Assembly (NCBI RefSeq): GCF_900109465.1
Contig: NZ_FOAZ01000009.1
Coordinates: 248,001-312,000 of the forward strand
DNA from: Streptacidiphilus jiangxiensis
GTDB lineage: Bacteria > Actinomycetota > Actinomycetes > Streptomycetales > Streptomycetaceae
Length of the DNA stretch: 64,000 bases
Direction of reading: 5' to 3'
Shown in pieces: positions 1-64,000 of the stretch (within the stretch, counting starts at the first letter, position 1; each line of letters begins with the position of its first letter). Position numbers and translations under genes: made by a program. The notes under the pieces were generated by a model that ran no database searches, had not been told where the DNA came from, and worked only from the letters and a program-made list of their open reading frames with translations.

Positions 1-4
1 TGCC

Positions 5-694
5 GTGACGGGGTACCCGGTCCACCCGGCCCTGCTCGTCCTGGCCGACGGGCGGTTCCCGGCAGGCGGGCACGCCCACTCCGGCGGCCTGGAGGCCGCA
101 GTGCGGTCGGGCCGGGTGAGCGACACCGCGAGCCTGGAGGAGTTCTGCTCCGGGCGGCTGCACACCGTCGGGCTCACCGCCGCCGCGTTGGCGGCCGCCG
201 CCGCCTCGGGCGCGGACCCGCTCGCGCTCGACGAGGCCGCCGACGCCCGCACCCCCGCACCGGCCCTGCGCGCCGCGTCCCGGCGCCTGGGTCGCCAACT
301 GCTGCGCGCCGCACGGGTGGCGTGGCCCGATCCCGCCCTCGACGACCTCGCGGCACGGTTCCCGCGCGGCGCCCACCAGCCGCTCGTGCTCGGCGTCACC
401 GCGGCCGCCGCCGGCCTCGCCCCCGCGCAGGCGGCCACCGCCGTCGCCTACGAGACAGTGTCCGGCCCGGTCACGGCCTGCGTACGGCTGCTGGGTCTGG
501 ACCCGTTCCAGGCGACCGCCGTCCTGGCCCGCCTCGCGGACGCCGTCGGCGCGGTCGCGTGCGACGCCACCCGCGCGGCCGACGCCGTGGCCGCGACGGG
601 CGACGTCGACCTGTTGCCCACCGGCGGCGCGCCCCTGCTCGACGTCACCGCCGAGGAGCACGCCCGCTGGCCCGTCCGCCTCTTCGCCACCTGA
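5..694 (+). CDS. ureF: Urease accessory protein UreF
   Basis: UreF acts with UreD and UreG in the cytoplasmic chaperone complex that delivers nickel to apo-urease. The 229-residue product has the N-terminal family signature [15 protein letters not shown] (residues 17-31), followed by an Ala-rich all-helical body, the normal size for actinobacterial UreF. The GTG at position 5 gives a sensible N-terminus, but it lies almost at the window edge, so a slightly more upstream start cannot be excluded. ureG and ureD follow on the same strand, matching the usual actinobacterial ureABC-F-G-D order; the structural genes should lie just left of the window. Confidence 0.9.
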
Positions 695-779
695 CCCCGC
701 CCGTGCAGTACCGCCCCGTCCTCCCCTCGGACTCTCCGACTTCGCGGACCGTCCGACCTGTCGCCCCCCGGAGCCCCGT

Positions 780-1466
780 ATGCACCGCGACCCCGACCTC
801 CCCGCCCACGACCACCACGCCGCCCCGGCCGCGACGCTGCCGCGGACCGGCTCCCGCCGCGCCCTGAGGATCGGCCTCGGCGGTCCCGTCGGCTCCGGCA
901 AGACCGCCACTGTCGCCGCCCTGTGCCGGGCCCTGCGTGACGAACTGTCCCTGGCCGTGGTCACCAACGACATCTACACCACCGAGGACGCCGAGTTCCT
1001 GCTGCGCAACGCCGTCCTGCCGCCCGAGCGGATCACCGCCGTCGAGACCGGCTGCTGTCCCCACACCGCCATCCGCGACGACATCAGCGCCAACCTGGAG
1101 GCCGTGGAGGATCTGGAGGCCGCCGTCGGCCCGCTCGACCTGGTCCTCGTCGAGAGCGGCGGGGACAACCTGACCGCGACGTTCAGCCGCGGGTTGGTCG
1201 ACCACCAGATCTTCGTCATCGACGTCTCCGGCGGCGACAAGATCCCCCGCAAGGGCGGCCCCGGCGTCACCGGCTCGGACCTGCTCGTGGTCAACAAGAC
1301 CGACCTCGCGCCGCTGGTCGGCGCGGACCTGTCGGTGATGGCCCGCGACGCGGCCGCGCAACGCGGCACGCTGCCGGTCCTCTTCTGCTCGCTCGTCCAA
1401 CCGGACGGCGTCGCGCCCGTCGCCGCCTGGGTCCGCGCGCGCCTGGCCGACTGGCGTCGCCCGTGA
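780..1466 (+). CDS. ureG: Urease accessory GTPase UreG
   Basis: SIMIBI-class GTPase that powers nickel insertion into urease. Residues 35-42 form the P-loop GPVGSGKT; the nickel-binding Cys-Pro-His occurs in [11 protein letters not shown]; a G3-like ESGGDN and a G4 NKTDLA are present. The 228-residue length fits the family, with a short His-containing N-terminal tail (HDHH, residues 10-13) that may help hold nickel. It starts 85 bases after ureF. Its stop overlaps the GTG start of ureD by four bases, so the two are probably translationally coupled. Identification is secure. Confidence 0.95.
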
Positions 1467-2290
1467 GCGGTGTCAGCGCCGTCGCCCGGATCCGTGCCGC
1501 CCCGGACGGCCGCGGCGGCACGGCGCTGCGCGAGCTCGCGGGCGACGGTCCGCTCGCGCTGCGCCGCAGCCGTCACCCGCAGGACGAGCGCGCGGCCCAT
1601 GTCGTGCTGGTCGGCGCGATGGCCGGCCCTCTGGGCGGCGACCGGCTGCGGATCGTCGTCACCGTCGACCCCGGCGCCCGCCTGCTGGTGACCAGCGCCG
1701 CCGCGACCCTCTCCCTGCCCGGCCGGGAGCCCGCGCCCGCCCACTACGAGCTCGACCTCACCGTCGGCGAGGACGCCGAACTGGTCTGGCACCCCGAACC
1801 GGTGATCGCGGCAGCCGGCAGCGACCTGCGGCTGTGGACCCGACTGCGGCTGGCCCCGGGCGCCCGCGTCTCGCTCCGGGAGGAGCAGGTCCTCGGCCGC
1901 CACGCGGAACCCCCGGGGCGCCTGGCCTCCCGCCTGACGGTCCGCCGGGCCGAACGCCTCCTGCTCGACCAGTCGACCGACGTCGGCCCGGGCGCCCCAC
2001 CGGGCTGGGACGGCCCCGCCGTCCTGGCCGGCAACCGGGCGCTCGGCCAGCTCCTGACGACCTCCCCGTGCCGACCCCACCCCCCGCACGGCTCGGCGCT
2101 CCTCCCGCTTGCCCCCGACCTCACCCTGGCCACCGCCCTCGCCCCGGACGCCCTCACCCTGCGCACGGCCCTGGCCTGCGTCGAGGCCGCACACGCCGCC
2201 GCACCGGGCCACGCCTGCCCTCCACGCAGTCGGGTGAGGGCGAAAAGGACGAGCGGCGCGCCGGCGCCCTGCGGCAGGATGGCGCCATGA
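1463..2290 (+). CDS. ureD: Urease accessory protein UreD (UreH)
   Basis: UreD is the scaffold that binds apo-urease and recruits UreF/UreG for nickel loading. The 275-residue product has the family core: a pattern around [15 protein letters not shown], then [13 protein letters not shown], and [15 protein letters not shown]. The GTG start overlaps the ureG stop (GTGA). The last ~35 residues are Arg/Pro/Ala-rich and look like a poorly conserved extension. Its own stop codon overlaps the ATG of the following small broken gene (ATGA), so that gene was once coupled to the urease operon. Confidence 0.88.
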
Positions 2291-2592
2291 GCGAACAACC
2301 TCTCGCATGGGTGACCCTCACCAGCTACCGGAACGTGGCAGGCCGCCCGCAGCCCGCCGAACTCATCGCCGATTGACTGCGTGACCGCGGGATCGACTGG
2401 TTCCCGTTCGCGGTGGAGGACGTCAGGATCGACCTGATGCGCGGCCAGGGGCCGGACGGCAAGCCGAACTGCACCGTGGTCGTCCGCCTGCGTGCGGACG
2501 CACTCCGGCGCCTCGGGCTCCATCCGGACCAGCCGACGTCCGTTCCGGCCGATCCGTTGCCACCGAAGTGGTGGGGGCTGCGAGCCCGCTGA
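2287..2592 (+). pseudogene. Small gene interrupted by an in-frame TGA
   Basis: The ATG overlaps the ureD stop. The reading frame runs 29 codons ([20 protein letters not shown]...), meets a TGA at 2374-2376, and continues in the same frame for 71 well-formed codons (LRDRGIDWFPFAVEDVRIDL...) to a TGA at 2590. Codon use after the internal TGA keeps the strong GC third-position bias of a real gene, so the stop looks recent or is read through. The full product would be about 101 residues with a Trp-rich end (PPKWWGLRAR). I do not recognise the family. A sequencing error, a nonsense mutation or programmed readthrough (the next base is C) are all possible. Confidence 0.65.
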
Positions 2593-2686
2593 GGCGTCGG
2601 GCTGAGCCGCCGGCGGGGAGGGCGCCGCGGCCACGGTCGGACCCCCCGGCGCGCGGATCGCCCACCTGCTGCTTAGCGTCGAAGAC

Positions 2687-3838
2687 ATGACCCCTCTCCC
2701 CGTCGACGTGGCGGCGGAACGACCGGGGTGGGTGCGGCTCGGCTCGCGCCTGGGCGGTCGGGGCGCCGCCTGGGCGGTGGGCGGCTACGCGCTCGTGCGG
2801 GTGGTGTCGGTGGCCGCGCTGTGGCTCTGGGGCCGCGCGGAGCACCGGACGCTCGGCTTCCTGCTCGGCAGCGCCTGGGACTCGGCCTGGTACGTCGGCA
2901 TCGTCGAGCACGGCTACGACAGCGGTGCCGCGCTCTTCTCGAACATGGCCTTCTTTCCGCTCTTCCCCTTCACCGCACGCGGCCTGACGCTGGTCACGCC
3001 GCTGGGCCCGGCCGCCGGGGCCGTCGCGACCGCCTGGATCGCGGGCGGCCTCGCCGCGTGGGGGCTGTACGCGGTGGGGAACCTTCTCCACGACCGGCGC
3101 ACCGGCATCGTGCTCGCCGTGCTGTGGGGTGTCATCCCGCACGCCGTCACCGAATCGATGGCCTACAGCGAGAGCCTCTTCACCGCCCTCGCGGCGTGGA
3201 CGCTCTATGCCGTCCTCGCGGAGCGCTGGCTCACGGCCGGAGCGCTGTGCGTGCTCGCCGGGCTGACGCGTCCCAGCGCCACCGCGCTCTTCCCGGTGGT
3301 CTGCCTGGCCGCCCTCGTGGCGATCGTCCGGCGGCGCGCCGGCTGGCGGGCGTGGGTGGCGCTGCTGACGGCCCCGCTCGGTTGGGCCGGATACCTGCTC
3401 TGGGTCGGCCATCGGATGCACCGGCTCGACGGCTGGTTCCACATCGAGAAGGCGGGGTGGGGTTCCTCCTTCGACGGCGGCCACTACACCCTGCACACGG
3501 CCCACACCGTCCTCGCCACCGCGGTGCCGCTCGACCTCTCCCTGGTCACCCTCGTCCTCGCGCTGGCGGTCCTGCTGCTCGTGCTGGCCGCGCTGGACCG
3601 GCAGCCGTGGCCGTTGCTGCTCTACAGCGCGCTGCTGCTCGCCCTGGCCGTGGGCGGCACCGGCTACTACAACGCCAAGGCCCGGTTCCTCGTCGCCGCC
3701 TTCCCCCTGCTCCTGAAGCCCGCGACGGCCCTGGCCCATGCGCGGGCGAGCACCGCGGTGGCGGTACTGGGTTTCCTCACCGCCGTCTCCGCCTACCTCG
3801 GCGGCTATCTGCTGCTGGTGTGGAACCACTCCCCGTGA
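2687..3838 (+). CDS. Polytopic membrane glycosyltransferase, PIG-V/mannosyltransferase-like
   Basis: A 383-residue integral membrane protein with about nine hydrophobic segments. Near the N-terminus WDSAWYVGIVEHGYD (residues ~65-79) matches the Trp-Asp...Tyr...Gly-Tyr motif of PIG-V-like (GPI mannosyltransferase 2 family) bacterial proteins, whose Asp is thought to be catalytic in transfer from a polyprenyl-phosphate sugar on the outer face. The substrate is unknown. TAGCGT at 2674-2679 sits seven bases before the ATG, which has no clear ribosome-binding site, suggesting a leaderless message. It stands alone between the urease region and the HTH gene. Confidence 0.75.
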   Translation: MTPLPVDVAAERPGWVRLGSRLGGRGAAWAVGGYALVRVVSVAALWLWGRAEHRTLGFLLGSAWDSAWYVGIVEHGYDSGAALFSNMAFFPLFPFTARGLTLVTPLGPAAGAVATAWIAGGLAAWGLYAVGNLLHDRRTGIVLAVLWGVIPHAVTESMAYSESLFTALAAWTLYAVLAERWLTAGALCVLAGLTRPSATALFPVVCLAALVAIVRRRAGWRAWVALLTAPLGWAGYLLWVGHRMHRLDGWFHIEKAGWGSSFDGGHYTLHTAHTVLATAVPLDLSLVTLVLALAVLLLVLAALDRQPWPLLLYSALLLALAVGGTGYYNAKARFLVAAFPLLLKPATALAHARASTAVAVLGFLTAVSAYLGGYLLLVWNHSP

Positions 3839-3869
3839 GGCGCCCCGGGCCTGTCCGTGGAGGACTCCT

Positions 3870-3914
3870 GTAAAGGTATCCTTGACGCACATCCCGCGTA
3901 AAGGCATCCTTGAC
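3870..3914 (+). promoter_or_regulatory. Direct repeats forming a promoter/operator
   Basis: Two 17-base repeats, GTAAAGGTATCCTTGAC (3870-3886) and GTAAAGGCATCCTTGAC (3898-3914), start 28 bases apart. The TTGACG of copy 1 (3882-3887) and the CATCCT of copy 2 (3905-3910) are 17 bases apart, like -35 and -10 boxes, with +1 expected at the A of the ATG at 3917. The repeats therefore double as promoter elements and a likely operator for the HTH gene that follows. Confidence 0.6.
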
Positions 3915-3916
3915 AC

Positions 3917-4546
3917 ATGCCCGATGCTGCGCAGCCACTGACCTCCCTGAGCGGCTCGCTCGCCGACCAGGCCCGCGCCCTCGCGCGCGCCCTGGCCAAC
4001 CCGGTGGAGCCACCCGCCTACCTCGACCTGGTCCGGCGCGCCCAGGACATCGACAGCCTGGCCGAGCAGGTGCTGAAGCTGTGCGTGCAGCAGAGCCGCG
4101 ACGCCGGGCACACCTGGCAGGAGCTCGGGGACCTGCTCGGCGTCACCCGTCAGGCCGCCTTCCAGCGGTTCGGCAAACCCATCGATCCTCGGACGGGAGC
4201 ACCCATGGACAAGACCGTGCGGATGACCGACGCCGCGGAACGCGCGATCGCGCTCGTCTCCGCCGTGCTGGACGGGCGGATGGAGGAGGCCAGACGGTCC
4301 TTCAACGCCCAGGTCCTGGCGGCCTTCACGGACGAGGTGCGCGCTGACGGCCTGGCCACGGTGACGGGCCTGGTCGGCGCGTACGAGGGCTTCGACGACG
4401 GAGACCCCTTCGTGCGCCGGATCGGGGACCACACGGTCGTCGACGTCCCGCTGCGCTTCGAGGCCGGCGAGATGAAGGCCCGCGTCGCCTTCGACACGGA
4501 CGAGAAGGTCGCGGGGATCTTCATTCTCACCCCGGACGCCCCATGA
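3917..4546 (+). CDS. HTH protein with C-terminal DUF3887-like domain
   Basis: A 209-residue protein. Residues ~30-95 are helical with a helix-turn-helix-like stretch (TWQELGDLLGVTRQAAFQRF), typical of actinobacterial sigma-factor-like/Clp-associated DNA binders. Residues ~100-209 (ALVSAVLDGRMEEARRSFNA ... DEKVAGIFILTPD) resemble the DUF3887 fold. The start sits two bases after a direct-repeat promoter, so it is probably leaderless and self-regulated. The next gene starts 19 bases downstream and is likely co-transcribed. The HTH assignment is good; the function of the C-terminal domain is unknown. Confidence 0.7.
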   Translation: MPDAAQPLTSLSGSLADQARALARALANPVEPPAYLDLVRRAQDIDSLAEQVLKLCVQQSRDAGHTWQELGDLLGVTRQAAFQRFGKPIDPRTGAPMDKTVRMTDAAERAIALVSAVLDGRMEEARRSFNAQVLAAFTDEVRADGLATVTGLVGAYEGFDDGDPFVRRIGDHTVVDVPLRFEAGEMKARVAFDTDEKVAGIFILTPDAP

Positions 4547-4565
4547 GCACGCCAAGGAGAGGAAC

Positions 4566-4898
4566 ATGAGCAACACGGACCCGACGAGCTACGACGACGG
4601 GGCGATCCGCTGCGACGGAGAGGGCGTCAGCATCCGGTGCTACTACCCCTGGGGCGCGAAGCGGATCGCCTACGCCTCCATCCGGGGCGTCGAGACGCTG
4701 TCCCTGACCGGTGCGAACAAGGTGCGCCGGTGGCGGATCTGGGGATCGGGGGATTTCGTCCACTGGTGGAACCTCGACACCCGACGGCCGTCGAAGACCG
4801 CCGCGCTGGTGCTCGACGTCGGCGGGCGAGTGCGGCCCACCATCACCCCTGACGACCCGCCGGCCGTCGCCCGCATCCTCACCGACCGGATCGGTTGA
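4566..4898 (+). CDS. Small PH-like domain hypothetical protein
   Basis: A 110-residue soluble protein with a good ribosome-binding site (AAGGAGAGGAAC) before its ATG. The alternating beta pattern (GVSIRCYYPWGAKRIAYASI, then RRWRIWGSGDFVHWWNLD, then AALVLDVGG) and a C-terminal helix (PPAVARILTDRIG) resemble bacterial PH-like small proteins. It contains many Trp residues. It is 19 bases after the HTH/DUF3887 gene and probably shares its transcript. No catalytic motif is visible. Confidence 0.65.
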   Translation: MSNTDPTSYDDGAIRCDGEGVSIRCYYPWGAKRIAYASIRGVETLSLTGANKVRRWRIWGSGDFVHWWNLDTRRPSKTAALVLDVGGRVRPTITPDDPPAVARILTDRIG

Positions 4899-4970
4899 CC
4901 TCCCGGCTCGTGGCTCGCGGCGTGCGGCTCCCTGCTCGCGGCTTCCGGCTCCCTGCCTGCGGCTCCTGGG

Positions 4971-5396
4971 TCAGGCGTCCGGCTGCGGGCTCCCGGCTGC
5001 GAGCTGTCGGTCGCCGAGCGCGCGGGCGAGGGGGAGGGTGTCGGAGGTCTGCCGCAGGCGGGTGATCCGGCCGCCCGCCAGGGTGAAGAAGTGGGCGAAG
5101 CGCGAGGTGACCGCCGCGCCCGCGGCCGTCACGCCGGTGTAGCGGCCGAGGACGATCACCTGGTCGCCGTCCTCGTAGAACTCCTCGCCCACGCAGCCGA
5201 ACTCCCGGAAGTCGGCCAGGAACCCGAAGAAGTCGCCGAGGATCGAGTCGAGGCCCTGGTAGACGCCGCCCTTCGGGAAACCCTCGGTGACGTCCCACTG
5301 GGCGTCCTCGGCGACGACCGAGCGGATGATGCCGACGTCGCCGCGGGCGGCGTAGAAGCGGCGGACGACATCGATCTGCGGGGAGGAGCGGTACAT
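4971..5396 (-). CDS. SnoaL-like / NTF2-fold protein
   Basis: A 141-residue protein with the SnoaL/NTF2 cone-fold pattern: an N-terminal helix (IDVVRRFYAARGD), a conserved acidic Trp turn (EDAQWDVTEG), a middle helix (LDSILGDFFGFLADF) and final strands (VIVLGRYTGVT ... FAHFFTLAGGRITRLRQTSDT). Members are small ligand-binding proteins or cyclases/isomerases; the substrate cannot be told from sequence. A ribosome-binding site (GAAGGG) precedes the ATG at 5396. The C-terminal ~12 residues run into a repetitive GC-rich stretch (4905-4995). Confidence 0.75.
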   Translation of the reverse strand: MYRSSPQIDVVRRFYAARGDVGIIRSVVAEDAQWDVTEGFPKGGVYQGLDSILGDFFGFLADFREFGCVGEEFYEDGDQVIVLGRYTGVTAAGAAVTSRFAHFFTLAGGRITRLRQTSDTLPLARALGDRQLAAGSPQPDA

Positions 5397-5470
5397 GGCG
5401 GCCCTTCACCTCGTTGATGTGTTCACGAGGATGATGCCCGACGCAGCCTCACGGGGAACCCGGCGCGCGG

Positions 5471-6736
5471 TCAGAGCCGGGCGTGGGAGCCGATGTCCGC
5501 GCGGAAGGCCTCGACCATCGCAGCCGTCACGGTCGGGCGGCCCGCCTCGATCGCCGCGAGGTAGTCCGCGGTGGTCGCGCCCGGCACCGCGTCGTCGCGC
5601 TCGAACGCGGCCTGCGCGGCCAGACGTGCGGCGTGTTCGATGTCGGCCGGCGAGAAGCGCTCGCTCGCGGCCACCAGCCCGGCGACGTCCACGTCACCCC
5701 GCCCCGAGGGCAGCGCGAAGCGTGACCAGATCGCGGCGCGGGCCTCGGCGTCGGGCGTGCCGATCGGGATGACGTAGTCGAAGCGCCCCGTGCGCAGGAA
5801 CGCCGGATCCAGCGAGCGCACCGAGTTGGTCGCGCAGACCAGCAGTCGACCGTCGCGCTCCCGGAAGCCCGGGATCAGCTTGAGCAGCTCGTTGGTCACC
5901 CCGTGCACAGGGCTCATGTCGCCGCCCTCGCCGCGCACCGGGGCAATCTCCTCGACCTCGTCGATGAAGACCAGCACCTGCTCCAGCTCCCCGATCCGCG
6001 CGAACGCCTCGCGCAGCGCCGCGGCCAGGTTCCCCTCGTCGGCGAGCCGGGAGGGCAGCAGTTCGACGAACGGCCAGCCGAGCCGCGAGGCCACCGCGCG
6101 GGCGAAGGTGGTCTTGCCCGTCCCGGGCGGGCCGAACAGGGTGATCGCGCGCGGCGGCCGCACCCCGTGTCGTGCCGCCCGCTCCGGCTCGGCGAGCGGG
6201 AGCACGACGCGCCGCTCGATCAGCTGCTTCTCGGCCGTCATGCCGGCCACCTGGTCCCACAGGTCGCTGCTCAGCACGCGTCCGCCGAGCTCCTCCAGCG
6301 AGCCCGCGGCGGAGCCGGCGGCCGGCTCGGTCTTCTCGAAGTACGCGGCGGCGGGGCGTCGTTCGTAGCCGGCGTTGCGCAGGCCCTCGCCGAGCAGCTC
6401 CTCCTCGGGGAGCACGTAGGCGATGCGCCGCACCCGCGCCTCCACGAGCCGCCGCTCCAACTCCCGCAGCAGCGCGCTCGCCAGTCCCCGTCCCCGCCAT
6501 GCGGGCGCGATCGCCACCCGCATCACCCACGCCCGCTCGCCTGCGACCTGCGCGAGCGCCGCGCCGATCGGCGCGCCGTCGTGCACGGCGACGACGGCGG
6601 GCTGGCGGGCCGTCAACGCGGTGATGCACTCGGCGAGCGAGAAGACGGACTCCTGGCCGAGCTCGGCGGTGCTGTCGATCAGATGGACGACGGCGGCCAG
6701 GTCGTCCTCGCGGTAGTCGTGGATCAGCCAGTTCAC
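5471..6736 (-). CDS. GNAT acetyltransferase fused to AAA+ ATPase
   Basis: A 421-residue two-domain protein. Residues 1-135 form a GNAT domain with the acetyl-CoA motif RGRGLA (81-86) after VMRVAIAPAW. Residues ~145-421 form an AAA+ module: Walker A GPPGTGKTT (202-210), Walker B VLVFIDE (254-260), sensor-1 CATN, an Arg-finger-like RTGRFD, and a C-terminal lid. I chose the GTG at 6736, which has GAGAGG seven bases upstream; a GTG at 6742 and longer in-frame extensions exist but enter a repeat-rich region. Proteins with this architecture occur in actinobacteria. The substrate is unknown; the ATPase may remodel the acetylated target. Confidence 0.8.
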   Translation of the reverse strand: MNWLIHDYREDDLAAVVHLIDSTAELGQESVFSLAECITALTARQPAVVAVHDGAPIGAALAQVAGERAWVMRVAIAPAWRGRGLASALLRELERRLVEARVRRIAYVLPEEELLGEGLRNAGYERRPAAAYFEKTEPAAGSAAGSLEELGGRVLSSDLWDQVAGMTAEKQLIERRVVLPLAEPERAARHGVRPPRAITLFGPPGTGKTTFARAVASRLGWPFVELLPSRLADEGNLAAALREAFARIGELEQVLVFIDEVEEIAPVRGEGGDMSPVHGVTNELLKLIPGFRERDGRLLVCATNSVRSLDPAFLRTGRFDYVIPIGTPDAEARAAIWSRFALPSGRGDVDVAGLVAASERFSPADIEHAARLAAQAAFERDDAVPGATTADYLAAIEAGRPTVTAAMVEAFRADIGSHARL

Positions 6737-6769
6737 GTGCACGCCTCTCGGGTCGCCTGCGGATCGGAT

Positions 6770-6850
6770 CGGTCTGGTTCCCGCTCTGTACTGCGGTTCA
6801 GTTCCGGCTTTTCGATCCGGTTCCGAATCCGGTTCCGCTTTCCGTTCCGG
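6770..6850. repeat. Degenerate GGTTCCG-type repeats
   Basis: Upstream of the GNAT-AAA+ gene the DNA is built of imperfect copies of a GGTTCCG / AATCCGGTTCC unit. It is not coding on either strand by codon bias. It may be slipped-strand DNA between two genes. Confidence 0.55.
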
Positions 6851-7015
6851 TTCCGGCGAACCTAAGGGGCCCGGCCGAGGCGCGTCCCCTGCCACTTCGT
6901 ACGGCCTGGACCGCCTGGCCCGTACGCGGTGGTGCTTTGCGCGGGACGGCCGCTCGTGCTGTTGCGCTTCCTGGATCCGCCGCCCAGCGACTGTCAGCGC
7001 CGCCACCCTAAGCGG

Positions 7016-7081
7016 CTACGACAGGGCCCCCAGGCGGCGGCTTAGCGCACGCAAGGCTGCGACGGACACGAACGATGTCAT
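7016..7081 (-). CDS. Possible 21-residue peptide with strong ribosome-binding site
   Basis: AAAAGGGG lies five bases before an ATG at 7081 that opens a 21-codon frame (MTSFVSVAALRALSRRLGAL...) ending with TAG at 7016. The product would be a short basic amphipathic helix. Its ribosome-binding site lies in the loop, and its ATG in the stem, of an 11-base inverted repeat. It could be a leader peptide for the GNAT-AAA+ gene 280 bases downstream. No homology is recognised, so this is tentative. Confidence 0.3.
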   Translation of the reverse strand: MTSFVSVAALRALSRRLGALS

Positions 7082-7107
7082 GTTCACCCCTTTTGATGAA
7101 CATGACA
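7076..7107. promoter_or_regulatory. Perfect 11-base inverted repeat
   Basis: TGTCATGTTCA (7076-7086) and TGAACATGACA (7097-7107) are exact complements separated by ten bases (CCCCTTTTGA). This is either an operator between the divergent GNAT-AAA+ and CocE-type genes, or on the minus-strand RNA a hairpin presenting AAAAGGGG in its loop. Confidence 0.6.
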
Positions 7108-7252
7108 ATCCGTCGGTTTCCCTGCGCCCGCATTGATCAGGATGACTCTCGGTGCTCGAACCGTTCCTGCCCCCGGGCGGGGCGGTCCCGCGCCGCTGCC
7201 TCCGAGACTCAGCCCTCGGGATCCCGCATTCGTGACCGAAAAGGGTGCTCGC

Positions 7253-9055
7253 ATGACTGCTGCCGGTGGAGAGCCGATTCCGTCGATCACCGACGCGACG
7301 CTCACCGACATCGCCACCAACGGCATCTGGGGCCCCGGCCCCACCGTCAACCAGGCCGCCGTCGACACCGCCAGGGCGCTGCTGGCGGTCCTGCAGGGTG
7401 AGACGGGCGTGACGCTCCCGGCCGAGCTGTCGAAGCTGGTGGCCGACGTCCGCCAGCGCGCCTCGATCGGCCTCCCGCGGATCGTCGCCCACGACGGGGT
7501 CCGCCTGTCTGCCTTCTCCATCAAGCTCAACGCCTCGGATCCGCGTCCCGCCGTGATCGTGCCCGCCGGCTGGAGCCCCTACGGCTGGCTCCCGTTCATG
7601 TACGCCTACCTCACCCTGGCGCTGCGGGGCTACCACGTGCTGGCCTACACCCCGCGCGGGCTCGGCGATCCGGCGCTGCCCTCCACGTCCGAGGGCTTCA
7701 TCGACGTCGCCGGGCCCCACGACTGGGCGGACGGGTCGACGGTGCTCGACTACGCGACGGAGATGTTCGAGCCGACGGCGATCGGTCTGCTCGGCGAGTC
7801 GTACGGCTCCGGGATCAGCCAGCTGGTCGCCGCGCACGACCCCGCCAACCGGGTCCAGGCCGTCGTCGCGCTGAGCACCTGGGGCAACCTGGCGACCAGC
7901 CTGTACGACAACGGCACCCGGCACCTGGAGGCCGTCAAGGCCCTGACCGCCTTCACCGGCGGCGACCGGGACGACCTGGCGGACAAGTTCGACGACGCGA
8001 CCCGGCAGATCCTCGCCGACTTCGCGAAGGGCGAGAACCTCGACGAGGTAGTGGCCTGGGGCACCGAACGGTCCCCGGAAGCCTACGCGGACCTCACCAA
8101 CGCGCGGGGGATCCCGACCTTCTTCTCCGGCACCTGGCACGAGAGCCTTTTCCCGCCCGGCCAGTTGATCGACACCTTCGCCAAGCTGACTGTGCCGAAG
8201 CGGCTGAACATGTGGATCGGCGACCACGGCGCCCCCGAAGGCCCCGGCCTTGCCGGGCTGCTGACCGGGCTGCCGTTCCCCGGCCTGCTCACACCGATGC
8301 GGGAGGCCTACGACTGGCTCGACCAACACCTGCTCGGCAAGGCCGTGCCGGAGCGGGAGCCGGTGAGCAACCAGGTCATGTTCACCTACCGGACCGCCCC
8401 GGTCCCCGGCGGCGGCAACCGCATCACCACTCCGGCCCGCCGCGAGCAGCAGCCGGATTGGTATGGCGGCAGCAGCGAGAGGTGGTACCCCACCGCTACC
8501 GGAGCCGACGGCGACGGCGCGCTGTCGACGGAGCCGACCAGCGGCTGGGCCCGGGACTTCTTCGCCGGTGAGCTGACCGAGGCCACCGCGATGGACGCCA
8601 TCCTGCAAACCGGACAGAAGGAATGGTTCGGCAACCCGAAGACCTACGAGGCCGCCAAGTTCGACCGGACGAAGCTGCTGGTCTGGTCGACCGACCCGCT
8701 GACCGGCCCGGACGGTGTGGCACGTCGAATCCGCGGTGCCGCGACGCTGCAGCTCACCGTCCGCAGCACGAAGAACGCCACGACCCTGGTGGCCTACCTG
8801 TTCGACCTCGCCCCCGACGGCACCGCCCGCATCGTCACCCACGAGCCCTGCACCGTCTCCGACCTGGACCCCGGCAAGGACCGGACCGTCAACTGGCGCC
8901 TCCAGCCCACCGCCTACGACCTGCCCGACGGCCACCGCCTGGCCCTGGTCGTCAACAGCTGCGACAAGCTGTACTCCACGGCCAGCAAGGACAGCACCAC
9001 CACTGTCACCGCGCCGACCGACAACGCGGCCACCCTGGACCTGCCGCTCCTCTGA
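7253..9055 (+). CDS. CocE/NonD family (X-Pro dipeptidyl-peptidase-like) hydrolase
   Basis: A 600-residue alpha/beta hydrolase of the S15/CocE type. The nucleophile elbow is GESYGS with Ser183, preceded by a typical early strand/oxyanion segment (AVIVPAGWSPYGW). The C-terminal ~170 residues (KLLVWSTDPLTGP ... GAATLQLTVRSTKNATTLVA) form the jelly-roll domain of X-prolyl peptidases and acyl esterases. No signal peptide is evident. The ATG at 7253 has AAGGG seven bases upstream; an in-frame ATG at 7133 would add 40 Pro-rich residues of doubtful coding value. Substrate class (peptide or ester) is not predictable. Confidence 0.82.
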   Translation: MTAAGGEPIPSITDATLTDIATNGIWGPGPTVNQAAVDTARALLAVLQGETGVTLPAELSKLVADVRQRASIGLPRIVAHDGVRLSAFSIKLNASDPRPAVIVPAGWSPYGWLPFMYAYLTLALRGYHVLAYTPRGLGDPALPSTSEGFIDVAGPHDWADGSTVLDYATEMFEPTAIGLLGESYGSGISQLVAAHDPANRVQAVVALSTWGNLATSLYDNGTRHLEAVKALTAFTGGDRDDLADKFDDATRQILADFAKGENLDEVVAWGTERSPEAYADLTNARGIPTFFSGTWHESLFPPGQLIDTFAKLTVPKRLNMWIGDHGAPEGPGLAGLLTGLPFPGLLTPMREAYDWLDQHLLGKAVPEREPVSNQVMFTYRTAPVPGGGNRITTPARREQQPDWYGGSSERWYPTATGADGDGALSTEPTSGWARDFFAGELTEATAMDAILQTGQKEWFGNPKTYEAAKFDRTKLLVWSTDPLTGPDGVARRIRGAATLQLTVRSTKNATTLVAYLFDLAPDGTARIVTHEPCTVSDLDPGKDRTVNWRLQPTAYDLPDGHRLALVVNSCDKLYSTASKDSTTTVTAPTDNAATLDLPLL

Positions 9056-9082
9056 CCGCGGTAGGTGCGCGGACACTGCTGC

Positions 9083-9124
9083 GCCGGAGCGGGTCGACGC
9101 TGTGACGCGTCGACCGGCTCCGGC
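9083..9124 (+). terminator. Long hairpin terminator after the CocE-type gene
   Basis: GCCGGAGCGGGTCGACGC (9083-9100) pairs with 9107-9124 with one mismatch around a six-base loop, 27 bases after the stop. There is no T tract, which is usual for actinobacterial terminators. Confidence 0.65.
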
Positions 9125-9547
9125 GTCCTTCCGCTCCGGCGTCGTTTCGCTCCGGCGGCGTTCTGGGTGGCCGGGCCGACTGGCGGTCATGCCCGGCGCG
9201 GCACCGTCGGCCGTCGAGCGCTCGGCCCGCCGACCCAACCGCCCGCTCGCCAACTGAAGCACTCGGTCACAAAGGCCCCGCGCCCGCATGGCGGCCCGCC
9301 CGTCGCCGCCGGTTAGGCCACTTGTTCGATCCCGGTGCTTGTGCAGCCCAACCGATGTGGGGGCTGCTCATGCCCGATGACCTGCAGCGATGCGGCCAGG
9401 TGCCATCGCCGCGGGCATCCGGGACGAAACCGGCGCGACCGGAGCGCTCCTACCCACTGGCGCGTTCGTCGCGTCGCGAGACGATAGGGGGGTGATTCCC
9501 GGGCACCGGGGAGCACAGGCGCACCCCGGGCGGAGGGAGGTGGCCGG
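9125..9547. other. Non-coding stretch
   Basis: About 420 bases with no supportable gene. It starts with TTCCGCTCCGGCG-type repeats and ends with the ribosome-binding site GGAGGTGG of the SpoIIE gene. No clear promoter could be assigned. Confidence 0.5.
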
Positions 9548-11638
9548 ATGACTGCCGCTGAGACGCGCTGGCCGGGACCGCAGGGCGATCCCTCGCGCGA
9601 GCCAGGCGGGCTGCTCGACGTGCTGGGCGTGGCCGCGGTCGTGCTGGACGCCGAGGGCCGGATCGTCCTGTGGAGCCCGCAGGCGGAGGAGCTGTTCGGC
9701 TACACCGCCCCCGAGGCCCTGGGCCGGCCCGCTGCGAAGGTGCTGGTCGACGAGGAGCACGTGGCCTGGGTGCTGTCCTGGTTCGCGCGGGTCATGTCCG
9801 GCGGCGGCGCCTGGGCCGGAGTCTTCCCGGTCCGCCACAAGGACGGCTACCAGCGGCTGACCGAGTTCCGCAACATGCGCCTCGAGGACGGCCGTGGGGG
9901 CCACTACGCGCTGTTGCTGGCCACCGACCAGGCGACCCTGCGCGGTCTCGAACGCGACCTGGCCCTGTCGCTGCGGCTGGTCGAGCAGTCGCCGATCGGT
10001 CTCGCCGCCGTCGGCACCGACCTGCGCTACATCCTCGTCAACCCGGCGCTGGAGCGGATCAACGGCATCCCGGCCGCCCAGCAGATCGGCCGCACCGTCC
10101 GCGAGGCGCTCCCCTTCGTGGACGCCGAGGCGATCGAGACGGCCATGCGCACCGTCCTGGCCACCGGCACCCCGCTCCTCGACCAGTTCACCAGCGGCCG
10201 GACCGAGGCGGACCCCAACAACGAACATGCGTGGTCGGTCTCCTACTACCGCCTGGACGCCCCCGGCGGCCGCGTCGTCGGGGCCGCCACCTCGATCGTC
10301 GACATCACCGAGCAGCACCGCTCGGCCCTCGCCGCGGCGGCGGCCCGCCGCCGGCTCACCGCCATCGCCGACGCCTCGGAACGGATCGGCACCACCCTGG
10401 ATCTCGACGTCACCGCCCGCGAGCTGGCCGACATGCTGGTTCCGGAGTTCGCCGACTTCGCCGCCGTGGACGTGCTCGACTCCGTCCTCAACAACAGCTC
10501 CGCCCCCGCGTCCCGCGACGGCAGCCCCGCCCTGTTCCGGGCCCTCGCGGTCAAGACCGCGTACGCCACGCCCCTGGTCGACGCGGCCGACCCGGTCGGC
10601 GAGATCGCCCGTTACGACGCCACCCGGCTGGTCACCCGCAGCGTCCGCAGCGGACGGGCACTGCTCGTCGCCCACGTCACCGACGCCGACCTGCCCCGGA
10701 TCGCCCGCGACGAGGCCGCAGCGGAACTGCTCAAGCAGGCCCGGACCCACTCCTACATGGCCATGCCGCTGCGCGCCCGCGGCCAAGTCCTCGGCGCGCT
10801 GGACCTGATCCGCGCCCGCAACCCGCTCCCGTTCACCGAGGACGACGTCGTGCTCGCGACCGAGCTCGCCGCGCGCGCGGCGGTCTGCATCGACAACGCC
10901 CGCTGGTACCAGCGCCAACGCCACGCCGCGCTCGCCCTGCAGCGTCATCTGTTGCCCGTCCGCCCGCCGCAGCCGCCCGGCCTGGAGGTCGCCTACCGCT
11001 ACCAGCCCGCCGGCGGCACGTCCGAGGTCGGCGGCGACTGGTTCGACGTCATCACCCTGGCGGGGGAGAAGACAGCGCTGGTCGTCGGCGACGTCATGGG
11101 CAGCGGCATCAACGCCGCCGCCGCGATGGGCCAACTGCGCACCGCCGCCCGCACCCTGGCCCGGCTGGACCTGGAGCCCGCCGCCGTGCTCACCCACCTC
11201 GACGGCATCGCCGCCGACCTCGACGAGACCATCGCCACCTGCGTCTACGCCGTCTACGACCCGCACCGCAGCAGCTGCCGCATCGCCACCGCCGGCCACC
11301 TGCCCCCGGTCCACACCCGCCCCGGTCACGCGCCACGCCTGCTCGACCTGCCCACCGGGACACCCCTCGGGGTCGGCGGCACCACCTTCGAGGACGTCCT
11401 GCTGGAGCTGGGCGAGGACGACGAACTGCTCCTCTACACCGACGGACTGGTTGAGACCCGCGACCACGCCATCGACACCCGCCTGCGCGCCCTCACCGAC
11501 CTGCTGAACCGCGAGCGGCCCTCGTTGGAGGACACCTGCGACCTCCTCCTGGACGCCCTCCATCACCACGACGGCAGCGACGACGTCGCCCTGCTCATCG
11601 CCCGCGCCCACCCGCGCACCGCCTCGCGCGACGACTGA
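9548..11638 (+). CDS. PAS-PAS-GAF-SpoIIE serine phosphatase
   Basis: A 696-residue cytoplasmic sensor phosphatase. Residues ~20-130 and ~140-255 are PAS domains (LDAEGRIVLWSPQAEELFGY; VGTDLRYILVNPALERINGI); ~275-440 is a GAF domain; ~470-690 is a PP2C/SpoIIE phosphatase with metal-binding motifs EVGGDWFDV, VVGDVMGSG and LLYTDGLVETR. It has no RsbW-like kinase domain at the end. Members dephosphorylate anti-anti-sigma factors and so activate sigma factors of the SigB type; the partner is not in the window. A strong site GGAGGTGGCCGG precedes the ATG. Confidence 0.88.
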   Translation: MTAAETRWPGPQGDPSREPGGLLDVLGVAAVVLDAEGRIVLWSPQAEELFGYTAPEALGRPAAKVLVDEEHVAWVLSWFARVMSGGGAWAGVFPVRHKDGYQRLTEFRNMRLEDGRGGHYALLLATDQATLRGLERDLALSLRLVEQSPIGLAAVGTDLRYILVNPALERINGIPAAQQIGRTVREALPFVDAEAIETAMRTVLATGTPLLDQFTSGRTEADPNNEHAWSVSYYRLDAPGGRVVGAATSIVDITEQHRSALAAAAARRRLTAIADASERIGTTLDLDVTARELADMLVPEFADFAAVDVLDSVLNNSSAPASRDGSPALFRALAVKTAYATPLVDAADPVGEIARYDATRLVTRSVRSGRALLVAHVTDADLPRIARDEAAAELLKQARTHSYMAMPLRARGQVLGALDLIRARNPLPFTEDDVVLATELAARAAVCIDNARWYQRQRHAALALQRHLLPVRPPQPPGLEVAYRYQPAGGTSEVGGDWFDVITLAGEKTALVVGDVMGSGINAAAAMGQLRTAARTLARLDLEPAAVLTHLDGIAADLDETIATCVYAVYDPHRSSCRIATAGHLPPVHTRPGHAPRLLDLPTGTPLGVGGTTFEDVLLELGEDDELLLYTDGLVETRDHAIDTRLRALTDLLNRERPSLEDTCDLLLDALHHHDGSDDVALLIARAHPRTASRDD

Positions 11639-11707
11639 CCGCCCGGCGCGGCCCCGTCCTGCGGTGCGCCATTGTCCAAACGGCGCCGAGAGGTTAGCGT
11701 GAGCCTT

Positions 11708-11840
11708 GGTCAAGAGCGTCAGCGTGCAGCCCTGGCTTGCTGACCGGCAACCCTCCGCTGCGGTGGGGTGCTCCAGGTGACGACCGGACAGGACGACGGC
11801 GTCCTGTAAGCGCGAGGCCCAGGCTCCAGGCCACAGCCGG
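11708..11840 (+). promoter_or_regulatory. SAM-IV-type (SAM-I clan) riboswitch
   Basis: The RNA core matches the actinobacterial S-adenosylmethionine aptamer: outer helix GGTC (11708-11711) with GACC (11782-11785), the segment AGCGTGCAGCCCTGGCTTGC, the CCGGCAACCCTCC turn, CGGTGGGGTGCTCCAGGTGA, and an additional hairpin ACAGGAC/GTCCTGT (11788-11807) as in SAM-IV. It lies upstream of a leader peptide and an amino-acid ABC transporter, so it should turn off uptake of a sulfur amino acid when SAM is plentiful. The 3' limit is approximate. Assignment is by eye; SAM-I versus SAM-IV subclass is less certain than the clan. Confidence 0.75.
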
Positions 11841-11866
11841 CCCCCGAGGACCGTGAGGAGATCCCC

Positions 11867-12007
11867 ATGGCGCAGACCCGTTGCTCAGGCAGCGCCTGCT
11901 CCGTGCTGTGGACCCGCGCGTTCTTCCGCCTCAGCGCCGCCCGCCGGCACGTCGACCTGCTGCGGGTGAGCAGCGCCCTCTGTTCGAGCGCCGTCGTCGT
12001 CGCCTGA
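11867..12007 (+). CDS. Cysteine-type regulatory leader peptide
   Basis: A 46-residue open frame (MAQTRCSGSACS ...) with GAGGAG before the ATG. It contains the signature of actinobacterial putative leader peptides, RRHVDLLRVSSALC (Arg-Arg-His-Val-Asp-Leu ... Ser-Ser-Ala-x-Cys), found upstream of sulfur assimilation and sulfur amino-acid transport genes. In that family Cys codons near the end are thought to sense cysteinyl-tRNA by stalling ribosomes. It follows the SAM riboswitch and precedes the ABC permease by about 150 bases, so the operon would have two stacked sulfur sensors. It is longer at the N-terminus than the usual ~25-30 residues, with two extra Cys there. Confidence 0.75.
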   Translation: MAQTRCSGSACSVLWTRAFFRLSAARRHVDLLRVSSALCSSAVVVA

Positions 12008-12155
12008 CGACACGTCGCCTTTTCCTCCTGCGTCACCCTTTCCCCTTCGCCACCCTTTCACCACCGTCGCGCCGCGCACCGCCTCGCCGTCGGGCCCTCA
12101 CGCCTGCGCTGCGGCGCGGTGACGCGTGCCTGCCCGGGATGGACACCCCACCACG

Positions 12156-13268
12156 ATGAGCGTCTCCGACACGTCCGCATCCTCATCCGCACCCACGTCC
12201 ACGTCCACGTCCACGGCCGCATCCTCATCCGCACCGACATCCACGGCCGCGTCCGCGTCCACGGCCACGTGTGCCTCCAGATCCGTATCCCTGTCGGACT
12301 CTCCCGGTTCCGGCGCGGCTCGCCCGCCGGAGGAGCGACCTGTTGCCGACCGGATCGTTCCCCGGCGGCGTCCCGGGCGATGGGCCACCGCGCTGGTCCT
12401 GCTCGTCCTCCTGGCCATGCTCGGCCACACCGTCGTGACCAACCCCCGCTTCCAATGGGCCACCGTCGGCGCCTACTTCCTGGACGGCGAGATCCTGCAC
12501 GGCCTGGAACTGACGCTCTGGCTCACGGCGGCGGTCATGGCCACCGGCTACGTCCTTGGCATCGCGGTCGCGGCGATGCGGCTGTCGGGCAATCCTGTCC
12601 TGTCCGGGCTCAGCTTCGGCTTCGTCTGGCTGATGCGCTCCGTCCCGCCGCTGGTGCAGCTGCTCTTCTGGTATGAACTCGCCTCGCTGTATCCGCAGTT
12701 GTCGCTCGGCGTCCCGTTCGGCCACGCGTTCGTCACCGTTCGGACCGCCCATCTGTTCAGCGGTCTCCTCGCCGCCTACGTGGGGTTGAGCCTGGACGTG
12801 GCGGCGTTCTCCTCGGAGATCGTCCGGGGCGGGCTCCTCTCCGTCGACCGCGGCCAGACCGAGGCCGCCAAGGCGCTCGGGCTCGGCCGCCTGTGGACCT
12901 TCGGCAGGATCGTGCTGCCGCAGGCGATGCCCGCGATCGTGCCGGCCTCCGGCAACCTGCTGATCGGCATGCTGAAGGCGACATCCATCGTCAGTGTCAT
13001 CGCGGTGCAGGACCTGCTCTACTCCGCCCAGTTGATCTACAACCAGAACTTCCAGGTCATCCCGCTGCTGCTGGTTGCCACCCTCTGGTACGTCCTCCTC
13101 ACCACGCTGCTCTCGATCGGCCAGTACGCCGTCGAGCGCCACTTCGCGCGCGGCAGTCGGCGGCATCCCGGCCGCGGCTTCCGGGACGTGCTCCGCGGCA
13201 ACGCGCCGCTGCTGGGCCGTTCGCTGCGCGGCCGTTCGCTGCGCGACCAGCCGGCGGGACTGTCATGA
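12156..13268 (+). CDS. Amino-acid ABC transporter permease (HisM/GlnP type)
   Basis: A 370-residue membrane permease of the polar amino-acid uptake family. After a ~75-residue Ser/Thr/Ala-rich N-terminal tail come about five membrane helices and the EAA loop that docks the ATPase (EAAKALGLGRLWTFGRIVLPQA). The segment GLELTLWLTAAVMATGYVLG is typical of His/Gln/cystine-type permeases. The ATG at 12156 lacks a good ribosome-binding site, so the tail may be shorter in reality. Preceded by a SAM riboswitch and Cys leader peptide, it probably imports methionine, cystine or a related sulfur compound. The binding protein follows; no ATPase gene is adjacent. Confidence 0.82.
   Translation: MSVSDTSASSSAPTSTSTSTAASSSAPTSTAASASTATCASRSVSLSDSPGSGAARPPEERPVADRIVPRRRPGRWATALVLLVLLAMLGHTVVTNPRFQWATVGAYFLDGEILHGLELTLWLTAAVMATGYVLGIAVAAMRLSGNPVLSGLSFGFVWLMRSVPPLVQLLFWYELASLYPQLSLGVPFGHAFVTVRTAHLFSGLLAAYVGLSLDVAAFSSEIVRGGLLSVDRGQTEAAKALGLGRLWTFGRIVLPQAMPAIVPASGNLLIGMLKATSIVSVIAVQDLLYSAQLIYNQNFQVIPLLLVATLWYVLLTTLLSIGQYAVERHFARGSRRHPGRGFRDVLRGNAPLLGRSLRGRSLRDQPAGLS
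12171..12270 (+). repeat. Tandem-like repeats encoding a Ser/Thr/Ala tail
   Basis: Units such as GCATCCTCATCCGCACC and CCACGTCCACG recur through the first 40 codons of the ABC permease gene, producing a low-complexity tail before the first membrane helix. Such repeats are prone to length change. Confidence 0.6.
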
Positions 13269-13321
13269 CGCGCCCGAACCTCTCGGTCCCTGACCCGCGA
13301 CCCACCTCGAAAGGAAACCTC

Positions 13322-14350
13322 ATGCCGACCGGCCACCACCCGCGTGCAGCCTCCCGTTCCCGCGTCCCAGGGAAGTCGGCCGCACGCGCCGCGACCGGCT
13401 GCCTGATCGCGCTCGCGCTCGGGCTCGGGCTCCTCACCGGCTGCGCCTCCGGCACCGCCGCCACCGCCACGGGCGTCGCCGCGGCAGGGGGAGGGACGTC
13501 GTCGTCGGGCTCGTCCACGCAGACGGCGATCCCCACCGAGGACGTCGTCTCCTCCGTGCACACGGACGCCGCCCTGAACGCCGAACTGCCCGCGGCGATC
13601 CGTACCCGCGGCACCCTCGTCCTCGGCACCAGCCGCGCGACCGGCACCTCCGGACTGCCCCACGCCGGCCAGACCCCCGACGGCAGGACCGTCGGCCTGG
13701 ACGTCGACCTGCGCGACGCGGTCGCCAAGGTGCTGGGCGTCCGCTGGGACATCCAGTACGGGACCTTCCCGACGGTCATCCCGGGCGTCCAGAACGGCAG
13801 GTTCGACGTCGGGCAGGACAACTTCGGCGTCACCAGGGCCCGCGAGCAGGTGGTCGACTTCGCGACCTACCTCGACGACGGTCAGTCCTTCCTCGGCTCC
13901 CGAACGCTCACGACCGACAAGGTGAACACCCTCACCGACCTGTGCGGCTACACCGTCGCGACCAGCCCCGGATCGACCTTCCAGCAGATCCTGACCGCCG
14001 GGGCCTCGCGTTGCGCCGCCGCCGGAAGGAGCCCGTACCACGTGCAGTACTTCACCGACACCGCGCCGATCTTCCTCGGCCTGGCGAACGGAAAGGTGGA
14101 CATCTACTTCGGCCCGACGCTCAGCCTCACCTACGACGCACGGCACCTGCCGGGTACGAAGTACCTCGGCCAGATCAGCACCACCCCGGTCGGCTTCGTC
14201 ACCGCGAAGAACTCGCCCCTCGCCAAGGCCCTCGGCGACGCGGTCAATCAGCTGATCGCCGACGGTGCCTATGCCAGGATCTTCGCCAAGTGGGGCGTGC
14301 CCGGCACCGCCCTCAGCACCTCCCTGGTCGACCCTCCGGCGGCGTTCTGA
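13322..14350 (+). CDS. ABC transporter substrate-binding lipoprotein (SBP family 3)
   Basis: A 342-residue exported lipoprotein with a positively charged start, hydrophobic segment and lipobox LLTGC (Cys41). The mature part is a family-3 amino-acid binding protein: LVLGTSRATGTSG, GLDVDLRDAVAKVLG, GRFDVGQDNFGVTRARE, and a final LIADGAYARIFAKWGV. The ATG at 13322 has GAAAGGA upstream; an in-frame ATG at 13265 overlapping the permease stop lacks one. A Ser/Thr-rich linker follows the lipid anchor. With the permease it forms an incomplete importer, likely for a sulfur amino acid given the SAM riboswitch and Cys leader upstream. Confidence 0.85.
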   Translation: MPTGHHPRAASRSRVPGKSAARAATGCLIALALGLGLLTGCASGTAATATGVAAAGGGTSSSGSSTQTAIPTEDVVSSVHTDAALNAELPAAIRTRGTLVLGTSRATGTSGLPHAGQTPDGRTVGLDVDLRDAVAKVLGVRWDIQYGTFPTVIPGVQNGRFDVGQDNFGVTRAREQVVDFATYLDDGQSFLGSRTLTTDKVNTLTDLCGYTVATSPGSTFQQILTAGASRCAAAGRSPYHVQYFTDTAPIFLGLANGKVDIYFGPTLSLTYDARHLPGTKYLGQISTTPVGFVTAKNSPLAKALGDAVNQLIADGAYARIFAKWGVPGTALSTSLVDPPAAF

Positions 14351-14360
14351 CGAGCGCCGG

Positions 14361-14393
14361 GGCCCGCCCATCCGGCTCACCGGTGGGCGGGCC
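14361..14393 (+). terminator. Hairpin terminator after the ABC binding protein
   Basis: GGCCCGCCCA (14361-14370) and TGGGCGGGCC (14384-14393) pair perfectly across a 13-base loop, beginning ten bases after the stop codon. Confidence 0.6.
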
Positions 14394-14483
14394 GTTCACC
14401 GACAAGGGTGGATCCACCTCGCGCAGGCCGCGACCCGGGCGTCTAATCGAAGACGTTGCGACCACGACCGTGAGGATCCACCC

Positions 14484-15077
14484 ATGCGCACCGTCCGCCC
14501 GTTGGCCCCGATCCTCCCGTTGGTGGGCGTTCTGGCGCTCGGTGTCAGCGCCTGCAGCTCCTCGGCGAACAACAACTTCTCGGGCAGTACGGTGAGCACC
14601 CTGAGCGCCGGCCCGGCCACCGGTGCCTCGGGCGTCGGGCCGTCCTCGCTCCAGTCCCTCGCCTCGGCCGGCGCGGCCTCGGCCGCGTCCGCATCCGCGT
14701 CGAACCAGGCCCGGGCCTCGGCGTTCGCCTCCTCGGCGGCCGCACAGTCGGCCAAGGACTCGGCGCTCTACCACTCCGAACTCGCGAAGGTCAGCGGACG
14801 CGGCAATGCCGTCGCGGAGGTCAGCGCCGCCGGCATCAACAAGGCGCAGACGGGCGGTCTGCACGCCGCCCTGGTGACGATCACCAACCACAGCGGCGCC
14901 ACTGCGTCCTACGCGGTCCAGATCGACTTCGTGGACACAGCGGGCCACGTGGTGGACACGGACGTCGTCGGCACGCGCGACCTCGCCGCGGGCGCGACGA
15001 CCACCCCCGTCGCCTTCAGCGCCAAGGACGAGGCGCTCAGCCTGGCGCCGGTGGTCGCGAAGGCCCAGCGGTTCTGA
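14484..15077 (+). CDS. Secreted lipoprotein with FxLYD-like domain
   Basis: A 197-residue lipoprotein: signal peptide with lipobox GVSAC (Cys24), then a long Ser/Ala-rich linker (residues ~25-95), then a ~100-residue beta-sandwich-like domain (AALVTITNHSGATASYAVQI ... DLAAGATTTPVAFSA) resembling FxLYD domains. The ATG has GAGG nine bases upstream. Function unknown; the domain type is common in exported actinobacterial proteins. It is separated from the ABC genes by a terminator. Confidence 0.7.
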   Translation: MRTVRPLAPILPLVGVLALGVSACSSSANNNFSGSTVSTLSAGPATGASGVGPSSLQSLASAGAASAASASASNQARASAFASSAAAQSAKDSALYHSELAKVSGRGNAVAEVSAAGINKAQTGGLHAALVTITNHSGATASYAVQIDFVDTAGHVVDTDVVGTRDLAAGATTTPVAFSAKDEALSLAPVVAKAQRF

Positions 15078-15517
15078 GGTCCCACCGTCGAGCGGCAACC
15101 GAGGCGGCCCGGCACTCGGCGAACCTCAGGACGGCCGCCCAGCCGTCGTCCGCGGACGTGTCCGGTGCCGTCCCGTCGCCTCGGGTCGAGTTCAGGGGCC
15201 GGAGCAGGTCGCGTTCCATGACACAGCTTCCGAGAGCGGTTTCCCCCTGCCCTGGCGTCGGCAGGTGCGGCATCCGCTCGCGTGCGTCAGGCACATGGTG
15301 GCCATGGGACGGCTCTCCGTGGCCCGGCGGGCGACCGGGGTGGGCGATGTGAGTGACTCGTCCGGCGACGCAACCGGATTCAACCGGATTCGACCGGATG
15401 CCTTGGGGCGGTTGCTCCCGGTGGACGAGACTGGGCACATACCAACCGAGTGAACGAGCTGCCGCGGCCGACCTTCCACGGGGGAGGGGGTCGGCCGTCG
15501 GCATGCACGTGTGCCGT
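15078..15517. other. Non-coding convergent intergenic region
   Basis: About 440 bases between convergent lipoprotein and TetR genes. It holds a 10-base tandem repeat (15371-15400). Short frames on the minus strand (for example from an ATG at 15219) lack convincing codon bias or homology. Confidence 0.45.
15371..15400. repeat. Three 10-base tandem repeats
   Basis: CAACCGGATT, CAACCGGATT and CGACCGGATG follow one another directly downstream of the TetR gene. Confidence 0.75.
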
Positions 15518-16174
15518 TCAGGCCGGCGACTGCGGCGCGGTCAGCAGCCCCGTGACGGCGTCGATCAGCGCCAGCGTGCAGGCCCCGGGATCGGCGAAGG
15601 TCGCGGCTCCGGTGTCCTGCCGCTCCCGCTTCTCCTGCCGCTCCTCCGCATCCGCGCACGACTGCTCCAGGTCGGCGAGTGCGGAGATGATCAGCCGGCC
15701 GGCCCAGCGTGCCCGGGCCGAGGCATGGTCCGGCTTCAGGTTCGGCAGGCGGGTCGCGACGACGCGTGCGACGGCGAAGGACTGGTCGAAGCCTCCGAGC
15801 TCGGCGAAGGCCCGTACGTCGTGACCGGTGTGGGCGAAGAGGCGCTGGAGGAAGCGCACGTAGTGGCTGCCCGGTCGGCAGGCCTGCTCGGCGAGCGGAC
15901 GCACCAAGGCCTCGACCAGCATGCGGACCTCCACGCCCTGACCGGCCGTCGGCTCGGCCTCCGCGAGCAGCGCGGCGCGGCGGGCGTCGATCGTCTCCAG
16001 GCGGGTGCGGAGGACCTCTCGGATCAGGGTCGTCCTGTCGCCGAAGTGGTAGTGCGCGGCAGCGGTGTTGCGTTGGCCGGCTGCGGCACTGATCTGGCGC
16101 AGGGAGACCTCGGCGATGCCGTGACGGGCGAACAGTTCCTCCGCTGCGAGGAGCAGTTGGGCACGGGTGGTCAT
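15518..16174 (-). CDS. TetR/AcrR family regulator
   Basis: A 218-residue repressor. The N-terminal HTH (residues ~5-50) reads LLLAAEELFARHGIAEVSLR followed by QISAAAGQRNTAAAHYHFGD, the classic TetR pattern; the C-terminal helical domain (~80-200) should bind a small ligand. It is divergent from the arylsulfatase gene with a TAAAGC-N4-GCTTTA palindrome between them, so it probably represses the sulfatase and itself. The inducer is unknown, possibly a sulfate ester or its product. Confidence 0.85.
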   Translation of the reverse strand: MTTRAQLLLAAEELFARHGIAEVSLRQISAAAGQRNTAAAHYHFGDRTTLIREVLRTRLETIDARRAALLAEAEPTAGQGVEVRMLVEALVRPLAEQACRPGSHYVRFLQRLFAHTGHDVRAFAELGGFDQSFAVARVVATRLPNLKPDHASARARWAGRLIISALADLEQSCADAEERQEKRERQDTGAATFADPGACTLALIDAVTGLLTAPQSPA

Positions 16175-16184
16175 GGCATCAGAT

Positions 16185-16200
16185 TAAAGCGCATGCTTTA
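16185..16200. promoter_or_regulatory. Palindromic operator for the TetR/arylsulfatase pair
   Basis: TAAAGC GCAT GCTTTA is a perfect six-base dyad 11 bases upstream of the tetR start and 63 bases upstream of the sulfatase start. It is the only AT-rich dyad in this short divergent region. Confidence 0.6.
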
Positions 16201-16262
16201 CTGCGCCCTGGGCGGATCCCTGCCGTCGCCGCGCGCCGCACCTTTCCCGCCGAAGGAGTGCC

Positions 16263-18536
16263 ATGCCCGTCCCGTCCTCCGCACCGCGCGACCTCACCGC
16301 CGCCGTCCGCTCCTACCCGAGCGACCCGCGCGCCCGCGCCGACGCCCCGGACGTGGTCGTGATCGTCCTCGACGACCTCGGCTTCGCCCAGACCGGCGCC
16401 TTCGGGTCGGACATAGCGACCCCGCACATCGACTCCCTCGCCGCCGACGGCCTGCGCTTCAACCGCTTCCACGTGACCGCCATGTGCTCACCCACCCGGG
16501 CGAGCCTGCTCACGGGCCGCAACCACCACGCCGTGGGCATGGGATTCCTTGTCGACCTGCCGCTCGCCTTCCCCGGCTACAACGCCCGTATCCCCGCGTC
16601 AGCGGCCACCCTGCCGCGGATCCTGCGCGACGCCGGATACTCGACGCTCGCCGTCGGCAAGTGGCATCTGACCCCACGGTGGGAACGGTCGGCCGCAGGC
16701 CCCTTCACACGATGGCCGCTCGGGTACGGCTTCGAGCGGTTCTACGGCTTCCTCCAGGGCGACGCCAACCACTGGGCGCCGCAACTGGTCCGCGACAACC
16801 ACTACACCGAGCCCCCGCGCGGACCCGAGGAGGGCTACCACCTCAGCGAGGATCTGGTCGACACCGCCCGGCGGATGATCCTCGACCAGACCCAGGCCGC
16901 TCCGGGCAAGCCGTTCTTCCTCTACCTTCCCTTCGGCGCGATGCACTCGCCGCACCACGTCGCCCACGAGTGGGTCGAGCCCTACCGTGGCCGCTTCGAC
17001 CAGGGCTGGGAACGCTGGCGCGAACAGGTCTTCGCCCGCCAACTCGGCTCCGGCGTCGTGCCCCAGGGCACCGCACTGTCGCCCCGCCCGCCGTGGATCC
17101 CGGACTGGGAGACGCTCCCTGCCGACGAGCGGCGCCTCTTCGCCCGCATGCAGGAGGTCTACGCCGGGTTCCTCACCCACACCGACGCGCAGATCGGCCG
17201 CCTGCTGGACTTCCTGCGCGGTATCGGACGGCTCGACAACACCTTGGTGCTCTTCCTGTCCGACAACGGGGCGAGTGCTGAGGGCGGCCAGCTCGGCACC
17301 ACCAACGAGCACCGCTTCTCCTCCCGGATGGAGGACACCACCGAGCGGAACCTCGCCCACCTCGACCAGTGGGGAGGCCCCGAGACCTACCCCCATTACG
17401 CCTGGGGCTGGGCCTGGGCCGGCAACACCCCCCTGCGGCTGTGGAAGCGCTACACCTGGCTGGGCGGCACCAGGGCACCGCTGATCGCCCACTGGCCCCG
17501 TGGCATCGCCGCTCGCGGCGAGATCCGGGACCAGCTCACGCACGTCTCGGACCTCATGCCCACCATCCTCGACGCCTGTGGCGTCGCCGTCCCGGGTGTG
17601 GTCGACGGAGTGCCCCAACACCCGCTCGACGGCCGCAGTCTGCTCCCGGCCTTCGCCGACGCCGGCGCCCCGCACACCCACGCCACCCAGTACTTCGAGA
17701 TGCTCGGCTCGCGCTCGATCATCCACGACGGCTGGAAGGCCACCACCGACCACGTCTCCCAGGGGGTCCAGGACGAGGAACGCCTCCTGCTCGGCAGTCG
17801 CGACTTCGCGACCGACCAATGGTCGCTCTTCCGCCTGGACGAGGATTTCGCCGAGGCGCGCGACGTATCGGAAGAACACCCGGAGATCGTGGCCGAGTTG
17901 GAGCAGAGGTGGTTCGACGAGGCCGACCGCAACCAGGTCCTGCCGCTGGACGACACGCTGCAGAACCGCGTCGCCGCGATGTTGATGCCCCCGTACGGGA
18001 TCCCCGGTCGCGTCGTCTACCGCCCCGGAGGCGGGCCCGTCCACGACGAGTCGCTGCCGCTGCTCTTCGGCGGCTTCACCCTCAGTGTCGACGTCACCGT
18101 CCCGCAGCGCGGCGCCGACGGCGTGCTGTGCGCGCTCGGTGACCACAACGGCGGGTTCGTGCTGCACCTGAGCGGGGGCCGCCCCGCCTTCGCCTGCTCC
18201 CGAGCCGGAGACGTGGACCGCGTTGCCGCGCCCGACCCACTGCCGCCCGGGCGGACCACGGTCGCGGTCCGGTACGACGCCAAGGCCCTGACCTTCACCC
18301 TGCTCCGCGACGGGCGCCCGATCGCGCAGACCCCGCTCGGCGGGGACTTCCCGGTGGCCTTTCAGCACGGCGGCACCGGCCTGTGCGTCGGCCGCGACCG
18401 CGGGCTACCCGTGGAGGACTCCTACCGTCCGCCCCACCCGTTCACCGGCGAGATCCACCAGCTGGTCATCGACACGCTTCCCGCGCCCGCTCCGACCCTC
18501 GCGGACGAAGTCCGCACCGCCCTGCACAGCGACTGA
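16263..18536 (+). CDS. Arylsulfatase (type I formylglycine sulfatase)
   Basis: A 757-residue sulfatase. VVVIVLDDLGFAQTGAFG (residues 31-48) supplies the metal-binding aspartates; the active-site motif is Cys75-Ser-Pro-Thr-Arg79 followed by ASLLTGR, the CxPxR signature in which Cys is converted to formylglycine. VGKWHLTP and LFLSDNGASAEGG carry further active-site residues. The C-terminal ~180 residues form a concanavalin-like domain common in long bacterial arylsulfatases. No signal peptide is visible, suggesting a cytoplasmic enzyme releasing sulfate from organic sulfate esters. GAAGGAG precedes the ATG. Divergent TetR is the likely regulator. Confidence 0.92.
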   Translation: MPVPSSAPRDLTAAVRSYPSDPRARADAPDVVVIVLDDLGFAQTGAFGSDIATPHIDSLAADGLRFNRFHVTAMCSPTRASLLTGRNHHAVGMGFLVDLPLAFPGYNARIPASAATLPRILRDAGYSTLAVGKWHLTPRWERSAAGPFTRWPLGYGFERFYGFLQGDANHWAPQLVRDNHYTEPPRGPEEGYHLSEDLVDTARRMILDQTQAAPGKPFFLYLPFGAMHSPHHVAHEWVEPYRGRFDQGWERWREQVFARQLGSGVVPQGTALSPRPPWIPDWETLPADERRLFARMQEVYAGFLTHTDAQIGRLLDFLRGIGRLDNTLVLFLSDNGASAEGGQLGTTNEHRFSSRMEDTTERNLAHLDQWGGPETYPHYAWGWAWAGNTPLRLWKRYTWLGGTRAPLIAHWPRGIAARGEIRDQLTHVSDLMPTILDACGVAVPGVVDGVPQHPLDGRSLLPAFADAGAPHTHATQYFEMLGSRSIIHDGWKATTDHVSQGVQDEERLLLGSRDFATDQWSLFRLDEDFAEARDVSEEHPEIVAELEQRWFDEADRNQVLPLDDTLQNRVAAMLMPPYGIPGRVVYRPGGGPVHDESLPLLFGGFTLSVDVTVPQRGADGVLCALGDHNGGFVLHLSGGRPAFACSRAGDVDRVAAPDPLPPGRTTVAVRYDAKALTFTLLRDGRPIAQTPLGGDFPVAFQHGGTGLCVGRDRGLPVEDSYRPPHPFTGEIHQLVIDTLPAPAPTLADEVRTALHSD

Positions 18537-18679
18537 CGACACGGACCGAGGCAGGACATGCAGGCACTGGTCGGCTTTCCTACCGGCCCTGCGGCGCGGT
18601 GGCAGTGGGCTGGGGTGGGTTGACGTGTTGTGGTGGCAGTGGGGTTCAGGGCAGCGGGCCCACGGGGCGGGGGCGCCGG
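18537..18679. other. Non-coding
   Basis: Nothing supportable seen between the sulfatase stop and the small minus-strand gene. Confidence 0.4.
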
Positions 18680-18904
18680 CTACGTGGCGGCGCTCGTGGC
18701 CAGCGTGGTGGCGAGGGCCGTCGCGGAGACGAGGACCAGCAGCGCCAGTGCGCCCGGCCGCAGGACCAGTGCGCGCAGGCTCCGACGCGCTCCCATGCGG
18801 GTGGCCCGCCATGCATGGGCCAGGACGGCGGCCCGGTCCCCCCGTGTCTCGGAGAATGCCTGGCCCGTCTGGTCGGACGTGGGTCGTGCTGCCTCGTCTT
18901 CCAC
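18680..18904 (-). CDS. Small single-pass membrane protein (putative)
   Basis: A 74-residue frame with GGAGG four bases before a GTG at 18904. The first ~45 residues are polar (MEDEAARPTSDQTGQA ...) with a basic stretch RATRMGARRSLRA just before a hydrophobic C-terminal segment (PGALALLVLVSATALATTLA), which would anchor it with the N-terminus inside. No family is recognised. It stands alone in a gene-poor region. Confidence 0.45.
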   Translation of the reverse strand: MEDEAARPTSDQTGQAFSETRGDRAAVLAHAWRATRMGARRSLRALVLRPGALALLVLVSATALATTLATSAAT

Positions 18905-19144
18905 GCCGCCTCCGTTCGTTCGTGGGGTTTCGACCTGCGGCTACCCCGTGATGCGGATTCGAACCGCCTGGATGCCCGGTGTCGTGAAGTGTGGTCCCGC
19001 CGGCGGTCGGGCCGCGACCTGGAGGTGGTGTGGGTGTTGTGTCGGACCTGTGAACCGGTGCGCGTCCGTCGCCGGTGGCGCTCGCCCCGCGCACACGATG
19101 GAGGTGGCGGGTTCGCACTCCCACGGATGTCCGTGCGGGCCCGT

Positions 19145-19224
19145 TCGGGCTCCGCCGTTCGACTCGCCTCTTCTCGGCGGAGCCCGACCGAGTCGCCTGC
19201 GGCTACCCCCCCCCGGCCGCAGGC
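19145..19224. promoter_or_regulatory. Overlapping inverted repeats
   Basis: TCGGGCTCCGCCG (19145-19157) and CGGCGGAGCCCGA (19175-19187) are perfect 13-base complements; GACTCG (19161-19166) and CGAGTC (19189-19194) interlock with them; GCCTGCGG and CCGCAGGC (19195-19202, 19217-19224) form a further stem. The interlocking allows alternative RNA folds, or a terminator for a transcript entering from either side. Confidence 0.5.
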
Positions 19225-19286
19225 CCGCGAGGGGTGCGGTGGCGGAACAAGCGGAGCCATCGCACCCCCCGCCTTGCGCCATGAGG

Positions 19287-19303
19287 TTTGCCTCTCTGGC
19301 AAA
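19287..19303. promoter_or_regulatory. Palindromic operator upstream of the HPP gene
   Basis: TTTGCC TCTCT GGCAAA is a perfect six-base dyad, followed by TTGTCA (19308-19313) and TATGGT (19333-19338), a possible weak promoter with 19-base spacing. No regulator gene is next to it. Confidence 0.5.
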
Positions 19304-19371
19304 AGTGTTGTCACGCCCTCTGGGGGTCTGTCTATGGTGGAACGGTCCTGCCCCGCCTGCCCGGAGCCCGC

Positions 19372-19944
19372 ATGCCACCGCCCCCCGTCGTGAGCCCGCC
19401 TCTTACCAGCCCGCCCCGTACCAGCCCGCCTCGTCCGAGCCCGCCCCCGTCGCGAACGTACCGTCGTCCGGCCGGTCCGAGGCCGTCGTTGCACGCCCTC
19501 CGTGCCGCCGTGTTCGCCGCAGGTGCCCTGTCCCTGCTGGTCGGGATCGGCGTGGTGCTGCACCAGCCGCTGTTGATCCCGCCGCTGGCCGCGAGCGCGG
19601 CCCTGGTGCACGGCGCTCCCGCCCTGCCCATCTCCCAGCCGCGGAACCTGATCGGAGGACAGTTCCTCTCCGCCCTCATCGGGTTCGGCGTGCTGGCTCT
19701 GACCGGCGGCAGCGCCTGGGGCGCCGCCCTCGCTGCCGGCCTCGCGCTCGGAGCGATGCTGTTCTTCGGGCTCTCGCACTCACCGGCCGCCGCCACTGCG
19801 GTCCTCGTGGTGCTGCAGGCTCCTCCTGCCCTGCCCTTCCTTGCCCTGCTCCTCCTCGGCACCGTGTTGCTGGTGGCCGTCGGGCTGCTGCCCTCGCGGA
19901 TCGGCCGGCACCCCGTCCGGTATCCCGTGCCTCGGGAAGTCTGA
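19372..19944 (+). CDS. HPP family membrane protein
   Basis: A 190-residue protein with a Pro/Ser-rich start (~40 residues) and four membrane helices; the segment PLLIPPLAASAALVHGAPALPISQPRN carries the Pro-Pro/Ser-Gln-Pro pattern of the HPP family. Plant and cyanobacterial relatives transport nitrite; whether this one does is unknown. The ATG at 19372 is chosen because an upstream in-frame ATG at 19288 falls inside the operator palindrome. Confidence 0.75.
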   Translation: MPPPPVVSPPLTSPPRTSPPRPSPPPSRTYRRPAGPRPSLHALRAAVFAAGALSLLVGIGVVLHQPLLIPPLAASAALVHGAPALPISQPRNLIGGQFLSALIGFGVLALTGGSAWGAALAAGLALGAMLFFGLSHSPAAATAVLVVLQAPPALPFLALLLLGTVLLVAVGLLPSRIGRHPVRYPVPREV

Positions 19945-20010
19945 ACGTACCGCCGGCACCACCAGGAGCGGATCAACCGAACGGTTGATCCCGGCATCGA
20001 CCAATGGGGC

Positions 20011-20478
20011 GTGTCGACCGCCGGTTCCTGGCGCAAACCGCACTATCTCGCTGTACGACCCTCGGACGGGGCCCTCATCCTCCCCTTCGAAGGCACCCGG
20101 CTGGCCGTCGTCGACCCGGTCGACGGCCGCACCACGGTCGAGCCGATGACGGCCCGAACCCACCAGCACGGAGTCACCATCGGCAACGACGGCACGCTCT
20201 ACGTCGTCGGTACCGGCCCGGTCGACCCAGGAACCGAGGCCGGCCCGTCCCTGACCATCCGCCGCCCTGACGGCCACGAGTGGGTGATTCCCCTGCAAGG
20301 CCCCCACGAGAACGTCACCATCGCCCCGGACGGCCGCACCGCCTACGTCACCGGCGGATACACCCGCGACGGCTACTGGGACGGCATCAGCGTCGTCGAC
20401 CTCGGTTCCGGATCCGTCGCCCGTCTACCGGTCGGCCATCGCCCCCTGGGCGCGGTGGCGCTCCCTCATGGGGCGTAG
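20011..20478 (+). pseudogene. Fragment of a YncE/NHL-type beta-propeller gene
   Basis: About 155 residues with propeller blades (GTLYVVGTGPVDPG; IAPDGRTAYVTGGYTRDG; ISVVDLGSGSVARLPVGHRP). A real seven-blade propeller needs over 300 residues, and the frame ends abruptly after a blade start (GAVALPHGA). The frame is open further upstream, right back to the HPP stop, with coding-like residues (PGIDQWGVSTAGSWRKPHY) but no start or ribosome-binding site, so both ends look lost. The 3' end overlaps the convergent methyltransferase gene by 13 bases. It may also be a short functional protein. Confidence 0.5.
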
Positions 20479-21137
20479 GCCCGTCCCATCGTCGTCCCGA
20501 CCCAGCCGGGTTCCCGCCCCGGGAGGGTGACCACCTCCACGTCCACGAAGCCGTGCCGCTCGAGCGTCTCCGTCCACTGCCGGTTGCTGAGCATCCATCG
20601 GACAATCGCCAGCTTCTCTCCCCGGTACCCGTTGCCGTACTTGATCTGCGGGCCGAAACACGGAGCGAGCGGCTCCACCTGTGCGAAGGCGAACAGGCCC
20701 CCGGGCCGGAGCCGGGGGAGGACCAGCGGGAGCAGCACCCGGGGATCGATGAAGAATGCCGCACCCCAGTTCGAGAAGACGCAGTCCCAGTGTTGATCGG
20801 TCCTGTCGAGGTAGGCGAGGACATCTGCCTCCACCAGGGTCACGTTGGGCTCGTCTCCCCACCATTCGCGGGCCCGCTCCATCTGGTGCGACGAGAAGTC
20901 CACGCAGGTGACCTCGACGCCGGTCCGGGCCAGGGCCACCCCGGCGACGCAGGAGGCGGAGCCGATCTCCAGCGCGGTCTTCGGGCGGCCGAGGAACTCC
21001 GCACCGGGCCCGTGGAACGGGTACTGCGTCCAGCGCATCCGGGACGCGTCCGGGACCCCGCCGGAGCCCTCGCCGGCCGAGGGCCAGAAGGTGTCCCAGT
21101 ACTCTGCGGCGGTTCGGTGTTGCGGCTGCTCAGGCAT
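20466..21137 (-). CDS. Class I SAM-dependent methyltransferase
   Basis: A 223-residue methyltransferase. Motif I is LEIGSASCVAG (residues ~56-66), the ribose-binding acidic residue is in VTCVDFS (Asp80), motif II-like VTLVEADVL and the VFSNWGAAFFID/LRPGGLFAFAQV post-motifs follow. Substrate unknown; such small enzymes often modify small molecules. The ATG at 21137 has GGAGG four bases upstream; an in-frame ATG at 21164 with GGAGA is an alternative that adds nine residues. Confidence 0.78.
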   Translation of the reverse strand: MPEQPQHRTAAEYWDTFWPSAGEGSGGVPDASRMRWTQYPFHGPGAEFLGRPKTALEIGSASCVAGVALARTGVEVTCVDFSSHQMERAREWWGDEPNVTLVEADVLAYLDRTDQHWDCVFSNWGAAFFIDPRVLLPLVLPRLRPGGLFAFAQVEPLAPCFGPQIKYGNGYRGEKLAIVRWMLSNRQWTETLERHGFVDVEVVTLPGREPGWVGTTMGRAYAP

Positions 21138-21318
21138 CGGGCCTCCGGTCCGCTGGTGGGTCATGCCGTCTCCGGTCAGCCCAGCGTCGCAGAACTGCCC
21201 TGCTCGGACGAGAGTTTGGGGACCACGGCACCCTGGGGCGGCACCGTGCGGAGAACGGCGAGCCGGAACGAGTCCGCCCCGCATGACGGGCGGCCCCGTC
21301 GCACGGTAGAACCCGGGC

Positions 21319-21831
21319 ATGACCGTTTTCTACTGCGCCGCCTGCGCGGCCACGCTCACCGGCGACCTGGTGGGGCTGGCCGACGTCCCCGAGGTCGGTG
21401 TCGACGACGTGGAGCGGGACCGCGACAAGAAGACCGGACAGGCCCGCTCCACGGTTCCCCGTGGGTACTTCGCCATCGATCGCGAGCCATGGGGCGCCCC
21501 CTTCATCGCGGTCGGCACGTCCAACCGGCCCGCTCGAGGTACGGGCCGCGAACTGCTGCGGACCGGCACCGGAGGCACCGTTTCCGCAGGCCGGCGCGAC
21601 AGCATCGTGGTCCACCCGGACGACGTCCTGCCTCGTCTCGAACCGTTCACGAGCGGCGACAACTGGGCCGGCTGCTGCGGCCCCACCGGTGCGCACGGGC
21701 CCAACCTGGCCTGCGGATGCGGCTCTCGGCTGGCCACCTGGGCCGCCGACTGCATCGGCCCCAACGAACTCCACCTCGACCCGGTGCGCACCTATGCCTG
21801 GCACCAGGACGGGCCGGTCGAGCGCACGTGA
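21319..21831 (+). CDS. Cys-rich hypothetical protein
   Basis: A 170-residue protein of unknown function. It starts with a zinc-knuckle-like pair (FYCAACAATL) and carries a second Cys cluster near the C-terminus (WAGCCGP ... LACGCGSRLATWAADC), which together could bind a metal. The family appears as uncharacterised proteins in streptomycetes. TAGAAC at 21307-21312 lies six bases before the ATG, and there is no ribosome-binding site, so the message may be leaderless. Confidence 0.65.
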   Translation: MTVFYCAACAATLTGDLVGLADVPEVGVDDVERDRDKKTGQARSTVPRGYFAIDREPWGAPFIAVGTSNRPARGTGRELLRTGTGGTVSAGRRDSIVVHPDDVLPRLEPFTSGDNWAGCCGPTGAHGPNLACGCGSRLATWAADCIGPNELHLDPVRTYAWHQDGPVERT

Positions 21832-21855
21832 CCGGCCGTCCGGTCCGGGCCGGTC
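21830..21855. terminator. Hairpin between convergent genes
   Basis: GACCGGCC (21830-21837) pairs with GGCCGGTC (21848-21855) around a ten-base loop, at the stop codon of the Cys-rich gene and 22 bases before the end of the GNAT gene. It could terminate both. Confidence 0.5.
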
Positions 21856-21877
21856 GCGAGAGCGGCGGAGCCGTCGC

Positions 21878-22393
21878 TCAGGACAGGCGGAGCTGCATGA
21901 GCGTCAGGTCGAGCCAGCGGCCGAACTTCGTGCCGACCTCCGGCAGGGTGCCGGCGTGGCGGAAACCGAACCGTTCGTGCAGGCGGATGGAGGCGGCGTT
22001 CTCCGCCTCGATCCCGGCGACCATGACGTGGTGGCCGGCCGAGCGCGCGGCATCGATGAGAGCGGTGAGCAACGCCGAGCCGATGCCGAGTCCGTGGTGA
22101 CCGTCGCGGACGTAGACCGAGTTCTCAACGGTGTGGCGGTAACCGTCCAGCGCCCGCCAGGGGCCGTAGCAGGCGAATCCGGCAACCCCACCCTCCTCGT
22201 CCGCGCCACCCACCTCGGCCACCAGAGCCGAACCGCGGTCGAGGTGGGTGGCCAGCCAGGCGGCACCCTCCTCGGGCGACTGCGGGGTCTGCGTCCAGAG
22301 GGCCGTCGAGTGCTCGATCGCGTGATTGCGGATCGTCCGTATGGCCTCGCCGTCAGCGGGCCGGGCGGCGCGCACCGTCACGGTCACCGTCAT
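21878..22393 (-). CDS. GNAT N-acetyltransferase, PAT/MnaT (YncA) type
   Basis: A 171-residue acetyltransferase of the phosphinothricin/methionine-sulfone acetyltransferase family. Diagnostic stretches are GFACYGPWRALDGYRHTVEN, the acetyl-CoA loop GHHGLGIGSALL, HVMVAGIEAENAASIRLHE and the C-terminal GTKFGRWLDLTLMQ. Such enzymes detoxify glutamate-analogue or sulfoximine-type amino acids. It is divergent from an XRE-cupin regulator with only 27 bases between the start codons, so control by that regulator is likely. Confidence 0.88.
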   Translation of the reverse strand: MTVTVTVRAARPADGEAIRTIRNHAIEHSTALWTQTPQSPEEGAAWLATHLDRGSALVAEVGGADEEGGVAGFACYGPWRALDGYRHTVENSVYVRDGHHGLGIGSALLTALIDAARSAGHHVMVAGIEAENAASIRLHERFGFRHAGTLPEVGTKFGRWLDLTLMQLRLS

Positions 22394-22408
22394 CTCGGGT
22401 TCCTCTCG

Positions 22409-22443
22409 TATAGTGGATTCATGACCAATATAGTAGATCCACT
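22409..22443 (+). promoter_or_regulatory. Leaderless promoter with operator repeats
   Basis: TATAGT (22409-22414) is six bases before the ATG at 22421. TATAGTGGAT recurs as TATAGTAGAT exactly 20 bases later (22429), and AGTGGAT (22412-22418) is complementary to ATCCACT (22437-22443). The direct and inverted repeats span the start codon, fitting autoregulation by the XRE-cupin protein. Confidence 0.6.
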
Positions 22444-23065
22444 GGTCGGGCAGATCGCCGACAGGGTCCGTGCCGAGCGGGGGCGGCGACGCTGGACGCT
22501 GGCCCAGTTGGCGGACGCGTCCGGGGTCTCGCAGGCGATGATCAGCCGCATCGAGCGCGGCGAGAGCAGCCCGACCGCCGTCGTGCTGGGCAAGCTCTCG
22601 GCGGCGTTCCAGCTCAGCGTGGCCTCGCTGCTCGCTCTCGCCGAGGGGGCGCCGGAGGAGGGGCTGCTGTCCGGGGCGATGCCCGTCGGCTCCGGCGCGC
22701 CCGCCGGGTTCGACTCGGCCGCCGGGGCCGGGGTGCGGCGCGGCAAGGACGTAGCCGAGTGGCGTGATCCCGGCACTGGCTACCGGCGACGGCAGATCAG
22801 CGGCCCTTCCTTTCCTGCCGAGGTGGCCGAGATCCGTCTACCCGCCGGTGCCGAGGTGCCCTATCCGGCAGCCGCCTTCGCATTCATCCGGCAGATCGTC
22901 TGGGTCCTGGACGGGCGGCTGACCTTCCACGAGGGCGACCAGGTCCACGAGCTCGAGCCGGGCGACACCATCGAACTCGGCGAGCCGGCCGACCGCGTCT
23001 TCGCCAACACCACCGATCTCGAGTGCCGGTACGCCGTCATCCTCGCCCGCGGCGCCCGGCCTTGA
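22421..23065 (+). CDS. XRE-family regulator with cupin domain
   Basis: A 214-residue one-component regulator. Residues ~10-65 form an HTH_3 domain (WTLAQLADASGVSQAMISRI ERGESSP); residues ~130-210 a double-stranded beta-helix cupin (RQIVWVLDGRLTFHEGDQVH ... LEPGDTIELGEPADRVFAN) for a small ligand. Such proteins commonly control a neighbouring amino-acid-modifying gene; here the PAT-like GNAT is divergent. The start has a -10 box six bases upstream and no ribosome-binding site, suggesting a leaderless message. It is the first of three XRE-cupin genes in this window. Confidence 0.88.
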   Translation: MTNIVDPLVGQIADRVRAERGRRRWTLAQLADASGVSQAMISRIERGESSPTAVVLGKLSAAFQLSVASLLALAEGAPEEGLLSGAMPVGSGAPAGFDSAAGAGVRRGKDVAEWRDPGTGYRRRQISGPSFPAEVAEIRLPAGAEVPYPAAAFAFIRQIVWVLDGRLTFHEGDQVHELEPGDTIELGEPADRVFANTTDLECRYAVILARGARP

Positions 23066-23085
23066 CCCGGCCTGCCGGGTGCCGC
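23049..23085 (+). terminator. Hairpin terminator overlapping the XRE-cupin stop
   Basis: GCGGCGCCCGGC (23049-23060) pairs with GCCGGGTGCCGC (23074-23085) with one mismatch; the TGA stop lies in the loop. Confidence 0.5.
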
Positions 23086-23438
23086 GCCGATCTCAGTGAC
23101 GTGCACAGTGATGTGCACCGCGATGGGCGACGCGTCGGTCGACCACTCGGGCGTCCACGGGGTGGTCCGCGCGGGCGTTCACGCGGGCGTTTGGTCGACC
23201 GTCCCCTCGGCCGTGCCGGCCCGGAGCTGCTCGCCGCCTCCGGCCGGCACGGCACCCACCTGGAAGCCGTCGCCGCTCAGCTCCACCCCGCCGTCGTCGC
23301 CCGCACGCAGGCCCGCCCCACCCCGCGTGCGGCAGCCCACCGGGCTCAATGGCAAGTCGGGCCTCAGGACAGGCGCGTCGGTCGGCGGAGGTAGAGTGCG
23401 CGCTCGGACGGGCGATCGCCCGTCAGGGGGAGGAATCA
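23086..23438. other. Intergenic, low complexity
   Basis: About 350 bases rich in GGGCG(T)-type repeats. No gene on either strand is supported. A strong ribosome-binding site (GGGGGAGGAA) for the FG-GAP gene lies at the end. Confidence 0.45.
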
Positions 23439-24950
23439 GTGAGCCTGTCAGGTACTGCGCGCGTGCGCGTGTTCACGAGTGCGGCAGTGGTCGTCGCACT
23501 GGTCGCGGCCGGCGGCGCTCTCGGCGCGGGTGCGGCCTCAGCCGCCCCGGCCGCGACGGCCGGCTCGGCGGCGTCGGGAACGTCCACGTCGGCTGCCCCG
23601 GTCTCGCCGACGGTGCACCGTTCGGACTTCCTGGGCAACGGATACAACGACCTCGCCCTCGGCGCGCCCGGTGGCACGGTCTCCGGCAAGGCCGGGGCGG
23701 GCTACGTCGTGGTGACCTTCGGATCCAGGAGTGGACTGCAGCCCGCGCGACGCGTCGTGCTGACGCAGGGCCACGGAGGGATCCCCGGCACGCCGACCGC
23801 GAACGCCGGCTTCGGGTCCGCGCTGGCCGTGGGCGACTTCAACGGTGACGGCTACACCGACCTCGCCATCGGTGCGCCCGGCGACGCGGGCGGCAAGGGA
23901 TCGGTGACCATCGTCTTCGGTTCGGCGCACGGGTTCACCCATGCCACGCGCGTCGTCGGCACCGCGCGCCTGGGCACGGCGCTCGCCGCCGGGGACGTCG
24001 CCCGGACCGGGCGGGCGCAGTTGCTGGCCACCCAGACGCCCAGCAACTTCGGCGAGCTGGACCGCTTCTCCGTCCCCCGCCACGGCTACACCGTGCACAA
24101 GGAGGCGGACCAGGGCATCTACGGCTCGACCGCCATCGCCGTCGGCGACATGAACGGTGACGGCTACGCGGACGTGGTCGCCAGCTTCGCCGAGGTGGGC
24201 GGCAGCATGGCGCTCGCCTACTACCCGGGCAGTGCGCACGGCGTGGTCGCCTCCAAGGTGCAGGTGCGGATGTACGAGGGCGGCGCCGACATGGCGATGG
24301 CCGACCTCAACCACGACGGCCGCGCCGACCTGGTCGTCGGCAAGCCCCTGCCTCCGTTCGGCGGCTGCGCCCAGGACAGCACCGGTGGCAGCGTCTCGGT
24401 CTGGTACGGGAAACGATCCGTGGGCCTGGGTGCCGCGCCGTCGCAGACGATCACCGAGCGCACGGCGGGCATGCCGGGCGGCGCGTGGGCGCAGTGCGAC
24501 GAGTTCGGCTCCTCCGTCGCCCTCGGTGACGTCAACGGTGACGGTTGGCTGGACCTGGCGGTGGGCGCGCAGCAGAAGACCGTGAACGGCCACACGCGGG
24601 CCGGCGCGGTGACGATCCTGCGGGGCGGCCCCAAGGGCTTCACCACCAAGGGCGCGCAGTTCCTGACCCTGAGCACCGCCGGGCTGCACGCCCGGGCCGG
24701 CGACAACTCCCAGTTCGGCTGGATGGTCGACCTCGCTGACTTCAACCACGACGGCCACGCCGACCTGGCCGCGACCGCGATCGGTCAGGGCGAGACCTCC
24801 CCGGGCTGGCCGTTCTACGGTGACGGCTCGCTCTCCCTGGTGACCGGCACCGTCGGCGGCCTCGCCCCCTCCCGAGCCGCCTACCTCACCCCGGCCTCCT
24901 TCGGCGCCCCGGCCCACGCCGCTCTCTTCGGCTGGGTCCTGGCCCGCTGA
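23439..24950 (+). CDS. Secreted FG-GAP repeat (integrin-like) protein
   Basis: A 503-residue exported protein. The GTG start follows GGGGGAGGAATCA and opens a signal peptide (VRVFTSAAVVVALVAAGGAL ... ASA). Six or more FG-GAP/VCBS-like repeats with calcium-binding DxNxDGxxD loops follow: GDFNGDGYTDLAIGAP, GDMNGDGYADVV, ADLNHDGRADLVVG, GDVNGDGWLDLAVGA, ADFNHDGHADLAAT. These form an extracellular beta-propeller. Streptomycetes have many such proteins, usually of unknown binding role. An 11-base tandem repeat follows the stop. Confidence 0.88.
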   Translation: MSLSGTARVRVFTSAAVVVALVAAGGALGAGAASAAPAATAGSAASGTSTSAAPVSPTVHRSDFLGNGYNDLALGAPGGTVSGKAGAGYVVVTFGSRSGLQPARRVVLTQGHGGIPGTPTANAGFGSALAVGDFNGDGYTDLAIGAPGDAGGKGSVTIVFGSAHGFTHATRVVGTARLGTALAAGDVARTGRAQLLATQTPSNFGELDRFSVPRHGYTVHKEADQGIYGSTAIAVGDMNGDGYADVVASFAEVGGSMALAYYPGSAHGVVASKVQVRMYEGGADMAMADLNHDGRADLVVGKPLPPFGGCAQDSTGGSVSVWYGKRSVGLGAAPSQTITERTAGMPGGAWAQCDEFGSSVALGDVNGDGWLDLAVGAQQKTVNGHTRAGAVTILRGGPKGFTTKGAQFLTLSTAGLHARAGDNSQFGWMVDLADFNHDGHADLAATAIGQGETSPGWPFYGDGSLSLVTGTVGGLAPSRAAYLTPASFGAPAHAALFGWVLAR

Positions 24951-24960
24951 ACCACCGTCC

Positions 24961-25004
24961 GACCTCGGTTCTACTTCGGTTCGACCTCGGTTCGACCTCG
25001 GTTC
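24961..25004. repeat. Four 11-base tandem repeats
   Basis: GACCTCGGTTC, TACTTCGGTTC, GACCTCGGTTC, GACCTCGGTTC lie head to tail between convergent FG-GAP and SDR genes. Confidence 0.85.
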
Positions 25005-25046
25005 GGCCGCCTTCGCCCGCCCCGTCCGCCCGGGCGGGGCGGAACC

Positions 25047-25799
25047 TCAGGGTTGCAGGCCGCCGTCGACGGCGAGGACGTGGCCGGTGATGTAGGCGGC
25101 CTCGTCTCCGGCCAGGAAGAGCGCGGCCGCCGCGACGTCCTCGGGGAGGCCGAGGCGACCCAAGGGGGCGCGCGCTGCGATGTCGTCCAGCGCCTCGCGC
25201 GGGAAGGGGGCCGTCATGTCGGTTTCGATGACGCCCGGAGCGATGGCGTTGACGCGGATGCCCTGGGGGCCCAACTCCTGTGCGGCGCTGAGGGTCAGCG
25301 TCGCGATCGCGCCCTTGGTGGCGGCGTAGGCCGCCATGAACGCCACACCGGTCGAGGCCGCCAGTGAGGTCAGCAGCACGATGGAGCCTCCTCCGCGCGG
25401 AGCCATGATCCGTGCGGCGCCCTGCAGCACCGCAAAGGTGCCGAGCAGGTTGACCTCCACCACGGTGCGGGCGTCCGCAGTGGTGATCTCCTGAAGCGGC
25501 CCGCCGCGGCCCATCGTTCCGGCGTTGGCGATCACGATGTCCAACGCCGGGTGCTCCACGGCCAGGGTGGTCATGAACGCCTCGACCTGCGCCGGGTCGC
25601 CCTGGTCGAGCGCGAGCCCGGTCACCGTGCCGCCCGACTCGACGGCCACGTCCGCCGCCGCGTTCTTCGCCTCCTGCGCGTCGCGGCCGGTCAGCACGAC
25701 CGTGGCCCCGGAGGCGGCCAGCCGCCGCGCCACCGCGCGGCCGATGCCGCGCGTGCCTCCCGTGACCAGTGCCGTCCGCCCGTCGAGTTCTCGCAGCAT
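25047..25799 (-). CDS. Short-chain dehydrogenase/reductase
   Basis: A 250-residue classical SDR. It has the cofactor motif TGGTRGIG (residues ~14-21), NAG at the end of strand 4 (VIANAGTMG), catalytic Ser in LLTSLAAS, and YAATK (Tyr-x-x-x-Lys). The C-terminal stretch DEAAYITGHVLAVDGG is typical of 3-oxoacyl-reductase-like members. VVLTGRD after strand 2 suggests NADP(H). Substrate unknown. It precedes nothing on its strand and lies downstream of the aldo/keto reductase by ~180 bases, so an oxidoreductase pair is possible. Confidence 0.88.
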   Translation of the reverse strand: MLRELDGRTALVTGGTRGIGRAVARRLAASGATVVLTGRDAQEAKNAAADVAVESGGTVTGLALDQGDPAQVEAFMTTLAVEHPALDIVIANAGTMGRGGPLQEITTADARTVVEVNLLGTFAVLQGAARIMAPRGGGSIVLLTSLAASTGVAFMAAYAATKGAIATLTLSAAQELGPQGIRVNAIAPGVIETDMTAPFPREALDDIAARAPLGRLGLPEDVAAAALFLAGDEAAYITGHVLAVDGGLQP

Positions 25800-25980
25800 C
25801 CCCGCCCCCTGCCGTGGTTCGGCGCGGCACTCTGCCGCAGCATCACACAGAAGCACGAACAGGCTTGTCGTGTCCTGGAGATGACGGTTGCTCAGACGGC
25901 TTGTCGAGGCATTCGGAGGGCCGGGCGTGCGCGGTTCGGGCGCTGGGGTCAGGCTGCCCTGTCCGGCGCCGGCGGGCGGG

Positions 25981-26820
25981 TCAGTTGAAGGTGTCGGGGT
26001 GGGGGCCGGTCCGCAGCTCGCGGTCGAGGGCCTCGATCGCGGCCATCTCCGTGTCGTCCAACAGGAAGTCGAAGACGTCGAGGTTCTGGCGGATCCGCGC
26101 CGGGGTGACCGACTTGGGGATGACGACGTTGCCGAGCTGGAGGTGCCAGCGCAGCACGACCTGCGCCGGTGTCCGGTCCCGGTGGGCGGCGATCGCCATG
26201 ATCGCGGGGTCGTCCAGCACCGCGCCCTGGGCCAGCGGGCTCCAGGCCTCGGTGACGATGCCGTGCTCGGCGTGGAAGGTGCGCAGCTCGGCCTGCTGCA
26301 GCCCGGGGTGCAGTTCGATCTGGTTGACCAGGGGGACGAGGGCGCTGTGGTCGAGCAGTCGACGCAGGTGGGCGGTCTGGAAGTTGGACACGCCGGCGGC
26401 GCGGACGCGGCCCTCCTCGACGAGTCGCTCGATCGCGCGCCAGGAGTCGAGGTAGAGGTCGCGGGCCGGGGTGGGCCAGTGGATGAGGTAGAGGTCGACG
26501 TGGTCGAGGCCGAGCCTGGCCAGGCCTGCGTCGAAGGCGCGCAGGGTCGCGTCGTAGCCCTGGTCCGGGTTCCACAGCTTGGTCGTGACGAAGAGGTCCT
26601 GGCGCGGCAGTCCGGAGGAGGCCAGCGCGCGGCCGACGCCGCGCTCGTTGCCGTAGACGGCGGCGGTGTCGATGCTGCGGTAGCCGGCGTCCAGGGCGGC
26701 GGTGACGGCCGTGGTGGTCTCGTCGTCGGGGACCTGGAAGACACCGAAGCCGAGCTGGGGGATCTCGACGCCGTTGTTGAGCGTCACGGTCGGGACGGTC
26801 GGGATGGCGGGGACGGTCAT
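25981..26820 (-). CDS. Aldo/keto reductase (2,5-diketo-D-gluconate reductase type)
   Basis: A 279-residue cytoplasmic TIM-barrel NADPH-dependent reductase. The catalytic tetrad is visible: Asp51 and Tyr56 (SIDTAAVYGNE), Lys81 (FVTTKLWN), His114 (YLIHWPTP). The NADPH-binding end GNVVIPKSVTPARIRQN is present. It is of the DkgA/DkgB size and type; physiological substrate uncertain. The upstream 105 bases contain 7-base GTGCGGT repeats (26842-26862). It is on the same strand as the MFS gene upstream, which may drive it. Confidence 0.9.
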   Translation of the reverse strand: MTVPAIPTVPTVTLNNGVEIPQLGFGVFQVPDDETTTAVTAALDAGYRSIDTAAVYGNERGVGRALASSGLPRQDLFVTTKLWNPDQGYDATLRAFDAGLARLGLDHVDLYLIHWPTPARDLYLDSWRAIERLVEEGRVRAAGVSNFQTAHLRRLLDHSALVPLVNQIELHPGLQQAELRTFHAEHGIVTEAWSPLAQGAVLDDPAIMAIAAHRDRTPAQVVLRWHLQLGNVVIPKSVTPARIRQNLDVFDFLLDDTEMAAIEALDRELRTGPHPDTFN

Positions 26821-26841
26821 GGTGCGGTGGGTCCGTTCGGT

Positions 26842-26862
26842 GTGCGGTGTGCGGTGTGCGGT
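26842..26862. repeat. Three 7-base tandem repeats
   Basis: GTGCGGT is repeated three times head to tail between the MFS and aldo/keto reductase genes. Confidence 0.7.
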
Positions 26863-26926
26863 GAGCGGGTGCGGATGCCGGTGCGAGCCGCGTGGGTATG
26901 GGCGTGGGTGTCCCTGACCGTGTCGG

Positions 26927-28156
26927 TCAGGCGGCCGGCACGGAGCACGGGGGCGTCGGCGTGGTTGCCGGGAGTGGCCCGGTCGTCGTGGTCGGTGCCG
27001 GTGTCCGGGTCCGGGAGCGACGCTCCAGCGCGGCGGACCACACGGCGAGGACGAGGGCGGACGCCGCGAGGAGAGCGCCGACCCAGTTGGGTGCGGTGTA
27101 GCCGAAGCCGGCCGTGATGACGAGGCCGCCGAGCCAGGCGGAGAGCGCGTTGCCCAGGTTGAAGGCGCCGATGTTGACCGCGGAGGCCAGCGTGGGCGCG
27201 CCGTGGGCCTGGTCGAGCACGCGCTTCTGCAACGGCGGGACGGTGGCGAAGCCGAGCGCGCCGATCAGCACGATCGTGACGGCGGCGAGGAACTTGTTGT
27301 GGGCGGTGACGGTGAACAGGGCCAGCACGACCGCCAGTCCGCCGAGGGTGGTGAAGAGCATCGGCATCAGGCGGCGGTCGGCGTAGCGGCCGCCGAGCAG
27401 GTTGCCGAGGAACATGCCGATCCCGAACAGGACCAGCAGCCAGGTGACGGCGCCTTCGGAGTAGCCCGCGACCTGGGTCATCATCGGCGCGATGTAGGTG
27501 ATCGCGGCGAACACCCCGCCGAAGCCGAGCACCGTCATCGCCATGGCCAGCACGACCTGGGTGTTGCGGAAGGCTGCGAGCTCGCGCCGCAGGTGGGCGC
27601 CCTCGGCGCGGGGCAGGACGGGGACGAGCCTGGCGATGCCGACCAGGCCGACGACGCCGAGTGCGGCGACGGCGGCGAAGGTGACGCGCCAGCCGACGGC
27701 CTGGCCGATGAACGTGCCCAGCGGGACGCCGACGATGTTGGCGACGGTGAGGCCGGTGAACATGGTGGCGATGGCGCCGGCCTTCTTGTTCGGCGCGACC
27801 AGGTCGGCCGCGACGACGGCGCCGATGCCGAAGAAGGCGCCGTGCGCGAGAGAGGCGACGATGCGGCCGACCAACAGGATCCCGAAGCTCGGCGCCAGGG
27901 CGGAGAGCAGGTTGCCGACGGTGAACAGGCCCATGAGCACCATGAGCATCGTTCTGCGGTTGATCTTGGTGCCGAGGGTGGTCATCAGCGGCGCGCCGAT
28001 GACGACGCCGAGTGCGTAGCCGGTGACCAGGAGGCCCGCGGTGGGGATGGTGGTGCCGAAGTCACCGGCGATCCCGGGCAGCAGGCCCATGATCACGAAC
28101 TCGGTGGTGCCGATCCCGAAGGCCCCGATGGCGAGGGCGAGGAGCGCGAGTGGCAT
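26927..28156 (-). CDS. MFS transporter, DHA1 family (AraJ/PbuE-like efflux)
   Basis: A 409-residue exporter with 12 membrane helices. The start MPLALLALAIGAFGIGTTEF is typical of the AraJ/YdhP-like sugar or drug efflux group, and GRIVASLAHGAFFGIGAVVA matches its family motif. The ATG at 28156 has GGGAGG upstream. The C-terminal tail is Thr/Pro-rich. Divergent marR lies 225 bases away with paired TTGCAC/GTGCAA boxes between, a standard exporter-repressor arrangement. Confidence 0.87.
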   Translation of the reverse strand: MPLALLALAIGAFGIGTTEFVIMGLLPGIAGDFGTTIPTAGLLVTGYALGVVIGAPLMTTLGTKINRRTMLMVLMGLFTVGNLLSALAPSFGILLVGRIVASLAHGAFFGIGAVVAADLVAPNKKAGAIATMFTGLTVANIVGVPLGTFIGQAVGWRVTFAAVAALGVVGLVGIARLVPVLPRAEGAHLRRELAAFRNTQVVLAMAMTVLGFGGVFAAITYIAPMMTQVAGYSEGAVTWLLVLFGIGMFLGNLLGGRYADRRLMPMLFTTLGGLAVVLALFTVTAHNKFLAAVTIVLIGALGFATVPPLQKRVLDQAHGAPTLASAVNIGAFNLGNALSAWLGGLVITAGFGYTAPNWVGALLAASALVLAVWSAALERRSRTRTPAPTTTTGPLPATTPTPPCSVPAA

Positions 28157-28207
28157 GGCGCCTCCCTTCGTGCGATTGCTTGTGCGTCTTACGTGCTTCG
28201 ACAATAG

Positions 28208-28240
28208 TTGCACACGCGCTATAAGTGCAAGTGCGTGCAA
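28208..28240. promoter_or_regulatory. Likely MarR operator
   Basis: TTGCAC (28208-28213) is followed by two GTGCAA copies (28225-28230 and 28235-28240) in an AT-richer stretch upstream of the MFS gene. The dyad overlaps the region where its promoter should be. Confidence 0.55.
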
Positions 28241-28380
28241 TCACTCATGGCCTTGGAAGGTGGTGCGAGGGCTCCGCTCGGCGGGTGGGGATTGCTTGTC
28301 GGGGCCTGCTATCGGCATGAGCAGGTATTTTTGGCCAGGACGTATCCTGGAGGCAGCCGCCTCGGAAGGAGACCGGATCC

Positions 28381-28854
28381 ATGACCGCCACGGACCCCGC
28401 GCTGACCGCCCTCGCCAACGGATGGGCCGCGCTCTACGTCCTGTACGGCCGGATCGAGGCTCACGTCGAGCGCTCACTGCAGTCCGAGCACGACCTGAGC
28501 GTGCGCGAGTACTCGCTGCTCGACGTGCTCGGCCGGCAGCACGACGGCGAGGGCGGGCACCTCCAGATGAAGCAGGTGGCCGACGCGGTCGTCCTCAGTC
28601 AGAGCGCCACGACCCGCCTGGTCACCCGCCTGGAGGACCGGGGCCTGCTCGCGCGTTACCTGTGCCCGACCGACCGCCGTGGCATCTACACCGACGTCAC
28701 CGAGGACGGCCTCCAGTTGCTGGCGCAGGCTCGCCCGACGAACGACCGCGCGCTGAGCGAGGCGCTGGACGAGGCGGCGGCCAACCCCGAGCTGGCCCCC
28801 CTGGTCGCGGCGGTGAGGGCGATCAACCCGCCGGCGGCACTCGTCCGGCCCTGA
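28381..28854 (+). CDS. MarR family regulator
   Basis: A 157-residue winged-helix protein. The recognition region reads QMKQVADAVVLSQSATTRLV TRLEDRGLLAR, followed by a wing with CPTDRRGIYTDVTEDG, the conserved Asp-Arg-Arg of MarR proteins. GAAGGAGACCGG precedes the ATG. Divergent from the MFS exporter, it most likely represses it until a ligand binds. Confidence 0.87.
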   Translation: MTATDPALTALANGWAALYVLYGRIEAHVERSLQSEHDLSVREYSLLDVLGRQHDGEGGHLQMKQVADAVVLSQSATTRLVTRLEDRGLLARYLCPTDRRGIYTDVTEDGLQLLAQARPTNDRALSEALDEAAANPELAPLVAAVRAINPPAALVRP

Positions 28855-28912
28855 GCGGACCCAGGGCATGAAGGCCGGAGGCTGAAGGCGTGAGCCGGAA
28901 GCCTGGTGCGTG

Positions 28913-28956
28913 AATGCCGGAGGCCGCCCCGCAGCAGCGGGGCGGCCTCCGGCATT
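28913..28956. terminator. Perfect 20-bp bidirectional terminator
   Basis: The arm 28913-28932 (AATGCCGGAGG...) is an exact complement of 28937-28956 around the loop AGCA. It lies between convergent marR and the AtpF-like gene and can serve both. Confidence 0.85.
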
Positions 28957-28977
28957 GCAGCAGGTTCGGCGTGGCGC

Positions 28978-29478
28978 TCAGTCGGTCGCCGTCCTGAGGG
29001 CGTCCAGGTAGCGCTGGATCGCCGGGCTGTCGTAGCCGGCGTCGTCGAGCGGCTCGCCGACCATGCGCGAGGCCAGCTCCGTCGAGAGCCGGGCGATGTC
29101 GACCCGCAGGGCCGCCTCCACGAGCTCGCGATCGGCGTCGAGTTCGGCCTGCGCGGTGGCGAGCAGGCGGTCGCGCTGCTGCTCCGCCTCGCGGCGTGCC
29201 TCGGCGACCAGGACGGCGCCCTCCTCCCGCGCCTCCTGCACGATGCGCGCCGCCTCGTGGCGGGCCTCGGCCAGCTGCAGGCGGTACTCCTCCAGTGCTG
29301 CCGCCGCCTCCTTGCGCGTGGCCTCCGCGCGGACCAGTCCGCCGTCGATCGCTTCGGTCCGTTCGGCGATGATCCGCCGGGCCCGGGGCAGCAGCACCCT
29401 TCCGAGCATCCCGAAGATGGTCAGGAAGCACACGAGCCCGACGACGAGCTCCGCCTTGCTTGGATTCAGCGGTCCCAT
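28978..29478 (-). CDS. Orphan ATP synthase subunit b-like protein
   Basis: A 166-residue protein with the layout of F-type ATP synthase subunit b: one N-terminal membrane helix (AELVVGLVCFLTIFGMLGRVLLPR), then a long charged coiled coil (IIAERTEAIDGGLVRAEATR ... EARREAEQQRDRLLATAQAE) and a delta-like tail (MVGEPLDDAGYDSPAIQRYL). Actinobacterial b subunits have the same conserved start. No other atp gene is nearby, so this is a second, isolated copy: a paralogue, specialised stator or membrane-anchored coiled coil. Confidence 0.8.
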   Translation of the reverse strand: MGPLNPSKAELVVGLVCFLTIFGMLGRVLLPRARRIIAERTEAIDGGLVRAEATRKEAAAALEEYRLQLAEARHEAARIVQEAREEGAVLVAEARREAEQQRDRLLATAQAELDADRELVEAALRVDIARLSTELASRMVGEPLDDAGYDSPAIQRYLDALRTATD

Positions 29479-29622
29479 GCGATCAACCTATCTTGGGCTC
29501 AAGCGAGTTGACAATCACACGCGCACGAACGGCCGAGCTCCGGGCCTTGGCCTGTCCGGCGTCCGGTCCCGAACGGCGCAACGGGGCGTGCGAACCGCGT
29601 GGCGATGGCTTTTGTTGGGTGA

Positions 29623-30483
29623 GTGATACGTCCCCGGCCCCGAGCATGGCTCCTTGGGCTCCTCCCGCTCCTGCTGGTCTCCTCGGTGACACCCCAACAG
29701 GCCGCGGCCTCGCAGGTGGTGCCGCCACAGACCACCCTGGTCTTCAGTGACCTGTTCAAGAAGGCGGACTGGGGTCGGCCCGGCGCCGTCTGGTGCCCCT
29801 ACACGTCCGCCTATCCGGACGGCCGGACCAACCCCGGTGACTGGAAACTGGATCGCACGACGGCCGGGGCGATGACCGTCGTCAAAGGCGGCGGGGTGCT
29901 CTTCCGCGCCCACCCGCTGACCAGCTCGCCGTTCGGGCTCTGGGCCACGGGTCTGCTCACGACGGAGCCCTGGGACGGCGGCCCCTGCGGAGGCGACGGG
30001 TTCATGGTCCAGCCCGACGACTTCCTGCTGGTCCACCTGCGCCTGCCCGGCAAGAGCGATGCAGGCGGGCACGCGGCCTGGCCCGGCGTGTGGACCTGGA
30101 AGGACGGGGACAACGAGATCGACGTCCTGGAGTGGCACAGCGAGTCGCCCGGCGCGGCGGAGTTCGTCAACCATGTGGACGGCGACGTCGGTGGACTCGT
30201 CCGGAGCAGTCTCCTCGGCTTCGGCAAGTGGGTCTACGTCGGCGCCCGCCTCGGCAGGGACAGCGTCACCTGGTATCTCGGCGACACCGTCCGGGACCTG
30301 AAGGCCGTCTTCAGCGACCACAAGGGCGTCCCGGCCGACTGGAAGGCGTACCTGATCCTCAATCTCAGCGTCTCCGGGCAGCCGAGCCGGGAGCCGAGGG
30401 CCCTGACGCCCATCACGAGCGAGATCTCCGGGGTGCAGGTCTACCGCCCGGTCGCGAAGCCCATGGGACGGACGGCCCCGTGA
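29623..30483 (+). CDS. Secreted GH16-like concanavalin-fold protein
   Basis: A 286-residue exported protein with a signal peptide (PRAWLLGLLPLLLVSSVTP ... AAAS). NEIDVLEWHSE carries the GH16-type catalytic signature Glu165-Ile-Asp167-Val-Leu-Glu170, in a beta-jelly-roll context (PGVWTWKDGDNEIDVLE; KAVFSDHKGVPADWKAYLIL). It probably hydrolyses a beta-glucan or related polysaccharide, though the spacing around the motif is divergent and lectin-like non-catalytic members exist. The GTG at 29623 lacks a clear ribosome-binding site. Confidence 0.7.
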   Translation: MIRPRPRAWLLGLLPLLLVSSVTPQQAAASQVVPPQTTLVFSDLFKKADWGRPGAVWCPYTSAYPDGRTNPGDWKLDRTTAGAMTVVKGGGVLFRAHPLTSSPFGLWATGLLTTEPWDGGPCGGDGFMVQPDDFLLVHLRLPGKSDAGGHAAWPGVWTWKDGDNEIDVLEWHSESPGAAEFVNHVDGDVGGLVRSSLLGFGKWVYVGARLGRDSVTWYLGDTVRDLKAVFSDHKGVPADWKAYLILNLSVSGQPSREPRALTPITSEISGVQVYRPVAKPMGRTAP

Positions 30484-30551
30484 CCCGGGGTCGTCCGCCG
30501 CTTCTGCCGCTGTCACCGCTTTCGCCGATCGAACGTCCGAAGGAGAAGTTC

Positions 30552-31127
30552 ATGCGACGAGGCCTCACCATTGTTGCCTCCGCTCTGGTGGTTGCGTCCT
30601 CACCTGCGCTCGGCGCCGCAGCTCCCGTGCATGCGGCAGGAGTTCAGCTCCTCTCCTGCGCCGTCAGTTCCGAGCTGAACTTCACCCCGGGCGTCCAGAT
30701 GGTGTCCGGTCCGCAGAGCGTCCTCGGGGCTCTGCAGGGGGAGCGGAGTACGGGGCCCGCCTGTGCAACGTCCGCCGACGGCATCACCGGAGCGGAGGCC
30801 ACCTTGGCCGGAACGGGCTCGGCGGCCTGCCTGCCGGATCCGGTGCTGGCGACGGTGGACCTGGCCGGCACCATGGCGGTCACCTGGAAGAAGGCCGGTG
30901 GGGCGACCGTCGGCTCTTCCCAGATCACGTGGACGGCGACTCGGCTGAACCTCGGGAGCGTGGTGTTCACCGGCACCGTGTCCTCGGGACTGTTCAAAGG
31001 GGCGGCCGCGTCCGTTTCCGGCCTCTCGGCGGACGCGGTGACCAGTGTGAACGGTGGATGCATGGGGAGTTCGCCGCTCACGAGCGTCCGCACCACGGAG
31101 TCGTACCTGCGGCTCACGCAGAAGTGA
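30552..31127 (+). CDS. Secreted hypothetical protein
   Basis: A 191-residue exported protein with GAAGGAGAAG before the ATG and a clear signal peptide (LTIVASALVVASSPALGAAA PVHA). The mature part has four or more Cys and an alternating beta pattern (MAVTWKKAGGATVGSSQITW; VVFTGTVSSGLFKGAAASV), resembling small secreted beta-sandwich proteins of streptomycetes with unknown role. It lies 68 bases after the GH16-like gene on the same strand. Confidence 0.75.
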   Translation: MRRGLTIVASALVVASSPALGAAAPVHAAGVQLLSCAVSSELNFTPGVQMVSGPQSVLGALQGERSTGPACATSADGITGAEATLAGTGSAACLPDPVLATVDLAGTMAVTWKKAGGATVGSSQITWTATRLNLGSVVFTGTVSSGLFKGAAASVSGLSADAVTSVNGGCMGSSPLTSVRTTESYLRLTQK

Positions 31128-31239
31128 CCGGCGCGAGAAGCGGTCGACTCAGATGTGTCATATGTGAAATACTACTGCGCACCGAGGTGGGTCGATCGAT
31201 CGGAGACTGACGGTGGCGCGGCCATGGAGCAGTGTCCTG

Positions 31240-31598
31240 GGTGTCCGCGCCCTGAGCCTCCGGGGCCGCGAGAGCCGAAGGCCGCGCCGTCGGTGACGGC
31301 CCAGGAGACGGCGCCGCGGGGCGCGCTGAGCACGCGCGAGCCCGCCGAGCCGCGGACCGGCAGGCCGTTGGTGCGGTCGCCGCAGGCGCGGACGCCGAGC
31401 ACGAAGTGGCAGGGGCCGAGGTCGCCGTCCTCGTCCGGCAGCTCCAAGGTCGAGGCCTGCCCCGCTCGTTGGCACGTCCAACCCTTGACGTCGGTCGGCC
31501 GGGTGCCGGTCGGCCGACTGCCGGGCTGCGGCGAGCTCCCGCGGGCTGTGCTCGGCGCGCAGCCGGTCCAGGGAGTGACGGTTCTCAGCGGCGAACAT
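31240..31598 (-). pseudogene. Frameshifted gene remnant
   Basis: An ATG at 31598 opens a frame (MFAAENRHSLDRLRAEHSPR ...) that loses coding character after ~36 codons; the next frame then carries well-biased codons (STLELPDEDGDLGPCHFVLG, VRACGDRTNGLPVRGSAGSR, VLSAPRGAVSWAVTDG) to about 31240. A one-base shift near 31490 would join them. The family is not recognised; the two Cys suggest an exported or disulfide-bearing domain. Confidence 0.4.
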
Positions 31599-31824
31599 CG
31601 ACGGGCTCCGCAGGCGGGGCCGAGCCGGCGCGGGGGGACGAGTGCGAGGACCGCGTCCGGATTTCCGCCGCCGACGGAGAATGCTCGGGCGAGGTAAATC
31701 TTCCGGTCCCGACGACAATTCCCGCCCGGGGTTCGGGGAAGCGGGGAGCCTCCTGGGACGCACCCTTGAATCGGACCATTCCGGCACCTACCAGCCAGGT
31801 GGACAGGCCTGGTTGATGCGGGTG

Positions 31825-31855
31825 TTGACGCCGCCGCCTTTTCCGTGGCTAGATT
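31825..31855 (+). promoter_or_regulatory. Promoter-like boxes upstream of the DHA2 MFS gene
   Basis: TTGACG (31825-31830) and TAGATT (31850-31855) with 19-base spacing, ~75 bases before the ATG at 31930. The spacing is long for a housekeeping promoter. Confidence 0.35.
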
Positions 31856-31929
31856 TCGGGGCGGCCGGAACGCCCGCATTCGCCGGTGCCGGTTCATTCG
31901 TTCACCCACTCCCTCGAAATGGCAGTCAC

Positions 31930-33327
31930 ATGGCCGATGCGACCAGTCTGGATAAACCGCTCCGGGCGGCGGAGGACGTCGGGGTGGTGCGACCGCGACG
32001 GGTCCTCGTGGCGGCGAGCCTGGCGACCGGCATGTGCGTCATCGACATCAGCATCGTCAACGTCGCGATCCCGGCGATCCGGGCGGACCTGCGGGCGGGC
32101 CTTCCGATGATGCAGCTCGTCGTCGACGCCTATGTGGTCGTCATGGCGGGTCTGGTGCTGGCCGGTGCCGCCCTGGTCGGTCGGTACGGGGCCGTCGCGA
32201 TGTTCCGTCTCGGGGTGGCTGTCTTCGGGACCACGTCGGTGCTGTGCGGTCTGGCGCCGGACGGGCCGGCGCTGGTGGCCGCACGTGTGCTGCAGGGACT
32301 GGGCGGGGTCCTGCTGACCCCTGCCACGCTGGTGATGCTCACCGACACCTACCCGGACGGGGAACAGCGCGCCAAGGCGATGTCGGTGTGGGCGATGGTC
32401 GCCGGCAGCCCGGCGGCCTTCGGCCCCGTCCTGGGCGGCGCGCTGGTCACGGCGGTCGGGTGGCGCAGCATCTTCCTCGTCAACGTGCCCGCGGTGGTGG
32501 CGATCCTGTGGCTGTCGTCCCGGAACATGCCCCGCGGCCGGGCGAGCGCCACCCGGCAGCCCCAGGACTGGCCGGGCCAACTGCTGGCGGTCGTCGCCCT
32601 CGGCGGCCTCGCCCTCGCCCTGACGGAGGGACGCGAGCTGGGCTGGACCTCCGCTCTTCCTGCCGCCGCGACGGCCACGGCCGTGCTGGCCCTCGGCGCG
32701 TTCGTCGTGCGGCAGCGCCGCTGCGCGCACCCGATGATCCCCGGTGACCTGCTCCGTGCACCCGGCTTCCGCAGCTTCGCCGTCCTCGGACTGTTGCTCT
32801 TCGCCGGCTACTACGGGCTGGTCTTCTCCGTCAGCGTCTTCCTCCAACAGGTGCGCGGCTACGGGCCGGTCACCACCGGCGTCTGCTTCCTGGCCTCGGC
32901 GCTGCCGATCACGCTGATGCCACTGGTGGCGGGACGCGTCCACGCCCGACTGGGCGCGCCTCGGGTCCTGGGCATCGGCGCGCTGCTGACGCTCCTCGGT
33001 GGCGTCGTGCTGACCGTCGTCGGCGGCGACGCCCCGGTCGGCACCTGCGGCGGACTGTTCTTCATCGGCCTCGGCTTCGGGCTGGTCACTGTTCCTCAGA
33101 TCACCCTGACGCTGGCCAACGTCCCGCCGCACCGTTCGGCGATCGCCGCCGGACTGATGTCGGCGGGACGCTCGACGGGCACCACGATCGGTGTCGCGCT
33201 GCTCGGCGGCCTCCAGGCGGGCCCTGGGATCACCGCCCCGGCTTTCGCGGCCGTCGTCATCTACCTGCTCATGGCGCTGGCGCTGGGCGTCGGCAGCCGC
33301 GCGCTCCCCGCCGCCGCGCCTGCGTGA
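31930..33327 (+). CDS. MFS transporter, DHA2/EmrB-QacA type
   Basis: A 465-residue drug:proton antiporter-like protein. Motif C-like region and motif A are visible (GMCVIDISIVNVAIPAIRAD in helix 1; VVDAYVVVMAGLVLAGAALV GRYGA; ARVLQGLGGVLLTPATLVML). The Asp in helix 1 (VIDISIVNVA) is typical for DHA2 exporters. Predicted 14 membrane helices. The ATG at 31930 lacks an obvious ribosome-binding site, so exact start is uncertain. No regulator is directly adjacent. It converges on the aminopeptidase gene. Confidence 0.85.
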   Translation: MADATSLDKPLRAAEDVGVVRPRRVLVAASLATGMCVIDISIVNVAIPAIRADLRAGLPMMQLVVDAYVVVMAGLVLAGAALVGRYGAVAMFRLGVAVFGTTSVLCGLAPDGPALVAARVLQGLGGVLLTPATLVMLTDTYPDGEQRAKAMSVWAMVAGSPAAFGPVLGGALVTAVGWRSIFLVNVPAVVAILWLSSRNMPRGRASATRQPQDWPGQLLAVVALGGLALALTEGRELGWTSALPAAATATAVLALGAFVVRQRRCAHPMIPGDLLRAPGFRSFAVLGLLLFAGYYGLVFSVSVFLQQVRGYGPVTTGVCFLASALPITLMPLVAGRVHARLGAPRVLGIGALLTLLGGVVLTVVGGDAPVGTCGGLFFIGLGFGLVTVPQITLTLANVPPHRSAIAAGLMSAGRSTGTTIGVALLGGLQAGPGITAPAFAAVVIYLLMALALGVGSRALPAAAPA

Positions 33328-33360
33328 CGCCCGGCCGCCGCCGTTCTCGGGCCAGGGGGA

Positions 33361-34824
33361 TCAGCCGCGCAGCGCGGCCATCCAGGCCTCGACCTCGTCC
33401 GGCGTGCGCGGCAGGGCCGCGGAGAGGTTCTCGTTGCCGGCTTCGGTGACCAGGATGTCGTCCTCGATCCGCACGCCGATGCCGCGGTACTCCTCGGGCA
33501 CCGACAGGTCGTCGGACTGGAAGTACAGGCCCGGCTCGACGGTCAGCACCATGCCCGGCTCCAGGGTGCCGTCGACGTAGGAGGCGTTGGGGGCCACGGC
33601 GCAGTCGTGGACGTCCATGCCGATCATGTGGCCGGTGCCCGCCAGCGTCCAGCGGCGGTGCAGGCCCAGCTCGAAGGCCTCCTGCACCGACCGCCCGCCC
33701 AACAGGCCCCAGGCCACCAGGTGCTCGGCCATGGTCCACTGCGCGGCGTGGTGGAAGTCCCGGTAGGCGGCGCCCGGCTTGACGGCCGCGATGCCCGCCT
33801 CCTGGGCGGCGAGGACCGCCTCGTAGACGCGGCGCTGGATCGCGCTGAACCGGCCGCTGACCGGCAGGGTGCGGGTGACGTCGGCGGTGTAGAGGGTGCG
33901 GGTCTCCACGCCCGCGTCGAGCAGCAGCAGGTCGCCGGGGCGCGCCTCGCCGTCGTTGCGAACCCAGTGCAGGGTCGTCGCGTGTGGGCCCGCGGCCGCG
34001 ATCGTCAGGTAGCCGAGGTCGTTGCCCTCGATGCGGGCGCGCAGGAAGAAGGTGCCCTCCACCGCGCGCTCCAGGGTGGGCGAGTCGGTCGCCAGCATGC
34101 GGACCACGTCCTCGAAGCCGTGGGCGGTGGCCGTGCAGGCGTGGCGCAGTTCGCCGATCTCGAACTCGTCCTTGACCAGGCGCATCTCGGACAGGAAGGT
34201 GCGGAACTCCGCGTCGCGCTCGGCGGCGAGTTCCACGTCCGCGACGCCCCGCAGGGCGGCCTCGATGCCCGCGTCGTAGCCGCGCAGCACCCGGACCGGG
34301 CCGTCGGCCGCGCCCAACTGCTCGGCCAGAGTGCGCACGTCGCGGCAGGACAGGCCGAGCAGGCGCTCGTTCTCGGTCAGGCTGTTGCGGCGGCCGGTCC
34401 ACAGCTCGCCGTGGTAGTCCAGCCAGAACTCCCCGTTGTCGCGGTCGGATCGGGGCCGCACGTAGGCGAACGCCTGGTGCCCGCCGTCCGCGACCGGCTC
34501 CAGCACCAGTACCGCGTCCTCGGACTGGTCGCCCGTCAGGTAGACGTAGTCGGAGGAGGGGCGGAAGGGGTAGTCGACGTCGTTGACGCGGACCTTGGGG
34601 TTGCCCGCCGGGACGACCAGCAACTCGCCGGGGAACCGGGCGGAGAGCGCGGCGCGGCGGCGCGCGGTGTGGGCTGCCTGGGGGAGCGGTTCCAGGTCGA
34701 GCCGCTCGGTGTCGGCCCAGCCCTGGCGCATGTGCGCGGCGAGCTCCTCGCTCACCCCCCGGTAGAGGCCGTTCTTGCGCTTCGTGCGCTCGTCGTCGGG
34801 GGCGCCAGAGGTCCGCTCGGTCAC
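33361..34824 (-). CDS. pepP: Xaa-Pro aminopeptidase (M24B)
   Basis: A 487-residue metallopeptidase removing N-terminal residues before proline. The N-terminal AMP_N-type domain (residues ~55-200; FRPSSDYVYLTGDQSEDAVL) is followed by the pita-bread domain with metal ligands in LLLDAGVETRTLYTADVTRT, GTGHMIGMDVHD, LTVEPGLYF and GVRIEDDILV. The GTG at 34824 has AGGAG six bases upstream. It is divergent from an XRE-cupin regulator with a CGGTATACCG palindrome between. Confidence 0.92.
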   Translation of the reverse strand: MTERTSGAPDDERTKRKNGLYRGVSEELAAHMRQGWADTERLDLEPLPQAAHTARRRAALSARFPGELLVVPAGNPKVRVNDVDYPFRPSSDYVYLTGDQSEDAVLVLEPVADGGHQAFAYVRPRSDRDNGEFWLDYHGELWTGRRNSLTENERLLGLSCRDVRTLAEQLGAADGPVRVLRGYDAGIEAALRGVADVELAAERDAEFRTFLSEMRLVKDEFEIGELRHACTATAHGFEDVVRMLATDSPTLERAVEGTFFLRARIEGNDLGYLTIAAAGPHATTLHWVRNDGEARPGDLLLLDAGVETRTLYTADVTRTLPVSGRFSAIQRRVYEAVLAAQEAGIAAVKPGAAYRDFHHAAQWTMAEHLVAWGLLGGRSVQEAFELGLHRRWTLAGTGHMIGMDVHDCAVAPNASYVDGTLEPGMVLTVEPGLYFQSDDLSVPEEYRGIGVRIEDDILVTEAGNENLSAALPRTPDEVEAWMAALRG

Positions 34825-34894
34825 AACCGTCTCCTGGGTCGAAAGGTCCGCACTGCCCGGCGGCTGGGATATTGATCCAGTCGGGGCATTGCCC

Positions 34895-34910
34895 GTACGG
34901 TATACCGAAC
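34895..34910. promoter_or_regulatory. Operator palindrome between pepP and XRE-cupin
   Basis: GTACGGTATACCGAAC contains the perfect ten-base palindrome CGGTATACCG (34898-34907 region) with flanking GT/AC symmetry. It lies 24 bases before the regulator start and overlaps GTATAC, a possible -10. Confidence 0.55.
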
Positions 34911-34933
34911 GGCAGGCGGAGAGAAGAGGAAGT

Positions 34934-35530
34934 GTGAGTGCCACCGAGGGCTCGGTCCGGGACGTGCTGGCCGCCAACCTGAAGCAGGTCCGCGCACGGC
35001 GCGGCCTGTCCCTGTCGGAGGTTTCACGGCGCTCGGGGATCGGCAAGGCCACCCTCTCCCAGCTGGAGTCGGGCACCGGCAATCCCACCATCGAGACGGT
35101 CTTCAGCCTGGCCCGGGTGCTGGAGGTGCCGATCTCGGACCTGGTGGAGCGCAGGCCCGCCGCCGGTCTGACGGTGGTACGGGCGCAGGACGCGGAGGTC
35201 CTGCGCGGGGAGGGCGTCGACCTGCGCTCACTGCGCCGTTTCGAGGTCGGCGACGGCGTCTTCGAGCTCTACGACCAGCAGGTGCGCGCCGGTTGCACGC
35301 AGGAGTCGCTGGGCCACGGCGGCACCGAGCACACCGTCGTCCAGGCAGGCCGGCTCGGCGTGCGGGTGGACGGCCAGGAGGTGGAGCTCGGGCCCGGCGA
35401 CTACGTGGGCTTCGACGCGTCCGCACCGCACGCCTACACCGCGCTGGACGGCACCGTCCGCTCGGTGCTGCTCATCCAGTACCCGGCCCGGCCCCGGCCG
35501 CACCTGGCCGGCCCGGACGACGAGGACTGA
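34934..35530 (+). CDS. XRE-family regulator with cupin domain
   Basis: A 198-residue regulator. HTH_3 at residues ~12-66 (LKQVRARRGLSLSEVSRRSG IGKATLSQLESG), cupin at ~110-190 (GTEHTVVQAGRLGVRVDGQE; LGPGDYVGFDASAPHAYTAL). The GTG at 34934 follows GAAGAGGAA. Divergent from the Xaa-Pro aminopeptidase gene, it likely controls it and itself in response to a small ligand. Second of three such genes here; the three are not close copies of one another. Confidence 0.87.
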   Translation: MSATEGSVRDVLAANLKQVRARRGLSLSEVSRRSGIGKATLSQLESGTGNPTIETVFSLARVLEVPISDLVERRPAAGLTVVRAQDAEVLRGEGVDLRSLRRFEVGDGVFELYDQQVRAGCTQESLGHGGTEHTVVQAGRLGVRVDGQEVELGPGDYVGFDASAPHAYTALDGTVRSVLLIQYPARPRPHLAGPDDED

Positions 35531-35868
35531 TCCTCCCGCTCTCAGGTGTTCGGTCTATCGAACGGTTGAGGGCGGGCTCGGCCGCACGTAGCGGCGGCCG
35601 AACTCGGCCTCCGGCACGGCTCCGGCCCGCAACGGCGCGTCCTCCCAGGGCGCTCGCCCACCGGCTGCACGCCGATCGGAGGGCCGTTGTCGGCGAAGCC
35701 CGGCGGCAGCGGCAGCGGCAGCGACATCGCCGGCTGGCCGGTGGCGGAGCGAGGGCGGCGGCGAGGGCGAGGGCGACGGCGAGCGCGACGGCGATGGGCG
35801 GAGCTCGCCAACTCGGCTTTCCAAGCGATTGCTTGACATGGCGTCGGGCAGGCGCCGATACTCCAAGC
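35531..35868. other. Intergenic with amidase remnant and simple repeats
   Basis: Contains a minus-strand amidase C-terminal remnant (35600-35742), GGCAGC and GGCGAGGGCGAG simple repeats (35700-35800), and the ArsR promoter at its right end. No intact gene. Confidence 0.5.
35600..35742 (-). pseudogene. Amidase-signature family remnant (C-terminal part)
   Basis: The minus strand encodes TGQPAMSLPL ... DNGPPIGVQPVGERPG, the C-terminal landmark of amidase-signature enzymes (normally TGQPAxSLP ... GLPIGVQxVG). Upstream the frame dissolves into Arg-rich simple repeats, and after GERPG a different frame (PWEDAPLRAGAVPEAEFG) keeps the codon bias. The catalytic Ser-Ser-Lys part is missing. It is the tail of a deleted amidase gene. 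Confidence 0.55.
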
Positions 35869-35879
35869 ATGTCCTTGGA
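35822..35879 (+). promoter_or_regulatory. ArsR promoter with two dyads, leaderless start
   Basis: TTGACA (35833-35838) and GATACT (35857-35862) are 18 bases apart; the A of the ATG at 35869 falls six bases after the -10. CAAGC GATT GCTTG (35822-35835) and TCCAAG CATGTC CTTGGA (35862-35879) flank and overlap the promoter, a good arrangement for autorepression. Confidence 0.65.
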
Positions 35880-36453
35880 ATCTGGCCCCGCCACTCCGGC
35901 GGACCCCGCCGGCAGCGCCGTGGCACTGCGGGCCCTCGCCCACCCGCACCGCCTGGCGATTCGCGAACTGCTGACCAGGCAAGGCCCGTTGAGTGCCGCC
36001 GAGGCGGCGCGGGAGCTTGGCATCAGCCAGGCGCTGGCCTCCCACCACCTGCGCCTGATGGCCAAGTACGGCCTCGTCCTCCCGGCCGCCGCACGCGACC
36101 AGCGGGAGCGGCGGTGGCGTCTCGCCAACGCCGAACTGTCCCTCGGCGGCGGCGAAAAGCAGGGTGTCGAGGTGGAGCAGGCCACCCAGGCCCTCGAACG
36201 GCTCTACCTGGAGCGGGCCCTGACCCGGTTCACCCGCTGGCAGGAGCAGCGGGAGAGCAGCCCCCGCGCGTGGCAGGACCAGGCCGGCCTGAGCGACAGT
36301 CTGCTGCGGATGACCGTCGACGAGCTCGCCGAGTTCAACCGCGCGGTGCAGGCGCTGCTGACCCCCTTCGTGCAGCGCGCCGCGGAGCCCGGGCGACAGC
36401 CGGCGAACGCCCAACCCGTGGCGATCACCATCCTCGTGACACCGGGCAGTTGA
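35869..36453 (+). CDS. ArsR-type winged-helix regulator
   Basis: A 194-residue regulator with an ArsR/HTH_20 domain near the N-terminus (ALRALAHPHRLAIRELLTRQ; LGISQALASHHLRLMAKYGL VLP) and a helical C-terminal region (LERLYLERALTRFTRWQEQR) as seen in regulators that control adjacent exporters. It starts an operon with an MFS gene (37 bases later) and a PfkB kinase. The likely leaderless promoter carries two inverted repeats, so it is probably self-regulated. Confidence 0.82.
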   Translation: MSLESGPATPADPAGSAVALRALAHPHRLAIRELLTRQGPLSAAEAARELGISQALASHHLRLMAKYGLVLPAAARDQRERRWRLANAELSLGGGEKQGVEVEQATQALERLYLERALTRFTRWQEQRESSPRAWQDQAGLSDSLLRMTVDELAEFNRAVQALLTPFVQRAAEPGRQPANAQPVAITILVTPGS

Positions 36454-36490
36454 ACTCCCCCTCGGCAGACACCTCGTAGTCAGGACCCCG

Positions 36491-37705
36491 ATGCGCACCC
36501 TGCTGACCCACCGCGACGCCCTGCTCTTCCTGGGCGCTCAGAGCCTGTCCCAGTTCGGCGACAACGCGATGCTGCTGGTTCTCGGCGTCTGGGCGAAGAC
36601 CCTCACCCACAGCAACGCCTCGGCCGGGCTCGTCTACTTCGCTCTGACCGTCCCTACGCTCGCGGCACCCCTCGGCGGGATGCTGGTCGACCGGGTCCGG
36701 CGACGCCCGCTGCTCGTCGCGGGCAACCTCGCGACCGGCACGGCCGTCCTGTGCCTCCTGGCCGTCCACGACGCGGGCGGCATGGCACTCCTCTACGCGG
36801 TGGCGCTGGTCTACGGCGCGTCCCGCAGCGTCCTTGGCGCCGCGCAGTCGGCGCTGCTCACCACGCTGCTCCCGGCCGAGCTGCTCGCCCCCGCGAACGC
36901 GGCCCTGCAGACCACGAGCCGCTCCCTGCGGTTGCTCGCACCGCTCGCGGGTGCCGGCCTCTTCGCCGCGTTCGGGGCGGGCCCGGTGATCTGGATCGAC
37001 GTCACCACGTTCGCCGTAGCGGCCGCCGCGACCGCGGCTCTCACCCACCGCGAGGCACGCCCCACGCCCACCCCGGCCGGCACGCGCTGGAGCGAGCGCG
37101 TCCTCGCGGGCAGCCACCACCTGCTGGCCCGCGGCCCGCTGCGGGACGTGACGCTCGCGGCCGCGGCCGCGATGCTCGTCCTCGGCTTCGGCGAGACGAT
37201 CGTCTTCGCCGTCGTCGGCACCGGCCTGCACCGCCCGCCCGCCTTCCTCGGCGTGCTGCTGACCCTCCAGGGCATCGGCGCCGTCCTCGGCGGGCTGACC
37301 GCCGCAGCCGTCATCCGGCGTCTCGGCGACGTCCACGCGGCCGCGCTCGGCATGGCGGCCTGCGCCCTGGGCAACGCCTGCTACCTCACCCCGTGGCTCG
37401 GCACGGTCACGGCGGGCTTCGCCGTCAACGGTCTCGCCACCAGCTGGGTCGCCGTCGCCTTCGTCACCACCTTCCAGTCGCGCACCCCCAAGGACCTCCA
37501 GGGCCGCGTCTACGCCGCCGCCGACCTGCTCACCAGCGGCCCCCAGGCCCTCTCCATCGCCGTCGGCGCCGCGCTGGTCGGTGTGCTGGACTACCGCGTC
37601 CTGCTGCTGGCCATGACCACCGTCCCCGCCGCCGCCGCGCTCCGCCTGCGCCTCCGCTCTGCGGCCCGCCCCGCGGCGCCGGTCGCCGACGGTGCCGCGG
37701 GATAG
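36491..37705 (+). CDS. MFS transporter, DHA3/MefA-like
   Basis: A 404-residue transporter with ~12 membrane helices. The start (LFLGAQSLSQFGDNAMLLVL GVW) and FLGVLLTLQGIGAVLGGLTA resemble macrolide-efflux (MefA/TetV-like) DHA3 exporters. It follows an ArsR-type regulator by 37 bases and precedes a sugar kinase by 38, forming one transcript. The exported compound is unknown. Confidence 0.82.
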   Translation: MRTLLTHRDALLFLGAQSLSQFGDNAMLLVLGVWAKTLTHSNASAGLVYFALTVPTLAAPLGGMLVDRVRRRPLLVAGNLATGTAVLCLLAVHDAGGMALLYAVALVYGASRSVLGAAQSALLTTLLPAELLAPANAALQTTSRSLRLLAPLAGAGLFAAFGAGPVIWIDVTTFAVAAAATAALTHREARPTPTPAGTRWSERVLAGSHHLLARGPLRDVTLAAAAAMLVLGFGETIVFAVVGTGLHRPPAFLGVLLTLQGIGAVLGGLTAAAVIRRLGDVHAAALGMAACALGNACYLTPWLGTVTAGFAVNGLATSWVAVAFVTTFQSRTPKDLQGRVYAAADLLTSGPQALSIAVGAALVGVLDYRVLLLAMTTVPAAAALRLRLRSAARPAAPVADGAAG

Positions 37706-37743
37706 GCTGCCGGGAAGCTGCAGCACGACCGGAGTGTGAGGGC

Positions 37744-38697
37744 ATGTCCGACTTCCTCGTGATCGGCGAGAGCGTCGCCGACATCGTCCGCGCGCCCGGG
37801 CGGGCGGACGTGCCGCATCCCGGGGGCAGTCCGGCCAACGTCGCCTACGGCCTGGCCCGGCTCGGGCACGACGCCACGCTGCTGACGCAGCTCGGCGACG
37901 ACGCGATGGGTGGGCTGATCCGCGCCCACCTGGAGTCGGCAGGGGTGCGGTTGACGGACGACGGGCAGCGAGGCGTCCGGACGCCGACCGCCGTGGTGTC
38001 GCTCGACGGGGACGGGAAGGCGTCGTACGCCTTCGACATCGCGTGGACGCTGCGGCCGGTGGCGCTTGCCGGGCCACCGCCTGCGCACGTCCACCTCGGC
38101 TCCATCGCCGCAGTGGCCCACCCCGGAGCCGATGCGGCGCTCGCCCTGGTCGAGGAGCTGCGCGAGCACGCCACCGTCAGCTACGACCCGAACGTGCGCC
38201 CCGCGCTGATGGGGGAGCGGGCGGAGGCGCTACGGCAGGTGGAGCGCTGCGTCGCCGCCGCGGACGTGGTCAAGGCCAGTGACGAGGACCTGTCCTGGCT
38301 CTACCCGGACGAGCCGGAGGCGTCGGTGGCCGCCCGCTGGCTGGCGGCAGGCCCCTCGCTCGTCCTCGCGACGCGCGGCGCCGCCGGAGCCGTGGCCTAC
38401 ACCCGGACCCACACCGTCGCGGCCCCGGCGGGCCGGGCCACGGTGGTGGACACGGTCGGCGCGGGCGACTCCTTCATGTCCGCCACCCTCCACACTCTGC
38501 GCGCTCTGGCCCCGGACCGCGCCGGGCTCGCCGCCCTCGACCGGGCCGGGCTCGCGACCGTGCTGCACTGGGCGACGGTGGCGGCCGCGCTCACCGTCTC
38601 CCGTGCCGGCGCCAACCCACCGACGGCTGCGGAACTGGCCGCCACGCCGGCATCGGTGTCCCGCGGCCCGGAAGGCCGTATGATCACGGGCGGTTGA
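37744..38697 (+). CDS. PfkB-family carbohydrate kinase
   Basis: A 317-residue ribokinase-like ATP-dependent sugar kinase. Signature 1 is PGGSPANVAYGLARLG (residues ~26-41) and signature 2 is VVDTVGAGDSFMSA with the catalytic Asp in GAGD. Sequence is close to fructokinase-type members (ASYAFDIAWTL), making fructose a candidate substrate. It overlaps no neighbour but sits 38 bases after the MFS gene, an ATG start with GAGTGTGAGGGC upstream. Confidence 0.88.
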   Translation: MSDFLVIGESVADIVRAPGRADVPHPGGSPANVAYGLARLGHDATLLTQLGDDAMGGLIRAHLESAGVRLTDDGQRGVRTPTAVVSLDGDGKASYAFDIAWTLRPVALAGPPPAHVHLGSIAAVAHPGADAALALVEELREHATVSYDPNVRPALMGERAEALRQVERCVAAADVVKASDEDLSWLYPDEPEASVAARWLAAGPSLVLATRGAAGAVAYTRTHTVAAPAGRATVVDTVGAGDSFMSATLHTLRALAPDRAGLAALDRAGLATVLHWATVAAALTVSRAGANPPTAAELAATPASVSRGPEGRMITGG

Positions 38698-38721
38698 CCG
38701 GTCAAGGGGGATGACGCAACC

Positions 38722-39633
38722 GTGATCAGTGGGTCCGCAAACGCTGCACACGCAGTTCCGTCGGTGGTCGTTCAATCCGGCCGGACGAGGGCCTGGTTGA
38801 CCCAGGACGGGATCCTCTGGGAGCCGGGCGGACGGAGCGACGAGGAGCGTCGGTTGATCCCGTACCGCGCGATCCGCAGCGTGACGGCCGAGCCCGACCG
38901 CCGTCGAAGCTGCGCACTGCGGATCGAGGCCGTCCTCTCGGAGTCCGCGGCATCGGAGATCTTCGCCCTGCGCTGCGGGCGCAACGACGGGATCGCCTTC
39001 GCGGACGTGGTCACCCGCCTGCTGCCGCACCCGGCCGCGGCCGAGGCGGCGACGGACGCGGCGACGGACGCGGCGACGGACGTAATGACGGGCGCGGAAC
39101 GGAAGACGACGGGCGCCGCGCTCTGGTGGTGGTCGGGCGGCGCGCTGGGCGCCGCGTGGCTCGCCCAGTTGCTGTACGTGTTGTCCGAGCACCGGAACGA
39201 CGCGGTCCTCGGCACTGTGGTGGGTCTCGTCCTCTGGGGGGCGCTCGGCTTCATGATCTTCTGTGCGCGCGTCATCCTGGGCGGCGCCTGGCGGGCTTGG
39301 CGGTACGGAGTCCACTTCGAGTCCCGCTTCGTTTCCACCCGGATCAAGCGCAGCCGCCAGTACAACAGTGCCACCCGATCCTCCACCACCTCCACCACCG
39401 TGCTGGACGCTTACGAGTTCGTCGACCTGCACGGTCGGGTTCGGCACTACGAGAGCACAGGCAAACGCAGGCCGACGCGCACGGTGCTGGCCGTGTCGGG
39501 GGACGAGGGCACGGCCGACACCGCCCTCGGCACTTATCTGCTGGCGGTGTTCGTGTCCGTGCTGTACTTCCCGCTCGCCTTCCTGGTGGGCGTACTGGCC
39601 GTGGTGTGTGTTCCGGGGATCGCTCTCGAGTAG
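38722..39633 (+). CDS. Membrane protein of unknown function
   Basis: A 303-residue protein. The first ~105 residues look like a PH-type soluble domain (AWLTQDGILWEPGG; LIPYRAIRSVTAEPD), followed by an Ala-Thr-Asp repeat linker, two helices (ALWWWSGGALGAAWLAQLLYV; VVGLVLWGALGFMIFCARVI), a polar middle and a C-terminal hydrophobic pair. The C-terminal part resembles DUF3592-like proteins. GGGGG precedes the GTG. Function unknown. Confidence 0.6.
   Translation: MISGSANAAHAVPSVVVQSGRTRAWLTQDGILWEPGGRSDEERRLIPYRAIRSVTAEPDRRRSCALRIEAVLSESAASEIFALRCGRNDGIAFADVVTRLLPHPAAAEAATDAATDAATDVMTGAERKTTGAALWWWSGGALGAAWLAQLLYVLSEHRNDAVLGTVVGLVLWGALGFMIFCARVILGGAWRAWRYGVHFESRFVSTRIKRSRQYNSATRSSTTSTTVLDAYEFVDLHGRVRHYESTGKRRPTRTVLAVSGDEGTADTALGTYLLAVFVSVLYFPLAFLVGVLAVVCVPGIALE
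39049..39083 (+). repeat. Three 12-base tandem repeats in coding sequence
   Basis: GCGACGGACGCG is repeated, encoding Ala-Thr-Asp-Ala units in the linker of the membrane protein. Confidence 0.75.
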
Positions 39634-39702
39634 GTCCAGGGGCAGGAAGCGGGGCCGGCGGAGACCGTTCCTTACGGGCCTGCCACCGGTCACGATGGCC
39701 GG

Positions 39703-40263
39703 GTGAACCTCGAAGTCGTCTTCGCCGGTGACCACGTTCGTCTTGCGGAGCCTGTCCTCGCGTCGGCCGACCTCGCGCCGGGGAGCGTCATCCCTGCGAC
39801 GGCGATACGCGACGCCGACCCGGATGCCGTTCCACCGGAAATCCGTACCGTCTCGGGCAGGACTGTCTTCGTGTCAGCGGTACAACGTGCCGAACTGGAA
39901 CGCTTCTGCCTCGCCAACCGGATCCGTCTGCAGTCCAGGCCGAACGTATGGGGAGACCTTCTCGAACCGTTTCTCGACACCGAGTTCACTCCCGAGCGCA
40001 GGACCGTAACTCAGGCACGTCTGAGCCAGGTCGGTCTGGATGAGGACGCGGTGGCCGGCATCAGGGCGAAGGTCGCCCCACTCATGGTCGCCTACAACGC
40101 GATGCACTGGGACTGGTGCGACCTCGGCCTCGCCGACCTCATGGACGCGGCAACCGCCCCGTGGATTCCCGAGGACCGGCAGATCAAGCCCGCCGAAAGA
40201 TCTGCCTTCTGCACCTGGGCCATGAAGATCGCGGATCTCGGCCACTCCCACGACAGACCCTAG
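39703..40263 (+). CDS. Hypothetical protein
   Basis: A 186-residue soluble protein with no recognised domain. Features: an N-terminal beta-rich part (LEVVFAGDHVRLAEPVLASA; VSGRTVFVSAVQ), a helical middle (LLEPFLDTEFTPERRTVTQA RLSQVG), and a Trp-rich stretch (NAMHWDWCDLGLADLMDA). It overlaps the end of a convergent small lipoprotein gene by four bases. Likely a real gene from codon bias; function unknown. Confidence 0.6.
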   Translation: MNLEVVFAGDHVRLAEPVLASADLAPGSVIPATAIRDADPDAVPPEIRTVSGRTVFVSAVQRAELERFCLANRIRLQSRPNVWGDLLEPFLDTEFTPERRTVTQARLSQVGLDEDAVAGIRAKVAPLMVAYNAMHWDWCDLGLADLMDAATAPWIPEDRQIKPAERSAFCTWAMKIADLGHSHDRP

Positions 40264-40442
40264 CTACAGCTGACCCGGACGGACGACGCAGCCCTTGTCC
40301 GCGGCCGGCGCGCCAGCCGGAGTGGGGCCCGGTCGGTGGCGGCCGGGGTGGCCCCGTCCAGGGTCGGGCCGGCCGGATCGCAGGCGGGGAGGCCGAGCGC
40401 GAGCGCGCCGACCGCGATCACCAGGGTGGGGATCCGCTTCAT
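40260..40442 (-). CDS. Small lipoprotein (putative)
   Basis: A 60-residue frame with a signal peptide and lipobox (IAVGALALGLPAC, Cys21). The tail in this frame is Arg-rich (LRLARRPRTRAASSVRVSCS) and less lipoprotein-like than the adjacent frame (PTPAGAPAADKGCVVRPGQL), so a one-base shift near 40320 may have altered the end. No strong ribosome-binding site is present. Confidence 0.45.
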   Translation of the reverse strand: MKRIPTLVIAVGALALGLPACDPAGPTLDGATPAATDRAPLRLARRPRTRAASSVRVSCS

Positions 40443-40617
40443 GCCCCGCAGCCTGCTGCCTCGGTCGAGGTGGCGTCAGGGAAGTCGCCGGACCGTGACC
40501 GAACGGGCGAGCGAGCCCGGAGAGGGTCAGCCGCACGATCCGCTCCGCCGTGAACGCGCCGCGAATGCGCCGCGGGTGCGTTCGCGGGGATCGCCGGTGA
40601 TCGGGGAGACTGCCGGG

Positions 40618-43209
40618 GTGAACCCCGCCTGGCTCGACCTGCCCGTCCGTACCGCCGTGCCCGCGCTCTGGCGCGCCCTGGAGGAGCGTGGGGCGGCCGT
40701 GCTGGAGGCGCCGCCCGGGACGGGGAAGACGACGCTGGTGCCGCTCGCGCTCGCGGGGTTGGTGGAGGGACTGCCCCGGGAGGTGGAGGACGGCGCGCAC
40801 GCGCGGCGGGTGTTGGTGGCCGAACCGCGGCGGCTGGCGGTGCGGGCGGCGGCGCGGCGGATGGCGTGGTTGTTGGGGGAGCCCGTGGGGGAGCGGGTCG
40901 GGTTCACGGTGCGCGGGGAGCGGAAGGTCGGGCCGCGGACCGTCGTCGAGGTCGTCACCACCGGGGTGCTGCTGCAGCGCCTCCAACGTGACCAGGAGCT
41001 GGCGGGGGTGGACCTCGTCCTGCTCGACGAGTGCCACGAGCGGCACTTGGACGCGGACACCGCGCTGGCCTTCCTGCTGGACGTGCGGGCCGCCCTGCGG
41101 CCCGAACTGCAGCTGGTGTGCGCCTCGGCGACCTCCGACACCGCCGCCTGGGCCCGCCTGCTCGGCGGGGAAGCCGGGGAGCCCGCGCCGATCGTCGAGG
41201 CCCACGGCATCCAGCACCCCGTGGACGTGGTCTGGTCGCCGCCCCCGCGCCCGGTCCGGCCGCCGCAGGGCCTGCGGACGGACCCGGCCCTGCTGGAGCA
41301 CGTCGCCGCGACCGTGCTGCGGGCCCTGCGCGAACGCGACGGCGACGTGCTCTGCTTCCTCCCCGGCACGGGCGAGATCGCCCGGGTCGCCGGGCTGCTC
41401 GGCGCCGTGCGCGACACCGTGGACGTGTTGCAGCTGCACGGTCGCGCCGACCGTGCCGTGCAGGACGCCGCGCTCTCCCCCGGCGCCCGGCGCCGCGTGG
41501 TGCTGACCACGTCCGTCGCCGAGTCGTCGCTGACGGTCCCGGGCGTGCGCAGCGTCGTGGACTGCGGGCTGGCCCGCGAGCCGCGGACCGACCACGCACG
41601 GGGCCTGGCCGGGCTGGTCACCGTGCGGTCCTCCCTGGCGACCGGGCGGCAGCGCGCCGGTCGCGCGGGACGGGAGGCGCCCGGCGCGGTCTACCGCTGC
41701 TGGGCCGAGGCCGAGGACGCGCTGGCGCGGGCGCTGCCGACACCGGAGATCATGCAGGCGGACCTCACCTCCTTCGCGCTGCAGACCGCCTGCTGGGGTG
41801 CGCCCGGTGCCACCGGGCTCGCTCTGCCCGACGCTCCGCCGTCCGGCGCGATGGCCGCCGCGCACACGACGCTCGCGGCCCTGGGCGCCGTCGACGCCGA
41901 GGGGCGGGCGACCGGACGGGGCGTCCGCATCGCCCGCACCGGCCTGCACCCCCGCCTCGGCCGGGCGCTGCTGGACGGGGCAGCGCTGGTCGGCGAGCAG
42001 CAGGCAGCCGAGCTGGTGGCGCTGCTCTCCGAGGAACCGCCGCGCTCGCTGGGCGAGGACCTCGCCGCGGTCCGCCGCGCGGTGCGCGGCAGCAAGGACC
42101 CCTACGCGGCACGCTGGCGCGAGGAGGTCCGGCGGCTGCGCCGGCATCCGGACGCCGAGGAGCCGCCGCAGCAGGTCGGCGACGCCGCCGCGGCCGGGCT
42201 GATCGCGGGGCTGGCGTTCCCCGAGCGTATCGCCAGGGCGCGCACCCCCAAGGCCGGGCAGCCCAGGCCCGAGCCGGGCGCGCCGGCCGCCTACCTGATG
42301 GCTTCCGGCACCGCCGCCGCGACCGGCGCGGGCTCGGCCCTGTCCGGCGCGGAGTGGATCGCGGTGGCGGTCGCCGACCGCCCGGCCGGATCGCCCTCGG
42401 CGCGGGTCCAGTTGGCCGCCGTCACCGACGAGGCCACCGCCCGGCGCTGTGCGGCGGCGCTGCTGACGGACCGTGACGAGGTGCGCTGGGCGGTGCCCCC
42501 GGGGTCGCGTCGCGGCGAGGTGGCGGCCCGCCGAGTGGCGTCCCTGGGCGCGGTCGAGCTCGCCACCGAGCCGATCGCGGCGCCGGATCCGGCGCTGCTG
42601 CGGGCGGCGCTGCTGGAGGGACTGGCCACCGAGGGCGTCGGCGAGCTGCTGACCTGGTCGGCCGAGGCGACCGGTCTGCGGCAGCGCATGGCGTTCCTGC
42701 ACCGCGTGATCGGCGACCCGTGGCCGGGGGTCGACGACCGCTCGCTGCTGGAGCGGGCCGGGGACTGGCTGGAGCCGGAGCTCTCCCGCGCCCGCCGCCG
42801 CACCGACCTGGAACGGATCCCCACCGCCACGGCCCTGGCCCGGCTGCTGCCCTGGGCCTCCGGCGCGGCCGGTCGCCTCGACGAACTCGCGCCCGAGCGG
42901 ATCACCGTCCCCACCGGCTCCCGGATCCGCGTCGACTACTCCACCGACCAGCCGTTCCTGGCGGTCAAGTTGCAGGAGCTCTTCGGCTGGCAGGACGCGC
43001 CCCGGCTCGCCGACGGCCGCGTCCCGCTGACGATCCACCTGCTCTCCCCGGCGGGCCGTCCGGCCGCCGTCACCGGCGACCTGGCGTCGTTCTGGCGCGA
43101 GGGCTACCGCGCTGTCCGCGCCGAACTGCGCGGCCGGTACCCCCGTCACCCGTGGCCGGAGGACCCGACCGCCGCCGAACCCACCCGCCGGGCCAACCCG
43201 CGGCGCTGA
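40618..43209 (+). CDS. hrpB: ATP-dependent helicase HrpB
   Basis: An 863-residue superfamily 2 DEAH-type helicase. Walker A is APPGTGKTT (residues 31-39), Walker B/motif II DECH in LVLLDECHERHLD, motif III CASATSD, motif V TSVAESSLTVPGVRSVVDCG, motif VI QRAGRAGR; a helicase-associated domain and the HrpB C-terminal domain (RIRVDYSTDQPFLAVKLQEL FGW) complete it. The GTG at 40618 has GGGGAG upstream. HrpB proteins act on RNA; their cellular role is poorly known. It converges with the MerR-peroxiredoxin gene. Confidence 0.93.
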   Translation: MNPAWLDLPVRTAVPALWRALEERGAAVLEAPPGTGKTTLVPLALAGLVEGLPREVEDGAHARRVLVAEPRRLAVRAAARRMAWLLGEPVGERVGFTVRGERKVGPRTVVEVVTTGVLLQRLQRDQELAGVDLVLLDECHERHLDADTALAFLLDVRAALRPELQLVCASATSDTAAWARLLGGEAGEPAPIVEAHGIQHPVDVVWSPPPRPVRPPQGLRTDPALLEHVAATVLRALRERDGDVLCFLPGTGEIARVAGLLGAVRDTVDVLQLHGRADRAVQDAALSPGARRRVVLTTSVAESSLTVPGVRSVVDCGLAREPRTDHARGLAGLVTVRSSLATGRQRAGRAGREAPGAVYRCWAEAEDALARALPTPEIMQADLTSFALQTACWGAPGATGLALPDAPPSGAMAAAHTTLAALGAVDAEGRATGRGVRIARTGLHPRLGRALLDGAALVGEQQAAELVALLSEEPPRSLGEDLAAVRRAVRGSKDPYAARWREEVRRLRRHPDAEEPPQQVGDAAAAGLIAGLAFPERIARARTPKAGQPRPEPGAPAAYLMASGTAAATGAGSALSGAEWIAVAVADRPAGSPSARVQLAAVTDEATARRCAAALLTDRDEVRWAVPPGSRRGEVAARRVASLGAVELATEPIAAPDPALLRAALLEGLATEGVGELLTWSAEATGLRQRMAFLHRVIGDPWPGVDDRSLLERAGDWLEPELSRARRRTDLERIPTATALARLLPWASGAAGRLDELAPERITVPTGSRIRVDYSTDQPFLAVKLQELFGWQDAPRLADGRVPLTIHLLSPAGRPAAVTGDLASFWREGYRAVRAELRGRYPRHPWPEDPTAAEPTRRANPRR

Positions 43210-43235
43210 CCGGCCCGTCCGATCGAGCCGGGTGT

Positions 43236-44213
43236 TCAGTTCTCAGGGTGCTCGCGCAGCCAGGCGAGGACCTGGCCGGCGTGCGCGTTGGGCGGGAAGA
43301 TCGGGTAGAAGACGTGCTCGATCACCCCGTCGCGGACGACCAGCGTGATCCGCTTGAACAGCGTCATCCCGTCCACCTCGAAGGTGGGCAGGTCGAGCGC
43401 GGCGGCGAGGGCCAGCCGCGTGTCCGAGAGCATCGCGAACGGCAGCCGCAGACGCTCCACCAGCTCGCGCTGGTAGGCGGTGTCCTGACTGGAGAGGCCG
43501 AAGACCCGCCGGGCGCCGGCGTCCAGCAGCTCCTGGTGGTGGTCGCGGAAGTCGCACGCCTCGGTGGTGCAGCCGCGGGCGCCGGGGATGGCGTCCCAGC
43601 CGTCGGGCAGGTCCGCCTCCGGGTGGCCCGTGAGGGGGTAGAGGTAGAGGACCGTGCGGCCGGTGCCGAGGGCGGCGAGGGCGACGCGCTTCCCGTCCGT
43701 GCCGGCCAGGGTCAGTTCCGGGGCGGACCGACCGACGAGGTGGTCGGCCGCGCCGTCGTCCTGCGGGACGGGGAGGTTCTCGGGAAGCCGGTACAGGTCG
43801 CTCATCTGGTGCTCTCCATGGTGCGTCTGGGTCGTCCGGTCCGGCGGCGGGGTGCCGCCGTTGCGATGAGCGGCCTCGCGCAGCTGCGCGACCAGCGTCC
43901 GCCGACGGGACGACAGCGCGTCGATCCGCTCGGTCAGTTCGTCGATCGCCGCCCGGTAGCCGGCCAGCGACGCCGGGCAGTCGTCGGCGTGCTCCCGCCC
44001 GGACGCCAGGCAGTCCAGGAAGGGCCGCGTCCGGTCGACCGCGATGCCGAGGCCGCTCAGGGCCCGGATCTCCGCCACGACGCGGACGTCGTGCTCGTCG
44101 TAGTCGCGGTAGCCGTTGGCCAACCGGCGCGGGGTGACCAGTCCCAGCGACTCGTAGTAGCGAATCGCCTTGATGGTCACACCGGCGCGGCCGGCCACGT
44201 CGCTGATCTTCAT
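43236..44213 (-). CDS. MerR regulator fused to a peroxiredoxin-like enzyme
   Basis: A 325-residue fusion. Residues 1-115 are a MerR regulator: MKISDVAGRAGVTIKAIRYY ESLGL HTH and a dimerising coiled coil (AAIDELTERIDALSSRRRTL), with Cys68 and Cys79 as possible sensor residues. Residues ~137-325 are a thioredoxin-fold peroxiredoxin with GCTTEACDF (Cys215, Cys220), like BCP/PrxQ. Met137 begins the classic peroxiredoxin start and has GGAGAG seven bases upstream, so the enzyme may also be made alone. I chose the ATG at 44213, which has GGAG; 44222 is four bases from the expected transcript start. Confidence 0.8.
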   Translation of the reverse strand: MKISDVAGRAGVTIKAIRYYESLGLVTPRRLANGYRDYDEHDVRVVAEIRALSGLGIAVDRTRPFLDCLASGREHADDCPASLAGYRAAIDELTERIDALSSRRRTLVAQLREAAHRNGGTPPPDRTTQTHHGEHQMSDLYRLPENLPVPQDDGAADHLVGRSAPELTLAGTDGKRVALAALGTGRTVLYLYPLTGHPEADLPDGWDAIPGARGCTTEACDFRDHHQELLDAGARRVFGLSSQDTAYQRELVERLRLPFAMLSDTRLALAAALDLPTFEVDGMTLFKRITLVVRDGVIEHVFYPIFPPNAHAGQVLAWLREHPEN

Positions 44214-44232
44214 GCCGCTCATCTCCAGGAAC

Positions 44233-44262
44233 GCTAAACCCTGCCCCTTGGGGCAAGGTCAA
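44233..44262 (-). promoter_or_regulatory. MerR-type long-spacer promoter
   Basis: On the minus strand TTGACC (44262-44257) and TTTAGC (44238-44233) are 18 bases apart (19 to TTAGCG), with the dyad TGCCCC-TT-GGGGCA (44242-44255) centred in the spacer. This overlong, twisted-dyad layout is typical of promoters activated by MerR proteins, here the fusion itself. Confidence 0.7.
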
Positions 44263-45587
44263 CCCTGTCCGGAGACTTTCACGGACCGGCCCACCGGCCA
44301 AACCCTGCGCAGGCCGGTCAGCAGGACCGCCGCGACGGTCCCGGCCACCACGCCGCTGCCCAGCACGCTGCGGGGCGCGTCCGGGAGCCCGGCGTAGAGG
44401 CCGGGCGCCACCACCGGCAGCAGACCCGCCGTCAGGGCGAGGCCGACGACGAGCGCGTCCGCGTCGGGGGCGTTCTCACGGGCGCCGAGGCGCTGCTGAC
44501 CGAGAAGCCGGACGCCCAGCACGGTGATCGTCGCGTAGACCACCAGCGCCGAGCCCGCCACCACGGTCGTCGGCAGCGCCGCCACCACCCGTGAGAGCGG
44601 CGACAGCACACCCGCCGCGATCAGCAGGACACCCGCCGCCGCGGTGACGTAGCGGCTGCGGACGCCGGTGAGGGTCGTGACGCCGATGTTCTCCGAGCTC
44701 GTCACCATCGGCGGCGCACCGAGCACGCCGCCCACCAGCGAGACCAGCGCGTCCGCGCGTGCCACCCGGGGAACGTCCCGGCCGAGGTCGGGCACCTCGC
44801 TGTTGAGCGCCGTCTGGCCGGTGGCCTCGGCCAGCGAGGAGAGGCTGAACAGCAGCAGCGGCAGCGCGGCCGACAGGTCGAACCGGGGCGTGCCGTAAGG
44901 CAGCGGCTGCGGCAGCGAGACGCCGGCCCCGCCGGTCGGGGCGAACGAGGCCAGGCCGCAGGCGACGGCGACCACGGCGCCGCCCACCAGCCCGACGAGC
45001 ACCGCCGACTGTCGCCAGGCGCCGCGCAGCAGCAGGTGGGCCGCGAGGGTCAGTACGACGGTCAGACCCGCGGCGGCCAGGGCGCGTGGCCCGGCCTGCC
45101 CGCCCGGGCCGGTCAGCAGCTGCGCGGAGATCCGGACCATCGAGATCCCGACGAGCAGCACCGTCACGCCCGTCACCAGCGGCGGGAAGAGCCGGACGAC
45201 CTTGCCGTACAGCGGAGTGACGGCGAGCAGCACGGCCGCCGCCAGCAGGACCGAGCCGGAGGCCACGGCCGGGCCGTGGTCGCGCGCGACCTGGAGGAAG
45301 AGCGCGGTCGCGGCGCCGCCCGGCAGCATCACGAACGGCAGCCGGGCGCCGAACCCCCACAGCCCGAGCGACTGCAGGACCGAGCCCGCACCGGACAGCA
45401 GCAGTACGGCGCCGAGCAGGGAGGAGGTCTGGCCGGGCGTCAGACGCAGCGTGGTGGCGGCGAGGAACACCGTGGAGACGGGCGTGGCGGCCATCGCGAC
45501 CACGTGCTGCACCGCGAGCGGGACCAGGCGACGCAACGGGGGACGCGCGTCGACGGCGGGCGTGGGCGGGGGCGTGGGCGTCGTCAC
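44259..45587 (-). CDS. Nucleobase permease, uracil/xanthine (NCS2) family
   Basis: A 442-residue membrane transporter with 12-14 helices. LVPLAVQHVVAMAATPVSTV is the NCS2 start; LPFVMLPGGAATALFLQ and LLLFSLSSLAEATGQTALNS carry family positions, and GVLGAPPMVTSSENIGVTTL TGVRSR is the C-terminal signature. It should import a purine or pyrimidine base with a proton. The GTG overlaps the stop of the upstream arylsulfotransferase gene by four bases, indicating coupled expression. The C-terminus reaches the MerR promoter. Confidence 0.85.
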   Translation of the reverse strand: MTTPTPPPTPAVDARPPLRRLVPLAVQHVVAMAATPVSTVFLAATTLRLTPGQTSSLLGAVLLLSGAGSVLQSLGLWGFGARLPFVMLPGGAATALFLQVARDHGPAVASGSVLLAAAVLLAVTPLYGKVVRLFPPLVTGVTVLLVGISMVRISAQLLTGPGGQAGPRALAAAGLTVVLTLAAHLLLRGAWRQSAVLVGLVGGAVVAVACGLASFAPTGGAGVSLPQPLPYGTPRFDLSAALPLLLFSLSSLAEATGQTALNSEVPDLGRDVPRVARADALVSLVGGVLGAPPMVTSSENIGVTTLTGVRSRYVTAAAGVLLIAAGVLSPLSRVVAALPTTVVAGSALVVYATITVLGVRLLGQQRLGARENAPDADALVVGLALTAGLLPVVAPGLYAGLPDAPRSVLGSGVVAGTVAAVLLTGLRRVWPVGRSVKVSGQG

Positions 45588-46708
45588 GGGCGGGCGTCCA
45601 GCCACGGGATCTCCTCGGGGGCGTGACGGTAGGCGCGGAAGACGGCGTTGGGCTCGGCGGGGAAGAGCGAGCGGACCTCGGACTCGGTGTACGCGCCGAA
45701 GTGCGGCACGACGTACTCCCAGCACAGGTAGCCGTCCGCGGTCACCTCGAACAGGCGGCCCGCCGGCGAGTCGGTGACCAGGGTGGTGCCGCCCGGCAGC
45801 CGCTGCGCGGAGCCCATGAACGGCGCGAAGAAGGACTCCTTGGCCGGGTCGTGGTACTCCCAGGCGACCTTGCCGGAGGCGCGGTCGATCTCGACGACGC
45901 GCGAGTACGGCACGTCGTGGCCGGGCCGGAAGACGCCGTTGTCGAAGACGAGCAGGCGGCCGTCGGCCTGTTCGGTGGGGTGGTGCTGCTGCGAGACGGT
46001 GCCGGGTTCGGAGCGCCACAGGATCTCGCCGGTGGTCCGGCTGATCACGACCACGGCGGAGACGCTGCGCAGACTGGCCAGCACGTTGCCGTCGGCGAGC
46101 GGCGTGACGCTGTTGATCAGCGGCCAGTGTTCGCGTGCGTAGTCCGGGTGGAGGGGGTAGGCGTCGCGGTCGAGGTGGTCCGCGGCACGCCAGGTCCAGC
46201 GGGGCGAGCCGTCGGGGCCGACCTCGGTGACGGTGTCGGCCCACACGGTGTCTCCGCCGGCCTCGGAGCCGGGGACGCCGCCGCGCACCGCCGCGGCCTC
46301 GGCGCCGCGCAGCGGCTCGACCCCGGTGTACAGGACGCCGCCGTCGTCGAGGTGGTGGGCGTCGTGGTGCTGGCGCGGGTCGCGGTGCTCCCACAGGACC
46401 GTGCCGTCCGCGGCGGCGCGGAGCATCACGCCGCCCCGGTACTTGTGCCACATCGGGAAGAGCGCCGCCTCGCCGGGCAGCACGCCGTTGTAGGCGAGCT
46501 CGCCCCCACGCACGATCCGGGCGTGGCGGCCGGGGCGGTAGGGGAGGTGCCAGCGGTGGGCCTCACGGCCCGCGAGATCCACCAGGTACACGGCGCCGCC
46601 GCCGGTCAGCGGGGCGAAGAGGGTGAACCCGGGGAAGGCGGCGTCCGGATCGAGGGCGATGAGCCCGGTGCCGCGGCGGCGGCGCTGGTTCTGGTCGACT
46701 CGGGACAT
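45584..46708 (-). CDS. Arylsulfotransferase-family (ASST) propeller protein
   Basis: A 374-residue protein of the arylsulfotransferase type. It has repeated blades (GAVYLVDLAGREAHRWHLPY; GTVLWEHRDPRQHHDAHHLD DGGVLYTGVE; GEILWRSEPGTVSQQHHPTE; YSRVVEIDRASGKVAWEYHD), with conserved His in RQHHDAHH and SQQHHP. No signal peptide is visible, so it may act inside the cell, unlike secreted enterobacterial ASST. Substrate unknown; cofactor-independent sulfate transfer is the family activity. Coupled to the nucleobase permease and divergent from an XRE-cupin regulator. Confidence 0.78.
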   Translation of the reverse strand: MSRVDQNQRRRRGTGLIALDPDAAFPGFTLFAPLTGGGAVYLVDLAGREAHRWHLPYRPGRHARIVRGGELAYNGVLPGEAALFPMWHKYRGGVMLRAAADGTVLWEHRDPRQHHDAHHLDDGGVLYTGVEPLRGAEAAAVRGGVPGSEAGGDTVWADTVTEVGPDGSPRWTWRAADHLDRDAYPLHPDYAREHWPLINSVTPLADGNVLASLRSVSAVVVISRTTGEILWRSEPGTVSQQHHPTEQADGRLLVFDNGVFRPGHDVPYSRVVEIDRASGKVAWEYHDPAKESFFAPFMGSAQRLPGGTTLVTDSPAGRLFEVTADGYLCWEYVVPHFGAYTESEVRSLFPAEPNAVFRAYRHAPEEIPWLDARP

Positions 46709-46722
46709 GACGACGAACTCCT

Positions 46723-46757
46723 GTCAAAGATTGTTTGATGAGCTCAAAGTGCTTTGA
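46723..46757. promoter_or_regulatory. Two operator dyads for the XRE-cupin/ASST pair
   Basis: TCAAAG ATTG TTTGA (46723-46737) and the perfect TCAAAG TG CTTTGA (46744-46757) have centres about 21 bases apart, two helical turns, just upstream of the ASST gene. Confidence 0.65.
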
Positions 46758-46846
46758 CCCTAGGAGTGTCCTGTGACGACTGTGTTGCAGCCGTGCGAAA
46801 CGTGCCGGGAGGGTGCGTAAGGTGGCTGCAGGGAGGAGCGGTGATC

Positions 46847-47404
46847 ATGGACGAATCGGAACAGGGGGAGGCGCGCCTGGGCGGCGCCGTCCGGCGCCGG
46901 CGCCGAAGCCTCGACCTGACGCTGGCCCAGGTCGCCCTGCGCACCGGCCTGTCGGCCCCGTTCCTCAGCCAGGTCGAGAACGCCCGCGCCCGCCCGAGCA
47001 TGCGCTCGCTCCAGCGCATCGCCGACGGGCTGGAGACCACCGCCGTCGACCTGCTCGCGGCCGCCGACGCCGTCGACCGCCCGGTCGACCTGGTCCGGTC
47101 GTCCGACGACGACGCGGGCCTGGCCCGGGACGCCGGGACGCGCAGCCTGGTGCGCGGCCGACGGCAGCTCCACGCCCTGGAGTTCACCGGTGAGCACGCA
47201 GCGGACCGGGAGTTCCTGCACCCCAACGACGAGCTGCTCCACGTCGTCGACGGAACGGTCGAGGTCGAGGCCGACGGCCGGGTCCACCTGCTGCGCCGGG
47301 GCGACACGCTCTACCTGGCCGGCGGGGTCCGGCACCGCTGGCGCAGCACCGCCCCCGACACCCGCCTGCTCGTCGTCGCGGTCTCCGACCACGTCACGGC
47401 GTGA
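46847..47404 (+). CDS. XRE-family regulator with cupin domain
   Basis: A 185-residue regulator: HTH_3 at residues ~10-65 (LTLAQVALRTGLSAPFLSQV ENARARPS), cupin at ~105-180 (REFLHPNDELLHVVDGTVEV; LRRGDTLYLAGGVRHRWRST). The ATG at 46847 has AGGAG eight bases upstream; an in-frame GTG at 46841 is closer but leaves little spacing. Two TCAAAG dyads lie in the divergent region next to the arylsulfotransferase gene, its probable target. Third XRE-cupin gene here. Confidence 0.87.
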   Translation: MDESEQGEARLGGAVRRRRRSLDLTLAQVALRTGLSAPFLSQVENARARPSMRSLQRIADGLETTAVDLLAAADAVDRPVDLVRSSDDDAGLARDAGTRSLVRGRRQLHALEFTGEHAADREFLHPNDELLHVVDGTVEVEADGRVHLLRRGDTLYLAGGVRHRWRSTAPDTRLLVVAVSDHVTA

Positions 47405-47482
47405 GCCCGTCCGCGTGACGGACACGCCGTGTGGTCGGGAGGGACCGGCCCGAATGCGACAATCGTGCTTATCGTCGTGGGC

Positions 47483-48355
47483 ATGCTCGTCGAACGGCGT
47501 TTGATGCTGCGCAGGGCGGCCCAGGTCGCCCTGGCCGGAGGAGTGACCGCTGCGACCGCGTGGGCCGCGGCGGAGTTCGGGTCGAGGCCGAAACAGGCTC
47601 CGCGCGCGTGGGCCGACCCGGCCGCGGTGCGGTGGGTCGCGAACCAGCCCGCGATCGTGCGCCGGGCCGACTGGGACACCGTCGCCCCGCACAAGGGTCC
47701 GCTGCCCGCGCCGCGTTACGCGAGCGGGGTGCGGGCCGCCTTCGTGCACCACACCGACAGCGGGAACGAGTACGGGGCGGGGGAGGTCCCGGACATCATC
47801 TGGAGCATCTTCGACGACCACACGGGCCGTCAGGGCTGGGACGACATCGGCTACAACTTCCTGGTCGACCGGTTCGGCACCGTCTACGAGGGGCGCCACG
47901 GCGGGATCGACCAGCCGGTGATCGGTGCGCACGTCAGCGGATTCAACGTCGGCACCGTCGGGATCGCCGCGATCGGCACCTTCACCGAAGGGACCGAGGT
48001 GCCCGCGGCGATGCTGCGGGCCATCAGCGGCCTGGCGGCGTGGAAGCTGAGCCTCGGCGGCGTGGACGCACTGTCGACGACGACGCTCACCTGCTGCGAC
48101 TCGCTCAGCCGCTACCGCGCCGGCAGCCGGGCCACCTTCGCGGCGGTCTCGGGCCACACCGACGCGGACTGCACCTACTGCCCCGGCTCCTCGCTCTACG
48201 CGGCGCTGCCGCGGATCCGTCAGGCGGCGGCGGCCGTCCAGCGGGCCACCACCCACCCGGTCTTCGGCCCCCAGCGCCCGATGCTGCTGGCCCGGCCGGA
48301 CGCCCGTCCCTGTTCGGCCGGTGGGGACTCGGCGCCACCGCCGTCGTGCGGGTGA
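47483..48355 (+). CDS. Peptidoglycan recognition protein / N-acetylmuramoyl-L-alanine amidase
   Basis: A 290-residue protein with an N-terminal signal-like segment (MLRRAAQVALAGGVTAATAW AAA) and a PGRP/amidase_2 domain: VRAAFVHHTDSGNEYG, WDDIGYNFLVDRFGTVYEGR, GFNVGTVGIAAIGTF, and a closing SGHTDADCTYCPG with the second zinc His and Cys. These residues predict zinc-dependent cleavage of cell-wall stem peptides outside the cell. The ATG at 47483 lacks a clear ribosome-binding site; an upstream in-frame ATG at 47429 is a weaker alternative. Confidence 0.87.
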   Translation: MLVERRLMLRRAAQVALAGGVTAATAWAAAEFGSRPKQAPRAWADPAAVRWVANQPAIVRRADWDTVAPHKGPLPAPRYASGVRAAFVHHTDSGNEYGAGEVPDIIWSIFDDHTGRQGWDDIGYNFLVDRFGTVYEGRHGGIDQPVIGAHVSGFNVGTVGIAAIGTFTEGTEVPAAMLRAISGLAAWKLSLGGVDALSTTTLTCCDSLSRYRAGSRATFAAVSGHTDADCTYCPGSSLYAALPRIRQAAAAVQRATTHPVFGPQRPMLLARPDARPCSAGGDSAPPPSCG

Positions 48356-48497
48356 TTCGACGCCGGATCAGGTGTCACCCGTCGCCGGGCACGGCATGGA
48401 TGCAGTCAGACAAGCCGATGAACGGCAGGCGCCCGAGGTCGCAGACCGCGCCTGGCCGCCTCGGTGCCATGCCGCCGCCCGGGACGAGGGAACCACC

Positions 48498-49697
48498 ATG
48501 ACCACCACCGACGAAGCCCCCGCCAAGCCACCGCGAGGGCGCCGTCGGCGCCTGCTGCCGTGGAAGCACCGCCGCGACCTGACCCCCGGTCAGCTGCGCC
48601 GCCGCCGGATCGTGACGCGCAGCGTGCTCGCGGTGGGAGTGGTGTGCACCGCCTGGCTCGGCTGGTCGGTCGGCCAGGCCCTGACCTACCCCGGCAGGGA
48701 CGGGGTCGAGGCCCGGCTCGCGGAGTGGGGGCGCGACCACGACCTCGGCCTCGTGGTCAACCAACTCGAGGACTGGCAGTACGCGCTGGACCCGCCCCGC
48801 GTCGGCGGATCGCTCTCGCCGGAGGCGCTGGAGCGGATGCGGGCGACGCAGAGCGCGAGCGCGGCGACCGCCGTCCCCCTGCAGGCCCCGATGCCGACCA
48901 GCGTCACCCCCCGGCTCCCCGGCGAGGGTGTCTGGCGGACGCTGGTCAGCTACCACGGCCTGCCGCTCGTCCAGGGCACCTACGTGCGCCCCGACACCGA
49001 GCACACCTCCTACGAGGCCGCGGTGGCCTGGATCAGCGCCGCGCACGCGACCTTCCACCTGCATCCCGGCTTCATGGAGCCCGGCGGCAGCTTCGCCGTC
49101 CCGCCGACCATCCCCGTCGGGCAGCGCACCGGGCTCATGGCCACCTGGAACGGCGGTTTCCGGATCACCGACGGCACCTCGAAGGGCGGCTTCTACCTCG
49201 ACGGCCGCACCGACGGGACCCTGCGCGACGGCGCCGCCTCGGAGGTGTTCTACCGCGACGGGTCCATCCGGATCGGCACCTGGGGGCGGGACGTGCGGAT
49301 GACCCCGGACGTGGTCGGGGTCCGGCAGTGCCTGAAGCTCATGGTCGACGGCGGGCGGCTCGCCGACGACATCGACGTGCCCTACCAGTACGGCTGGGCG
49401 TACCAGGGCAAGAAGTTCGTCGAGCGCTCCGGCGTCGGGGTCACCGCCAAGGGCGACATCGTCATGGTCGTCGGCCAGGCCCTGTCCGCCCGCACCCTCG
49501 CCGAACTCATGCAGCACGCCGGCGCCGTCCGCGCGATGCCGCTCGACATGAACGGCGCCTGGCCGTCTTTCATGAGCTACGACTCGACCGTCTCCCGGAC
49601 CGACCCCAAGCCCAGCAACATCCTGGACTTCGGCGAGGCCGCCGACCGCTACTACACCCAGGCCACCCGGGACTTCGTCGCGGTCTACGCCAAGTAG
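48498..49697 (+). CDS. Phosphodiester glycosidase-family (NAGPA/DUF2233) membrane-anchored protein
   Basis: A 399-residue protein: basic cytoplasmic start, one membrane helix (RSVLAVGVVCTAWLGWSVGQ), then an extracellular part. The C-terminal ~220 residues have family marks: GLMATWNGGFRITDGTSKGG FYLDGR, LRDGAASEVFYRDGSIRIGT WGRD, and ALPLDMNGAWPSFMSYD-like end (AMPLDMNGAWPSFMSY). Relatives remove GlcNAc or phosphate-linked sugars from surface glycans. GACGAGGGAACC precedes the ATG. Follows the PGRP gene by ~140 bases, and both may act on the envelope. Confidence 0.78.
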   Translation: MTTTDEAPAKPPRGRRRRLLPWKHRRDLTPGQLRRRRIVTRSVLAVGVVCTAWLGWSVGQALTYPGRDGVEARLAEWGRDHDLGLVVNQLEDWQYALDPPRVGGSLSPEALERMRATQSASAATAVPLQAPMPTSVTPRLPGEGVWRTLVSYHGLPLVQGTYVRPDTEHTSYEAAVAWISAAHATFHLHPGFMEPGGSFAVPPTIPVGQRTGLMATWNGGFRITDGTSKGGFYLDGRTDGTLRDGAASEVFYRDGSIRIGTWGRDVRMTPDVVGVRQCLKLMVDGGRLADDIDVPYQYGWAYQGKKFVERSGVGVTAKGDIVMVVGQALSARTLAELMQHAGAVRAMPLDMNGAWPSFMSYDSTVSRTDPKPSNILDFGEAADRYYTQATRDFVAVYAK

Positions 49698-49712
49698 GCC
49701 CGGCAGGTCACC

Positions 49713-49745
49713 GTCACTGCGACGTCACTGCGACGTCACTGCGAC
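49713..49745. repeat. Three perfect 11-base tandem repeats
   Basis: GTCACTGCGAC occurs three times head to tail (49713, 49724, 49735) between convergent genes; the last copy contains the stop codon of the minus-strand gene. Confidence 0.9.
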
Positions 49746-49999
49746 GCGGGGACGGGGGCGGCGCCCTCGTCCTCCGCCTCCGCAGCCTGGCGCAGCAGCA
49801 GGTGGGCGACGGCGCGCGCCTCGTCCGGGGTGAGCCCCGCCCAGGCGCGCGACCGCCCGCCGGGCTCCGGGCCGACGTCCAGCGTCACCCGCGCGTGGGC
49901 CCGCGAGCCCAGCGCCACCCGGAACTCGCCCACACGGATCCGCCGCCCGCACGCCGTCGTGAACTCCTGCCGCCGACTGCGGCCCACGCCCTCGTCCAT
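49736..49999 (-). CDS. Small conserved-looking hypothetical protein
   Basis: An 87-residue soluble protein: basic N-terminal half with beta pattern (FTTACGRRIRVGEFRVALGS; HARVTLDVG) and a helical C-terminal half (LTPDEARAVAHLLLRQAAEA EDEG). No family is recognised with certainty. The ATG at 49999 has GAGG close upstream; a GTG at 50008 is also in frame. Its stop lies in an 11-base tandem repeat. Confidence 0.55.
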   Translation of the reverse strand: MDEGVGRSRRQEFTTACGRRIRVGEFRVALGSRAHARVTLDVGPEPGGRSRAWAGLTPDEARAVAHLLLRQAAEAEDEGAAPVPASQ

Positions 50000-50152
50000 C
50001 GTCCTCACCTCACCGGGAACCCCTCGCGAACACCCGGATCAACCCCGGCCGGACCCCGCGCATTCCGGGGCGGGCCTCGGTCCGGCGGCCGCCGCGGACG
50101 GGCGTGGTCGGGCAGCCGCCGGCTGTCGGTGGCCGGTGTTACGTTCTGCGTC

Positions 50153-51679
50153 ATGACCGATCACGCACTACGGCTGCTTCGGCAGGACCGCCGCCTGGCG
50201 GAACTGGCGGCCTTCCCCTTCGATTTCGACCTGGACCGGGCCGTCCACGGCCATGTCGAGGAGGTCCGCCTCGCCTCGGGCGGGCCGCTGGAGACGGTGG
50301 CCGGGGACGACACCGGCGGTACGTACTTCGTGTGCGCGGACGGCTCCGTGCTCTACGCGGACTCCGAAGGCGCCGCGGGGATCATCGGCTCCAGCGTCGA
50401 CGAGGCCCTGGAGCTCGTGATCGGACTGCCCGGCTGGCGCGGGTACGCGCGTCTGTCGCCGGACGACGGCGAGGACAAGATCCTCACCTGTGTCGCGGAG
50501 GCCGAGGACGAGATCCGCGAGTACTACGGAATCGACGAGGAGCGGGCCGAGCTCCGCACGGCGATGGGCTTCCCGGAGCGCTCCCCGGCCGAGTTGGTGG
50601 GCAGGCTGCATGCCGCACTGCTGCGCACCGAGCCGGGCTACGTCCTGCTCAACGCGGACGAGGGGTGTGCCTACGAGCGGATCGGCCCGGCCGGCCCCCC
50701 GCTGTGGGAGCCGGTGCTCGCGGCGGGCCGCGCCGATCTCGCCCGGCTCCGGGACGGCGACCGTTCGGCCTGGCGGGACGTCGCCGAGGATCCGACGCGT
50801 CGCCGGATCACCCTGCGGGCAGCGCAGTTCGACCGGGCCGAGGGCGATCAGGAGTTGCTGCGTCATCTGCTGCGGCACGAGGCACGCTCGTCGATGACGG
50901 ACGAGCTGCGGCTCGCGGCCGTGCTGGTGGGGCTGCGCGGGGACACCGGGGACCTGCCCCTGTTGCTCGCGGTCCGGGAGACGGACTTCGACACCGCGTG
51001 CGGCCTGGGCGGCATGCCGGAACCGGGTGCGAGCGCGGACGAGTTGCAGCAGTGGGCGCGGGCGCTCGACGAGTCGATGTTCGGGACGGACCCGTCGGAC
51101 GAGCCGGTCTCCACATGGATCGATCTGGCGCGATGCCAGGGGATGACGGATCTCGCACGGGTGACGCTGATCCGCGAACTCGACAGCATCTCCATGGACC
51201 AGAGCAGACTCCGTCGCCCTGAGGCGCCCCGCACGTTGGACACGGCTCCGCTGAGCGGGCTCGCCCGGGACTTCCAGGAACTCGGCGATCTTCCCCAGGC
51301 GCTGCGCGCCCAGCGCCTGTACGCCGCCCTTCAGGACACGGCATGGGACCGGGCCTCGGCCCGGCACACCCTGGCCTGCCTGGAGCGGGAGGCGGGCCAA
51401 CTGCCCCAGGCGGTGGCGAGCCTCGCCGCCGTCCGCGGTGCCCTGTTCAACCCGGGCGACGACTCCCTGCGCCACTGGCAGCAGGTCAACCTCGGCCGCT
51501 TCATCGCCGAGGAGCACTACCGGCTCACCCTCGCCCTCGTGGACGCGTGTCGCCCCGAGGAGGCCCGTGCCCTCCTCGCGGCCGCGGATGCCGTCCTGGG
51601 TGAGCTCTCGGAGCACGCGGCCAACGGCATCCGCGAGCTCGCCGAGCGGACCGCTGCGCGGGTGCGGGAGGCCGGCTGA
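50153..51679 (+). CDS. Large hypothetical protein with helical repeat end
   Basis: A 508-residue soluble protein without a recognised family. Residues ~30-100 (GGTYFVCADGSVLYADSEG; DEALELVIGLPGWR) resemble SUKH/SMI1-type immunity or regulatory domains. Residues ~370-500 are helical with TPR-like repeats (LGDLPQALRAQRLYAALQDT; AGQLPQAVASLAAVRGALF; HYRLTLALVDACRPEEARAL). TACGTT (50140-50145) is seven bases before the ATG with no ribosome-binding site, suggesting a leaderless message. Similar proteins are common but uncharacterised in streptomycetes. Confidence 0.65.
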   Translation: MTDHALRLLRQDRRLAELAAFPFDFDLDRAVHGHVEEVRLASGGPLETVAGDDTGGTYFVCADGSVLYADSEGAAGIIGSSVDEALELVIGLPGWRGYARLSPDDGEDKILTCVAEAEDEIREYYGIDEERAELRTAMGFPERSPAELVGRLHAALLRTEPGYVLLNADEGCAYERIGPAGPPLWEPVLAAGRADLARLRDGDRSAWRDVAEDPTRRRITLRAAQFDRAEGDQELLRHLLRHEARSSMTDELRLAAVLVGLRGDTGDLPLLLAVRETDFDTACGLGGMPEPGASADELQQWARALDESMFGTDPSDEPVSTWIDLARCQGMTDLARVTLIRELDSISMDQSRLRRPEAPRTLDTAPLSGLARDFQELGDLPQALRAQRLYAALQDTAWDRASARHTLACLEREAGQLPQAVASLAAVRGALFNPGDDSLRHWQQVNLGRFIAEEHYRLTLALVDACRPEEARALLAAADAVLGELSEHAANGIRELAERTAARVREAG

Positions 51680-51794
51680 GACCGAAGCCGACCTGGACGG
51701 CATCCCTGCGTGTGCGGCTCTTGGCCGGGCCCCCGTCCCGGCGGTCACGGGGGATGGTGCCGCCGGGACGGGGAGTGCGGCGGGCGGGGAGCCG

Positions 51795-52049
51795 TCAGTC
51801 CTTCGCCGGCTCGATGGAGTCCAGCAGCGCGGTCAGGCGCTCCGCCGTGTCCTGGTTGACCCGCCCGAGCATGATCAGGGGTTTGTTGCCGAGTGGATGG
51901 TCGGCGTGCAGGGACGGCAGCGTGATGCCGTGGCGGCCGAGCGCGGCGCGCAGTTCGGTCGCCAGCGTCTCGCCGAGGCGATTGCCGTCGACGGGCCGTG
52001 GTGCGGGGGTGGCGCGCACGGAGGCGGCCTCGTCGGTGGGTGATGGCAT
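51795..52049 (-). CDS. Small hypothetical protein
   Basis: An 84-residue soluble protein (ETLATELRAALGRHGITLPS LHADHP ... NQDTAERLTALLDSI) with helix-loop-helix pattern and GAGGGG nine bases before its ATG at 52049. Proteins of this kind are frequent in streptomycetes next to regulators and have no known role. Confidence 0.6.
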   Translation of the reverse strand: MPSPTDEAASVRATPAPRPVDGNRLGETLATELRAALGRHGITLPSLHADHPLGNKPLIMLGRVNQDTAERLTALLDSIEPAKD

Positions 52050-52376
52050 GGGTGTGGAACCCCTCGGGTCGAGCGGTGGCGTGCGGTCTGCCGTGTCCAG
52101 AATGCCGCTGACCGGCGGCTATTGACATCAAGTCCAGCAGAGTTGGCATGTGCCATTCGGCCACGGACAGCGGGGGTGGCGAACCGGCGGCGATCCTTCG
52201 GGTCGTCGGGGTGATACCCCCGGCGGGCATGCACGGGGGGCGCCCGGGCGCAGAGATCCGCTCCCGCGTGCTCCCGGGCGGCGACCGGACGCCGGTTCCG
52301 GACCGCACGCTCGGGTATGCCGTGACCGGGCCGACCCGAGCGGGGCGGCCGTACGGCCTCGACGCGGGGAGTGGAC
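52050..52376. other. Divergent intergenic region
   Basis: About 320 bases between two small divergent genes. It contains a promoter-like TTGACA at 52122 and GC-rich sequence without further recognisable features. Confidence 0.45.
52122..52150 (+). promoter_or_regulatory. Promoter-like boxes
   Basis: TTGACA (52122-52127) with TGGCAT (52144-52149) 16 bases later; the -10 is weak. It would drive the plus-strand Cys-rich gene from a ~220-base leader. Confidence 0.35.
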
Positions 52377-52598
52377 ATGGACCAGCGTGAGACGAGCCGG
52401 CTGGAGCCGGTGGCGACGTTCTGCGGCAACTGCGACTGCGGCTGCCCGCAGCTCTTCGTCGACCCGAGCGCCCCCGCGGAGCGCCGGGTGGTGCTGACCG
52501 ACGACTTCGGCCAGCGGATCCAGATGAGCGCCGACCAGTTCGCCTCCTTGGTCGAGGAGGCGAAGGCGGGCCACCTCGACTCGGCCGCGAAGGCATAG
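52377..52598 (+). CDS. Small Cys-rich hypothetical protein
   Basis: A 73-residue protein with the motif CGNCDCGCPQLFVD near the N-terminus and a regular C-terminal part (VVLTDDFGQRIQMSADQFAS LVEEAK). The four close Cys residues could bind a metal or act in redox. It is a recurrent streptomycete hypothetical family. The ATG at 52377 has GGGGAG six bases upstream; a GTG at 52371 is in frame. Confidence 0.65.
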   Translation: MDQRETSRLEPVATFCGNCDCGCPQLFVDPSAPAERRVVLTDDFGQRIQMSADQFASLVEEAKAGHLDSAAKA

Positions 52599-52603
52599 CC
52601 GGA

Positions 52604-53593
52604 TCACGGCGTCAGCCGGTCGCCCAGGGCGCTGCGCCGGTAGAGGACCTGGCGTCCCTGCCGGGCCCGGGCGACCAGGCCGGTCGCGTGCAGCACCTGC
52701 AGGTGCTGGGAGACGGCACTCGGGGTGACCTCGAGGCGGCGGGCGAGCTCGACCGTGGGCAGCGGCTCCGCGAGAAGGACGAGCAGCCGGGCCCGCGGAG
52801 CGCCCAGCAGTGAGACGAGCGCCTCGGCCGCGGGCGGGGGAGTCGGCGCCCACAGCGTCGCCGTGCCGCGGCACGGGTAGACCAGCGACGGCGCCTCGTC
52901 CGGGCTGACGGGCGGCGCCGGCTTGTGGGCGAAGACCGACGGCATCAGCAGCAGTCCGCGCCCCGCGGCCGCGACACGGTGACGGCTGATCATCTGGCTG
53001 ATGTGCAGCACGCCGTCGTCCCAGCGCAGGTTCGGGTGCATGTCGGCGAAGAGCAGTCGGGCCCCGCCGGTGGCCAGCCGACGGGCGCGGTAGGTCATGT
53101 CGGCCTCGACCACGAGGCGGATCTGCGGCCAACCGGGGGCGACGGCGAGCTCCCAGTACTGCTGCAGAAGGTCGCAGACGGCGTCCCGGAGAGCCGCGAC
53201 GTGGCCTTCGTTCTCGGTGGCACCGGCACCGGTCCCGGCAGCGGCGAGCGCGGCGGGCAGCGGGTCCGGCGCGTGGGCCAGGACCAGGTCGTGGCGGACC
53301 CGGGCGGGGGGCGTGCGCCGCACCAGGGCGAGCTCGGCCTCGAAGGCGGGCGCGAACTGTGTCGGATTGGGCGTCAGGAAGTCCGGGATGGTACGCCTGC
53401 GCGCGACCAGCGACATCAGCAGCCCGGTGTCGATGCCGTCGAGTCGGCCGAGCACCGCTCTGCGCCAGGGCAGGTGCACCGCGGACAGGCCGGGGTCCTG
53501 CAGCACGCGCAGGCTCATCAGCGTCTCGTGCAAGGGCGAGACCGCGAACCTCGTGTCCGCCAGGTCCTCGACGCCGAGCTCGAAGCTGATCAT
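52604..53593 (-). CDS. ArsR-type regulator with DUF5937
   Basis: A 329-residue regulator: residues 1-~240 are a DUF5937-like domain (DTRFAVSPLHETLMSLRVLQ; ILFADMHPNLRWDDGVLHIS) and residues ~255-329 an ArsR winged helix (LPTVELARRLEVTPSAVSQH LQVLHATGLVARARQGRQVL YR). The ATG at 53593 has GGAG four bases upstream. Divergent from an MFS transporter 56 bases away, which it probably regulates. The ligand-sensing mode is unknown. Confidence 0.83.
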   Translation of the reverse strand: MISFELGVEDLADTRFAVSPLHETLMSLRVLQDPGLSAVHLPWRRAVLGRLDGIDTGLLMSLVARRRTIPDFLTPNPTQFAPAFEAELALVRRTPPARVRHDLVLAHAPDPLPAALAAAGTGAGATENEGHVAALRDAVCDLLQQYWELAVAPGWPQIRLVVEADMTYRARRLATGGARLLFADMHPNLRWDDGVLHISQMISRHRVAAAGRGLLLMPSVFAHKPAPPVSPDEAPSLVYPCRGTATLWAPTPPPAAEALVSLLGAPRARLLVLLAEPLPTVELARRLEVTPSAVSQHLQVLHATGLVARARQGRQVLYRRSALGDRLTP

Positions 53594-53649
53594 TAAGCTC
53601 CAGGCTACATCGATGGGCCGGTGCGCGGGGATGCCCTGCACTGGAACGC

Positions 53650-54876
53650 ATGACACAGACAGGACGGCCGAGCCGTCGCCTGACGCTCGTGCTCGCCGTG
53701 GTGTGCGGCGTGGCGGTGGGGAACGTCTACTTCCCGCAGGCCCTGACACCGGTCGCCGCGGCCTCGTTGCACGTCCCCGCCGACGCGGCTGCGCTCGCGG
53801 TGACGGCCACGCAGGTCGGCTACACGGTCGGCATCGTGCTGCTGGCGCCGCTCAGCGATCGGCTGCCGAACCGGTCCCTGTTGGTCGCCCTGCTCGTGCT
53901 CAGCGGTGCCGGTCTGGTGGCGGCAGGGTGCGCACCGGCGCTCCCCGTGCTGGTGGTCGCCGGCGGGCTCGTCGGGCTCACCTCCGTGGCCGCCCAGGTC
54001 GTCGGCCCGCTGGCGGCGTCGCTCACGGCGGCCGACCGCCAGGGATCGGTGATCGGCATCCTGCTCAGCGGCTCCACCGGCGGCATGCTGCTGGCGCGCG
54101 CCTTCAGCGGGACGCTCGGTCAGTGGCTGGGCTGGCGCGCTCCCTACCTCGTCGCGGCGGCGGCGACGCTGCTGCTGGCGGCCGTCGTCCGCCTGGCCGT
54201 GCCGCCGGGCGTGCCACCGGCGCGCGAGCCCTACCGGACACTGCTGACCGAGCCGCTGCGGCTGCTGCGCGCCGAGCCCTCCCTGCGTCACGCGAGCCTC
54301 AACCAGGCGGCCGTCTTCGGCGGTTTCTCGGCCGCCTGGACCGGCCTGGCCTTCCTGCTCACCGGTCCGTCCTACCGGCTCGGGGCCGCGTCCGTCGGTA
54401 CGTTCGCCCTCGTCGGCGCGGCGACGATGTGCTGCACCCCGTTCGTCGGCCGCCTCGTGGACCGCCGCGGGCCCGACGGGGTGAACCTGGTCTGCATCGT
54501 CGGCGTGCTCGCCTCCGCCGCGCTGCTCGTCGCCGGAACCGGGGGCGGCGCCGTGGGTTTGGCGGCACTGACCTTCGGCATGCTGCTCCTCGACGTCGCG
54601 ATGCAGTCGGGCATGGTGGCCAACCAGGCCCGGGTCTACGCCCTGCGCCCGAACGCCCGTGGCCGACTGAAGACCGCTTACATGACCTGCGCCTACAGCG
54701 GCGGAAGCGCCGGGAGTTGGCTCGGCGCGCAGCTGTGGGGCCGGGCCGGCTGGCCGGGCGTCTGCGCGCTGCTCGCCCTGCTGGCCGGGCTCGCCCTGAC
54801 CGGTCACCTGCTCGCCGTCCATCGCCGGAGCAGCGGTGCGGCCGAGGCGCCCGCCCCGGCGAACGGCCCGGCGTGA
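53650..54876 (+). CDS. MFS transporter (YnfM/AraJ-like)
   Basis: A 408-residue transporter with 12 helices. The first helix CGVAVGNVYFPQALTPVAAA is typical of the VGNVYYxQPL group of DHA1 exporters (YnfM-like), and GLTSVAAQVVGPLAASLTAA DRQG fits motif C/loop. Divergent from the ArsR/DUF5937 gene. The substrate is unknown. Its end is four bases from the convergent PQQ gene. Confidence 0.84.
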   Translation: MTQTGRPSRRLTLVLAVVCGVAVGNVYFPQALTPVAAASLHVPADAAALAVTATQVGYTVGIVLLAPLSDRLPNRSLLVALLVLSGAGLVAAGCAPALPVLVVAGGLVGLTSVAAQVVGPLAASLTAADRQGSVIGILLSGSTGGMLLARAFSGTLGQWLGWRAPYLVAAAATLLLAAVVRLAVPPGVPPAREPYRTLLTEPLRLLRAEPSLRHASLNQAAVFGGFSAAWTGLAFLLTGPSYRLGAASVGTFALVGAATMCCTPFVGRLVDRRGPDGVNLVCIVGVLASAALLVAGTGGGAVGLAALTFGMLLLDVAMQSGMVANQARVYALRPNARGRLKTAYMTCAYSGGSAGSWLGAQLWGRAGWPGVCALLALLAGLALTGHLLAVHRRSSGAAEAPAPANGPA

Positions 54877-54879
54877 GCC

Positions 54880-56520
54880 TCACTGCAGGGGCAGCACCAC
54901 CAGCGTGTTGCCCTGCAGCGCCGCGACCACGGTGGCGGCCGGGTCGTTGGCGATGTCCCACGGCTGGGTCGTCGTGCCTGGCTCGCTGTAGCTCCAGCGG
55001 TGCGAGCCGTCGGAGGTGGACAGCACCCAGAAGCCGTCCGTGCCCGAGGCGGCCGGGACGGCCAGGACGTCGGGGCCGCAGAGCGCGATCGCGCCGCCGT
55101 CGGTGCGCAGGGCGCCGGGCGAGGCGCGCCACAGGACCTTGCCGGTGGCCGCGTCGACCGCCATCACGGCGTTGGCCGGGCCGAGTTCGGTCGTGTAGAG
55201 GGTGCGGCCGTCGGGGGAGAGCAGGGAGTTGCCGAAGTGGTTGGCGGGCGTGCTGGGCTCGATCCCCCACCGTTTGGCACCCGTCCGGGCGTCCCAGGCG
55301 ACGGTCTTGCGGCGCGTGGTGAAGAACAGCCCGAGCGGCTCGGAGACGGCGTTGAACGCCACGCCCTTCGCGCCGATGCCCGGCTCGGAACCGATGTTGA
55401 CGTCCCACAGGGCCTTGCCGGTGGCGGGGTCGCGGCCCGTCACGTGGTCGGCGATGTCGACGCTGAACACCAGCGGCCCCTGGCCGGCGAGGTAGGTCGG
55501 CTGGACGACCGCCAGGGTGCCGAGGCCGGGCTGGTGCCACAACAGCTGGTTGGTCGTCGCGTCCCAGGCGGCGACCGTGGCCGGGGCGCTGTTGGCCAGC
55601 CCGTCCCCACCGGGGTTGTAGGTGCCCCAGGTGTAGACGGTGTTGCCGTTGGTGGCCTCCACGACCAGGACGTACACGCCGGTGCCCGGGCCGAGGTCGC
55701 CGCTCTTGCGACCGGTGGCCGGGTCCAGGACGAGGACGGTGCCCATCTCCTCGCGCATCACGACGTGGTTCCCGGCAACGTAGGCGTGTGTCACGTCGAG
55801 CGCCGCGACGCCGGGATACGTCCAGCTCAGGGTCCCCTTGGCCTGGTCGTACGCCTGCAGGTCGGCGATCTCGGTGGCGTCCTTGGTCACGTTGGCCTTG
55901 ACCAGTACCTTGCCCGCCGCCAGCACGGGCCGCTCCTGCGAGGCCCGGTTGAGGCTGATCCGCCACAGCGGCTGCGGCGCGGTCCCGGGCGCGTGGGACG
56001 CCGGGGGCGAGGCGACGGTGGAGGCGGTGGGCTCGGCGGGCCGCGAGGAGGTACCGGCCCCCGGCCAGCCGCTCGCCCTGCCGTGCCCGGAGCCCGTGCC
56101 GCCGCGGGTCAGCGCGTATCCGAGGGCGGTGCCGCCCGCGAGGACCACACCGGCCCCGATGCTCCACAGCAGGTGCCGTCGCCCGTGGTCGACGGCGGTC
56201 GGCTCCAGGCTGCCGCCGGTGGCGAGCGGGTCCGGGAGAGTGGGGTGCACCGGAGCGCCGGAGGCCCGCGCCGACTGCTGCGCGGGGATCCACCCGCCGG
56301 GCTGGGCGGTGGCCGCGGGTTCACCCGGGCCTTGGGACGGCCATCCCGTCGGGCCTTGGGACGGCTGCCCGGGCGGGCCCGGGGGCTGCTGCTGGTTCGG
56401 CCAGGACCATCTCGGTGCGGCGGGGGTCGCGGGTGGGCCCGTAGGGCTCGGCTGGGCAGGGGGATACGCGTCCGGCCCGGGTCGGGACGTGCCGAACTCG
56501 CCCCCGTGGTCTGGCTGCAC
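54880..56520 (-). CDS. Membrane-anchored PQQ-type beta-propeller protein
   Basis: A 546-residue protein with a Pro/Gln-rich cytoplasmic start (~110 residues; QQQPPGPPGQPSQGPTG), one membrane helix (HLLWSIGAGVVLAGGTALGY), a Ser/Thr/Pro linker and an extracellular PQQ-like propeller (~190-546; LQAYDQAKGTLSWTYPGV; VAAWDATTNQLLWHQPGLG; ATGKVLWRASPGALRTDG). I chose the GTG at 56520, with GGAAGAG directly upstream; the ATG at 56565 lies in a duplicated 16-base repeat. It follows the Ser/Thr kinase with the same layout 85 bases upstream, so it may be a kinase partner or duplicate of its sensor. Confidence 0.78.
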   Translation of the reverse strand: MQPDHGGEFGTSRPGPDAYPPAQPSPTGPPATPAAPRWSWPNQQQPPGPPGQPSQGPTGWPSQGPGEPAATAQPGGWIPAQQSARASGAPVHPTLPDPLATGGSLEPTAVDHGRRHLLWSIGAGVVLAGGTALGYALTRGGTGSGHGRASGWPGAGTSSRPAEPTASTVASPPASHAPGTAPQPLWRISLNRASQERPVLAAGKVLVKANVTKDATEIADLQAYDQAKGTLSWTYPGVAALDVTHAYVAGNHVVMREEMGTVLVLDPATGRKSGDLGPGTGVYVLVVEATNGNTVYTWGTYNPGGDGLANSAPATVAAWDATTNQLLWHQPGLGTLAVVQPTYLAGQGPLVFSVDIADHVTGRDPATGKALWDVNIGSEPGIGAKGVAFNAVSEPLGLFFTTRRKTVAWDARTGAKRWGIEPSTPANHFGNSLLSPDGRTLYTTELGPANAVMAVDAATGKVLWRASPGALRTDGGAIALCGPDVLAVPAASGTDGFWVLSTSDGSHRWSYSEPGTTTQPWDIANDPAATVVAALQGNTLVVLPLQ

Positions 56521-56540
56521 CTTCTCTTCCTTCCTCGTCA

Positions 56541-56572
56541 GTCGGTCATTCCGTCGGTCGGTCATTCCGTCG
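56541..56572. repeat. Perfect 16-base tandem duplication
   Basis: GTCGGTCATTCCGTCG is duplicated head to tail. Each copy contains an ATG for the minus strand, in different frames. More GTCGGTCCG-type units follow to 56610. Confidence 0.85.
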
Positions 56573-56605
56573 GCCGGTCCGTCCGTCGGTCCGTTCCTGG
56601 GTCCG

Positions 56606-58972
56606 TCAGTCGGCGGGCAGCGCCGCCAGGACGCCGCTGCCGGTCAGCGCGAGGACGACGCCCGCGCTCGGTACCGCCGTCAGCCGCCACTCGTTGCCGG
56701 AGTCGTCGCTGCTGTCCCGGTACTGCCATTCGTCGCCGCCGTCGGCGGACTTCAGCGCCACCAGCACCGGCTGCCCGGTGACCCCGAGCAGGATCAGGCC
56801 GCCCGCCAGCACCGGGCGGTGGTAGGTCGGGTTGGGGTAGTCGATGGTCCAGCGGGTCTGCCCGGAGCGGACGTCGGAGGCGACGAGCTGGCCGACGCCG
56901 TTGTGGACGCAGTAGGCGCGGGTGCCGTCCGCGCTGAGCGCGGTGGGGCTGTAGGAGTCCTGCCCGCCGTCGGCGGTGAGGCTGCCCTGGGACCAGAGGT
57001 GCGTTCCGGTCGACGGGTTCCATGCCGTCAGCCGGCCGCGGGCCGCCAGCAGGACGCCGCTCGCGAGGGTGAGGTCGACCGGCGGGTTGCCGGCGAGGTC
57101 GCTGCTCTCCCCGAGGCCGGCGGTCCACCGGACCGCGCCGGAGGCGACCGTACGGGCGGTCAACTGGTGGGTGTGGTCGGCGAGGACGACCTGCTGGTCG
57201 TCGGCGACGGCGGAGGAGGGCAGGGCGTGGTCGCCGGTGCCGGTCTGCTGCTGCCACAGCCGGGCGCCGTCGGCGACCCGCACCGCGGTGAGCGTGTAGG
57301 CGGCGGGACCGCCGGTCCCGGGGGTGGCCGAGACCTGTCGGCCGAGCACGAACGCGGTCGAGGCATTGACCGTCAGTACGGACATGAAGACGTGGCCGGG
57401 ATCCGGCGGGACGGTCCGCACCGGGCTGCCCGTCGCGGCGTCCACCACGACCAGGCCTCCGTCGCGGTTGACGGCCAGCACGTCGGTGCCGAAGGCGGTC
57501 AGGTCGTTCAGGTCCCCGTACCCGGGGTCGCTCCAGCGCTGTCGGCCGGTGGCCAGGTCGAGCCCGGTCAGGGTGGCGACCCCGACGCTGCCAGCGTTGT
57601 CCTCGGTCTTCACCAGCACCGTCTGCCCGACCACCAGGGGCGTGGCGTCGGCAGGCTTGGTCAGTCGCACGCTCCACACCGGCTCGGGCGCGACACCCGC
57701 CGGTCGGGCGGACGGCTTGACGCTGAAGCCGCCCGAGGGACCGGCCGCTCCCGCTCCGCGACCGCCGCCGCCCGCGTTCGCGTGCGTCTTGCCGGTGAGG
57801 TCGTAGGCGAGCACGGCGCCGCCGCCGACCAGCGCGGTGCCGGCGGCGGCCAGCACTCCGGCGAGCAGTCGACGTCGCGACGGCGAGGCCGGCCCGGGGG
57901 AGGTGACGCCCTCGTGGCCCGGGGAGAGCAGCACCGTCCCGTCCCTGGGCCCGCCGTCGGACCAGGCCATCGAGGGCCCCGGGACGCCGTCGGCGGGCGT
58001 CGGCGCTCCCGGTCCCCAGCCGCCGGGGCTGCCGTGTCCGCCGAGGTCGCCGCCGCGCGCGCCGGGCGGGAGGCGGTTCGGCGACTCCAGGTCGACCAAC
58101 TGGGCGGCGGCGCGGGCGATCGCCGCGGTCACCGGGCCGGGCAGCCATGCTCCCGTCAGTGCGGCGGTGGCGCCCTGCGGGCACAGCACGGCCGCGAGGT
58201 CGCGTGGCGCCGGGCGCCGTGCGGGGTCCTTGGCGAAGCAGGGCGCGAGGATGTGCGTGAGGGCGGCCGGGACACCGGTCAGGTCGGGTTGGCCGTGGAC
58301 GACCTGGTAGAGCTGGCCGGCCGCGCTGCCCTCGCCGAAGGGCGCCCGGCCCGTCGCGGCGTTGGCCAGCACGGAGGCGAGAGCGAACACGTCCCCGGCG
58401 GGTCCGGTTGCCGCACCCGAGGCCTGCTCGGGTGACATGAACCCCGGTGAGCCGACGACCACGCCGGTCCCGGTGATCCTGGTCCCGTCGACGGCCCGCG
58501 CGATGCCGAAGTCGATGACCCGCGGGCCCTCCGGCGAGAGCAGCACGTTGCCGGGCTTGAGGTCGCGGTGGACCAGCCCGGCGGCGTGGATGCCGACCAG
58601 CGCCTCGGCGAGCCCCGCGCCCAGCGCCCGCACGCTCGACTCGGGCAGCGGCCCGTGGTCGGCCAACGCCTCGCCCAGCGTGGGGCCGAGGATGTAGGCG
58701 GTGGCCAGCCAGGGGGTCTGCGCCTCGGTGTCGGCGTCGACGACGGGCACCGTCCACCGGCTCGAGACAGCCCGGGCCATCTCGACCTCACGCGCGAACC
58801 GTTCGCGGAACTCGTCGTCCGAACTCAGGTCCTGGCGTACGACCTTGACCGCGACGGTCCGGCCCGTGGACGAGTGCGCCAGGTAGACCCGTCCCATCCC
58901 GCCGGCACCCAGCCGGGCCAGCAGCCGGTACTGTCCCAGCTGCCGTGGGTCGGAGTCCTGCAGTGGCCGCAC
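56606..58972 (-). CDS. Ser/Thr protein kinase with extracellular PQQ propeller
   Basis: A 788-residue transmembrane kinase. Residues ~14-265 form a Hanks-type kinase: Gly loop GAGGMGRV (22-29), Lys43 (VAVKVV), HRDLKPGN (135-142), DFG (154-156), GSPGFMSPEQ. A Gly/Pro-rich linker leads to one membrane helix (~368-391; LLAGVLAAAGTALVGGGAVL) and a C-terminal PQQ-like propeller (~410-788; ATLTGLDLATGRQRWSDPG; VLTVNASTAFVLGRQVSA) outside the cell that probably binds a ligand. The GTG at 58972 has GGGGG upstream. It is the likely sensor of a wall or exterior signal. Confidence 0.88.
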   Translation of the reverse strand: MRPLQDSDPRQLGQYRLLARLGAGGMGRVYLAHSSTGRTVAVKVVRQDLSSDDEFRERFAREVEMARAVSSRWTVPVVDADTEAQTPWLATAYILGPTLGEALADHGPLPESSVRALGAGLAEALVGIHAAGLVHRDLKPGNVLLSPEGPRVIDFGIARAVDGTRITGTGVVVGSPGFMSPEQASGAATGPAGDVFALASVLANAATGRAPFGEGSAAGQLYQVVHGQPDLTGVPAALTHILAPCFAKDPARRPAPRDLAAVLCPQGATAALTGAWLPGPVTAAIARAAAQLVDLESPNRLPPGARGGDLGGHGSPGGWGPGAPTPADGVPGPSMAWSDGGPRDGTVLLSPGHEGVTSPGPASPSRRRLLAGVLAAAGTALVGGGAVLAYDLTGKTHANAGGGGRGAGAAGPSGGFSVKPSARPAGVAPEPVWSVRLTKPADATPLVVGQTVLVKTEDNAGSVGVATLTGLDLATGRQRWSDPGYGDLNDLTAFGTDVLAVNRDGGLVVVDAATGSPVRTVPPDPGHVFMSVLTVNASTAFVLGRQVSATPGTGGPAAYTLTAVRVADGARLWQQQTGTGDHALPSSAVADDQQVVLADHTHQLTARTVASGAVRWTAGLGESSDLAGNPPVDLTLASGVLLAARGRLTAWNPSTGTHLWSQGSLTADGGQDSYSPTALSADGTRAYCVHNGVGQLVASDVRSGQTRWTIDYPNPTYHRPVLAGGLILLGVTGQPVLVALKSADGGDEWQYRDSSDDSGNEWRLTAVPSAGVVLALTGSGVLAALPAD

Positions 58973-59124
58973 GCGTGTCCCCCTCGATCGCCGTCGCCTG
59001 GCACCCCCTGACGCAGGCTCACGCATCGTAGTGGTACGGATGCGAACCTCGCGACGGCGGAGTGACCGAGTATCACAGTACGGAATGGATGGTCGTGGCG
59101 CGCAAGGTGTCACGGATCGCGAGA

Positions 59125-59670
59125 TCAGGAACTGAGTTGTGAGATCCGCGTCGCGAAGGCGGTGAACTCACCCACGGCCGCCATCATGGCGTTCCCGGTC
59201 CGGTGCAGGCCCGTCACATCCTGACGGCCGGCCGCGGGGACGCAGGTGGTGGCCGCCAGGTGCAGATCCGCCAGGGCCTTGGACCACTGCGTCTCGGCGG
59301 CGGCGTCCGGCACCGGCCGGTGTTGTTGCAGGGTGACGACAACCTGGGCCAGACCGGTGCACCGCGCCGGGAGGTCGGCGAAGTCCAGGCGCTGGATGTC
59401 GGTCACGACCGGCCGCACGGCAGCGGTGATCGCGCTGGTGTCCGGGTTGCCGACCTCGTCGAGCCATGCGCCCAGCACCGCCCGCTCCTCGGACGGGGGC
59501 GTCGCCGCGAACGTGGGTGCCGGGGCGGGCGTCGAGGGCGACGCGGACGTCGTCGCCGCACCGGCGGAGGCCTGCGGAGAAGGCCCAGGGCCGCCACTGC
59601 ATCCCGCTGCCAGGCATGCCACTGCTGCCGCGGCTGCGGCGCGCGCTGCGCCGCCCATGATGATGATCAT
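59125..59670 (-). CDS. Lipoprotein of unknown function
   Basis: A 181-residue lipoprotein: signal (ARAAAAAAVACLAAGC, lipobox LAAGC), a Ser/Thr/Pro-rich linker, and a ~120-residue helical domain with Cys at ~101 and ~147 (LPARCTGLAQ; AATTCVPAAGRQDVTGLHRT) that likely form a disulfide. TACACT (59682-59677) is six bases before the ATG and there is no ribosome-binding site, suggesting a leaderless transcript. Function unknown. Confidence 0.65.
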   Translation of the reverse strand: MIIIMGGAARAAAAAAVACLAAGCSGGPGPSPQASAGAATTSASPSTPAPAPTFAATPPSEERAVLGAWLDEVGNPDTSAITAAVRPVVTDIQRLDFADLPARCTGLAQVVVTLQQHRPVPDAAAETQWSKALADLHLAATTCVPAAGRQDVTGLHRTGNAMMAAVGEFTAFATRISQLSS

Positions 59671-59676
59671 GGCGCG

Positions 59677-59682
59677 AGTGTA
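59677..59682 (-). promoter_or_regulatory. -10 box for a leaderless transcript
   Basis: TACACT on the minus strand, six bases before the ATG at 59670. Confidence 0.4.
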
Positions 59683-59818
59683 GGGTCCCCGCCCCAGGGC
59701 GGCCCTGGATCGGCCGCTTCGCTGCCGATTCGGAACGCGCCGTGGTGCGCACCGGCACGGGGACTGGAAAGGTGGTGCCCACAAGCCACAGCCCTGCGAC
59801 AGCTCCGGGTGGTGAACC

Positions 59819-61495
59819 ATGGCAGAGGCCGCCGACGCGGTGCGGACCGTGATCGTGACCGTGGACGACGATCCCGCCGTCTCCCGTGCGGTGGCCAGGG
59901 ACCTGCGCCGCCGCTACGGGGACCGCTACCGGGTGGTCCGTGCCGAGTCCGGCGCGTCCGCGCTGGAGGCCCTGCGGGAGCTGAAGCTGCGCGGCGTGCC
60001 GGTGGCGGCGATCCTCGCCGACTACCGGATGCCGCAGATGAACGGCATCGAGTTCCTGGAGGAGGCGCTCGACCTCTACCCGGGTGCGCGCCGGGTGCTG
60101 CTGACCGCCTACGCGGACACCGACGCCGCCATCGACGCCATCAATGTCGTCGACCTCGACCACTACCTGCTCAAGCCGTGGGAGCCGCCCGAGGAGAAGC
60201 TCTACCCGGTCGTCGACGACCTGCTGGAGTCGTGGCGGGTCACCGACGGCCTGGCCGTGGACACCACCAAGGTCGTCGGCCACCGCTGGTCGGCGCAGTC
60301 CTCGCAGATCCGCGAGTTCCTGGCCCGCAACCAGGTGCCCTACCGGTGGTACTCCAGCGAGGAGCCCGAGGGCAGGCGGCTGCTGGCCGCCGCGGGGGAG
60401 TCGGGGCTACGGCTGCCGCTGGTGGTCACCCCCGGCGGCACGGTGCTCGTCGAGCCGTCGGAGCGGGACCTGGCCGCGCAGGTGGGGTTGTCGACGACCC
60501 CTGCGGCCGACTTCTACGACCTGGTCGTCGTCGGTGGCGGCCCGGCCGGGCTCGGCGCGGCCGTCTACGGGGCCTCGGAGGGGTTGCGGACGGTCCTGGT
60601 GGAGCGCGAGGCGACGGGCGGCCAGGCCGGGCAGAGCTCCCGCATCGAGAACTACCTCGGCTTCCCCGACGGCGTCTCCGGCGCCCAGCTGACCGAGCGG
60701 GCCCGGCGCCAGGCCACCAAGTTCGGCGCGGAACTGCTCACCGCCTGCAAGGTCACCGGCCTGGAGGTGAACGGCGCCGCCCGCACCCTGCGGTTCGCCG
60801 ACGGCGCCGCCGTCTCCGCGCAGGCCGTGATCCTGGCGACGGGCGTCTCCTACCGGCAGCTGAACGTGCCGGGCGCGGCCGAGCTGACCGGGCGCGGGGT
60901 CTTCTACGGTTCGGCTCTGACCGAGGCGGCGGCCTGCCAGGGGCAGGACGTCTACATCGTCGGCGGCGCGAACTCCGCCGGTCAGGCCGCGATGTTCCTG
61001 TCACGGACGGCCCGGCGGGTCACGCTGCTGGTGCGGGCGTCGCAGCTGGCCGCGTCGATGTCGTACTACCTGCTGCAGCGGGTCCAGGACTCCTCGAAGA
61101 TCGAGGTGCGCACCGACACGGTCGTGGAGACAGCGCACGGCGAGGAGCACCTGGAGGGGCTGACCCTGCGCAACCGGGCCACCGGCGAGGCCGAGCGGGT
61201 CGACGCGCAGTGGCTGTACGTCTTCATCGGCGCCGAGCCGCTCACCGACTGGCTGGACGGCACCGTGCTGCGCGACGCGCACGGCTTCGTGCTGACCGGT
61301 CCCGACCTGACCGCCGACGGGCGCCCGCCCGCCGGCTGGACCCTGGACCGGCCGCCGTACCACCTGGAGACCAGCGTGCCGGGTGTCTTCGCCGCGGGCG
61401 ACGTGCGCGCGGAGTCCGCCAAACGGGTCGCCTCCGCCGTCGGGGAGGGCGCCATGGCCGTCATGCTCGCGCACCGCTACCTGGAGCAGTCATGA
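59819..61495 (+). CDS. Receiver domain fused to thioredoxin-reductase-like flavoprotein
   Basis: A 558-residue three-part protein. Residues 1-130 are a response-regulator receiver with acidic pocket Asp16-Asp18, phospho-acceptor Asp68 (ILADYRMPQMNG), Thr96 and Lys119. Residues ~145-225 are glutaredoxin/thioredoxin-like (VVGHRWSAQSSQIREFLARN; LPLVVTPGGTVLVEPSERDL) but with Ser/Gln where CxxC would be. Residues ~232-558 are a TrxR-type FAD/NADPH protein (VVVGGGPAGL; GGQAGQSSRIENYLGFP; VGGANSAGQA), where the CATC site is replaced (GSALTEAAAC), leaving one Cys373. It is therefore unlikely to reduce disulfides in the usual way. Overlaps the histidine kinase gene by ATGA. Confidence 0.88.
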   Translation: MAEAADAVRTVIVTVDDDPAVSRAVARDLRRRYGDRYRVVRAESGASALEALRELKLRGVPVAAILADYRMPQMNGIEFLEEALDLYPGARRVLLTAYADTDAAIDAINVVDLDHYLLKPWEPPEEKLYPVVDDLLESWRVTDGLAVDTTKVVGHRWSAQSSQIREFLARNQVPYRWYSSEEPEGRRLLAAAGESGLRLPLVVTPGGTVLVEPSERDLAAQVGLSTTPAADFYDLVVVGGGPAGLGAAVYGASEGLRTVLVEREATGGQAGQSSRIENYLGFPDGVSGAQLTERARRQATKFGAELLTACKVTGLEVNGAARTLRFADGAAVSAQAVILATGVSYRQLNVPGAAELTGRGVFYGSALTEAAACQGQDVYIVGGANSAGQAAMFLSRTARRVTLLVRASQLAASMSYYLLQRVQDSSKIEVRTDTVVETAHGEEHLEGLTLRNRATGEAERVDAQWLYVFIGAEPLTDWLDGTVLRDAHGFVLTGPDLTADGRPPAGWTLDRPPYHLETSVPGVFAAGDVRAESAKRVASAVGEGAMAVMLAHRYLEQS

Positions 61496-62979
61496 CCACC
61501 CGCCCGGCCGGTCCGGCCCTGTGCAGCGAGGAGGAGCTGCGCACGCTCTTCCTCTTCGAGAAGCTCACCCCCGAGCAGCTCCGCCGCCTGTGCCGGGACG
61601 GCCACGTCCAGTGGTTCGAGCCGGGCCCGGTGTACCGCGAGGGCGACCCGGCCGAGAACCTGTACGTCCTTTTCCACGGCACCGTCGTGCTCTCGCGCGA
61701 CGTCGGAGGCCAGGAGGTCGACGTCAGCCGCACCTCCGCGCCCGGGGTCTACGCCGGGGCCTTCCAGGCCTACCTGGGCGACCAGGTGCCGCAGGTCTAC
61801 AACAACACGCTGCGGGTGACCGAGCGGTCCCGCTTCTTCGTCCTGCCCGCGGACGCCTTCGCGGAGGTCATGCACGCCTGGTTCCCGATGGCGGTCCACC
61901 TGCTGGAGGGTCTGTTCTTCGGCTTCAAGACCGCGCAGGAGGCCATCGGCCAGCGCGAACGACTGCTCGCCCTGGGCTCGGTGACGGCCGGGCTGACCCA
62001 CGAGCTCAACAACCCGGCGGCGGCCGCGATGCGCGCCACGGCGACGCTGCGCGAACGCATCGCCCGGACCCGCCGCGAGTTCGGCGCGCTCGCTGCGAAG
62101 CCGCCGCACGGGGAGGAACTCTCCTGTCTGGGCGAGCTGCAGGACCTGACGATCGGTCGGATGGGCCGGGGCGAGCCGCTCGGGCCGCTCGAGGCGGCGG
62201 ATCGTGAGGACGAGGTCGACGACTGGTTGGCGGACCACGACGTCGCCGACGCCTCCCAGTTGGCACCGGTCCTGGTCCAGGCCGGGCTGGGCACCGACTG
62301 GTTGGAGGAGATCGCCGACGCCGTCCCCGAGCCCCTGCTGCCCGGAACGCTGGACTGGCTCGGCTGCACCGTCGAGTCCGAACTGCTGCTGGGCGAGATC
62401 GAGGACGCCACCCACCGCGTCTCCGCGCTGGTGGGCGCGGCCAAGCAGTACAGCCAGCTGGACCGGGTGCCGTACCGCAACGCCGACGTGCACGAGCTGT
62501 TGGACAGCACGCTGCTGCTCCTCGACGGGAAGCTCAGCCCCGGGATCACTGTCGTGCGCGACTACGACCGCGCCCTGCCGACCGTCCCCGGCTACCCCGC
62601 CGAACTCAACCAGGTCTGGACGAACCTCATCGACAACGCCGCCTGGGCCATGCGCAACACCGGCGACGGGACCGGAACCCTCACCGTGCGCACCGCGCGG
62701 GACGGCGACCGGGTGCTCGTGGAGTTCCGCGACACCGGGCCCGGCGTCCCCGCCGAGATCCAGAGCCGGGTCTTCGACCCGTTCTTCACCACCAAGCCGG
62801 TCGGCGAGGGCACGGGCCTCGGTCTGGACATCTCCTGGCGCATCGTGGTCACCCGGCACGGCGGCGACCTGCGCCTCACGTCCTCCCCGGGGGACACCCG
62901 CTTCCAGATCCGCCTGCCCGTCGACCCCCCACCGTCCGAGTCCGCTGTGACGACCGATCCGAAACAGGAGCCGCGATGA
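61492..62979 (+). CDS. Histidine kinase with cyclic-nucleotide-binding-type sensor
   Basis: A 495-residue soluble kinase. Residues ~15-140 form a cNMP-binding-type beta-roll (FEPGPVYREGDPAENLYVLF HGTVVLSRD). The phosphorylated His170 lies in SVTAGLTHELNNPAAAAM; a long insert follows before the ATPase domain (NQVWTNLIDNAAWAM; DTGPGVP; GTGLGLDISW). No membrane helices. ATGA overlaps join it to the receiver-flavoprotein gene before and the UBP zinc-finger gene after, so the receiver is its probable target and the signal may be a cyclic nucleotide or redox state. Confidence 0.88.
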   Translation: MTTRPAGPALCSEEELRTLFLFEKLTPEQLRRLCRDGHVQWFEPGPVYREGDPAENLYVLFHGTVVLSRDVGGQEVDVSRTSAPGVYAGAFQAYLGDQVPQVYNNTLRVTERSRFFVLPADAFAEVMHAWFPMAVHLLEGLFFGFKTAQEAIGQRERLLALGSVTAGLTHELNNPAAAAMRATATLRERIARTRREFGALAAKPPHGEELSCLGELQDLTIGRMGRGEPLGPLEAADREDEVDDWLADHDVADASQLAPVLVQAGLGTDWLEEIADAVPEPLLPGTLDWLGCTVESELLLGEIEDATHRVSALVGAAKQYSQLDRVPYRNADVHELLDSTLLLLDGKLSPGITVVRDYDRALPTVPGYPAELNQVWTNLIDNAAWAMRNTGDGTGTLTVRTARDGDRVLVEFRDTGPGVPAEIQSRVFDPFFTTKPVGEGTGLGLDISWRIVVTRHGGDLRLTSSPGDTRFQIRLPVDPPPSESAVTTDPKQEPR

Positions 62980-63329
62980 GCGCCGAGAGCCCGATCGACC
63001 CCACCGTCCCGCCGAGCGGCACCGGCTGCGTCGAATGCGACGCGGCCGGCGGCTGGTGGCTCCACCTGCGCCGCTGCGCGCGCTGCGGCCACATCGGCTG
63101 CTGCGACGACTCGCCGTCCAAGCACGCCACCGCACACGCCAAGGAGACCGGCCACCCGGTGATCCGCAGCTTCGAACCGGGCGAGGTCTGGTTCTGGAAC
63201 TACGACACCTCGGAGTTCTACGAATCCGGCCCCGACCTCGCCGCCCCCGACAGCCACCCCTTGGACCAACCCGTCCCCGGCCCGGCCGGCCGCGTCCCGG
63301 CCGACTGGTCCCAGCGGATCGGCGGTTGA
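62976..63329 (+). CDS. UBP-type zinc finger protein ending in Gly-Gly
   Basis: A 117-residue protein, nearly all a ZnF-UBP domain: Cys18/Cys21 (GCVEC), Cys34/Cys37 (CARCGHIGCC), Cys42, His50, His54 and His60 (KHATAHAKETGHPVI), then GEVWFWNYDTSEFY. In eukaryotes this finger binds the free C-terminal Gly-Gly of ubiquitin. This protein itself ends in ADWSQRIGG. It is joined to the kinase gene by an ATGA overlap, so it is an integral part of the signalling operon. Function in bacteria is not known. Confidence 0.87.
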   Translation: MSAESPIDPTVPPSGTGCVECDAAGGWWLHLRRCARCGHIGCCDDSPSKHATAHAKETGHPVIRSFEPGEVWFWNYDTSEFYESGPDLAAPDSHPLDQPVPGPAGRVPADWSQRIGG

Positions 63330-63344
63330 GGGCCTGCGGCCGAC

Positions 63345-64000
63345 TCAGCCCGGACAGACGAGTGACCCGAGCGGCGGACAGGGAACGACCAGCGTGCTGA
63401 CGCCAGGGCGCTCGACGAAGGCGCGGGCGGTGGCGGCCTGGCGGCGCTGGGAGTCCAGGTCGTCGGCTCGCCAGGCGTCCTGGCGGGCGCGGGAGTCGTT
63501 CCGGTTGTAGGAGACGGCGCTGATGGAGGCGTTCCCCCCGGCGCGGCTGATCTTGGCCTTCATGATGGCGCGTTGGAGCGCGGTCTGCGTGGCGGCGAGG
63601 TCGATCCGGGCGATCCGGACGCCGGGGGTGTTCGGCACCCGGGTCGGGATGAAGGCCTGGGGGAGCCGGGAGATCCCCATGTCGAGGCGGCCGATGTTCT
63701 CGGTGGAGGCCCTCGCGGCGTCCCGGGACATGTGGTGCATCTCCTGGTGTATCCAGGTGAGTTCGTCGAGGTCGGCCATGGTGATCCGGATCCGCTCGTA
63801 GATCGCTCGGAAGCGGGGGTCCTCGTGCAGCGGCCGGAGCGCGGAAGCGTGGAGGGCGACGCAGTCGTTGAACCCGGCCGTGACGGCGGCGTCGAGATGG
63901 GACAGCGCCCGGTCGATCTGCCGGTGCAGGAAGGCCACGGCGGCGAGCCCGCTGTGCCCGGCGCCGACCAGCCAGGCCGCGTCCGGACCGAGCGCGGTGG
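63345..64000 (-). CDS. TPR-like protein, partial at right edge
   Basis: The frame is open to the window end. The visible ~215 residues include a TPR-like start (AWLVGAGHSGLAAVAFLHRQ IDRALSHLDAAVTAGFNDC) and a helical body (EDPRFRAIYERIRITMADLD ELTWIHQEMHHM), ending PCPPLGSLVCPG. The GTG at 63938 would give 197 residues but upstream sequence keeps coding bias, so the gene begins outside the window. Function unknown; convergent with the UBP gene. Confidence 0.6.
   Translation of the reverse strand, partial: TALGPDAAWLVGAGHSGLAAVAFLHRQIDRALSHLDAAVTAGFNDCVALHASALRPLHEDPRFRAIYERIRITMADLDELTWIHQEMHHMSRDAARASTENIGRLDMGISRLPQAFIPTRVPNTPGVRIARIDLAATQTALQRAIMKAKISRAGGNASISAVSYNRNDSRARQDAWRADDLDSQRRQAATARAFVERPGVSTLVVPCPPLGSLVCPG

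Follow-up and report, generated by a model that had tools for sequence, protein, structure and literature searches.

A conserved three-gene unit of a receiver-linked flavoprotein without the usual cysteine pairs, a histidine kinase and a UBP-type zinc finger in Streptacidiphilus jiangxiensis

The KefC/KefB cation/proton antiporters are thought to be controlled by an ancillary soluble flavoprotein, KefF/KefG, whose fold differs from that of the thioredoxin reductase (TrxR)-like module described here. Response regulators in which a receiver (REC) domain is combined with a thioredoxin reductase have been listed as a 'Mycobacterium-like combination' in a 2018 census in J Bacteriol (PMC5847659). 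Furthermore, the product name 'Cyclic nucleotide-binding domain-containing thioredoxin-disulfide reductase' is already in use at NCBI. The preliminary description of our locus had called it not a described pathway. This holds only in part, given the architecture mentioned in the census and the name in use at NCBI. In the literature searched we found no functional work on response regulators whose output is a redox flavoprotein, and we recognised no paper on a UBP-flavoprotein or UBP-antiporter link.

The window, meaning the whole analysed stretch of 64,000 nucleotides, contains three genes at 59819-63329. All three open reading frames lie on the + strand and, as had been claimed, both junctions read ATGA:

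59819..61495, + strand: REC/glutaredoxin-like/TrxR-like flavoprotein gene, 558 aa (ORF call and Pfam)
61492..61495, + strand: ATGA overlap of flavoprotein and kinase genes, in-frame ATGA/GTGA in 77/80 relatives
61492..62979, + strand: histidine kinase gene with N-terminal cNMP-type domain, 495 aa (ORF call and Pfam)
62976..62979, + strand: ATGA overlap of kinase and UBP genes, the same in 73/75 relatives that have the UBP gene
62976..63329, + strand: UBP-type zinc finger gene, 117 aa (ORF call and Pfam)

The three-gene unit is conserved in Streptomyces-like bacteria. Among the best 80 related loci, the kinase gene is found behind the flavoprotein gene in all 80 and overlaps it by 4 bases in 77. 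The UBP gene is present in 75. The five loci without it include that of the closest relative, Kitasatospora paracochleata (L007). The pair of flavoprotein and kinase recurs across Actinomycetota, Cyanobacteriota and Pseudomonadota. A UBP gene is found behind the kinase in 13 out of 39 distant pairs, and in four more when longer stretches are taken; it adjoins only part of these pairs, so the third gene is more loosely attached than the first two. Out of 296 genomes, 48 have both flavoprotein and UBP, 23 only the flavoprotein, 20 only UBP and 205 neither (odds ratio 21). The two genes are at most 2 kb apart in 24 of the 25 plasmid records among those listed in both tables. The observation made in the window is thus real and more than chance.

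Beyond the three genes, the Streptomyces neighbours include a FAD_binding_2 protein, a LuxR/AAA-type gene, a metallo-beta-lactamase-fold gene and others. No further neighbour family is constant: the most frequent one occurs in 18 out of the 28 Streptomyces loci searched, and none occurs in 28/28.

The C-terminal part of the flavoprotein matches Pyr_redox_2 (E 4.5e-34) and is preceded by a redoxin-like part:

60251..60505, + strand: Cys-less glutaredoxin/mycoredoxin-like domain, Ser158 and Ser161 at the sites of the redoxin Cys pair
60506..61492, + strand: TrxR-like FAD/NAD(P)H module without CxxC (Pfam, alignment and fold comparison)
60908-60919, + strand: GSAL in place of the TrxR CxxC, residues 364-367 (sequence)

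Both usual Cys pairs are missing, as had been noticed: GSAL stands for the TrxR CxxC and WSAQS for the WCGYC of the mycobacterial redoxin Rv3198.1, and the whole 558-aa protein holds only two Cys residues, 310 and 373. The FAD and NADP motifs are retained, as is Arg406 of the NADPH motif. The protein scores 235.2 bits with TIGR01292 (TrxR) against a cut-off of 343.45 and 178 bits with TIGR03140 (AhpF) against a cut-off of 503, in both cases below. In the fold comparison, residues 228-558 of the predicted model show the TrxR fold with a Z of about 28, at a model pLDDT of only 66. Since the model is weak (pLDDT 66, pTM 0.44) and its receiver and glutaredoxin-like parts are barely covered by the fold comparison, we make no claim on domain docking. 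It is highly likely that the flavoprotein is an FAD/NAD(P)H protein other than thioredoxin reductase.

The glutaredoxin-like segment of the window, when searched alone, gives only a weak GST_N_2 match (E 0.09). The Pfam Glutaredoxin family is matched by 13 out of 39 profile members (E up to 1), the window member not among them. The 39-row profile, on the other hand, matches mycobacterial Rv3198.1 (2lqo) with E 4e-7, which supports the glutaredoxin-like nature of the domain before the TrxR part. Among 168 flavoprotein homologues, none has the glutaredoxin/mycoredoxin catalytic motif (CxxC or CxxS) and none has CxxC at the TrxR site. The unit would have been a local accident if its genes were rarely neighbours elsewhere or the homologues kept their CxxC. 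The genes stay neighbours in the best loci and CxxC is lost in 168/168, and with the kept gene order and overlaps this rules out such an accident.

The receiver is complete, as had been stated, and carries the response-regulator residues, namely the acidic pair, the phosphoacceptor Asp, Thr/Ser and Lys:

59852..60190, + strand: receiver domain (Pfam Response_reg, E 4e-14)
60020-60022, + strand: Asp68, receiver triad
60104-60106, + strand: Thr96, receiver triad
60173-60175, + strand: Lys119, receiver triad

The homologues fall into three classes, with a receiver and a kinase (class I), with a decayed receiver (class II) and with a directly fused cNMP-type domain (class III). The triad is intact in 122/122 kinase-linked flavoproteins (121 distinct sequences). 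Among the 31 REC homologues that lack a kinase neighbour it is intact in only 2; for 27 of these 31, the downstream sequence in which a kinase could be detected spans 1.5 kb or more. In the tree, the kinase-less class II forms what is essentially a single clade, and the correlation therefore rests on one or two events; independent pairs number one on supported branches and two on all branches, with no significance. The class III members examined have no CxxC at the site, and no full kinase was found in the stretches examined around these flavoproteins. Both the intact receivers where a kinase is linked and the direct cNMP fusion support the earlier suggestion that phosphorylation may gate the flavoprotein.

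The kinase matches HATPase_c (6e-23) and cNMP_binding (4e-7), with HisKA below the cut-off, and has the H-box His (HELNNP, 170) together with the N, G1 and G2 boxes (NLIDNA at 378, DTGPGVP at 414 and GEGTGLGL at 438):

61591..61881, + strand: CRP/cNMP-type sensor domain without the GE...R signature (Pfam)
61999..62001, + strand: His170 of the H-box (HELNNP), putative phosphoacceptor (sequence)
62596..62925, + strand: HATPase_c catalytic domain (Pfam)

Judged from the sequences, kinase and receiver very probably form a cognate pair. The cyclic-nucleotide-binding-type domain that had been assigned to the kinase is indeed found (30.3 bits with PF00027, above the cut-off of 27.5), but it lacks GE...R, the phosphate-binding signature of such domains. 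The window kinase has AGAFQAYLGDQVPQVYNNTLRV at this site, and the signature is kept, for example, in the distant orthologues L146, L148 and L152. Canonical cAMP sensing by the window kinase is therefore disfavoured. The kinase HMM also matches cNMP domains in neighbours that are unrelated (L237, L266, L289 and L290), so the common sensor is a family-level likeness and no proof of a domain swap.

The third part is a UBP zinc finger, as had been described, with both the fold and the conserved Cys/His pattern present by Pfam, alignment and structure comparison:

63027..63221, + strand: zf-UBP core (Pfam, E 3e-14)
63090-63092, + strand: His39, at the position of USP5's Arg (alignment)

In the ZnF-UBP of USP5, the Arg after CG serves the ubiquitin tail carboxylate. 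This position is His in 124 out of 133 bacterial UBP rows (119 of 128 distinct ones), and we therefore reject ubiquitin-tail reading as the default role of the finger. The interpretation in the preliminary description is thus partly supported: linkage and CxxC loss are borne out and phosphorylation gating gains support, but ubiquitin-tail reading does not. A related structure is RPA1320 (PDB 2IDA), a bacterial UBP finger that shares the CGHVGCCDxS signature, matches by sequence with E 9.5e-25 and is 48% identical over the Foldseek alignment; it is a structural-genomics entry named hypothetical protein, for which we found no function. The UBP finger probably works with the flavoprotein. UBP genes elsewhere also adjoin unrelated genes.

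Several families have the UBP finger joined to an antiporter or to LtrA in one fusion protein, and in Deinococcus ficus a Kef-like antiporter carries a UBP finger. A divergent pair of UBP and antiporter genes also lies elsewhere in the genome (G000:C84). A Na+/H+ antiporter was found in 19 out of 80 UBP stretches compared with 0 of 168 flavoprotein stretches. Eight antiporter/LtrA probes detected no antiporter beside the flavoprotein in these 168, and LtrA in two of them (L006, weak, and L196). In three related genomes of one GTDB family (L308, L310 and L313) a one-strand cluster runs flavoprotein, three histidine kinases, UBP and antiporter, the antiporter appearing only after the stretch was lengthened. 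In one family a diadenylate cyclase joins the flavoprotein-UBP-antiporter cluster. Outside one GTDB family, the 0/168 result makes the antiporter link an indirect one. UBP fingers attached to or beside sodium/proton antiporters suggest what the unit might be used for, and make the antiporter a plausible candidate target. That the output of the unit acts on membrane cation/proton transport is a tentative reading.

We lean towards a two-component system whose output would be a Cys-less NAD(P)H flavoprotein and not a DNA-binding domain, with UBP as an adaptor. The kinase with its CRP-type sensor, the ligand of which is probably other than cAMP in this lineage, would phosphorylate Asp68, and this would alter the packing of the receiver against the inert mycoredoxin-like domain and the TrxR-fold module. 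With FAD/NADPH motifs retained and the usual dithiol/disulfide exchange presumably impossible, the flavin might hand its electrons directly to an acceptor other than a disulfide, or it might be a redox-sensing switch. The UBP finger would serve the flavoprotein as a zinc-containing adaptor for protein interactions, and genomic linkage makes a partner of the LtrA type, or one that is a cation/proton antiporter of the membrane, likelier than a ubiquitin tail. The full chain, in which the kinase acts on the flavoprotein, and the UBP finger, by a non-ubiquitin surface or tail, gates CPA-type antiporters and LtrA-type proteins without transcription and couples redox to Na+/pH homeostasis, is more doubtful still.

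Rather than an effector, the flavoprotein could be a redox co-sensor. Its FAD state, governed by the balance of NAD(P)H and NADP, would change the receiver and in turn influence the kinase, which would then signal elsewhere. There is no evident acceptor and both redoxin Cys sites are lost, and the three tandem kinases behind one flavoprotein in L308, L310 and L313 could fit branched wiring. However, the Pfam scan found no second response regulator in the three-gene unit, and the class III flavoprotein bears the sensor itself, with no full kinase in the stretch, which fits an output better. We consider the co-sensor unlikely. A disguised disulfide reductase, in effect a split thioredoxin-reductase system in which the part of the lost CxxC is taken by Cys373 or by Cys residues of the UBP finger, seems improbable. 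Cys373, which could be a redox Cys, is common in classes I and III, and the UBP finger has conserved Cys residues, but some class I members and almost all class II members lack Cys373, and the UBP Cys are part of the zinc-finger fold.

It is likewise very unlikely that the flavoprotein-UBP pair is a stress-chaperone accessory that serves protein quality control, with antiporters as one client among others. In Rhodococcus (L202) and Streptomyces angustmyceticus (L319), UBP and cNMP-flavoprotein genes do follow dnaJ-type, cbpM, clpB and trxA genes, but only two annotated loci show this, each carried by an actinobacterial plasmid, and chaperone genes were not recognised among the window neighbours scanned. 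Under the favoured reading of a two-component system with flavoprotein output, the chemistry of a thiol-less thioredoxin-reductase fold would be other than the usual dithiol/disulfide exchange, and the three flavoprotein classes offer a ready experimental handle. Through the UBP-antiporter link, if true, a widespread bacterial family named only after eukaryotic ubiquitin-binding relatives would gain a function.

Compared with KefF/KefG, the flavoprotein cluster and an antiporter occur together in one GTDB family only (L308, L310 and L313). With TrxB and AhpF (TIGR01292 and TIGR03140) the window protein has the fold and the FAD and NADP motifs in common, and in AhpF the redoxin-like part also precedes the TrxR part; it differs in the loss of both Cys sites and in its scores under the cut-offs. 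The REC-TrxR regulators of the 2018 census (PMC5847659) likewise have the receiver fused to a TrxR-fold module, and the census passages treat the architecture only, without a kinase partner, Cys loss, a glutaredoxin-like domain or a UBP finger. The cNMP-domain thioredoxin-disulfide reductases of NCBI share the glutaredoxin-like and TrxR-like module and, for example in L199, L202 and L319, have a UBP gene next to them; unlike in the window protein, the cNMP-type domain is fused directly, with no receiver and no linked kinase seen.

The unit at 59819-63329 of the window comprises three genes:

59819-61495, +, flavoprotein with receiver (REC), glutaredoxin-like and TrxR-like parts, 558 aa
61492-62979, +, kinase with a cNMP-type domain, 495 aa
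62976-63329, +, UBP-finger protein, 117 aa

Both gene junctions are ATGA, so the overlaps reported in the preliminary description are borne out. The source genome (9.5 Mb) has a single copy of the flavoprotein, the other match being a thioredoxin reductase with CATC that is 34% identical to it. Kitasatospora paracochleata (88%) and Microtetraspora sp. (86%) hold the nearest relatives of the flavoprotein in the genome collection. The minus strand of the window also encodes, at 56606-59113, a fusion of a Ser/Thr kinase with a PQQ-type propeller, and behind it lies a second long ORF (54880-56565) that is propeller-like by eye only.

The three genes are neighbours elsewhere too, a check proposed in the preliminary description. 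Among the best 80 of at least 535 relatives, mostly from Streptomyces, the kinase gene lies 3' of the flavoprotein gene in 80 of 80 loci, with an in-frame four-base overlap in 77 (45 GTGA, 32 ATGA). The UBP gene comes next in 75 of the 80 loci, and in 73 of these 75 it shares an ATGA with the kinase gene; it is missing from L007, L009, L040, L049 and L085 (L-numbers denote related loci or stretches), of which L007 is the closest relative. At L051 and L115 the match to the UBP gene is split over two reading frames, which suggests a frameshift or an error in the sequence. Another 42 kinase-linked homologues make up a second set: 38, six of them from the family of the source genome, were found in 296 sampled genomes of the phylum, and four come from Paraburkholderia, Nostoc, Gloeothece and Nocardia records. 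Here the kinase is downstream on the same strand in 39 of 42; of the remaining three, two run into a contig edge and the third has its kinases upstream. The flavoprotein and kinase genes overlap in 18 of the 39, and a UBP gene follows the kinase in 13 of the 39 fetched stretches (10 with ATGA). In four more loci (L308, L309, L310, L313) it came to light once the stretches were lengthened, preceded by two or three kinase genes.

The flavoprotein has lost the redox cysteines of its relatives. We compared 168 homologues (167 distinct): 80 close, 42 kinase-linked, 31 with REC and no neighbouring kinase, and 15 without REC. None of the 168 has CxxC at the TrxR site, which answers the preliminary description's question whether the loss is universal for the homologues compared, and none has CxxC or CxxS in the glutaredoxin-like domain. 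CxxC occurs elsewhere in the flavin part of one homologue without REC, and a single Cys in the glutaredoxin-like site region of 1/42 kinase-linked proteins and 5/15 without REC. A family signature (GGQAG.SS, NSAGQAA, SMS.YL, KRVASAVGEG) stands in for the TrxR residues. From its sequence, the protein is therefore a TrxR-fold flavoprotein and not a thioredoxin reductase; its TIGR01292 score is 235, below the cut-off of 343. The FAD motifs are retained, as are GxGxxA and the NADPH-motif Arg406, and from the motifs we infer FAD binding.

Receiver and kinase motifs are intact. The equivalents of Asp68, Thr96 and Lys119 are complete in all 122 kinase-linked proteins (121 distinct) and in just 2 of the 31 REC proteins whose fetched stretch holds no kinase; for 27 of these 31 loci, including both with an intact triad, the downstream sequence extends over 1.5 kb or more. 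The 29 incomplete receivers among these loci (L153-L184) are apparently decayed and kept as domains. A flavin-module tree from which the receiver columns were left out shows two changes of kinase linkage and three of the triad. Supported branches hold one independent pair; the correlation thus amounts to one or two events and is not a statistical test.

In a third class of loci the receiver is absent, and a cNMP-type domain is fused directly to the flavoprotein module in 9 of 10 such loci of the phylum and in records L198, L199 and L202; none was found in L194 or L203. The kinase HMM matches most of the fused domains at 2e-10 to 2e-15 (weakest 7e-6). It also matches cNMP domains of unrelated neighbours, so the likeness is best read as one between members of a family. 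It thus appears that sensors of one type are coupled to the flavoprotein in two ways, by direct fusion or by way of a kinase and receiver, and this suggests that the flavoprotein is the output of the system. cAMP is an unlikely ligand of the window kinase, since the phosphate-binding signature is missing from it; GE..LL...PR.A is retained in some distant orthologues.

Bacterial UBP fingers share the pattern CxxC...W.HLR.C..CGH.GCCD.S...HA..H....HP. The solved structure closest to the UBP protein is RPA1320 (2IDA, E 9.5e-25), and the model of the UBP protein (pLDDT 74) matches ZnF-UBP domains, including those of HDAC6, USP5 and splicing factors, with modest Z of 5-7. At position 39, where USP5 has Arg, His stands in 124 of 133 rows (119 of 128 distinct), so the suggested reading of ubiquitin tails is not supported; the finger may possibly bind another tail.

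UBP and the long-form flavoprotein occur together in 48 of 296 genomes, with flavoprotein only in 23, UBP only in 20 and neither in 205 (odds ratio 21, p 5e-22, uncorrected for kinship). Of 90 UBP places, 21 have a flavoprotein no more than 9 kb away (18 no more than 2 kb), and in 20 of these 21 both genes share a strand. The two are within 2 kb in 24 of 25 plasmid records present in both tables, many of them near-identical rhizobial plasmids (22 same-strand). Other UBP neighbours are DUF5996, hydrolases, VOC proteins and chaperones. DUF5996 recurs close to the finger in Actinomycetota and adjoins the UBP gene on a cyanobacterial plasmid (together L204, L227, L234, L251, L259, L282, L293, L298, L308, L310, L314). 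Rhodococcus (L202) and Streptomyces (L319) plasmids carry clusters of dnaJ-type, cbpM, clpB, trxA, UBP and cNMP-flavoprotein genes that resemble stress-tolerance islands.

A Na+/H+ exchanger is found in 19 of 80 UBP stretches (16 of the 70 away from the flavoprotein, 3 of the 10 near it) and in 0 of 168 flavoprotein stretches (2.0 Mb); about 1% is the estimated expectation from the 8 exchanger genes per 9.5 Mb of the window's genome. In five of the 19 the exchanger itself ends in the finger as a C-terminal fusion (L245, L262, L279, L281, L296), and two further fusions lie on Deinococcus plasmids (L200, 3201-5237, by Pfam; L317 by the annotation under the match); TrkA_N is present in some of these seven and absent in others. 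One finger is fused to the membrane protein LtrA (L300:2588-4243). In eight streptomycete loci the UBP gene is divergent from the antiporter gene, including the window's own genome (L304), where the antiporter is of CPA1 type (TIGR00831, 347 of 280 bits). In the lengthened stretches L308, L310 and L313, which belong to a single GTDB family, the genes for flavoprotein, three kinases, UBP and antiporter share one strand, with diadenylate cyclase-like (Pfam: PF02457), DUF924 and MFS-type genes in between; LtrA lies in L308 and, in Nostoc (L196), downstream of the kinase of a REC-flavoprotein/kinase pair. Flavoprotein-kinase clusters of that GTDB family (these three and L309, also L129, L130, L133, L135, L136) have two or three tandem cNMP-kinases and the PF02457 gene; where the stretches reach far enough, genes of the DUF924 and MFS types are present as well. 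Against the antiporter link, L308, L310 and L313 are close relatives and the eight streptomycete loci belong to a single lineage; the antiporter is absent from 61 of 80 UBP stretches and from every flavoprotein stretch other than L308, L310 and L313, and the other UBP neighbours named above also speak against it.

The preliminary description knew of no described pathway of this kind. A literature search covering mainly journals outside subscription recognised no study of the three-gene unit or its UBP links, but the REC-TrxR architecture is mentioned in a census (PMC5847659) and the NCBI product name "cyclic nucleotide-binding domain-containing thioredoxin-disulfide reductase" is in use.

We regard the unit as a two-component system, a known kind, and its extension to membrane cation/proton transport as an interesting candidate. 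The kinase would pass phosphate to Asp68 and so control NAD(P)H-to-flavin electron flow or a flavin-state-dependent shape. The output may be a non-disulfide acceptor or protein binding, with the UBP finger as putative adaptor and membrane cation/proton transport as presumed target. In function the unit may be compared most closely to KefC and the flavoprotein KefF that goes with it; this is a likeness and does not place the unit in that system.
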